Part shown: positions 1-26,316 of the stretch, in pieces
Layout: every line of letters begins with the position of its first letter
Position numbering within the stretch: position 1 is the stretch's first letter
Source: a virus
Strand: one strand, 5' to 3'
Length of the DNA stretch: 26,316 bases
IMG/VR virus record: IMGVR_UViG_3300025437_000054
Location: 1-26,316 of that record
The notes under the pieces: generated by a model
What the model saw: the letters and a program-made list of their open reading frames with translations, nothing else
What the model was told of the DNA's origin: nothing
Databases searched by the model: none
Program-made: the position numbers and the translations under genes

Positions 1-1197
1 GTCGAGGCACAGAGACCTTTTTATGAACATGACCCCAAGCTCTGGGTCGTTTGGCACCAAGAATATGGCTTGCCCAACCTCCAATATCTCTCGGGTATTT
101 ATCCTAACGTCGCAATACCCAATGACGAGATAGAGGCTCTTACGAACCTCTCAGCCATTACTAGAGCCTACGAGAGACAGTACGGCACCAAGTACCATGC
201 TCTTGGATGTGCCAAGCCCGACAACCTGCGACAGGTACCATTTACGACTGCCAGCACATTGTCATGGCTATCGCCCATGAGACGAGGCGAGACTATCGTG
301 TGGGATGGACAGCGAATCGTCCGCTATCCCAAGAAGATGAAAGACCAAGCTCGCATTCGCTACAAGGCTGTAGTGGAGAAGGCTGGCTTGGATTTTGATA
401 AGTTCAAGCAGGATGACACGCTGGAAGCGACTAAGGTTGCAGTCTGGTCATACAAGAAACTAGAGGAATCTATGGATAAGAAGAGCCCCAACTTTCACAT
501 TATCGATGGTGGTAAGGGTGACAAGGCTGAGAAAGTAACTGACAACAGCGATGACCTGTATACGGGGCTAATGATGGAATTAGGGGGGGTACCTTCTGAT
601 AACAGTGAGCTTGAGACACGGAAAGTTTCGCCCACTGAGGTAGTCCAAAGAAACCCTGATGAGATGCAAAACCTCCCAGTTTTCGGCTTCAAGATGAAGA
701 CGATTGTCGAAACAGACGATAGTGGAAAAGACGTTCTCAAGGATGTGCCAGTCGTTCAGACTCAGCAGTCATCGCTTCGCCAATGCAACACCTGCTTCGT
801 TGCCAGCAATTGCCCAGCGTTCAAGCCCGACAATATGTGTGCGTTTAACCTGCCAGTCGAGGTCAAAACCAAAGACCAACTCAAGGCTTTGATGACCGCA
901 ATGATTGAAATGCAGGGTCAAAGAGTGGCTTTTATGCGATTTGCTGAAGAAATGAACGGTGGCTATGCTGACCCTAATGTTTCTCAGGAAATTGACAGGC
1001 TCTTTAAGCTCGTCGCTAATCTCAAAGAATTGGAAGAGAACCGTGAGTTCGTTCGCATTACAGCAGAGCGCCAGTCATCAGGAGGAGTGCTCTCAGCCAT
1101 CTTCGGAGACAGAGCTCAGGCGCTTCGTGAGCTTCCAGAAGCTCTCAAAGAGGAGAGCGTCACTCGAATCATCAGTCAAAACCTCGAAGACAAGTAA
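1..1197 (+). CDS. Unknown protein with four-Cys cluster (5' partial)
   Basis: The frame is open from the first base of the window, so the true start lies upstream; 398 codons are visible before a TAA. I do not recognise the family. A cysteine cluster C-x2-C-x5-C-x8-C encoded at 784-840 looks like a zinc- or iron-sulfur-binding site, and the last 120 residues are charged and probably helical. A TTG at 70 could be read as a start, but the frame continues upstream without a stop, so I treat the gene as truncated by the window edge. It is followed 24 bases later by endonuclease VII, which suggests a DNA-metabolism or structural neighbourhood but does not define a function. Confidence 0.8.
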   Translation, partial: VEAQRPFYEHDPKLWVVWHQEYGLPNLQYLSGIYPNVAIPNDEIEALTNLSAITRAYERQYGTKYHALGCAKPDNLRQVPFTTASTLSWLSPMRRGETIVWDGQRIVRYPKKMKDQARIRYKAVVEKAGLDFDKFKQDDTLEATKVAVWSYKKLEESMDKKSPNFHIIDGGKGDKAEKVTDNSDDLYTGLMMELGGVPSDNSELETRKVSPTEVVQRNPDEMQNLPVFGFKMKTIVETDDSGKDVLKDVPVVQTQQSSLRQCNTCFVASNCPAFKPDNMCAFNLPVEVKTKDQLKALMTAMIEMQGQRVAFMRFAEEMNGGYADPNVSQEIDRLFKLVANLKELEENREFVRITAERQSSGGVLSAIFGDRAQALRELPEALKEESVTRIISQNLEDK

Positions 1198-1221
1198 TCT
1201 GACAACAGTGAGGGCAAGGGC

Positions 1222-1593
1222 ATGAAACCGTATCCCAGCGATTGGGAGCCAATTTACATTGAAACTGAAACCAGTGAGAAGAACGAAAAAGCTGGCTACG
1301 CCCAAAAGAAAAACCTTTATGGCTTAACCAAGGAGCAGTTTCTAGAGCTGGCAGAAATGCAAAACTTTGCATGTGCTATCTGCAATGGAGATTCTTCTGA
1401 CGCCCCGTATCGATTGTGTGTTGACCACAATTACGAGACGAACGAGATTCGAGGCTTGCTCTGTAGCAAGTGCAACGCAGCTTTAGGGTTCTTTGATGAC
1501 AATCCAATTCGCCTTCGTAAGGCGGTGGATTACATACTTTTAGCAAGTACTGGGGTATTTATTCCAGAAACTGGGAGCAAGGGAATCGTTTAG
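1222..1593 (+). CDS. Recombination endonuclease VII (HNH/His-Me family)
   Basis: This 123-residue protein carries the endonuclease VII signature: a CxxC pair at 51-54, a VDHN motif at 67-70 holding the catalytic histidine, a conserved GLLCSKCN segment at 79-85 giving the second CxxC, then ALGFFDDNP and RLRKAVDYI. The four cysteines should bind structural zinc and His69 should act in the beta-beta-alpha-metal site. T4 endonuclease VII resolves branched DNA before packaging; phage homologues of this length are common and probably do the same. A GAGGG purine run lies about 7 bases before the ATG. The N-terminal 45 residues are less conserved. Confidence 0.93.
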   Translation: MKPYPSDWEPIYIETETSEKNEKAGYAQKKNLYGLTKEQFLELAEMQNFACAICNGDSSDAPYRLCVDHNYETNEIRGLLCSKCNAALGFFDDNPIRLRKAVDYILLASTGVFIPETGSKGIV

Positions 1594-1672
1594 CAACACT
1601 GGTTCTTTTTCTCAGTTTGTTTTATTAGCAAGTGCATTATAGGTTTCGTTAGAGCAAAATAAGGGACTCCCC

Positions 1673-1744
1673 ATGGGGGATATTTACACAATTACAGAAA
1701 TGGTGGCTATCTATGGCTTTATTCTCTTTCCGCTTGGCAGATGA
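1673..1744 (+). CDS. Possible leader peptide overlapping nrdJ start
   Basis: A 23-codon frame begins at an ATG preceded by AAGGGA at suitable spacing and ends 31 bases inside the reductase gene, in another frame. Its ATG lies inside a 10-base palindrome (1669-1678, CCCC-AT-GGGG). The reductase ATG at 1713 has only a weak ribosome site of its own, so translation of this frame could feed the downstream start. It may also be chance; no homology is recognised. Confidence 0.22.
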   Translation: MGDIYTITEMVAIYGFILFPLGR

Positions 1745-3728
1745 CTTCGTCGCTTCATACAAGGATAAGCAACCACCATTTGGCTACCGAGATGCTGCTG
1801 GAAACTCGGTGGGAGAGATTACTTTCCTTCGCACCTATTCTCGCCTCAAGGAGGATGGCACCAAGGAGACGTGGGCTGAGGTATGCGAGCGAGTCATCAA
1901 CGGCATGTACTCCCTGCAGAAAGACCACGCCAAAATCAACCGACTTCCATGGTCAGACGCCAAAGCAGCTGCTTCGGCTAAAGAGGCTTTCCAACGTCTC
2001 TTTGAGTTGAAGTGGACACCGCCTGGTCGAGGTCTATGGGTAATGGGAACACCACTTGTCAACGAACAACGAAATTCAGCCGCATTGCAAAACTGTGCTT
2101 TTGTTTCTACTGGTTCTATGACCAGGACTGACCCTGCTAAACCATTCGCTTTCCTTATGGAGGCTTCCATGCTCGGAGTGGGTGTGGGCTTTGACGATAA
2201 GGGAGCAGACAAGGACTTTGCTATCTATGACCCACAAGAGACTTACACCTATGAAATCCCTGACACACGAGAAGGCTGGGTGGAATCAACAGCCTCCCTC
2301 CTCAATGCCTACCTTAAGCCAGATACGAAGAAGCCTATCTTTGACTACTCAGTCATCCGTCCAGCAGGAGCTCCGATTAAGACCTTTGGAGGAACAGCTG
2401 CAGGACATGAGCCATTAGAGAAACTTCACAATCACATTAACGAGATGTTTGCGGGCCGTTCTGGGCAAAAGCTAACCCGAACCGACATTGCAGACATTGG
2501 CAATATGATTGGCGTCTGCGTTGTCTCTGGCAATGTGCGCCGCTCCGCCGAACTTCTCATGGGTCGTTTGGACGATGAGAACTTTCTCAATCTGAAGAAC
2601 TATGATGTCAATCCACAACGTGGTGCTTACGGATGGATGTCCAACAATTCTGTTGAGGTATCTGTAGGACAGGACTTGACTCCTATTCTTGACGGTATTG
2701 CTCGCAATGGTGAGCCAGGCGTGATTTGGATGGATGTCTCTCGCCAATACGGTCGTCTTGCTGACCCCATCAACAACAAGGACTGGCGCATCGCTGGTTA
2801 CAACCCATGTGCTGAGCAATCACTTGAGTCATACGAGTGTTGCACCTTGGTTGAGACCTATCTCAATCGCCATGAATCTATTGAAGACTTTAAGAGAACC
2901 TTAAAGTTTGCATATCTCTATGCCAAGACTGTGACGTTGCTTCCTACTCACTGGCAAGAGACCAACGCCATCATGCAACGCAACCGTCGCATTGGTACTT
3001 CTATCTCAGGCGTCGCTAACTTTGCAGACAACAACGGCTGGTCTGTCTTGCGTGACTGGATGGATGGAGGCTATGAGGTAGTGAAAACTTATGATAAGTC
3101 TTACTCTGAATGGCTTGGTATCCGTGAGTCCATCAAGATGACAACCGTTAAGCCATCGGGAACCGTCTCCATTCTCGCAGGAGAGAGTCCTGGCGTTCAC
3201 TGGACTGTTGGTGGCAAGTATTTCTTGCGTGCCATTCGCTTTAGTAATGCTGACCCTATGCTTCCGCTCTTTAAGATGGCTAACTATCGTGTAGAGCCAG
3301 CTAACGAATCTCCTGATACAACTTCTGTTGTCTTCTTCCCTGTAAAGAGCGACGCTGTTCGTTCGGAGAAGGATGTCTCTATCTACGAGAAAATGGCTTT
3401 AGCTGCAACAGCGCAACGCTATTGGTCAGACAACTCTGTCTCTGTCACTATTTCTTTCGACCCTGAGACTGAGTCGAATGCTATTGGTACTGCTTTGCAT
3501 ATGTACGACGGTCAATTGAAGACTGTCTCATTCCTGCCTAGTGGTAACACTGTTTACCCACAGATGCCATACACACAGATTACTGAGGCAGATTACGAGC
3601 AGGCTTGTTCGTCTCTCTTCCCCATTGACTTTGCTGGTGTCTATGCTGGTATGGCTTCTGACGCTATTGGTGAGGCTTACTGCACTACTGACGCTTGCGA
3701 AGTAAAGCTCATCAAGGACAATCAATGA
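1713..3728 (+). CDS. nrdJ: Adenosylcobalamin-dependent class II ribonucleotide reductase (monomeric RTPR type)
   Basis: This enzyme reduces ribonucleotides, probably the triphosphates, to deoxyribonucleotides for viral DNA synthesis using adenosylcobalamin as radical source. The 671-residue protein matches the Lactobacillus leichmannii RTPR layout: an N-terminal segment with PPGRGLW (103-109), Cys128 in NCAFVSTG, the thiyl-radical cysteine 366 in NPCAEQ, Cys377 eleven residues later (as in C408/C419), GNVRRSAEL (273-281), KPSGTVS near residue 489, and a C-terminal C-x4-C pair (657 and 662) matching the redox shuttle C731/C736. It is slightly shorter than the 739-residue prototype. The stop overlaps the start of the NrdH gene (ATGA), so both are probably co-translated. 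No cobalamin riboswitch was seen in the 119-base upstream gap. Confidence 0.95.
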   Translation: MALFSFRLADDFVASYKDKQPPFGYRDAAGNSVGEITFLRTYSRLKEDGTKETWAEVCERVINGMYSLQKDHAKINRLPWSDAKAAASAKEAFQRLFELKWTPPGRGLWVMGTPLVNEQRNSAALQNCAFVSTGSMTRTDPAKPFAFLMEASMLGVGVGFDDKGADKDFAIYDPQETYTYEIPDTREGWVESTASLLNAYLKPDTKKPIFDYSVIRPAGAPIKTFGGTAAGHEPLEKLHNHINEMFAGRSGQKLTRTDIADIGNMIGVCVVSGNVRRSAELLMGRLDDENFLNLKNYDVNPQRGAYGWMSNNSVEVSVGQDLTPILDGIARNGEPGVIWMDVSRQYGRLADPINNKDWRIAGYNPCAEQSLESYECCTLVETYLNRHESIEDFKRTLKFAYLYAKTVTLLPTHWQETNAIMQRNRRIGTSISGVANFADNNGWSVLRDWMDGGYEVVKTYDKSYSEWLGIRESIKMTTVKPSGTVSILAGESPGVHWTVGGKYFLRAIRFSNADPMLPLFKMANYRVEPANESPDTTSVVFFPVKSDAVRSEKDVSIYEKMALAATAQRYWSDNSVSVTISFDPETESNAIGTALHMYDGQLKTVSFLPSGNTVYPQMPYTQITEADYEQACSSLFPIDFAGVYAGMASDAIGEAYCTTDACEVKLIKDNQ

Positions 3729-3946
3729 TAACTATCTACAGCAATACCAATTGTGTGCAATGCGAGAATACGAAGCGATTCTTAACTCTTAAAGATATTG
3801 CTTTTGTTTCGAAAATGATTCAGGACTCACCCGAGATTTTCTCTTTGATAGAGGAGAAGGGTTATAAGACGGCTCCGATAGTGGTAACTGACGATGATTC
3901 TTGGTCGGGATTTCGTCTTGATAAGTTGAACGCTTTACTACCTTAG
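3725..3946 (+). CDS. nrdH: NrdH-type glutaredoxin-like redoxin
   Basis: This 73-residue thioredoxin-fold protein should re-reduce the C-terminal cysteines of the reductase encoded just upstream. It has the redox CxxC (C10-V-Q-C13), the TAP cis-proline segment (49-51) and the WSGFR signature (60-64) that separates NrdH redoxins from ordinary glutaredoxins. I chose the ATG overlapping the reductase stop (ATGA); this gives the usual NrdH length, whereas the frame could be extended ten codons upstream only into reductase coding sequence. NrdH usually receives electrons from thioredoxin reductase, presumably the host's. An opposite-strand frame overlaps most of this gene. Confidence 0.92.
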   Translation: MITIYSNTNCVQCENTKRFLTLKDIAFVSKMIQDSPEIFSLIEEKGYKTAPIVVTDDDSWSGFRLDKLNALLP

Positions 3947-4244
3947 TTGGTTTAAAGCAGATGTGTGCTTCACGTAATGCTTTGGCTCTGTACCGAAGCG
4001 TCGTGAAGTACTCTTCTGCATACAACGAGCTCCAACGGTGAGAGCTAATTTCATTATCACATTTTTCGCAGACTAGAGCTACGCCCTCATCATCCATCTT
4101 AAATCCTGCTGTAGCGAGATGCTTCCAATACAGCTCTTCTCGTTGTTCTTTGCTAATCTTTTGAATGTTCTTTGCTAATTCTTTTTTATGGTCATAACGC
4201 TCATCAGTAACCCATTGGCGTGCTTTGTGTGGGTCGTATTCCAT
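3789..4244 (-). CDS. Hypothetical CxxC protein, overlapping nrdH antisense
   Basis: The 151-residue frame starts at an ATG preceded by an AGGAG ribosome site and begins with a basic, charged helical region. Residues 59-70 hold CEKCDNEISSHRW, a CxxC with a nearby histidine, and another Cys lies at about residue 96, suggesting one zinc site. No family is recognised. The last 50 or so residues are encoded by the strand complementary to nrdH and look low-complexity (Ser/Pro/Lys-rich), so the frame may simply run on into the neighbour. The first two thirds look genuine. It is the leftmost gene of the leftward block. Confidence 0.6.
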   Translation of the reverse strand: MEYDPHKARQWVTDERYDHKKELAKNIQKISKEQREELYWKHLATAGFKMDDEGVALVCEKCDNEISSHRWSSLYAEEYFTTLRYRAKALREAHICFKPTKVVKRSTYQDEIPTKNHRQLPLSEPSYNPSPLSKRKSRVSPESFSKQKQYL

Positions 4245-4270
4245 GTGCCTGCTCCTATTGCTTTAAGTAA

Positions 4271-4290
4271 CCCCTCCCTTTCGAGAGGGG
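4271..4290 (-). terminator. Hairpin after the transglycosylase gene, terminator-like
   Basis: CCCCTC at 4271-4276 pairs with GAGGGG at 4285-4290 around an 8-base loop, directly downstream of the leftward gene ending at 4302. There is no clean T-tract, only TTACTT, so this is a weak terminator or an mRNA-stabilising hairpin. Confidence 0.4.
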
Positions 4291-4301
4291 CACTCTGCGT
4301 G

Positions 4302-4910
4302 TTAGTGCTTCTGCTTCTGCTTTGGCTTTGCCTTGGTCTTTGCTACAGCTTTTACTGTTGCTTTGACCTTGTGCGTTGGCTTATGCGCCTGAGTTGTAGT
4401 CGCTTTGTAAGGGTACTGCGTTAGCCAGTACTGCACTACCGCCGTATGTGTTCCCTTCCATGCACTCCAATCTTTGCCTGCGTTGCTCATCAAGTAAGCG
4501 ACGTGGGCATTTGTCACAGGATTCAGCAATTCAGCGTTAGACGCTAAATCGTAGTAACTCCGTCTATCGGCTCCCATGCTTCCCAGCATGTTAATTTGGA
4601 AGAGTCCGAAAGAGTTGTCCCCTGTCTTGCGATTACCGTTGTAATCGAGGGGGTTTCCATGTGATTCCTTTTTAGCAACAGCCCACGCATATTTCAACGC
4701 CTGTCCCTTGAAGCCCACAGCCACCAATAGTCCGACCAATTGCTTGTCGGATAGAGAGGTTGCGTTCTGATAGGGGGCATAACGTGCCGTTAGTGCGTCA
4801 GCTTTGCTGGGTGCTATGGCTGGGGAAGCCAGTCCAATAGCCACCGCTATTATGAGTCCGCTTATTGAGATAGTTCCCAATAGCAATCTCGCTTTGTTTA
4901 GTGCTTTCAT
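4302..4910 (-). CDS. Exported lytic transglycosylase / lysozyme-like protein
   Basis: The 202-residue protein should cleave the glycan backbone of peptidoglycan. It starts with a basic region and a hydrophobic stretch (about 10-33) that reads as a signal peptide with a possible cleavage after SKADA near residue 39. The catalytic core shows a glutamate (E82) in AKKESHGNP and SFGLFQIN at 100-107, the SLT/goose-lysozyme-like pattern. The tail (about 176-202) is extremely Lys/His/Ala-rich and may bind anionic wall polymers. I chose the ATG at 4910 because GGAG sits 7 bases upstream and overlaps the integrase stop; an upstream in-frame ATG would lie inside integrase. Export by a signal peptide differs from the cytoplasmic CHAP endolysin at 19377. 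Confidence 0.85.
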   Translation of the reverse strand: MKALNKARLLLGTISISGLIIAVAIGLASPAIAPSKADALTARYAPYQNATSLSDKQLVGLLVAVGFKGQALKYAWAVAKKESHGNPLDYNGNRKTGDNSFGLFQINMLGSMGADRRSYYDLASNAELLNPVTNAHVAYLMSNAGKDWSAWKGTHTAVVQYWLTQYPYKATTTQAHKPTHKVKATVKAVAKTKAKPKQKQKH

Positions 4911-4914
4911 AGCA

Positions 4915-6186
4915 TCACTCCAAAAAGTCATTAGCAAGCTCACCTGCCTTTGACTGCTGGTGACGGATACGGTGTAAGTACCTTTCCGTCGTTTTAATTG
5001 ACTGATGACCTAGACGCTCCTTTACTTCATGCACGTCAACACCGTTCTTTAGCAACGCTGTTGCATTTGCATGTCGTAGGTCGTGCGTCCTAGGGCTCCA
5101 ATCAATTCCTGATTTGGCAATTGCTGTGTTCCATACGTTTCTCCATACATCACGTGGCAAGTGACTCGTATCGGTATGGCTGGTTCTCTGTTGAATGCCT
5201 TTGCTTTGCCTGTAACTTCTACGGTACTCACGCACCGCTTGCTTACAGTCATCACACCTGCAACCGCCTGTTGAGTAGGCGTACAGAGTCCCATGCTGGA
5301 ACGTTTTTCCGTCATTCTCGAATGGTCGAGATGACTTTGTGCCACGTGAAGATTCTAGTTTACCTGCTGGTAACACCAGTGTTCTTGAGAACAGCAAGCT
5401 ATCTTTTTTTAATTCGTTTACTGAGACATAGTCTTTTATCTCTTGTAGTAGTGCTTTAGATAGCGTAATACTGCGCTTATAGCCTGATTTCGTTGCTTCT
5501 ACTACAAGAAACCGTTGACCTTTATTGTGCTTTGCACCTAAGTCACTGACACGCCGTTGAATGTAGACTTCTCCACTCTTAAAGTTAAAGTCTTTAACAC
5601 GCACCTCAGTGGCTTCACCGAATCTGGTGCCAGACATGACAAGAAACTTAGCGAACAGCTGTGCATGTTCTGGTAGCTTCTCCAGAATAAGTTTGAATTC
5701 CTCAGGCTCAAGCACATTGCTAAAGTCTGCATTAGTCTTTTTAATGGTAATCCCATGTGTTGGGTTGGCCGTTAGCTCTTCAGTCTCAATCAATGGCCTT
5801 AGTGCTGAACCTAATGACGCTTTGACTTGTGCAATCGTTGCACTGCCCACGCCATCATGCTTGAGGTCATCAAGTAGGTCACGCACGACTCGACGTGTTA
5901 CTTGTGAAACTTTCTTATTGCCTATGCGTGGCAACACGTGAGTGCGTAGAACAGCCTCGTAGCCTTTCTTCGTGATAGGCAGGACGTGTGCTACTGGTAG
6001 CCACGACTCGATGTAATCGGCAAGGCTCATAGTGATACGTGAGCGCCCCTCTGAGCCGTTGACTTCTGCTTTGACTGCGTAATACTCGGCTTCTACCTTG
6101 GTAGCCCATGTGCCAGCTGATAGGCGTCTATTGCCCTTGCGATAATAGCCAGTGAATCTATCTCCACGCTTTACAACGTATGCCAT
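4915..6186 (-). CDS. int: Tyrosine recombinase (integrase) with Cys-rich insertion
   Basis: A 423-residue site-specific recombinase that should integrate and excise the viral genome. An N-terminal arm-binding-like segment (1-45) is followed by a SAM-like core-binding domain (about 55-140) and a catalytic domain. Catalytic residues are visible: R188 in SGTRFGE, K233 in TKSGYKR, H368 and R371 in HDLRH, H394 in LGHQS and the nucleophile Y403 in ERYLH. Unusually, residues about 290-340, just before the HxxR box, contain HGTLYAYSTGGCRCDDC followed by basic residues, a putative small metal-binding or DNA-binding insert. An AGGAGG ribosome site precedes the ATG. The lytic transglycosylase follows almost without a gap. 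Confidence 0.95.
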   Translation of the reverse strand: MAYVVKRGDRFTGYYRKGNRRLSAGTWATKVEAEYYAVKAEVNGSEGRSRITMSLADYIESWLPVAHVLPITKKGYEAVLRTHVLPRIGNKKVSQVTRRVVRDLLDDLKHDGVGSATIAQVKASLGSALRPLIETEELTANPTHGITIKKTNADFSNVLEPEEFKLILEKLPEHAQLFAKFLVMSGTRFGEATEVRVKDFNFKSGEVYIQRRVSDLGAKHNKGQRFLVVEATKSGYKRSITLSKALLQEIKDYVSVNELKKDSLLFSRTLVLPAGKLESSRGTKSSRPFENDGKTFQHGTLYAYSTGGCRCDDCKQAVREYRRSYRQSKGIQQRTSHTDTSHLPRDVWRNVWNTAIAKSGIDWSPRTHDLRHANATALLKNGVDVHEVKERLGHQSIKTTERYLHRIRHQQSKAGELANDFLE

Positions 6187-6228
6187 GGTGTGCCTCCTCT
6201 CATGGTGTGAAGTTTACTAGTTGGTAAT

Positions 6229-6270
6229 CAAAATACAAAAAGACCCCAAGCAATACACACTTAGGGTCTT
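6229..6270 (-). terminator. Rho-independent terminator, leftward
   Basis: Read on the minus strand, a stem of AAGACCC plus AAG pairs with CTT plus GGGTCTT (arms 6260-6270 and 6240-6250) around a 9-base loop, with one mismatched bulge, and is followed by TTTTTGTATTTTG. It lies between the HTH gene and integrase, so the WhiB/HTH transcript probably stops here and integrase has its own control. Confidence 0.8.
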
Positions 6271-6286
6271 AATGTAAATGTTTGCA

Positions 6287-6484
6287 TTATGGATTAATGG
6301 TCGTTGCTTTGTGCTTTCTGCGTGACGCCTCCCAATCTTCTATGACGTCTTTCTTCCACAACGGTGTTCGACCCACGTAGTGGTCGGGGTCGGGAAGGGT
6401 GCGACGCTTTCGATACTGATAGAGAGTGTCGTATTTCAGACCCGTCATCTTTACGATATCGGAAGTAGTTAGCCACTCGCTCAT
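6287..6484 (-). CDS. Small MerR/excisionase-like HTH protein
   Basis: The 65-residue protein has the form of a HTH_17/AlpA/Xis-type DNA-binding domain: WLTTSDIVKMTGLKYDTLYQY at the start provides the helix-turn-helix, then PDPDHYVGRTPLWKKDVIEDW forms the wing and last helix. Such proteins direct excision with a neighbouring integrase or act as repressors. Its start overlaps the WhiB stop (ATGA), so the two are translationally coupled, and a terminator separates it from integrase. Excisionase is the leading guess; a regulator of lysogeny is the alternative. Confidence 0.8.
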   Translation of the reverse strand: MSEWLTTSDIVKMTGLKYDTLYQYRKRRTLPDPDHYVGRTPLWKKDVIEDWEASRRKHKATTINP

Positions 6485-6771
6485 ACTTTGTCACCTGCTT
6501 TATCTTGATTCGCACGATACTTCTCCCTCTCTAATCGGCGTTGGATAGCTTTGCGTTCGAGTTCAGTAAGACCGCCCCATATGCCGTATTGCACGTTATT
6601 GCGTAATGCAAAAGATAGACAATCAGTCTTTGTCTGAGTTTCGCATTGAGCGCATAGTGCTTGAGCTTTGCGGGTTGTCTCTAGGTCGGTTGAATCGGGA
6701 AAGAATAATTCAGGGTCGACATACTTGCTTTGACATGGAGCTTTGACTATCTGAATGAGTTCGTTTCCCAT
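6481..6771 (-). CDS. WhiB-family iron-sulfur transcription regulator
   Basis: WhiB-like proteins bind a 4Fe-4S cluster through four cysteines and interact with the primary sigma factor. This 96-residue protein has C13, then C40-x2-C43, then C51, the GIWGG turn at 63-67 and a basic C-terminal helix with ERKAIQRRLER. The last cysteine interval is C-x7-C instead of the usual C-x5-C, a two-residue expansion. Phage WhiB proteins can down-regulate host WhiB2 and exclude other phages (shown for mycobacteriophage TM4); the role here is inferred. It overlaps the HTH gene by 4 bases and the upstream gene by 1, so it sits inside a coupled leftward operon. Confidence 0.93.
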   Translation of the reverse strand: MGNELIQIVKAPCQSKYVDPELFFPDSTDLETTRKAQALCAQCETQTKTDCLSFALRNNVQYGIWGGLTELERKAIQRRLEREKYRANQDKAGDKV

Positions 6772-7091
6772 CAGTAGTCCTTTGGATTCTCTTTAATCCA
6801 TGCAATGAATGAATCAAGAGCGTCATGTAATGCCTCGGGTGGTATGCCACTAAACTTCACCATCAGCTCAATAACCTGCACCAGCCCCCATACGAGAGCC
6901 TCAGGGTCGAGACCATACTGCGCCATAATCTCTTCGAGATAGGCGTTTGCCAGTACGTTGCTGACGTCAGAAGGTAGTGAGTCCTTGCGAGTCTGCTCAT
7001 TCATGACACCACGTGCTGTCTTCAAGAATTCATTGGCGAATACCAATGACCCGAATTGCTCACGCTGTTGTGCTGACATTCCATCTGTCAT
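6771..7091 (-). CDS. Hypothetical helical protein
   Basis: A 106-residue acidic protein of unknown family, predicted mostly helical, with no cysteines or signal peptide. The ATG at 7091 has GGAG 8 bases upstream. Its TGA overlaps the WhiB ATG by one base (TGATG), so it is probably translated from the same mRNA. Nothing in the sequence defines its role. Confidence 0.8.
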   Translation of the reverse strand: MTDGMSAQQREQFGSLVFANEFLKTARGVMNEQTRKDSLPSDVSNVLANAYLEEIMAQYGLDPEALVWGLVQVIELMVKFSGIPPEALHDALDSFIAWIKENPKDY

Positions 7092-7094
7092 TGG

Positions 7095-7244
7095 TCATTC
7101 TCCTATTCGTAATGTGGAGACAGGCTCAGTGACTGCCCCCACCTTATTGACGTGTTTATCTACTTTGTTATGTAGGGAGATAAGGTCGTGAACACCTAGC
7201 TCTCCATCAGTCTGAAACTCGACTGTCAATTGGTATTGCGCCAT
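7095..7244 (-). CDS. Small hypothetical protein (49 aa)
   Basis: A short frame that starts MAQYQLTVEFQTDGELG and ends in STLRIGE. It has a clear AAAGGAG ribosome site upstream of the ATG, begins 3 bases after the preceding stop, and ends 4 bases before the next start. The coding packing and ribosome site are the main support; no homologue is recognised. Confidence 0.65.
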   Translation of the reverse strand: MAQYQLTVEFQTDGELGVHDLISLHNKVDKHVNKVGAVTEPVSTLRIGE

Positions 7245-7246
7245 GG

Positions 7247-7390
7247 CTATTGGGCTCCTTTGATAATCGGATGGTCTGCAATCTTGATAGCCAGTGCAAG
7301 GTAGCGACTGCGTGCTGGCTCTGTCGTTTCACAAGACAGAGCCATGCATGCTGTGTACATGTCTCGTAGCTCTTCTAAGCTGAATGGCAT
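7247..7390 (-). CDS. Small hypothetical protein (47 aa)
   Basis: The frame starts MPFSLEELRDMYTACMALSC and ends PIIKGAQ. A near-perfect AAGGAGG ribosome site lies 7 bases upstream, inside the last codons of the preceding zinc-ribbon gene, whose TAA overlaps this ATG by one base. It looks helical with two Cys residues. Function unknown. Confidence 0.68.
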   Translation of the reverse strand: MPFSLEELRDMYTACMALSCETTEPARSRYLALAIKIADHPIIKGAQ

Positions 7391-7494
7391 TAGTCAACCT
7401 CCTTGGTAGTTGGTGTCCCACAGTCACTGCATGACCAGTATCCGTCTTGCTCAGACTCGTAGGTAATCTTTGCTCCGCATGATGTGCAACGCAT
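7390..7494 (-). CDS. Tiny zinc-ribbon protein (34 aa)
   Basis: The protein is almost nothing but a zinc ribbon: MRCTSCGAKI, then WSCSDCG, giving two CxxC knuckles 16 residues apart. Both ends overlap neighbours by one base (TAATG), so it is embedded in the coupled chain. Comparable ribbons occur as nucleic-acid-binding or protein-adaptor modules; no specific partner can be named. Confidence 0.7.
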   Translation of the reverse strand: MRCTSCGAKITYESEQDGYWSCSDCGTPTTKEVD

Positions 7495-7883
7495 TAGTAC
7501 TCCCCACAATCGCAATAACAAGAGCAATGAGAGCAATCGCAATCATCCAATGGCTTCTCACATTCAGCACATTCGTCAACACTGATGGTTATCTGTATCT
7601 CCTCTTGTGGATTCCATGGCACTTCTGTAACGAAGTATCCAAGACGATTCACAAAAGAGAAGCCATTGGTAATGACTGTTGTACCGTCAGCGTCGAGGTA
7701 CGTCCATACGTTGTGGATGTCGTGTTGAGCTACGTACTGTAGTTCATCTCCGAACGTCTCGTACATAATGCCCTGACCATTCTCATCAGAGAATGAGGCG
7801 TTAGGGTCAATGTAGTTGACCTTTGGCTTGTACTTCTGCTTCCACTCTTCTGCTGTTAGTTCTGTGAATGTTACAGTGCTCAT
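7494..7883 (-). CDS. Hypothetical protein with Cys-rich tail
   Basis: The 129-residue protein has an unrecognised, possibly beta-rich body (about 1-100), then a dense cysteine tail in which CAEC, DCDC, HCSCYC and CGEY follow each other in about 25 residues. This could bind one or two zinc ions or a metal cluster. I chose the ATG at 7883, which overlaps the upstream stop (ATGA) and has GGAG before it; an ATG six codons upstream lies in the preceding gene. Its stop overlaps the zinc-ribbon start. Confidence 0.75.
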   Translation of the reverse strand: MSTVTFTELTAEEWKQKYKPKVNYIDPNASFSDENGQGIMYETFGDELQYVAQHDIHNVWTYLDADGTTVITNGFSFVNRLGYFVTEVPWNPQEEIQITISVDECAECEKPLDDCDCSHCSCYCDCGEY

Positions 7884-8185
7884 GCCTTGTCTCCTAACCA
7901 TAGTGTGTTATCGGAATCAGAACGCAGAACACGACCGCCTTCACCAGCGCCGTATTCTTCTAGTTGTTCAGTGATGTGGTCATTGATGTACTCCTGACTT
8001 CCCTCAATGAAGTCACTGATACTTTCGACAATCTCTTTCCATACAATCTCACCAGCTTTCGGGTCTCCGATTAGATGGTGGTCAAGTACGTCACCGACTG
8101 AATAGACGGTGTATGCAATCGGTTCTGTTGGTTCGTAGTTCTTCTGCAGATTCTCAATGAGTTCTGCAACGGTTGTGTGGCTCAT
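7880..8185 (-). CDS. Hypothetical acidic protein (101 aa)
   Basis: An acidic protein starting MSHTTVAELIENLQKNYEP; the opening resembles many small phage proteins that begin with a helix such as TVAELIEnL, but I cannot assign a family with certainty. It contains no membrane segment or cysteine. Both ends overlap neighbours as ATGA, so it is translationally coupled upstream and downstream. Confidence 0.75.
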   Translation of the reverse strand: MSHTTVAELIENLQKNYEPTEPIAYTVYSVGDVLDHHLIGDPKAGEIVWKEIVESISDFIEGSQEYINDHITEQLEEYGAGEGGRVLRSDSDNTLWLGDKA

Positions 8186-8364
8186 GGAAGTAACTCCGTT
8201 TCATGGCGCTGTGGTTGGGTGGGTAGTTTGTCAATCATCTTGGAGCACGAGCCATAGCCGTTGCCAACCCAGCAGACGTCACGTGTCCAATAGCTAATGA
8301 GAAGTGTTGCAATGATGGCTGGGATGATGACGAGCACCACCCAACCTCGAGTTGTTAGCTTCAT
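8182..8364 (-). CDS. Small single-span membrane protein
   Basis: The 60-residue protein has one hydrophobic segment (about 8-25, WVVLVIIPAIIATLLISYW) after a short basic N-terminus, then a polar tail with two Cys residues. Function unknown. It overlaps both neighbours by ATGA. A membrane-associated accessory protein is likely. Confidence 0.7.
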   Translation of the reverse strand: MKLTTRGWVVLVIIPAIIATLLISYWTRDVCWVGNGYGSCSKMIDKLPTQPQRHETELLP

Positions 8365-8978
8365 GCGACCATGTCCTTTGCTTCCAATACCGCTTCGACC
8401 AATCGTTGCAAGGTCTTGATGTCAATCTCCATCGTTGCCGTAACGAGCTCTTGGTTATTGACAGTCCTGCTTCGAGTGTAGGTCTCGACGTACTGTGGTT
8501 GCTTATTGGTAATCGTTGCAATGGTTTGCGTCAATGTATCTTTGACACGAACCTTGAGTGCGTCAGCTTCGTCATACTTGCGTTGACGCTCGGCACGTGC
8601 TTGTGCCTCCTTTGCGTCCTTCGCTTCACGAATGGCGTCCTCTTCTGCCCAGCGCTTTGAGATTAAGTCCCACTCGCCCACAATGTCTTGAGTACGAGAT
8701 AGCCAGTACAGGTCAGAGCCATCGTTGTTCACTCCATGAGCACGCATGAGGTAACCGATAGAACGGTCGCTCGATTCTGCTGGTATGAAGTTTGAGTCCT
8801 GCGGATTCGCTGACTTCCATACGGTGTACTTGTATCGAGCCATGGATACGAGCTCGACCTTGTACACGAATGTGCCACGTTCGACTTTGAATGGGTCTCT
8901 TTGGTCTGCGCTTTTACTACGTCCCCATGGTGCAAGAGCGACGTAGTACTTGCCTGCTTGAAGGTTCTGTGCTTTCAC
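8361..8978 (-). CDS. Hypothetical protein with central charged helix
   Basis: The 205-residue protein has a beta-looking N-terminal part (about 1-105, with many aromatic residues), a strongly charged Ala/Glu/Arg helix (about 108-145) and a mixed C-terminal region. No family is recognised. The start is GTG, chosen because AAAGGAG lies directly before it at correct spacing. It is the first gene of the leftward chain after the hairpin at 9010-9041. Confidence 0.75.
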   Translation of the reverse strand: MKAQNLQAGKYYVALAPWGRSKSADQRDPFKVERGTFVYKVELVSMARYKYTVWKSANPQDSNFIPAESSDRSIGYLMRAHGVNNDGSDLYWLSRTQDIVGEWDLISKRWAEEDAIREAKDAKEAQARAERQRKYDEADALKVRVKDTLTQTIATITNKQPQYVETYTRSRTVNNQELVTATMEIDIKTLQRLVEAVLEAKDMVA

Positions 8979-9009
8979 TTGCTCTCCTTTGATTACTTTG
9001 AAAGTTAGT

Positions 9010-9041
9010 GAGTGAGACGTAGCCCTAACTACGCCTCACTC
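9010..9041 (-). terminator. Strong intergenic hairpin downstream of the VWA gene
   Basis: GAGTGAG plus CGTAG (9010-9016, 9018-9022) pairs with CTACG plus CTCACTC (9029-9033, 9035-9041) with one A/C mismatch and a 6-base loop. There is no good T-tract on either strand, so it may slow or process the leftward transcript instead of ending it. Confidence 0.5.
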
Positions 9042-9061
9042 GGTGTCACCTAGAGAGTGAC

Positions 9062-11005
9062 TTATGCATTCGTGAGTTGGCGAGCAATCGCTGTCTTCAC
9101 GAGGTTGCGAGCGAGACCGACAAGGTCAGACGGATTAGTAATGACCTGCCCAATCTCACAGCCGTAGAGCGCCTCCTTACGCAACGTGCCCTGACGTTGC
9201 GTGATGTACGCCAGTGATGTGAGAACACCAGCTCGCTTCATGCGAGTAATGGCTTCTCGGTGTGCCCGCTCTTCACCGCTCCATACGCCATCAGTGATAG
9301 CAATCAGAAGCTTGGTGGGCTTATCAGACTCTGCGAAGACTCGAGTGGCATAAGCAATTGCGTCAGTTGGTTCGGTGCCTCCACCTGTACCAGCGTCACG
9401 AATCAATGTGCCTGCCTTCTCATGCTTTGAGTACAGCGTCTGTGCATAGCTTGAGAATGTCAACACTGTAGTGCTGGCATTGATACGGTCGAGTGCTCGC
9501 TTGATGGCATACATGGAGCGATATGCCTGCGTTGCAGGTACACCGCCCATCGAGCCACTGGTGTCAAGCATGATGACGCATTCGATATCGGTTGCGTCAG
9601 TGCGTCCCTGATTCCATTGGTCATAAATAGAATCGTGGTCATCACCACGCATTGCACGCTTTGCATTGAGCTTGCCACTGGACAAGTGCCTATCCCAAGC
9701 TGGGTCAACACTGGCACGCAATCGCTCGAGCTCACGTCCGAATGAACGAGCAACACCAGCTGACGTGCTGTCTGCTGGTTGCTCTTTGTATCGGGCAATC
9801 TCGGGCTCTTGTGCACCGTTGCTTGATAGTGATGGCAAGCCACTGACCTGACGAAGTACATTGTCAATCTCTTTAATGACCTCCTCGTTATTGAGAAGTT
9901 CATCAATGATGTTGTTTAGCAATGTCTCGGTCTTGTCAGCTTCTGCATTGCCAGCAGACTGACCATTGGATGATTCGCCATCATCTGATTCCTCTTCATC
10001 ATCGACGTCATCTGAATCATCAACGTCATCGATATCTGAATCATCATCTGATTCTTCTGATGACTCTTCGTCATCTGAATTATCTGAATCATCTGAATCA
10101 CTGAAGTCAAGCGTGATATCAATATCAATATCAATGTCATCTTCATCATTGATATCTTCGTCATTACCAGCGTCAGGAGCATTGTCACGTGCTCGCTCCT
10201 GTTGCTTCTGATTCAGTGGACGTGATGTGCTTGAGTCAACGCCTTCGTGTGGTCGCTCACCATGACCGAATGGGTCTTTGATAGTAATGCGAACACGCTT
10301 GCCCTGACCCTCGCCCTGACCTTGCTCTTGGTCTTGGTCTTGACCTTGTGAATCGTTGCCACCTAACAGCTTGTGGAAGCGAGCAATGAGGTCTTCTGCG
10401 ACTTCGTAATCACGTGGAAAGACAAGGTCACGATAGGAATCAACGACGTCGCATAGTTCGGCAATGTCATCTTGATTCTTGTATGCCTTGCGAGACTCGG
10501 CACGCAATTCAGCTGGCAGATATCTGCGACCACGTAGCAAGAGATACGACGTGTCGAATGACTTTGAGTTCTCAATCAAGTGCAATGAGACTGTTGCTGT
10601 TAGCCACTTTGCAATCGATGGATACTTACCAGTGAGCAATCGTTCTAGTCTGCAATCTTCAAGTGCATTGAATGCTGACCAGTATCCGTTGTCCACGACG
10701 TAATCAACGAGACGTGAACCATGACGTGGTGTGAAGAGCACGTGCCCAATCTCATGGAAGTCGAGACCGTAGATAGCGAGAAGGTCTCGCTCGGTCTTCA
10801 GCTCGCCAATCAATCGAGAGTTGAATACGACTTCATTCGCATTGGAATATGCAGGCGCATTCAACTCTGAGTTCTCAACTCGCACTTTGATAGGACGAAG
10901 TGCGAGTACACCGTTGACACGTCCGAAGACCTGACAGAAGCGCTCTAGGCGTTGGCGATGGCGCTCCTGTAGGTCTTGCTGGAAGGTATCGATGAATGAG
11001 GTCAT
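9062..11005 (-). CDS. VWA-domain protein, CobT-like, with HExxH motif
   Basis: The 647-residue protein probably works with the AAA+ ATPase encoded directly upstream, as CobT does with CobS in aerobic cobaltochelatase or VWA proteins do with MoxR ATPases. The N-terminal domain holds HEIGH (84-88) and a downstream Glu (E116 in NALEDCRLER), resembling a zinc metallopeptidase-like fold. A very acidic Asp/Ser/Glu linker spans about 279-345. The C-terminal von Willebrand A domain has the metal-binding DTSGS (481-485), T544 in GGTEPTDA and D572 in TDG. Length and acidic centre resemble CobT; HExxH points to the putative metallopeptidase/VWA family. The ATG overlaps the ATPase stop (ATGA). Confidence 0.85.
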   Translation of the reverse strand: MTSFIDTFQQDLQERHRQRLERFCQVFGRVNGVLALRPIKVRVENSELNAPAYSNANEVVFNSRLIGELKTERDLLAIYGLDFHEIGHVLFTPRHGSRLVDYVVDNGYWSAFNALEDCRLERLLTGKYPSIAKWLTATVSLHLIENSKSFDTSYLLLRGRRYLPAELRAESRKAYKNQDDIAELCDVVDSYRDLVFPRDYEVAEDLIARFHKLLGGNDSQGQDQDQEQGQGEGQGKRVRITIKDPFGHGERPHEGVDSSTSRPLNQKQQERARDNAPDAGNDEDINDEDDIDIDIDITLDFSDSDDSDNSDDEESSEESDDDSDIDDVDDSDDVDDEEESDDGESSNGQSAGNAEADKTETLLNNIIDELLNNEEVIKEIDNVLRQVSGLPSLSSNGAQEPEIARYKEQPADSTSAGVARSFGRELERLRASVDPAWDRHLSSGKLNAKRAMRGDDHDSIYDQWNQGRTDATDIECVIMLDTSGSMGGVPATQAYRSMYAIKRALDRINASTTVLTFSSYAQTLYSKHEKAGTLIRDAGTGGGTEPTDAIAYATRVFAESDKPTKLLIAITDGVWSGEERAHREAITRMKRAGVLTSLAYITQRQGTLRKEALYGCEIGQVITNPSDLVGLARNLVKTAIARQLTNA

Positions 11006-12387
11006 ACGGTCTCCGTAACGTCGACGTCAATGGATTCGAATTGCAGACCAAGGTCTGACTTCAAGTTGGTCTCGAGTGACTCGAGAAGTATCTTCACTGC
11101 ACCACGTTCTTCGGGTTCGAAGTTATTGATGAAGTTGTAGACAGCGAAGTCGTAGCTCAATCCCTTTGCAACCTTCTCGAATGTCTTGAGCAATCGAGTT
11201 GATATCGGGGTCTCGAATACGATTCCGTTATCGCTTGTAGGCACTGCTGAGTCCATGCCACGAGATGTCTTTCGCATATCACGAGCAAGGTCAATCAGTG
11301 TTGACGATGTAAGAATTCGCTTCTCAATTGCACTGTCGTACTCGTATGCAATCTTCAATTCGAATCGGTCTTTGAGTGCCTCGTTGAGCAACGAAGTTCC
11401 TCGGTAACTTGGATTCATGTCAGCGACAATCAGCAAGTCAGGATGTGCATGAATGACTTCGTTGCCGTTGTCCATCAATGTGATGGAGCGACGATAGTCG
11501 AGCAACGAGAAGAGCACCGTCATGATACGAGCTGGTGCGAATGACAACTCGTTGAGCAACAGCACACCGCCATTGCGTACCACTTCAGTGAGACCACCGT
11601 CGACCCACTTGAATGTGCCGTCAGGTTGTGGACGGTCACTGCCGAATATCTGCGATGGCTCGAGTGCGATATTGCCAGCAAGTGAGTAGAACGAGAGACC
11701 ACGCTCTTTGGCGAAGTTCATGACCGACGATGTCTTACCAGTACCAGCCTCACCGAAGAGAAGCACGTTGAGGTTGTTCTGCAATGCGAAGTCGAACCAC
11801 TGGTGTTCTTTGACACCAGCAATCGTTCGCTCGATGTAATTGCTGACGTGCTCTGCTGTTGGTACGAATGAGATTCGCTTCTCACCGTTATTGACAGTGA
11901 CCACTGGCGCAACGTTGCTTGTAACAGGCGCTGGTGGCTGATAAGCGACCTCGATGACCGAGTTCAGTGTTTGTGTTGCCATGGATTTTTTCCCTCTGTT
12001 ATCGATGTAGTAGGTCTTGAGTGCGGATGGGTCAACTTGTGCAATGTCCTCGATGTATCGAACGAGTGCGTCGATATCTTCGGTGACAACTGTTTGCTCT
12101 TGCAATGAATGCTGACGAATCAACTTCTGAAAGAGAACACGTGGCAATGGACTGTTCTCGATTTCGTCGATGTCATTGATGGTCAATGGTGTTGAGATAA
12201 CTTTGCCAATCAACTGTTCGTTGCTGGCGTTGATATCGAATGCACCAGTGACCCACGCATTCTGTTTGCCTTGTTTGCCATTGGTGAATCGCCACCACTT
12301 ATGGACAACGCCATTGCAATTCGCAATGACGGTTTGACGTACAACGGTGTCCCCATGAGTTTGCGAGACGATTAATGCTCCGTACAT
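11002..12387 (-). CDS. MoxR/CobS-like AAA+ ATPase
   Basis: The 461-residue protein has an unrecognised N-terminal region (about 1-170) and a AAA_5-type ATPase core: Walker A GEAGTGKT (212-219), Walker B VLLLNEL (275-281), a sensor asparagine near N325 in ADMNPSYRG, and NEALKDRF (335-342). Walker B has Asn in place of the usual first Asp, while the catalytic Glu is kept. MoxR/CobS proteins form rings that use ATP to remodel a partner bound by a VWA protein; the partner gene follows with an ATGA overlap. An AGGAGGG ribosome site precedes the ATG. Whether it serves cobalt chelation or a viral assembly step cannot be decided from sequence. Confidence 0.88.
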   Translation of the reverse strand: MYGALIVSQTHGDTVVRQTVIANCNGVVHKWWRFTNGKQGKQNAWVTGAFDINASNEQLIGKVISTPLTINDIDEIENSPLPRVLFQKLIRQHSLQEQTVVTEDIDALVRYIEDIAQVDPSALKTYYIDNRGKKSMATQTLNSVIEVAYQPPAPVTSNVAPVVTVNNGEKRISFVPTAEHVSNYIERTIAGVKEHQWFDFALQNNLNVLLFGEAGTGKTSSVMNFAKERGLSFYSLAGNIALEPSQIFGSDRPQPDGTFKWVDGGLTEVVRNGGVLLLNELSFAPARIMTVLFSLLDYRRSITLMDNGNEVIHAHPDLLIVADMNPSYRGTSLLNEALKDRFELKIAYEYDSAIEKRILTSSTLIDLARDMRKTSRGMDSAVPTSDNGIVFETPISTRLLKTFEKVAKGLSYDFAVYNFINNFEPEERGAVKILLESLETNLKSDLGLQFESIDVDVTETV

Positions 12388-12409
12388 GTGTTTTCCCTCC
12401 TAGATTCTT

Positions 12410-13102
12410 TCAGGCGTATCGTTTGATACAGACTGTGCCAAGACCAGCCATGATGGATATCGGGTCAGTCAGAGTGCGACCGCAATGAACGCACTGACCT
12501 GTTTGCACACCGAATTTTTTAGCTTCTGACAATGTCAGGCGCTCCGATGGTTGCAATGAATAGATGGCACCTCGTGCGAAGTTCCAGCTTCTCGTATCAG
12601 GGTCGAATTCGTAAGCAATCAACTTGCCACTCTGACCTGACTTGCGGACTGAGTAGTACGTCTCACCATGACGATACGCACCGACCTCAGTGACCGATAC
12701 AGCAACGCCAACGAATGGAAGTATCTTGAGTGTTGTAATCAATGAACGTGCATTGTCACGTGACAACTGTGCAATGTCAGTAACACCATGACGTTTCAAT
12801 GATGACTCGACGTACAGCTGAGCCGTTTGTCGAGTCGTGATAAGAGCGTTGATGTACTCAACCTGCTTTGATGTCGCAAGGTCGGGCACGAGCTTTGGAC
12901 ACTTGAGCAATTCGTCAATGATTCTCGACGCATGCTTTTTATTTACTGTCGTTGCGTCAGTGATAGGCAATGAGTGCTTGCGAGTGTTGAGCAATGACTG
13001 AATGAATGACGCCTGCTTTGGCGAGCACACTTGTACGGTGTACTCGCCATATTGATTCGACGCTGGTGAGCCAGCGACCTTGCCAGTGAGAGCTGTTGAC
13101 AT
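12410..13102 (-). CDS. DUF6011-like zinc-binding protein
   Basis: The 230-residue protein ends in CVHCGRTLTDPISIMAGLG...C (C204, C207, C225), the pattern of the DUF6011 zinc-binding module found in many actinophage proteins. Two helical repeats with the pattern SKQ-x-x-x-I-x-x-L-x-x-TR occur at about 27-42 and 77-92. The middle (130-180) looks like a beta-rich domain. An AAGGAGG site precedes the ATG. It lies in front of the ATPase/VWA pair with a 22-base gap. Role unknown; nucleic-acid binding is plausible. Confidence 0.82.
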   Translation of the reverse strand: MSTALTGKVAGSPASNQYGEYTVQVCSPKQASFIQSLLNTRKHSLPITDATTVNKKHASRIIDELLKCPKLVPDLATSKQVEYINALITTRQTAQLYVESSLKRHGVTDIAQLSRDNARSLITTLKILPFVGVAVSVTEVGAYRHGETYYSVRKSGQSGKLIAYEFDPDTRSWNFARGAIYSLQPSERLTLSEAKKFGVQTGQCVHCGRTLTDPISIMAGLGTVCIKRYA

Positions 13103-13103
13103 G

Positions 13104-13307
13104 TTATGCCTCCTTGTTACTGTCAGCGATTAATTTATTGATGGTCACTGCAAGTTCACGTGCAGTCACTTGCGCTTCATCAATGAGTTCGACACGTTGA
13201 CCGTAATCAACGGTGTGGGGGATTCTGCCGTTACCAGCGCAGAGCAATGAGAGCCACACAATTTCAAGCTCCCTGTTCGTGAGTGTTATGCCATTGAGTT
13301 GTGTCAT
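13104..13307 (-). CDS. Small hypothetical protein (67 aa)
   Basis: A small helical protein starting MTQLNGITLTNRELEIVW. The ATG overlaps the preceding stop (ATGA), and its own TAA is one base away from the next start. No domain is recognised. The coupling on both sides is the main support that it is translated. Confidence 0.7.
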   Translation of the reverse strand: MTQLNGITLTNRELEIVWLSLLCAGNGRIPHTVDYGQRVELIDEAQVTARELAVTINKLIADSNKEA

Positions 13308-13495
13308 GACTGCACCGCCTTATTGATATTGAGTGACTGTAAGAATTCGAGTGCATAGCCATCGCTACGAGTTGAGTAGAAGCGAGTGCCATCAGCAAGA
13401 TGTAGGTCAATGAAGTTGGGTTTGATAACGCCACGTGCTACGACGTTGTTATCAGTATCGACGAAGGTTGATAGTCGCATTGAATTATTTTCCAT
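13304..13495 (-). CDS. Small hypothetical protein (63 aa), first gene of leftward operon
   Basis: A short, mostly beta-looking protein (for example VVARGVIKPNFIDLHLADG). It is the promoter-proximal gene of the leftward block. The first ATG (13495) has only a weak AGAGA upstream; a second ATG five codons later has GGA about 10 bases upstream and may be the real start. A 9-base inverted repeat lies 32 bases upstream and could be an operator. Confidence 0.65.
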   Translation of the reverse strand: MENNSMRLSTFVDTDNNVVARGVIKPNFIDLHLADGTRFYSTRSDGYALEFLQSLNINKAVQS

Positions 13496-13526
13496 TCTCT
13501 AGGTGTTTGTCATGTTTGGTATTACA

Positions 13527-13553
13527 GAATACGTAGTTAGGGATTACGTATTC
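13527..13553. promoter_or_regulatory. Perfect 9-base inverted repeat, candidate operator
   Basis: GAATACGTA (13527-13535) and its exact complement TACGTATTC (13545-13553) flank a 9-base spacer. The centre-to-centre distance of 18 bases is suited to a dimeric HTH repressor. It lies just upstream of the first leftward gene and could control that operon; no protein has been linked to it. Confidence 0.5.
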
Positions 13554-13932
13554 ATGACCGTTGCCAATCAATGACAGTTCGCAGACTGTTTGTCGATTAG
13601 CAACGACCAAAAACACATAATGCATAAACACCACTCATTCATCGTCACTGTTCTATCGAGCGGAATGGTTACCGTCTGCACTGAGTGCACCAGCAGTCCG
13701 TTGATTCGTGTCCATGATGTTTGTTAGTACGCACCGTCTCACTCGCAAGGTCAGTAACGAGTCCACAATGAATTTCGTCATCGTTAGAATTTAATCAACG
13801 TGAATGTCATGTCATCACTGACACTGCAATTGCAGAACGTTCGCTATCAACCTTTGGTGATAAACAGTCGTTCACGTTTTACGGATTAGTAATTCAATAT
13901 GTAATTTCGTATCCGAAAGTTTTCTGTCAGTC

Positions 13933-13957
13933 GATTCATAATGATTCGAATCGATTC
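13933..13957. repeat. Three GATTC boxes at 10-base spacing
   Basis: GATTC occurs at 13933, 13943 and 13953, exactly one helical turn apart. The last two form a 10-base palindrome, GAATCGATTC (13948-13957). Helically phased boxes are typical of regulator or initiator binding sites. Chance is possible for such a short word. Confidence 0.4.
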
Positions 13958-14212
13958 ACCAGTGGTACTAGCGATACGTTGTACTGGGTCACTTCTACTA
14001 CTGAGTTTGGAATCGGTGCCCCTTGGGGATTCTGACCGAGACCGAACGGTTGGTGCGTGCGTACGAGCCAATAGTAACACTGAGGCTGACAATTGCAAAA
14101 CTACGCAATGGACGTGTCGGGGGGCTGAAATTGAGCGTGGGATAGCCCCCGATAGGGCGCCAGCTGGGGGTCAGATAGTTGAAAGTTCAACTAAATCCTA
14201 GATGGGGGTTCA

Positions 14213-14229
14213 AGGGGGCAACGCCCCCT
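14213..14229. terminator. GC-rich 7-bp hairpin
   Basis: AGGGGGC (14213-14219) pairs perfectly with GCCCCCT (14223-14229) around the loop AAC. No T-tract follows on either strand. It may be a structural element of the control region instead of a terminator. Confidence 0.35.
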
Positions 14230-14295
14230 CAATGTAAGAGTGTGGAATTAGTCAATGATGTAGAGAGAGAAGAGATAGATAGAGATAACTCTTAG

Positions 14296-14381
14296 TGCAT
14301 GACTACTGGTGCATGTCATGCATGTACTGAATGCATGTCATATCACCAATGACAATCACAGCAATGTGACATGCATGCATG
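14296..14381. repeat. Cluster of six TGCATG repeats with 10-bp inverted repeat
   Basis: TGCATG occurs at 14296, 14310, 14319, 14332, 14372 and 14376. ATGCATGTCA (14331-14340) and TGACATGCAT (14367-14376) form a perfect inverted repeat, and TGCATGTCA also occurs directly at 14310-14318. This density in 86 bases suggests an iteron-like binding array for a replication, partition or regulatory protein. Confidence 0.5.
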
Positions 14382-14436
14382 TAGTAATGATGTGGTAACA
14401 GTGGGGCAGGGTGGCTGTCATGCTGGTGGTGGTCGC

Positions 14437-14485
14437 ACTGTCTCGTGACTCACGAGCACAGTAGCCGAAGCCAGCCACGTGGCTG
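14437..14485. repeat. Adjacent strong palindromes
   Basis: ACTGT-CTCGTG (14437-14447) pairs with CACGAG-c-ACAGT (14451-14462) around a 3-base loop with one bulged base. Eleven bases after the preceding hairpin, CAGCCACGTGGCTG (14472-14485) is a perfect 14-base palindrome. A direct repeat of TGTCACC follows (14485 onward). The elements could be cruciform-forming origin structure or protein sites. Confidence 0.45.
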
Positions 14486-14534
14486 TGTCACCGATGATGT
14501 CACCAAGCTATAAAAATCCACCTGAATCACGCAT

Positions 14535-14548
14535 GAAGTGAACACTTC
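14535..14548. repeat. Short palindrome GAAGTG-aa-CACTTC
   Basis: A 6-bp inverted repeat with a 2-base centre. It is flanked by CACCTGAATC and CACCTGATTC, imperfect direct repeats on either side, which adds to the repeat density of this region. Confidence 0.3.
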
Positions 14549-14681
14549 GCACCTGATTCGTAGTCAGGTAGCAAGCATGAAAGCATTGTAAATCAATGAC
14601 ATTGACAATCCACCCCCTCACCCTTAATCGAAGTTGGCAAGCGGTCGTGCCAGGTTGGAGACATGGGTACGAGGTTTACGC

Positions 14682-14694
14682 TTAGGCAGTAGCC
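14682..14694 (+). repeat. 13-base box, copy 1
   Basis: TTAGGCAGTAGCC lies 22 bases before the ATG of the ParB-like gene. The identical 13-mer recurs at 15869-15881, also just before a gene start. It may be a shared promoter or regulator site of the rightward block. Confidence 0.4.
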
Positions 14695-14715
14695 AAAAGG
14701 TGGCAAAATACGTGT

Positions 14716-15216
14716 ATGGCGAAGCAACTTCCTCTTCCAGGCATACCTGCCTATAAGAAGGTTAAAGCTGCCCCTAAAGAGACCACTAAGCCTGGTGACA
14801 AACTAGAAGAAGAGCTCAAAGCAGGCAATCGCCCCCTCTTTATGACTGCAGGCGAAATTATGAAGCATGCCAACTTGGGCGATGCCTGGAACCACTTAGA
14901 GCCCCTTGGTGAGAAGAGCGATGAGCAGAAGGCTCGAGAAGCCACGGTCATGCGGCAAAAGACAGAAGAGGCAAAAGTTGGTGGCGTCAATAACAGCCAT
15001 AAGCCTGCTTTTCCAGGAAACCCCACTCTTGCTGACTCTATTCGTGAAAAGGGCTATGAGGGCGCACCCATTCAGATTAGTGACCACACCCTTTTCCACG
15101 GCACAGAGGAGAAGCCTGAGATAAAGCACTCTCTCTTCGTAAAAGAAGGCCATCACCGTCTTGCAGCCATGAAACTTCTGCATCCTCAGCAATTTATCCC
15201 TGTGAACTGGAGATAG
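14716..15216 (+). CDS. ParB-like domain protein (actinophage structural-operon type)
   Basis: The 166-residue protein contains the segment PLFMTAGEIM (40-49), which I recall as typical of an actinophage ParB-like family, then TLADSIREKGYEGAPIQIS (about 104-122) and KEGHHRLAAM (143-152), the ParB/sulfiredoxin-like core. The arrangement 'propose a value, then GHHR' is the nucleotide-binding core of ParB-N domains, but no helix-turn-helix follows, so it is unlikely to act as a classical partition protein. It has the same GHHRL core as the proteins at 17277 and 19089. The ribosome site is weak (AAGGTGG, about 13 bases upstream). It is the first gene after the control region. Confidence 0.78.
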   Translation: MAKQLPLPGIPAYKKVKAAPKETTKPGDKLEEELKAGNRPLFMTAGEIMKHANLGDAWNHLEPLGEKSDEQKAREATVMRQKTEEAKVGGVNNSHKPAFPGNPTLADSIREKGYEGAPIQISDHTLFHGTEEKPEIKHSLFVKEGHHRLAAMKLLHPQQFIPVNWR

Positions 15217-15302
15217 TTGACTTCAGCATTCGTTAATCTGCTACCCTTATCTCACAGCACCTCCCACGCCTCTACTCAAAGCGCACCAGGGAGGTCACTT
15301 AT

Positions 15303-15376
15303 TGCGGGATAGAGCAGCTCGGAAGCTCGGGAGCCTCATAAGCTCTAGGTCGTGGGTTCAAATCCCACTCCCGCAA
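15303..15376 (+). tRNA. tRNA-Met(CAT)
   Basis: A full cloverleaf folds: acceptor TGCGGGA/TCCCGCA, D stem GAGC/GCTC, anticodon stem GGAGC/GCTCT with loop CTCATAA (anticodon CAT), T stem GTGGG/CCCAC, discriminator A. The T1-A72 pair argues against an initiator tRNA. An Ile tRNA with lysidine-modified CAT cannot be excluded. CCA is not encoded. Confidence 0.92.
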
Positions 15377-15448
15377 CGAAGTAACACTTGTATGGCAGTA
15401 TATATTTTGGGTAGCTCCTAAAAAGAACGTTGACTGTTTCCGCAAGTA

Positions 15449-15537
15449 TGCAGGAGTTTCTAGAACGACCTGCACGGTCTCGTCAGGGGACTCGGTTATT
15501 AGGCCTTACGGTATGGCGAAAGATAAACCGACCTGAC
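15449..15537 (+). ncRNA. Structured spacer between tRNAs
   Basis: Two good stems lie side by side. TGCAGG-a-GTT (15449-15458) pairs with AAC-ga-CCTGCA (15464-15474). GTCAGG (15482-15487) and TCGGTT (15492-15497) pair with an uninterrupted AACCGACCTGAC (15526-15537), leaving a 4-base bulge. No tRNA T-arm is present. It may be a processed structured RNA or a degenerate tRNA. Confidence 0.4.
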
Positions 15538-15540
15538 AAT

Positions 15541-15613
15541 ACCCCTCTAGCCCAGTGGTAGAGGCAGAAGACTTAAAATCTTCACAGCATTGGTTCGAAT
15601 CCAATGAGGGGTA
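15541..15613 (+). tRNA. tRNA-Leu(TAA), short variable arm
   Basis: Acceptor ACCCCTC/GAGGGGT, D stem GCC/GGC, anticodon stem GAAGA/TCTTC with loop CTTAAAA (anticodon TAA), T stem ATTGG/CCAAT, discriminator A as expected for Leu. The variable region is only ACAGC, so the long arm usual for bacterial tRNA-Leu is missing. Confidence 0.88.
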
Positions 15614-15615
15614 CT

Positions 15616-15686
15616 GTGGCGATAGCTCAATGGTAGAGCGGCTGGTTGTGGTCCAGCATGTGAGGGTTCAATTCCCTCTCGTCACC
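15616..15686 (+). tRNA. tRNA-His(GTG)
   Basis: Acceptor GTGGCGA/TCGTCAC, D stem GCTC/GAGC, anticodon stem GCTGG/CCAGC with loop TTGTGGT (anticodon GTG), T stem GAGGG/CCCTC and discriminator C, as expected for His. G-1 is not encoded (the base before is T) and would have to be added. It starts two bases after tRNA-Leu(TAA). Confidence 0.92.
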
Positions 15687-15688
15687 CC

Positions 15689-15762
15689 GCACTAATAGCC
15701 CAACTGGTAGAGGCGCTAGTCTTAGGAACTAGGTGTTGTAGGTTCGACTCCTACTTGGTGCA
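15689..15762 (+). tRNA. tRNA-Leu(TAG), short variable arm
   Basis: Acceptor GCACTAA/TTGGTGC (one G-T pair), D stem GCC/GGC, anticodon stem CTAGT/ACTAG with loop CTTAGGA (anticodon TAG), T stem GTAGG/CCTAC, discriminator A. The variable region is five bases, again lacking the class II arm. It lies two bases after tRNA-His. Confidence 0.88.
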
Positions 15763-15786
15763 CAAAGATATATACTTATCTTGAAC

Positions 15787-15841
15787 ACCCCAGAACCGTC
15801 CCTGAAGCGCAAGCAGACCACACGGCTGGGGTTTTGCTTTT
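15787..15841 (+). terminator. Terminator after the tRNA cluster
   Basis: ACCCCAG (15787-15793) and CCGT (15796-15799) pair with ACGG (15822-15825) and CTGGGGT (15826-15832), followed by TTTTGCTTTT. The large internal loop may hold another small stem. Position directly after the last tRNA supports a transcription stop. Confidence 0.75.
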
Positions 15842-15868
15842 CCTAGAACTCTTTTTGACTTTCCCTTT

Positions 15869-15881
15869 TTAGGCAGTAGCC
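15869..15881 (+). repeat. 13-base box, copy 2, with promoter-like TTGACT upstream
   Basis: This is an exact repeat of the 13-mer at 14682-14694. Upstream, TTGACT at 15855-15860 is followed after 16 bases by TAGCCT (15877-15882), which fits the loose actinobacterial -10 pattern TAnnnT. The gene start at 15890 would leave a very short leader. This is a candidate promoter only. Confidence 0.35.
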
Positions 15882-15889
15882 TTACCACC

Positions 15890-16030
15890 ATGACATACGA
15901 CTACATGGCTGGGGAGTGGTTCGGTAAGTGCGGTGCATGTGACACTCCACTATTTGCTCCCAATAAGAGCGCATACATTCTGCAATACTCTATCCATACC
16001 CATTCGGATAAGTGTCTAGGAGGCTGGTAA
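15890..16030 (+). CDS. Small Cys/His protein (46 aa)
   Basis: A short frame starting MTYDYMAGEWFGKCGACDTP, with a CxxC followed by two histidines (HTH) and a last cysteine near the C-terminus (SDKCLGGW), suggesting a single zinc site. Its TAA overlaps the next ATG (TAATG). It follows the tRNA terminator directly, and the repeated 13-base box lies just upstream. No family is recognised. Confidence 0.6.
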   Translation: MTYDYMAGEWFGKCGACDTPLFAPNKSAYILQYSIHTHSDKCLGGW

Positions 16031-16275
16031 TGACTCACGATGAATTGCTGGCAAGAATAGATGAAGAAGGTGAATTCCTTGTTCAGTACTTTGATTCAAA
16101 GCCGATAGTTCATTCTGCCCTTCGTGCAGTAGTGGCGATACATAGACCATTTACATGGAATTCCAACAACCCACAGGTATGCTGCGTTGCTTGCGACAGT
16201 GGTGAGGAAGGCGATGTATACCCCGCCCGTTACCCCTGCCCTACTATCCAAGCTATTGAGAAGGAGTTGGGGTAA
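16030..16275 (+). CDS. Hypothetical protein with CxxC
   Basis: The 81-residue protein begins MTHDELLARIDEEGEFLVQY and contains VCCVACDSGEEG followed by YPCPTIQAIEKELG; the three or four cysteines could bind zinc. Similar small actinophage proteins with 'ALRAVVAIH' and 'CxxC' are known to me as hypothetical proteins only. The start ATG overlaps the preceding stop and has TAGGAGG upstream; the GTG six codons earlier is less likely. The stop overlaps the next start. Confidence 0.7.
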   Translation: MTHDELLARIDEEGEFLVQYFDSKPIVHSALRAVVAIHRPFTWNSNNPQVCCVACDSGEEGDVYPARYPCPTIQAIEKELG

Positions 16276-16355
16276 TGGAACACGATGAATGGTTGCCTTT
16301 GGCAATCGTGACGGGAATAGCCATCATGTGCCTCATCATTTGGTGTTTAACCTGA
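16275..16355 (+). CDS. Tiny single-span membrane peptide (26 aa)
   Basis: The frame codes for MEHDEWLPLAIVTGIAIMC and a short hydrophobic end, essentially one membrane helix. It starts at an ATG overlapping the preceding TAA (TAATG). Very short, but the overlap and membrane-helix composition support it. Function unknown. Confidence 0.5.
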   Translation: MEHDEWLPLAIVTGIAIMCLIIWCLT

Positions 16356-16377
16356 AAAGAGAACAAGGGAAAAGAAC

Positions 16378-16533
16378 ATGATGGAAGAGAATGAGCTAGA
16401 CGAGGCACTGGTCCACCTGCTGGCAGAGGGCCTCATCAACGTCGAGTACAACGAGGACCTCGAGGCCATGATTAGCTTGACCGAAAAAGGCGAGCGCTAT
16501 GCTCAGACCATCAGGGATGCCTTCGACAGTTAA
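16378..16533 (+). CDS. Small winged-helix-like protein (51 aa)
   Basis: The protein starts MMEENELDEALVHLLAEGLI and continues with LEAMISLTEKGER, a pattern like the recognition helix and wing of small winged-helix proteins ('L..GLI ... LTEKG'). AAGGG lies upstream of the ATG. The local base composition is richer in GC than the neighbours. DNA binding is a guess based on this pattern. Confidence 0.6.
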   Translation: MMEENELDEALVHLLAEGLINVEYNEDLEAMISLTEKGERYAQTIRDAFDS

Positions 16534-16570
16534 GCCCAAAAATTAGGGGTCATGCCCTGATAATGTGTGC

Positions 16571-17284
16571 ATGGCAGATAAAGGTTTAGAGGGTAGGGTT
16601 TTTCAGATACCCCTCGACATCCACAACAATTACGACTACGACCATCGGTCAGTCGGAGACCATGACCATTTTGTTTTTCGCCATGGCAAAGAGTCTATTG
16701 CCATTTCTCTTGCTCACCCACATCATGAAGAACCAGTCGAAACTCAAGAGTCTAAGTGGACTGATAATGCCGAAATGCGGTATCACCCAGAAGCAGACAG
16801 ATATTCCTACCAACATACTATGTGGGATAAACCGCATGGACGCTCTACGCCACCCAAGATTGACAAGTTGTTTGCCACTGAAGGCGCACGGGCGCACGTA
16901 GCCACAGCACTAGGCGCAGTCATTCACCACTCATTAAAGAAATTTGGCGAGGTACCTCATCCCGATAGAGACCTCTCTCCTCATAGTCATGCTTTGGTGA
17001 GTCGTCTCATGGGCGCATTGAAAGATAAGGGCGCTGATGTATCGTCAGTACATGTACCTTCTATGCCTCACAACAGTATTACTAAGACAGAAGGAACAGA
17101 AACAGCCAAAACTCGTGCAGATGAAGTGTTTAACTCTCCTGAAGATAGTTGGTACAGCAGAAACTACACAGAAGTGCCACACGAGCATATAAAAGCAGGT
17201 AGTCAACTGATGCGCCAAGTATTTGCAGGTCGTCATCTAAGCAGGAAGCAATTTGAACAACCAGAGTTGACGTTCCATGAGTAA
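16571..17284 (+). CDS. Hypothetical His-rich protein with C-terminal LSxxQF tag
   Basis: The 237-residue protein is rich in His and Asp and resembles nothing I know. It ends in HLSRKQFEQPELTFHE, which contains the LSxxQF motif found at the N-terminus of most following proteins, and the piece NQPELTF recurs at the start of the protein at 18109. The ATG at 16571 is preferred; a GTG two codons upstream is possible. The stop lies 8 bases inside the next gene, so translation is probably coupled. Its position at the head of the tagged cassette suggests it belongs to the same functional set. Confidence 0.75.
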   Translation: MADKGLEGRVFQIPLDIHNNYDYDHRSVGDHDHFVFRHGKESIAISLAHPHHEEPVETQESKWTDNAEMRYHPEADRYSYQHTMWDKPHGRSTPPKIDKLFATEGARAHVATALGAVIHHSLKKFGEVPHPDRDLSPHSHALVSRLMGALKDKGADVSSVHVPSMPHNSITKTEGTETAKTRADEVFNSPEDSWYSRNYTEVPHEHIKAGSQLMRQVFAGRHLSRKQFEQPELTFHE

Positions 17285-17825
17285 CTTAAACCCCAACCAA
17301 TTTAAGTCGCACATGGAGTGGTCTGCAAAAGATTTTGCTGACGTATTCAAGCCTAGTGAATATGGAACTAACATTGAGCGCTCTAGCGGTAAGGGTCACG
17401 TTGAGGGAGATGAGTCAAACTCCGTAACCAAGATGGTGCCTATCTCTGTTGTTAAGCGGTATAGAGAATATGACCGTGAAGGACAGCAATCTCACGGGTC
17501 CATGAGCGAAGAAACCATAAACAACATCGCCAATGAGTTAAAAAATGGCGGAGTTATTAAGACGCCATTATCTATCTACCATTCTGACGCCCATAACTGG
17601 GGATACCTTGCAGAAGGTCACCATAGGCTAATCGCCGCCGAACGTGCTGGGTTAACTCACGTTCCTGTATACGTTGGCTCAGTAGAACATGGCGTAGGAG
17701 AAGAATCACGTAAAGAAAAGGGCATAGGTGCTCCTCTTCACCTCACCACAAACTTTAGTTCTATCCCAGGGCAGAAATACATTCCGCCTAAAGTTCATCC
17801 CAACCATTTTGCGGAGTTGCGATGA
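17277..17825 (+). CDS. ParB-like protein with N-terminal LNxxQF tag
   Basis: The 182-residue protein begins MSNLNPNQF, the cassette tag. Residues about 53-135 form a ParB/Srx-like core: MVPISVVKRY, then SEETINNIANEL, KTPLSIYH and AEGHHRLIAAERAG (GHHRL at 114-118), ending HVPVYVG. It lacks the HTH of partition ParB proteins. A comparable GHHRL core occurs at 14716 and 19089. ParB-like cores can hydrolyse CTP or act as nucleases or kinases in other families; the activity here is unknown. It overlaps the next gene by ATGA. Confidence 0.82.
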   Translation: MSNLNPNQFKSHMEWSAKDFADVFKPSEYGTNIERSSGKGHVEGDESNSVTKMVPISVVKRYREYDREGQQSHGSMSEETINNIANELKNGGVIKTPLSIYHSDAHNWGYLAEGHHRLIAAERAGLTHVPVYVGSVEHGVGEESRKEKGIGAPLHLTTNFSSIPGQKYIPPKVHPNHFAELR

Positions 17826-18112
17826 GTAATCTCTCACCTCGTCAATTCAAAGACTACACACTCAAGTTTGAACGCTATGTCGGAGATAAAGTCATAACTG
17901 CCCATCACAAAGGTGAACAAATTGGCGCATTGACATGGGACCCAGGTGACGGAACAATACTCGGAGTGGGCGTAACACCTGAACATCGCCGCAAAGGAAT
18001 AGCAACAGCGATGTGGGATATGGCGCATACAGTGCCAGGAACCAAACCCGTGCACAATCCCAAGCATTCGGAAGATGCCGCACACTGGATAAAGCATTTG
18101 GAGAGTAGATGA
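17822..18112 (+). CDS. Short GNAT acetyltransferase-like protein with LSxxQF tag
   Basis: The 96-residue protein begins MSNLSPRQF. It then has ILGVGVTPEHRRKGIATAMW (46-65), the GNAT acetyl-CoA-binding motif A (V-x-P-x-x-R-x-x-G-I-A), followed by a helix and a short C-terminal part. GNAT domains are usually 140 or more residues, so this is a reduced version without an evident N-terminal beta layer. It may acetylate a protein or small molecule. Both ends overlap neighbours by ATGA. Confidence 0.8.
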   Translation: MSNLSPRQFKDYTLKFERYVGDKVITAHHKGEQIGALTWDPGDGTILGVGVTPEHRRKGIATAMWDMAHTVPGTKPVHNPKHSEDAAHWIKHLESR

Positions 18113-18546
18113 GCGCTGAAGATAATCTCTCAGAAGCACAGTGGAATCAACCAGAGTTGACATTTCCTGTTCATAGAGGGCTAAATAAAGTCGGTATTGG
18201 TCAAGTACGAACAGGACTTGGCACACATTGGAGCGCAGATAAAGACATGGCTACATTATTTGCGGCTAAACCTGATGTCTTAAATGACAATCCTCGTCTT
18301 AAGTCATATAAGCCAAGCACCGTCATACATGCTGAAATTCCTATGAGCAGTGTGGAAACACATGCTCCTACATTAAAGAAGCGTGGAGTTGATATGGTGG
18401 AGTACGCTGGAGAAAAAGAAGTGCCCGCTAAAAAAGGCTCTCCTATCACAGTCACTGGTATGACCCGAATAACATGGCCTTCTGCTCCCTTCCGTAACAG
18501 AGAGAGAAAGCGCACCTACAATCCACCACGGGAGATGAAGGCATGA
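18109..18546 (+). CDS. ADP-ribosyltransferase-like protein with LSxxQW tag
   Basis: The 145-residue protein opens with MSAEDNLSEAQWNQPELTF, a variant of the cassette tag, then follows the R-S-E layout of arginine-type ADP-ribosyltransferases: R23 in VHRGL, GTHWSAD (38-44) with S42, and GEKEV (101-105), which contains the ExE pair E102/E104. SPITVTGM after ExE resembles the usual beta-strand. The fold assignment is from motifs only. T4 Alt is a head-packaged ART of this broad class. It overlaps both neighbours by ATGA. It may modify a host protein early in infection if delivered, or act in the cell if simply expressed. Confidence 0.68.
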   Translation: MSAEDNLSEAQWNQPELTFPVHRGLNKVGIGQVRTGLGTHWSADKDMATLFAAKPDVLNDNPRLKSYKPSTVIHAEIPMSSVETHAPTLKKRGVDMVEYAGEKEVPAKKGSPITVTGMTRITWPSAPFRNRERKRTYNPPREMKA

Positions 18547-18857
18547 GCAACCTCAACCCTAAGCAGTTTTATCATGGGTCTCCTATCAATCTTCCAGAAG
18601 GAACCGTTTTAACTCCAGGCTCTTCTCGTGGAGTCAATAACCATCCTCCAGCAGGAGACAACTCCAAAGTGTGGATGGCTCATACTCCTTGGGATGCAAG
18701 TCGGTGGGGCAATACTGCGGCCCTTAATAGTCGTCGCAGGAATGTCCATGTATACGAGGTAGAGCCATTAGAAGACCACGTAGATATGGGGCATGAATCA
18801 ACGGCTTCTTTAGCACGGATTGTTCGTAAGTTAAATACCAACAAGGCAAAACGATAA
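18543..18857 (+). CDS. Rifampin-ADP-ribosyltransferase (Arr)-like protein with LNxxQF tag
   Basis: The 104-residue protein starts MSNLNPKQF and continues immediately into FYHGSPINLPEGTVLTPG (9-26), which matches the Arr opening (YHGT..DL..GD.LTPG). VWMAHTPWDASRWG (43-56) and VHVYEVEPLEDH (68-79) correspond to the Arr pieces 'YFTATLDAAIWG' and 'YVVEP'. His11 should be the first catalytic residue; the usual Tyr appears to be Trp44. Arr proteins modify rifampin, but relatives occur in many contexts and the substrate here is unknown. It is shorter than the usual 140 residues. ATGA overlap upstream. Confidence 0.75.
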   Translation: MSNLNPKQFYHGSPINLPEGTVLTPGSSRGVNNHPPAGDNSKVWMAHTPWDASRWGNTAALNSRRRNVHVYEVEPLEDHVDMGHESTASLARIVRKLNTNKAKR

Positions 18858-18858
18858 A

Positions 18859-19086
18859 ATGAGCGCTGAAGATAATCTTCAACCAAGGCAGTTTAAGTGG
18901 ACGCCACATAAATTTGACCTCCGTGTTGGCGACCATTTACTAAAAGAACACGGGCGGTACAAAGAGGGTGGATGGTCACGGACCTATATTGATGAGAGAA
19001 GTCATGCCGCAGAGCATGATGCAGACCCAGAAGGCATTGCTGGCACCATTCCACACAAGCATTTCACACCAAAAAACAGGAGATAG
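18859..19086 (+). CDS. Hypothetical protein with LQxxQF tag
   Basis: The 75-residue protein starts MSAEDNLQPRQF, and its first 20 coding bases are identical to those of the ART-like gene at 18109, so the 5' end was probably copied. The rest (KFDLRVGDHLLKEHG, then His-rich) is unrecognised. It follows the Arr-like gene with one base between stop and start, and its stop precedes the next ATG by 2 bases. Confidence 0.68.
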   Translation: MSAEDNLQPRQFKWTPHKFDLRVGDHLLKEHGRYKEGGWSRTYIDERSHAAEHDADPEGIAGTIPHKHFTPKNRR

Positions 19087-19088
19087 TG

Positions 19089-19367
19089 ATGATTAGCGAG
19101 CAACAATTTGGAAATCACATGTCTTCTAGCGAAATTTTGGCGCATGTGCAGCTCGGTGCAGGCAAAAATCTGGAAAAAGCATCAGAAGAAGCGTATGCAA
19201 GTGGTCTTGGTGGCGACATTAAGAAGAATTGGGTGCAAAAACCTCTTACAATTTGGCATAGAGACGGAAAAATGCACTTAGCAGACGGTCATCACCGCTT
19301 AGCAGTGGCTCATGGCATCGATAAAGACCGCAAAATTCCTGTTCAGCATCAATTTCCCAACTTTTAA
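19089..19367 (+). CDS. Minimal ParB-like protein with ISxxQF tag
   Basis: The 92-residue protein begins MISEQQF, a cassette-tag variant. VQKPLTIWHRDGKMHLADGHHRLAVAHGID (49-78 region) is the ParB/Srx-like core with GHHRL at 67-71, here reduced to little more than the core. I prefer the ATG at 19089, with AGGAG 7 bases upstream; the GTG at 19086 is an alternative. The stop is 9 bases before the endolysin ATG. It is the third GHHRL protein in the window. Confidence 0.78.
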   Translation: MISEQQFGNHMSSSEILAHVQLGAGKNLEKASEEAYASGLGGDIKKNWVQKPLTIWHRDGKMHLADGHHRLAVAHGIDKDRKIPVQHQFPNF

Positions 19368-19376
19368 GGAGAAAAA

Positions 19377-20171
19377 ATGGCAACAAAGCCAGTTCCACCC
19401 GTTACTGATAAGCCACAAGGCACTGCAGCACGCTTTTTAGAGGTTGCATTGTCTCAAGTGGGCGTTATTGAAGGTCCAAAGGACAACGAAACCGATTTTG
19501 GCGCATTTACAGGCGCAAATTTCCAACCATGGTGCGGTTCTTTCATGATGTGGTGCGCTCATCAAGCTGGCGTGACCATTCCTAACACTGTCTACACGCC
19601 AAATGGCGCCGCTGCATTTAAGAAGGCTGGCACATGGGCAGATGCGGCAAATGCACATCCACAGCCAGGTGACTTGATTTACTTCTCATTTGTTCCAAAT
19701 GCAACACCAACATCACCTATCCAACACGTGGGCGTTGTCTTGAAGGATAACGGCGATGGCACCATCACCACTGTTGAGGGCAATACATCACCAGACTTGA
19801 AGCCAAAGGGCTCACCCAACAATGGTGGCGAAGTTGCATCGAACGTTCGTGGCTATAAAGCAAACAACTCACGCCATCTCTGGTCAACAGTTGTGGGTTT
19901 TGGTCGCCCTAACTATGTTGGAGCAACTACCAGTGCCCACCCAGCCACACCCACCCCTAAGACCATCCCACCGTTCCCAGGAACCATCCAACCAGGAGAC
20001 TCAGGTCCTAACGTGGCGGCTATCCAAACAGCCCTCCATTTGGACGCTGACGGCTCCTACGGCCCTCTGACCAAGAAGGCTGTCATGGCTGTACAGACCC
20101 AATCTGATGCTTTGGACTCCAATGGCATCGTTGGACCTAAGACTTGGGCAGAAATCTTCCAAAACGCCTAA
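19377..20171 (+). CDS. CHAP endolysin with peptidoglycan-binding domain
   Basis: This 264-residue protein should hydrolyse peptidoglycan at the end of infection. The CHAP amidase/endopeptidase domain shows the nucleophile C53 in PWCGSFMMWC, H117 in PIQHVGVVL and E134 in TTVEGN. A Thr/Pro linker (about 182-200) leads to a PG_binding_1 domain (about 204-262, GDSGPNVAAIQTAL ... SYGPLTKKAV ... GIVGPKTWAEI). No signal peptide is seen, so it probably depends on a holin; a holin-like gene lies 1.5 kb downstream. An AAGGAG site is directly upstream. Codon use looks more GC-rich towards the C-terminus. Confidence 0.92.
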   Translation: MATKPVPPVTDKPQGTAARFLEVALSQVGVIEGPKDNETDFGAFTGANFQPWCGSFMMWCAHQAGVTIPNTVYTPNGAAAFKKAGTWADAANAHPQPGDLIYFSFVPNATPTSPIQHVGVVLKDNGDGTITTVEGNTSPDLKPKGSPNNGGEVASNVRGYKANNSRHLWSTVVGFGRPNYVGATTSAHPATPTPKTIPPFPGTIQPGDSGPNVAAIQTALHLDADGSYGPLTKKAVMAVQTQSDALDSNGIVGPKTWAEIFQNA

Positions 20172-20191
20172 TTCGGGCATATTGCCCCTAA

Positions 20192-20231
20192 GAACCCTCC
20201 ACGGATACCTGATGGTATTCTTGGGGGGTTC
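20192..20231 (+). terminator. Long hairpin between endolysin and protease genes
   Basis: GAACCCTCC (20192-20200) pairs with GGGGGGTTC (20223-20231) including one G-U pair, and GGATACC (20203-20209) pairs with GGTATTC (20214-20220) around loop TGAT. No T-tract follows. It could be an attenuator or an RNA-processing site that separates expression of the two genes. Confidence 0.5.
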
Positions 20232-20248
20232 CTTATTAGGGGGTAGAG

Positions 20249-20809
20249 ATGACAACCATCGTGGGAGTCCAGTACAAAGATAAAGCGGTCATTGTTGCTG
20301 ATAACCAAGTAACAGACTTCTCGACAAGTTCCATGCGTCGCATGAACCATCCAGATATGAAGAAGATTGCTCAACGTGGCGCCTTCCTTATTTCGGGTAG
20401 TGGTGAAGTGATGCCATGCGATGTTGCACAGCGCATGTGGAATCCGCCCAAGCCCAACATTGCGGATAAAAAAGACCTGATGAACTTTGTCATCACCAAA
20501 GCGATGCCGTCATTGCGAAAGTGTTTGACCGATAACGGCTATGACTTTAATGAGAGCAAAAGCAATAGCAAGGATGATGGTGAGCAGCGCTTTCATTTCC
20601 TTATGGTTGTTGGTGGAGAGCTTTTTGATATTGCCGATGATTTGTCGGTTTGTCGAACAGATGATGGCTTTTATGCCATAGGCTCTGGTGGAGACCTAGC
20701 TTTGGGCGCTATGGCGGCTGGAGCATCTCCTGAAAAGGCTGTTGAGATTGCTTGTCGCTTTAGTATCTACTCATCAGGACCACTACAAAAGATGGAGCAA
20801 CATAAGTGA
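20249..20809 (+). CDS. HslV/proteasome-like Ntn protease
   Basis: The 186-residue protein matches the HslV/20S-beta fold: TTIVGV directly after the initiator Met, providing the catalytic N-terminal Thr2 once Met is removed; ADNQVTD (17-23) in the D17 position; MKKI (37-40) with the Lys33-equivalent lysine; LISGSGEV (48-54); and YAIGSGGDLALGAMAAG (142-158), the GSGG loop with catalytic Ser. The C-terminal helix AVEIACRFSIYSSGP closes the fold. No HslU partner is encoded in view, so substrates may be recognised without ATP or via a host ATPase. It overlaps the next gene as GTGA. Confidence 0.88.
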   Translation: MTTIVGVQYKDKAVIVADNQVTDFSTSSMRRMNHPDMKKIAQRGAFLISGSGEVMPCDVAQRMWNPPKPNIADKKDLMNFVITKAMPSLRKCLTDNGYDFNESKSNSKDDGEQRFHFLMVVGGELFDIADDLSVCRTDDGFYAIGSGGDLALGAMAAGASPEKAVEIACRFSIYSSGPLQKMEQHK

Positions 20810-21123
20810 CAGATGACGTCATGTATAAGTCCAAGCGCCAACAAAAAGTTGAGCTGGGAAAAATGGAGCAACAAGCTTTTCTTTTAGAAAAAGCTAAAGA
20901 AAAGCACATTAAGAGATGGGAAGAATCCCAAGTTCAGGCTGCAACATGGCAGTCTGTCCTCGACTACGCAGTGGAACAATACACGGCACACAAGGAAGAG
21001 TTAGACGAAGACGTGATTACTAAAACAGAAGAAATGATTCAAGAACGTCAAAAAGAAATCAAGGAATTTTTAATGACGGAAAAAGACTTGTATTTAGAGG
21101 CCATGGGAATCCAGGCTGACTGA
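20806..21123 (+). CDS. Coiled-coil hypothetical protein
   Basis: A 105-residue, almost entirely helical, charged protein with Glu/Lys/Gln heptad-like spacing; no domain is recognised. The likely start is GTG, overlapping the protease stop (GTGA); an ATG five codons later is possible. Its position next to the protease might reflect an adaptor or scaffold role, which is only a guess. Confidence 0.7.
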   Translation: MTDDVMYKSKRQQKVELGKMEQQAFLLEKAKEKHIKRWEESQVQAATWQSVLDYAVEQYTAHKEELDEDVITKTEEMIQERQKEIKEFLMTEKDLYLEAMGIQAD

Positions 21124-21133
21124 TAATAGGCTA

Positions 21134-21595
21134 ATGAATAACAATCACAACTTTGAGACGGGCGCTAACAAGCACGGCAAAAAGGCAGTGATTTTCGACC
21201 TCGATGGAACCTTGGCGGATATCAAAGACTATGAAGCGCTCCACAAAATTGACAGTGATGAGTTCCGTGTTGCTGCTCGGAACGCTGATGCTTATCCGCA
21301 CATGGTGGCGTTGGCTAAGGAAGCACGAAACGCTGGAAGAGATGTAATCATCTTGACAGCTCGGTCAGCCCATTATCGGGATGACACCAAAAAGTGGCTT
21401 CATAAGCACGGCGTTCCCTATGACCAGCTCTACATGCGCCCCATCGATGACCACGACAAAGATAAGAAGGTCAAGAAGCAACTTCTTAAAGACGAGATTC
21501 TTCCCCACTTTGACGTGAAAAAAGCCTATGACGATAAGAAGAAGAACGTCAAGATGTTTGAGAAACAGGGCATAAAGGCTAAGAAAGTCAATTAA
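21134..21595 (+). CDS. HAD-family phosphatase, polynucleotide 3'-phosphatase-like
   Basis: The 153-residue protein has the HAD signature FDLDGTLAD (21-29) with nucleophile D22 and acid D24, motif II threonine T75 in IILTARS, the downstream lysines in DKDKKVKK and acidic AYDDK (131-135). The run YRDDTKKWLHKHGVPYDQLYMRP resembles the C-terminal phosphatase of T4 polynucleotide kinase, which removes 3'-phosphates during RNA repair. No kinase domain is present. Other HAD phosphatases of this size remain possible. Confidence 0.85.
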   Translation: MNNNHNFETGANKHGKKAVIFDLDGTLADIKDYEALHKIDSDEFRVAARNADAYPHMVALAKEARNAGRDVIILTARSAHYRDDTKKWLHKHGVPYDQLYMRPIDDHDKDKKVKKQLLKDEILPHFDVKKAYDDKKKNVKMFEKQGIKAKKVN

Positions 21596-21635
21596 ACTTA
21601 CATTGTCGAGGGCATGGACAACCGAGGGGTTGAAA

Positions 21636-22100
21636 ATGAAAGACAATGTAAAACTATTTTGGAACGTGTTGATGCGTATTGTCGCAGCCTTCACAGCAAG
21701 TGCTCTTGGAGTTATTGGTGCTGGTGCTATTGCACACATTTCAACTCTTAAGGCTATGACAGTCGCAGGTTTGACTGCATGTGCAACTGTTGTTGAGAAG
21801 TTAGCTCGTGGCTTTATGGATGACGGTAAGTTGACACTTGATGAAATCAACGCAGCATTTGCCGCTGTTGATACTCAGGCTAAGACAGCTGCTGACCTTC
21901 AAGTAGAAGCACGTCAAGCAGGAAACGACATTACTGTTTCTGCTACTGATGGTTCAATTACTCCAGCTGCAACTCCTGCTGCTCCAGCAGCGGATTCGCC
22001 AGCTCCTGTAGATGCTGCACCAGCGGCTCCTGCACCTGCTGACCCTGCAGTTCCTGCAGCAGCACCAGTACCACCAGTCATCACACCTGATTACAACTAA
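21636..22100 (+). CDS. Holin-like membrane protein with Pro/Ala tail
   Basis: The 154-residue protein starts with an amphipathic segment and two hydrophobic stretches (about 9-30 and 37-54), then VEKLARGFMDDGKLTLDEINAAF, a pattern seen in actinophage holins. The C-terminal half is a low-complexity Ala/Pro repeat, probably an unstructured tail in cytoplasm or periplasm. I chose the ATG at 21636 with GAGGGG upstream instead of a TTG 11 codons earlier. A role as holin for the CHAP endolysin is inferred. The stop overlaps the convergent zinc-ribbon gene by four bases. Confidence 0.72.
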   Translation: MKDNVKLFWNVLMRIVAAFTASALGVIGAGAIAHISTLKAMTVAGLTACATVVEKLARGFMDDGKLTLDEINAAFAAVDTQAKTAADLQVEARQAGNDITVSATDGSITPAATPAAPAADSPAPVDAAPAAPAPADPAVPAAAPVPPVITPDYN

Positions 22101-22273
22101 TTACCAGTCTTGTAAAATCCTGAGCCTTTAAACTGAAGGCCAAAGGAGTTATAGACTCGAACAAGAGCGTAGCCGCATTTGTCGCAGACATATTTAGGTT
22201 CTGCGTCATGGATGCTACGCTCTTTTTCATAGTGCACATCGCACTCAATGCAGTCGTAGTCATATTTCGGCAT
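22097..22273 (-). CDS. FmdB-family zinc ribbon protein
   Basis: The 58-residue protein begins MPKYDYDCIECDVHYEKERS, with the MPxYxYxCxxC start of FmdB/CxxC_CxxC_SSSS proteins, and has a second ribbon VCDKCGY (29-35). Such proteins are small regulators or RNA-associated ribbons. It is the only leftward gene in the rightward block and has its own GGAG site, so it is probably transcribed separately. Its stop overlaps the holin-like stop region by four bases. Confidence 0.82.
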   Translation of the reverse strand: MPKYDYDCIECDVHYEKERSIHDAEPKYVCDKCGYALVRVYNSFGLQFKGSGFYKTGN

Positions 22274-22324
22274 TTATTTCTCCAAATGTTTTTGCTCGCA
22301 TGCTCGTGCGAGTGAGGGCACGAC

Positions 22325-22344
22325 AAAAACCCTATCACATAGGG
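22325..22344 (-). terminator. Leftward terminator-like hairpin upstream of FmdB gene
   Basis: On the minus strand CCCTAT-gtg-ATAGGG (22330-22344) is followed by TTTTTG, a compact terminator. It lies 52 bases upstream of the FmdB start, where a terminator is unexpected; it might instead be part of an attenuator or block leftward read-through. Confidence 0.45.
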
Positions 22345-22424
22345 CACATACGTATCTTTTGTCACGAGCGTCTATGGTCCTATTATGTCCGTACAACTGC
22401 AGCAAAGAAGGGCAAAATTAAGGC

Positions 22425-22592
22425 ATGTTATCCCACACCCAACTTGGTCAGGCAGCTATGACTGCTAAGAGGCAGGCTATGCCTGAATCTCCTAAGTTTG
22501 ATGGACCATCAGGAACTAATGCTTCCAGTGAGGGTAACAAGTACGCTGCTAACTCAAACACACCTTTACCCAATAACGGTTCAAACTCATGA
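22425..22592 (+). CDS. Small protein with LSxxQ-type start (55 aa)
   Basis: The frame starts MLSHTQLGQAAMTAKRQAMPE and continues with Asn/Ser-rich disordered sequence. MLSHTQL is a weaker form of the cassette tag (L-S-x-x-Q-L). Its TGA overlaps the ATG of the next gene (ATGA), which supports translation. No function is known. Confidence 0.6.
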   Translation: MLSHTQLGQAAMTAKRQAMPESPKFDGPSGTNASSEGNKYAANSNTPLPNNGSNS

Positions 22593-22792
22593 TTACTGCA
22601 GTGAGTCAGACAGAGTTAACTGCTGAAGACCGCTGCGACCGTTGTTCTGCTCGAGCGTTAGTTCGGGCAACGTTATTGTCGGGAGAACTGTATTTTTGTG
22701 GGCACCACGCTAAAGAAACGGGATACACACTTTTGCAAAAGGCGGTGACAGTCTATGACCCAGAAGGCATCTTCGACGGTCCCCGTTCGTAA
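22589..22792 (+). CDS. DUF7455-like zinc-binding protein
   Basis: The 67-residue protein has ELTAEDRCDRCSARALVRATLLSGELYFCGHHAKE, with a CxxC (15-21 region) and a C-G-H-H pair forming one zinc site; this pattern is common in small actinobacterial DUF7455 proteins. Its role is unknown. The stop lies 38 bases inside the next frame. Confidence 0.85.
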   Translation: MITAVSQTELTAEDRCDRCSARALVRATLLSGELYFCGHHAKETGYTLLQKAVTVYDPEGIFDGPRS

Positions 22793-22961
22793 CGGGCAAG
22801 ACCCAACACCGTTAACAACAACACGGTATTACTATTCACACGACCATCCATCTAGTCGATTGTCTGCAATTCAGTTTGACCATGTAAGCAATGGAATGTA
22901 TGGCGGACCATTTGGAGATTACGGTCATTACAACCAAGGAAACTTTAATGAGCAATCTTAG
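22755..22961 (+). CDS. Small protein with internal LSxxQF motif
   Basis: The 68-residue frame overlaps the preceding gene by 38 bases and the next by 14. It contains RLSAIQFDHVSNG near its middle, an internal copy of the cassette tag, followed by Gly/Tyr-rich sequence. AGGCGGTGA just before the ATG could act as ribosome site. The overlap lowers certainty, but the tag match supports it. Confidence 0.6.
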   Translation: MTQKASSTVPVRNGQDPTPLTTTRYYYSHDHPSSRLSAIQFDHVSNGMYGGPFGDYGHYNQGNFNEQS

Positions 22962-23277
22962 TAACACACAGTTTGAGCATGCGGCAGATATCGAAGAGAA
23001 GCAACGCCGCAGATTCCGTCGCAAGCACGAATCAGGATATTCAGGTGCTGGCTTTTGGTACAGCAACTATCCATACATGACGGGTGCAATGGGCACTGGT
23101 GGTATGGCAACAGAAAACCATCCAGAACCAGATAACGAGGGACAAGAGACTGCATCCGAACACGGGGCAGAAGCTATGGGCGCTGCAACTAACGGTGTGA
23201 CAGATACAGCAATGCCAGCTCCAACTAGTGATGGCGGCGGCATTGGCGGCACGATGACTTCAGCGGTGGCGATGTAA
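22948..23277 (+). CDS. Hypothetical protein with LSxxQF tag and Gly/Ala-rich tail
   Basis: The 109-residue protein starts MSNLSNTQFEHAADIEEK, the standard cassette tag, then a highly basic patch (EKQRRRFRRKH), a Gly/Tyr-rich stretch and a Gly/Ala/Thr-rich end. I chose the ATG at 22948 with AAGGAAAC upstream, which places the tag exactly at the N-terminus as in the other proteins. Its TAA overlaps the next ATG. Function unknown; a structural or packaged protein is plausible. Confidence 0.75.
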   Translation: MSNLSNTQFEHAADIEEKQRRRFRRKHESGYSGAGFWYSNYPYMTGAMGTGGMATENHPEPDNEGQETASEHGAEAMGAATNGVTDTAMPAPTSDGGGIGGTMTSAVAM

Positions 23278-23492
23278 TGTCTAAGCAATTACACAGAAAG
23301 ACTCTTAAGGTCAATCAACGACGTGGCATCAAACAACATTTTCAGTATGTTGAAGGCGGCTATAAGTCGGATGCCCAACCTAGCGTTGTTGCATGGAAGA
23401 ACCCAGGACGTGGAGTTCAAGGAGAATCAGTGAACTCATCCGATGATGTTGGCTCTAAGCAAATCGTAAATAGGAACTGGCGCCCAATGTAA
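23277..23492 (+). CDS. Small basic hypothetical protein (71 aa)
   Basis: A basic protein beginning MSKQLHRKTLKVNQRRGIKQH and ending in NRNWRPM. Its ATG overlaps the preceding TAA (TAATG). The first part has no LSxxQF tag. It may bind nucleic acid or membrane by charge; no family is known. Confidence 0.7.
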   Translation: MSKQLHRKTLKVNQRRGIKQHFQYVEGGYKSDAQPSVVAWKNPGRGVQGESVNSSDDVGSKQIVNRNWRPM

Positions 23493-23543
23493 TCTGCTTT
23501 AATTAGCCAATTGAGGGGGCATTAAGCATTCCGAGGGGAATAC

Positions 23544-26021
23544 TTGAGCAAACTACGTTTACACGTAGCACAATTTGTTTTACTAGCCAGCGCTTTATTT
23601 CCTATATTACTTGCATCACCAGCAACGGCTGACGCCACTTACACGCTAGACCAGTACAACGCACAAGTTGCGGCTGCTACTAGCGCTGTTCAGAATGCCC
23701 AAACAGCTTTAGACCAAGCCAACGCTACTCTGCAAGCTGACACTCAAACCCAATTAGTGGCTCACCAAGCGGCAGTCGATGGTGCTACCGTAGTAGCACA
23801 AGCTCAAGCAGCTTACGATAACAGCTCTATTCCCGTAACTACTTCTTCTGGCTCTGGAATTACCGTATCTATTTATAACAGCACCTGGCACACATTTACC
23901 CCAAACCCAGCAAACTTTTGTAAGACCGATGTCTGGTCACAAATTGCGGCTAATTGGAATGGCGCTTCTATTGACGGGTGTGCTGGCCAACGAGTTACTG
24001 TGCATTATTACGGAACCATCACCGTTCCTGTAACAGGTGCGTATAGGTTTTTAAATATTGCTGATGATGGCTTTTATATGAACTTTAATGGACAAAACAT
24101 AATTAATGACTGGAGAGACAAAGGCTGCGGGGGTACATGGAGCGCACCTCAGCAATTAGTTGCGGGGACCGCATACACCATAGATGCGTGGTTTTACCAA
24201 AACGGTGGAGGGTCATGTTCTACCCTTTATTACTCTACGCAGGGAACAAGCCAGAACGTAGTGCCTGCATCGTGGTTTGGGCAAACTGCAACAGTTACCT
24301 ACCAAAAAGACCCCTCATTGCTGCCAGCCATTCAAGCAGCTCAAACAGATGAGGCAAACCTTCAAGCAGTAGCCACTCAGTTAGATAACCAAGTAATTGC
24401 AGACCAAGCAGCAGTAGCTGCTGCACAGACGGCATTAGCTAACGCTCAAGCAGCTTTAGCAGCCATACCACCTCTTGCTATTAACGCACCACAGAATTTA
24501 ATAGTGACAGCTACAGGTGATGGCGGTGTAACATTGACTTGGAGCGCTCCCACTGCAAACCTTGTACCAGAACGATATGCAGTAATGTGGAATGCGGGCT
24601 CTGGAGGATGGGCAGTAGCGTCTACAGAAACGACTATTACGCTAAGTAAAGACTTATTTACAAGTACAGGTGGATGGGATACCAACTACACCTTTACAGT
24701 TCGTTCCGATAACGACACAGCGCACATGTACTCAGCTCTGTCTAATGCTGTAACTATTTTTCTTGCAAATCCAACGCCACCCGCACCTCCAGTAGTGGTT
24801 GCGCCAGCACCAGACACCTCAACTGTTGTTGAAACTTCTACTACTATTGAAACCTCTACTGTTGTTGAGACTTCTACTTCTTCTTCTTTATCAGACTCTT
24901 CGACAGTCGTTTTACCAACTCCTGCTCCCTCTCCAACGCCTGGTCCATCTGATTCACTAACGTCAACATCCGATTCCAGTCCCGTTGATAGTTCAACCAC
25001 TCAGCCTTCGCTTCAGCCAGTTCAGACTCCAATTGTTGATTCTTCAACCGTAATTTCCGACACGACAAGCACATCTATTCAAAGTCCTCTTGAGTCTCAA
25101 ACAGTGACGGTTGATACCACGACGGTTGTTGATTCGTCGACTGCAACTCCTGTGGCTCCAACACCTCAACCTGCGCCTCAGCCTGCACCAGAGCCCGCTG
25201 TGCCGCCTGCGCCGCAACCTCAGCCTGTCCCAAGACCTGTTCCCGTTGCAGCCCCTCCAACGCCAGCTCCAGCTCCTTCTCCAACCGAAGAACCCACTCC
25301 TGCACCAAGCCCTGCTCCAACACCTGAACCCTCCGCAAGTGCTTCACCTGAGCCAGCACCGACGCCAACTGATAACGCATCGCCTACCCCTGCCCCAACG
25401 CCAGCACCCACGCCAGCGCCGTCATCATCGCCACAACCGAGCCCAGCACCAACGCCAGAGCCCATGCCTTCACCCGCACCAGTTCCAACACCAGCACCGA
25501 CCCCGCCAGTGGTAGTAACACCGCAATCGCCTTCATCAACAAACCTCGTTCCTGATAATCCAAATTCGTTGCCTGACACTACACCAATAGTTCCTCCTGC
25601 AACGGCCCTAGTAGCACATGTTCAGGAAGATAAGCCAGGAGTGGAGAACGGCGGCATCCAGTTCTTTGGAACTAAGACAGCTCCGCAAGTTGTGGGAGAA
25701 GACGGAAAACTCACACCTCCAGCACCACCACCCGGTTCAGGATTGCCCATTCCTCCAGAGGCAATCACTACTACAGCAACCTTTATTGGCCAAGTAGGTG
25801 GAACAACGTTTAACGCACCCGACATCGCAGTACCTGTTGTAGAGAAACCAGTAACGGGAGCTCTTGCAGCTGTGCCTGGAGTAGAAGCAATCAACAAGAC
25901 ATTTGTTGCCATGGAAAACCTCGGTAATGACATGTCTCCCGTTACAAGAAAGAAAGCAAAGAAAATCTTGGTAGCAACCGTTGTTGGGGGCGCCATTATC
26001 AGAATGAGAAAGAGGTTCTAA
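23544..26021 (+). CDS. Large exported PA14/FN3 surface protein with Pro-rich region
   Basis: The 825-residue protein has a signal peptide (about 1-30, ending SPATADA), an Ala/Gln-rich helical segment (33-92), a PA14-like domain (about 105-250, with GTITVPVTGAYRFLNIADDG), a second helical segment (262-308), a fibronectin type III domain (about 314-408), a long Ser/Thr/Val and then Ala-Pro-Thr low-complexity region (about 410-680), and a C-terminal part ending in ILVATVVGGAIIRMRKRF, a hydrophobic segment with basic tail. PA14 and FN3 are carbohydrate- or surface-binding modules. The start is TTG, with GAGGGG upstream; the signal peptide supports it. A host-surface-modifying or adhesin role is likely; a structural fibre is the alternative. 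Confidence 0.85.
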   Translation: MSKLRLHVAQFVLLASALFPILLASPATADATYTLDQYNAQVAAATSAVQNAQTALDQANATLQADTQTQLVAHQAAVDGATVVAQAQAAYDNSSIPVTTSSGSGITVSIYNSTWHTFTPNPANFCKTDVWSQIAANWNGASIDGCAGQRVTVHYYGTITVPVTGAYRFLNIADDGFYMNFNGQNIINDWRDKGCGGTWSAPQQLVAGTAYTIDAWFYQNGGGSCSTLYYSTQGTSQNVVPASWFGQTATVTYQKDPSLLPAIQAAQTDEANLQAVATQLDNQVIADQAAVAAAQTALANAQAALAAIPPLAINAPQNLIVTATGDGGVTLTWSAPTANLVPERYAVMWNAGSGGWAVASTETTITLSKDLFTSTGGWDTNYTFTVRSDNDTAHMYSALSNAVTIFLANPTPPAPPVVVAPAPDTSTVVETSTTIETSTVVETSTSSSLSDSSTVVLPTPAPSPTPGPSDSLTSTSDSSPVDSSTTQPSLQPVQTPIVDSSTVISDTTSTSIQSPLESQTVTVDTTTVVDSSTATPVAPTPQPAPQPAPEPAVPPAPQPQPVPRPVPVAAPPTPAPAPSPTEEPTPAPSPAPTPEPSASASPEPAPTPTDNASPTPAPTPAPTPAPSSSPQPSPAPTPEPMPSPAPVPTPAPTPPVVVTPQSPSSTNLVPDNPNSLPDTTPIVPPATALVAHVQEDKPGVENGGIQFFGTKTAPQVVGEDGKLTPPAPPPGSGLPIPPEAITTTATFIGQVGGTTFNAPDIAVPVVEKPVTGALAAVPGVEAINKTFVAMENLGNDMSPVTRKKAKKILVATVVGGAIIRMRKRF

Positions 26022-26203
26022 TGAAACTCATCAAAGCCCTTTTAGCAGACCTTGCTAACCAGATTTGGACCTTTGTCGGTCTATTCTCAGCATGGCTAGT
26101 GCTTACAGGAAGCGCCAAGACAGTGGTAGGGGATGCTACGCTTATTTCCTTGTTCCTGTGGATTGTGACGTTCCGACTTCGCAACCCCAAGGACAAGAAC
26201 TAA
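26021..26203 (+). CDS. Small two-span membrane protein
   Basis: The 60-residue protein has two hydrophobic segments (about 15-31 and 36-51) with a charged C-terminus. Its ATG overlaps the TAA of the surface-protein gene (TAATG). It could be a second holin-like or an accessory membrane protein for the surface protein. Confidence 0.72.
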   Translation: MKLIKALLADLANQIWTFVGLFSAWLVLTGSAKTVVGDATLISLFLWIVTFRLRNPKDKN

Positions 26204-26225
26204 CCAACCTAATTAGGAGTAATAC

Positions 26226-26316
26226 ATGAACAAGAAAGTCCTCGTGCTCGTTGAGCACTATGTTTACGCATCTGCCGGTACCGCAATCGGTATCGTTGGC
26301 GTCACACTCAAGACCC
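26226..26316 (+). CDS. Membrane protein, 3' partial
   Basis: The gene starts at an ATG with AGGAG 6 bases upstream and runs off the window. The 30 visible codons (MNKKVLVLVEHYVYASAGTA then a hydrophobic stretch) suggest a membrane protein, perhaps another holin-type. Too little is visible to name it. Confidence 0.6.
   Translation, partial: MNKKVLVLVEHYVYASAGTAIGIVGVTLKT

Follow-up and report, generated by a model that had tools for sequence, protein, structure and literature searches.

A phage-encoded threonine protease of the proteasome superfamily and its gene contexts in freshwater phages

What use does a phage make of a protease of the proteasome superfamily, and does such an enzyme work with an ATP-driven unfoldase? 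The question is raised by an open reading frame directly behind the endolysin gene of a viral DNA, at positions 20249–20809 (plus strand) of the window, by which we mean the whole stretch of DNA analyzed here, a complete IMG/VR record of 26,316 bases. The genome may be larger, in which case the window is a fragment. The frame starts with ATG and encodes a propeptide-free protein of 186 residues (P0001), an N-terminal threonine protease of the proteasome superfamily. A preliminary description of this DNA had reported the frame at these coordinates, and it proved to be widely conserved.

Family, catalytic residues and predicted fold

P0001 matched the Pfam Proteasome family (PF00227) over residues 2–27 with 23.6 bits (cut-off 22.4), and PHROG 1040, annotated as 'peptidase HslV family', over residues 1–184 (E 2e-29). 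A first scan of IMG/VR viral contigs showed conservation over the full length of the protein in 51 loci, and a wider profile scan returned 569 candidate stretches with a relative, 80 of which were kept. Between pairs of close relatives the NG86 dN/dS was approximately 0.06–0.11, and the gene is therefore under purifying selection. The closest cultured relatives are found in the Planktophila phages E7 and F5 (OX376640 and OX376641; 40% and 38% identity, respectively). As these phages belong to 'Ca. Planktophila', the actinobacterial host assumed in the preliminary description is plausible, and further relatives occur in phages of Microbacterium and Arthrobacter. With the family member of phage DSL-LC01 as a query, bacterial homologues were retrieved from Rhizobium, Sinorhizobium, Mesorhizobium, Paraburkholderia and Streptomyces plasmids. 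Two strict-pattern scans of genome contigs gave no confirmed relatives of P0001; plasmid records nonetheless hold these bacterial homologues. One 4.5-kb contig (L048) carries two differing copies of the protease in opposite orientation (positions 661–1209 and 2264–2812), which may represent a true duplication or an assembly chimera.

Residue conservation was scored over 129 aligned relatives, with some near-duplicates retained. The codons and motifs given below lie on the plus strand, like the gene itself. Thr2 (20252–20254), which corresponds to the catalytic Thr1 after removal of the methionine, is invariant (129/129), and the same holds for Asp18 (20300–20302, Asp17 of the proteasome triad), for Lys39 (20363–20365, by alignment Lys33 of the triad) and for Gly52 (20402–20404), by alignment with proteasome Gly47 the probable oxyanion-hole glycine. 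The case for an active protease had initially been built on a TTIVGV start, a KK pair at residues 38–39 and a GSGG loop. Whereas the threonine of the start withstood the comparison in every relative, the KK pair is present but constant only in its second lysine, Lys38 being variable (76/129). The GSGG loop is likewise present (residues 145–148) and reduces to a GSG motif in the alignment (residues 145–147, 20681–20689), in which Gly145 and Gly147 are invariant where aligned and Ser146 is mostly S or T; the fourth glycine is not conserved. The threonine, aspartate and lysine are kept in the distant phage homologues of DSL-LC01, Pumpernickel, D'Alembert and phiTY18 as well as in bacterial ones, with the threonine conserved throughout.

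The AlphaFold monomer model of P0001 has a pLDDT of 86. Its best match in Foldseek was BPH (E 1e-11, TM 0.65), and VIA-align superposed the two with a Z-score of 18.7 and 2.5 Å over 162 residues; the archaeal 20S beta subunit and HslV ranked just after BPH in the structure comparison. BPH was also the top solved structure for the sequence profile of P0001 (match to 5ovu, E 2.6e-7). Helix H2 is clear in the model (residues 77–95). The charged linker of 19 residues that connects it to the next strand (residues 96–114, 20534–20590, plus strand) is modeled with low confidence, with low pLDDT at residues 102–111, and is a candidate pore loop. Structural modeling thus predicts P0001 to have the proteasome fold of an Ntn hydrolase with all catalytic residues intact, in keeping with the earlier proposal of an active N-terminal threonine protease. 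Both findings that had been named as grounds for abandoning that proposal were looked for: a replacement of Thr2 was seen in none of the 129 relatives, and the predicted fold is that of the proteasome rather than another one. The Met-Thr start and the absence of a propeptide predict an N-terminal threonine once the methionine is removed.

Placement among proteasome homologues

The preliminary description had called the protein HslV/proteasome-like. Its membership in the proteasome superfamily stands, but it is not HslV proper: against the HslV equivalog TIGR03692 (NCBIfam) P0001 scored 24.1 bits, with a cut-off of 157.75, and the name HslV is therefore unsuited. Fold, Thr/Asp/Lys triad and GSG motif are common to both proteins, whereas P0001 differs in its longer pore loop and in that no HslU was found. 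A bacterial 20S beta subunit was considered and rejected, as TIGR03690 is absent among the matches of P0001 and a propeptide is lacking.

The closest solved fold is that of BPH (5ovs, 5ovt, 5ovu; PMC5777263), which forms a tetradecameric double ring with an elongated acidic pore loop and has no partner unfoldase. The loop has considerable length and is disordered in part, whereas HslV has a short linker in its place (PMC5777263). P0001 resembles BPH in Thr1, in the long pore loop and in the absence of an unfoldase partner, but the two are only ~20–24% identical, and P0001 is encoded by a phage in a late-gene context. As BPH was inactive on the model substrates tried (PMC5777263), free-running peptide hydrolysis by P0001 should not be assumed.

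Phage proteasome homologues without an ATPase are already known, and the novelty of the present locus lies in its gene context. A BPH has been annotated in Citromicrobium phage RXM, with the suggestion of an ATPase partner (PMC8953757), and the report by Fuchs et al. (2021) describes AAH and PPH as phage-borne homologues without ATPase, and states that co-occurring AAA+ proteins were not found for the new homologues. With AAH as described there, P0001 shares a compact group I fold with helices H1–H4, the lack of a propeptide, an occurrence in phages and the lack of an AAA+ partner. Homologues of P0001 were found in alpha-proteobacteria, actinobacteria and phages, and the bacterial ones (on rhizobial, Streptomyces and also Paraburkholderia plasmids) come near the distribution that defines AAH in that report. 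The likeness is one of description and distribution, which makes P0001 a candidate AAH. According to the same text AAH is absent from actinobacteria-specific phages; relatives in phages of Planktophila, Microbacterium and Arthrobacter, and the portal and endolysin slots described below, are features seen here. PPH, also phage-borne, is given in that text as a protein of ~140 residues without H2, which rules out this identity for P0001 with its 186 residues and clear H2. In our preferred reading, given below, P0001 belongs to the BPH/AAH branch and not to HslV proper.

Gene context and the head-protease question

The endolysin gene (19377–20171, plus strand, PHROG matches) lies directly upstream of the protease and is adjacent to it in 69 of 84 loci. 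Directly downstream, with a start that overlaps the protease stop, lies a gene for a 105-aa two-helix coiled-coil protein (20806–21123, plus strand), adjacent in 64 of 85 loci; both counts stem from the window's lineage, in which contigs are not independent and many are near-duplicates. The 105-aa protein is a candidate partner of P0001. It is modeled as a two-helix hairpin and often ends in GIQAD, which by eye is not HbYX-like, and its identity with a known proteasome activator was rejected on these grounds.

Between endolysin and protease we identified an RNA hairpin (20186–20241, plus strand; MFE -36.8 kcal/mol, z -3.9) that pairs part of the Shine-Dalgarno stretch of the protease. It may be a terminator-like element or a translational control element. 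A shorter two-helix form has been conserved across 26 relatives and covaries in part; because these sequences are related and slid controls were not far off, we grade the hairpin as conserved but uncertain in role. The hairpin also contains the sequence TGnTAnnnT, invariant in the 26 relatives, that resembles an extended -10 promoter element.

The run of genes before the endolysin (16565–19367), and a second stretch at 22891–23277, encode several otherwise different proteins with the motif [LI]xxxQ[FW] (LNPKQF, LSPRQF, LQPRQF and others), located near the N-terminus and in one protein near the C-terminus. By eye, the carriers include ParB-like, GNAT-like and ADP-ribosyltransferase-like proteins, and the motif might serve as a signal for packaging or ejection. 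Variants (LNPNQF, LSANQF) occur on proteins of a 98-kb relative, contig L006. At the other end of the window (70–1197) lies a queuine tRNA-ribosyltransferase-like gene (phrog_887), possibly involved in DNA or tRNA base modification. The position of the protease after the tagged cassette and the endolysin was correctly described before, and from this proximity it had been proposed that the protease might process the tagged proteins whose genes precede it. We consider this very improbable: phage E7 has the protease, but a scan for the motif did not detect the tag in its proteins, and a conserved cleavage signature was not found.

The order endolysin-protease is that of ~100-kb phages like the window's, and a second slot, behind the portal gene, is used in ~39-kb phages including E7 and F5. 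Among E7-type matches (related contigs and E7 itself) the portal gene lies directly upstream of the protease in 80 of 83, with a gap of typically 13–18 nt in E7 and its relatives, and the gene order of E7 reads terL-portal-protease-...-scaffold-major capsid protein. On contig L006 the protease is encoded on the same strand as terL, portal, scaffold-like and capsid genes, ~10 kb upstream of them, and its capsid belongs to the same family as that of E7 (phrog_1357). In the protease tree the two contexts interleave, its supported branches requiring three changes between them, and the L073 protease occupies the portal slot, yet is 61% identical to P0001 in the multiple alignment. Copies of the protease therefore appear to have moved between the slots, and this movement suggests one common function for the endolysin-slot and portal-slot copies. 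The protease genes of DSL-LC01, Pumpernickel, Hum25 and D'Alembert are placed apart from the head genes and have small or metabolic genes around them. In portal-slot phages the protease is followed by genes for an 84-aa and a 147-aa protein (L056, positions 8033–8727); relatives of the latter persist where the protease is absent, and a 73–79-aa protein fills the slot in most protease-free phages.

In other phages, head proteases of the S78/S77 type carry out the trimming in virion morphogenesis and usually occupy a slot beside the portal, although their fold differs from that of P0001. The portal slot of the E7-type relatives is shared with these enzymes, and P0001 might likewise be a morphogenesis protease, contained in the virion or active at the procapsid stage, that trims scaffold, portal tail or capsid proteins. 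Apart from the portal adjacency, several observations favor such a role. An S78 head protease was not found in E7, in six ~40-kb relatives or in long contigs of the window's lineage, and Pfam scans of the open reading frames of E7 and L006 detected no other head-protease family. The capsid family common to L006 and E7, and the movement of protease sequences between the endolysin and portal slots, point in the same direction.

One would expect a head protease in all phages that build the head concerned, and this is not what we found. To count its presence in an unselected manner, the E7 portal was used as a query and loci with downstream sequence were evaluated; the protease was present in 66 of the 76 loci and missing in 10, where no replacement protease was recognised. 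Two long protease-free contigs of 39.9 and 37.5 kb, which may be incomplete, gave no match to PHROG 1040 at any position and none to S78, but their capsid and scaffold proteins closely resemble the ones encoded by relatives with the protease. Unlike the S78/S77 enzymes, the P0001 family is thus absent from some close relatives with a similar capsid. When portal C-termini from 70 loci grouped as protease-bearing (4 of which end at the portal and may or may not carry the gene) were compared with those from 10 loci without it, some columns differed, but a clear difference in a cleavage site or motif was not seen. Moreover, the window's lineage has the protease with the endolysin, away from the head genes rather than beside the portal, and D'Alembert encodes a member of the P0001 family in addition to an annotated head maturation protease elsewhere. 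The case for an essential head protease is thereby weakened. As the enzyme is apparently not required for the head, we regard a role in morphogenesis as unlikely, also in the form of an exchangeable and dispensable module in which a compartmental proteasome-type protease would serve virion assembly by unfoldase-free scaffold removal or trimming. The maturation of structural proteins that had been suggested for this gene therefore finds backing in the portal adjacency, but is weakened by the phages that keep a similar capsid and scaffold without it.

ATPase partners and mode of action

HslU/ClpX-type AAA_2 domains (PF07724) above the cut-off were absent from 11 records (nine contigs including the window, and the complete genomes of DSL-LC01 and Pumpernickel), and none was present among the Pfam-scanned open reading frames of E7. 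This bears out the earlier observation that no HslU-type unfoldase lies nearby. The accompanying phrase 'without a visible ATPase' is too strong, because the window holds a MoxR/CobS-like AAA+ ATPase (11002–12387, minus strand; PF07728, 5.5e-22; phrog_249, 6.9e-40), adjoined by a VWA/CobT-like protein identified by profile matches (9062–11005, minus strand). In a PADLOC search the ATPase of this locus (9062–12387) gave a weak match to IetA (E 1.6e-4).

P0001 could be a peptidase driven by this ATPase and its VWA/CobT-like partner, both of which are encoded inside the window. The MoxR-like ATPase was found in 11 of the 12 records searched of the window's lineage and also in DSL-LC01 and Pumpernickel, and this near-constancy leaves room for an ATP-dependent mode. 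However, the same ATPase family was matched in 14 of 14 control genomes, and co-occurrence with the protease is therefore weak evidence. The ATPase gene lies 8 kb from the protease on the opposite strand, and, to our knowledge, MoxR-type ATPases are not known as proteolytic unfoldases. Moreover, E7 and D'Alembert have the protease but not this ATPase, so that an obligate partnership is ruled out and the ATPase can be an optional partner at most. We consider a MoxR-driven peptidase quite improbable.

The protease might instead act on or with host proteolysis, by using a host AAA+ protein (Clp or a proteasomal ATPase) or by removing host or defence proteins. Its location away from the head genes in DSL-LC01, Pumpernickel, Hum25 and D'Alembert would agree with this. 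In contrast, the window and its close relatives group the protease with late genes, and P0001 itself was without a match in the PADLOC search; such a role appears improbable to us.

Our preferred reading, to which we assign a probability of roughly 0.5, is that P0001 is a late, accessory, ATP-independent and probably ring-forming compartmental threonine peptidase, as far as can be judged from the model and the gene contexts. Thr2 would become the N-terminal nucleophile once the methionine is removed, and the subunits may form a double ring like that of BPH, in which the active sites would be shut inside and a long, charged loop would lie at the pore. Short or unfolded polypeptides would enter this ring without ATP. 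The enzyme probably acts late in infection, because its gene sits among late genes (the lysis cassette in the window, the portal in smaller relatives); the upstream hairpin could uncouple its expression from that of the endolysin, and 'late' is therefore to be read as a statement about gene order. Since the gene is missing from some close relatives, we regard the enzyme as accessory and not as essential. Our leading guess is that the peptidase disposes of peptides and of late proteins in an unfolded state, for instance scaffold or misassembled virion proteins, with amino-acid recycling as a possible added role.

The P0001 family is common in freshwater phages, with hundreds of IMG/VR loci, and its cultured carriers E7 and F5 infect an abundant, newly culturable lake bacterium. 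If the assignment to AAH is right, AAH carriers would exist among actinobacterial phages, where the 2021 survey did not find them. The carriers with the protease in the portal slot, together with their natural protease-free relatives, offer a practical setting for testing what a phage proteasome homologue does.
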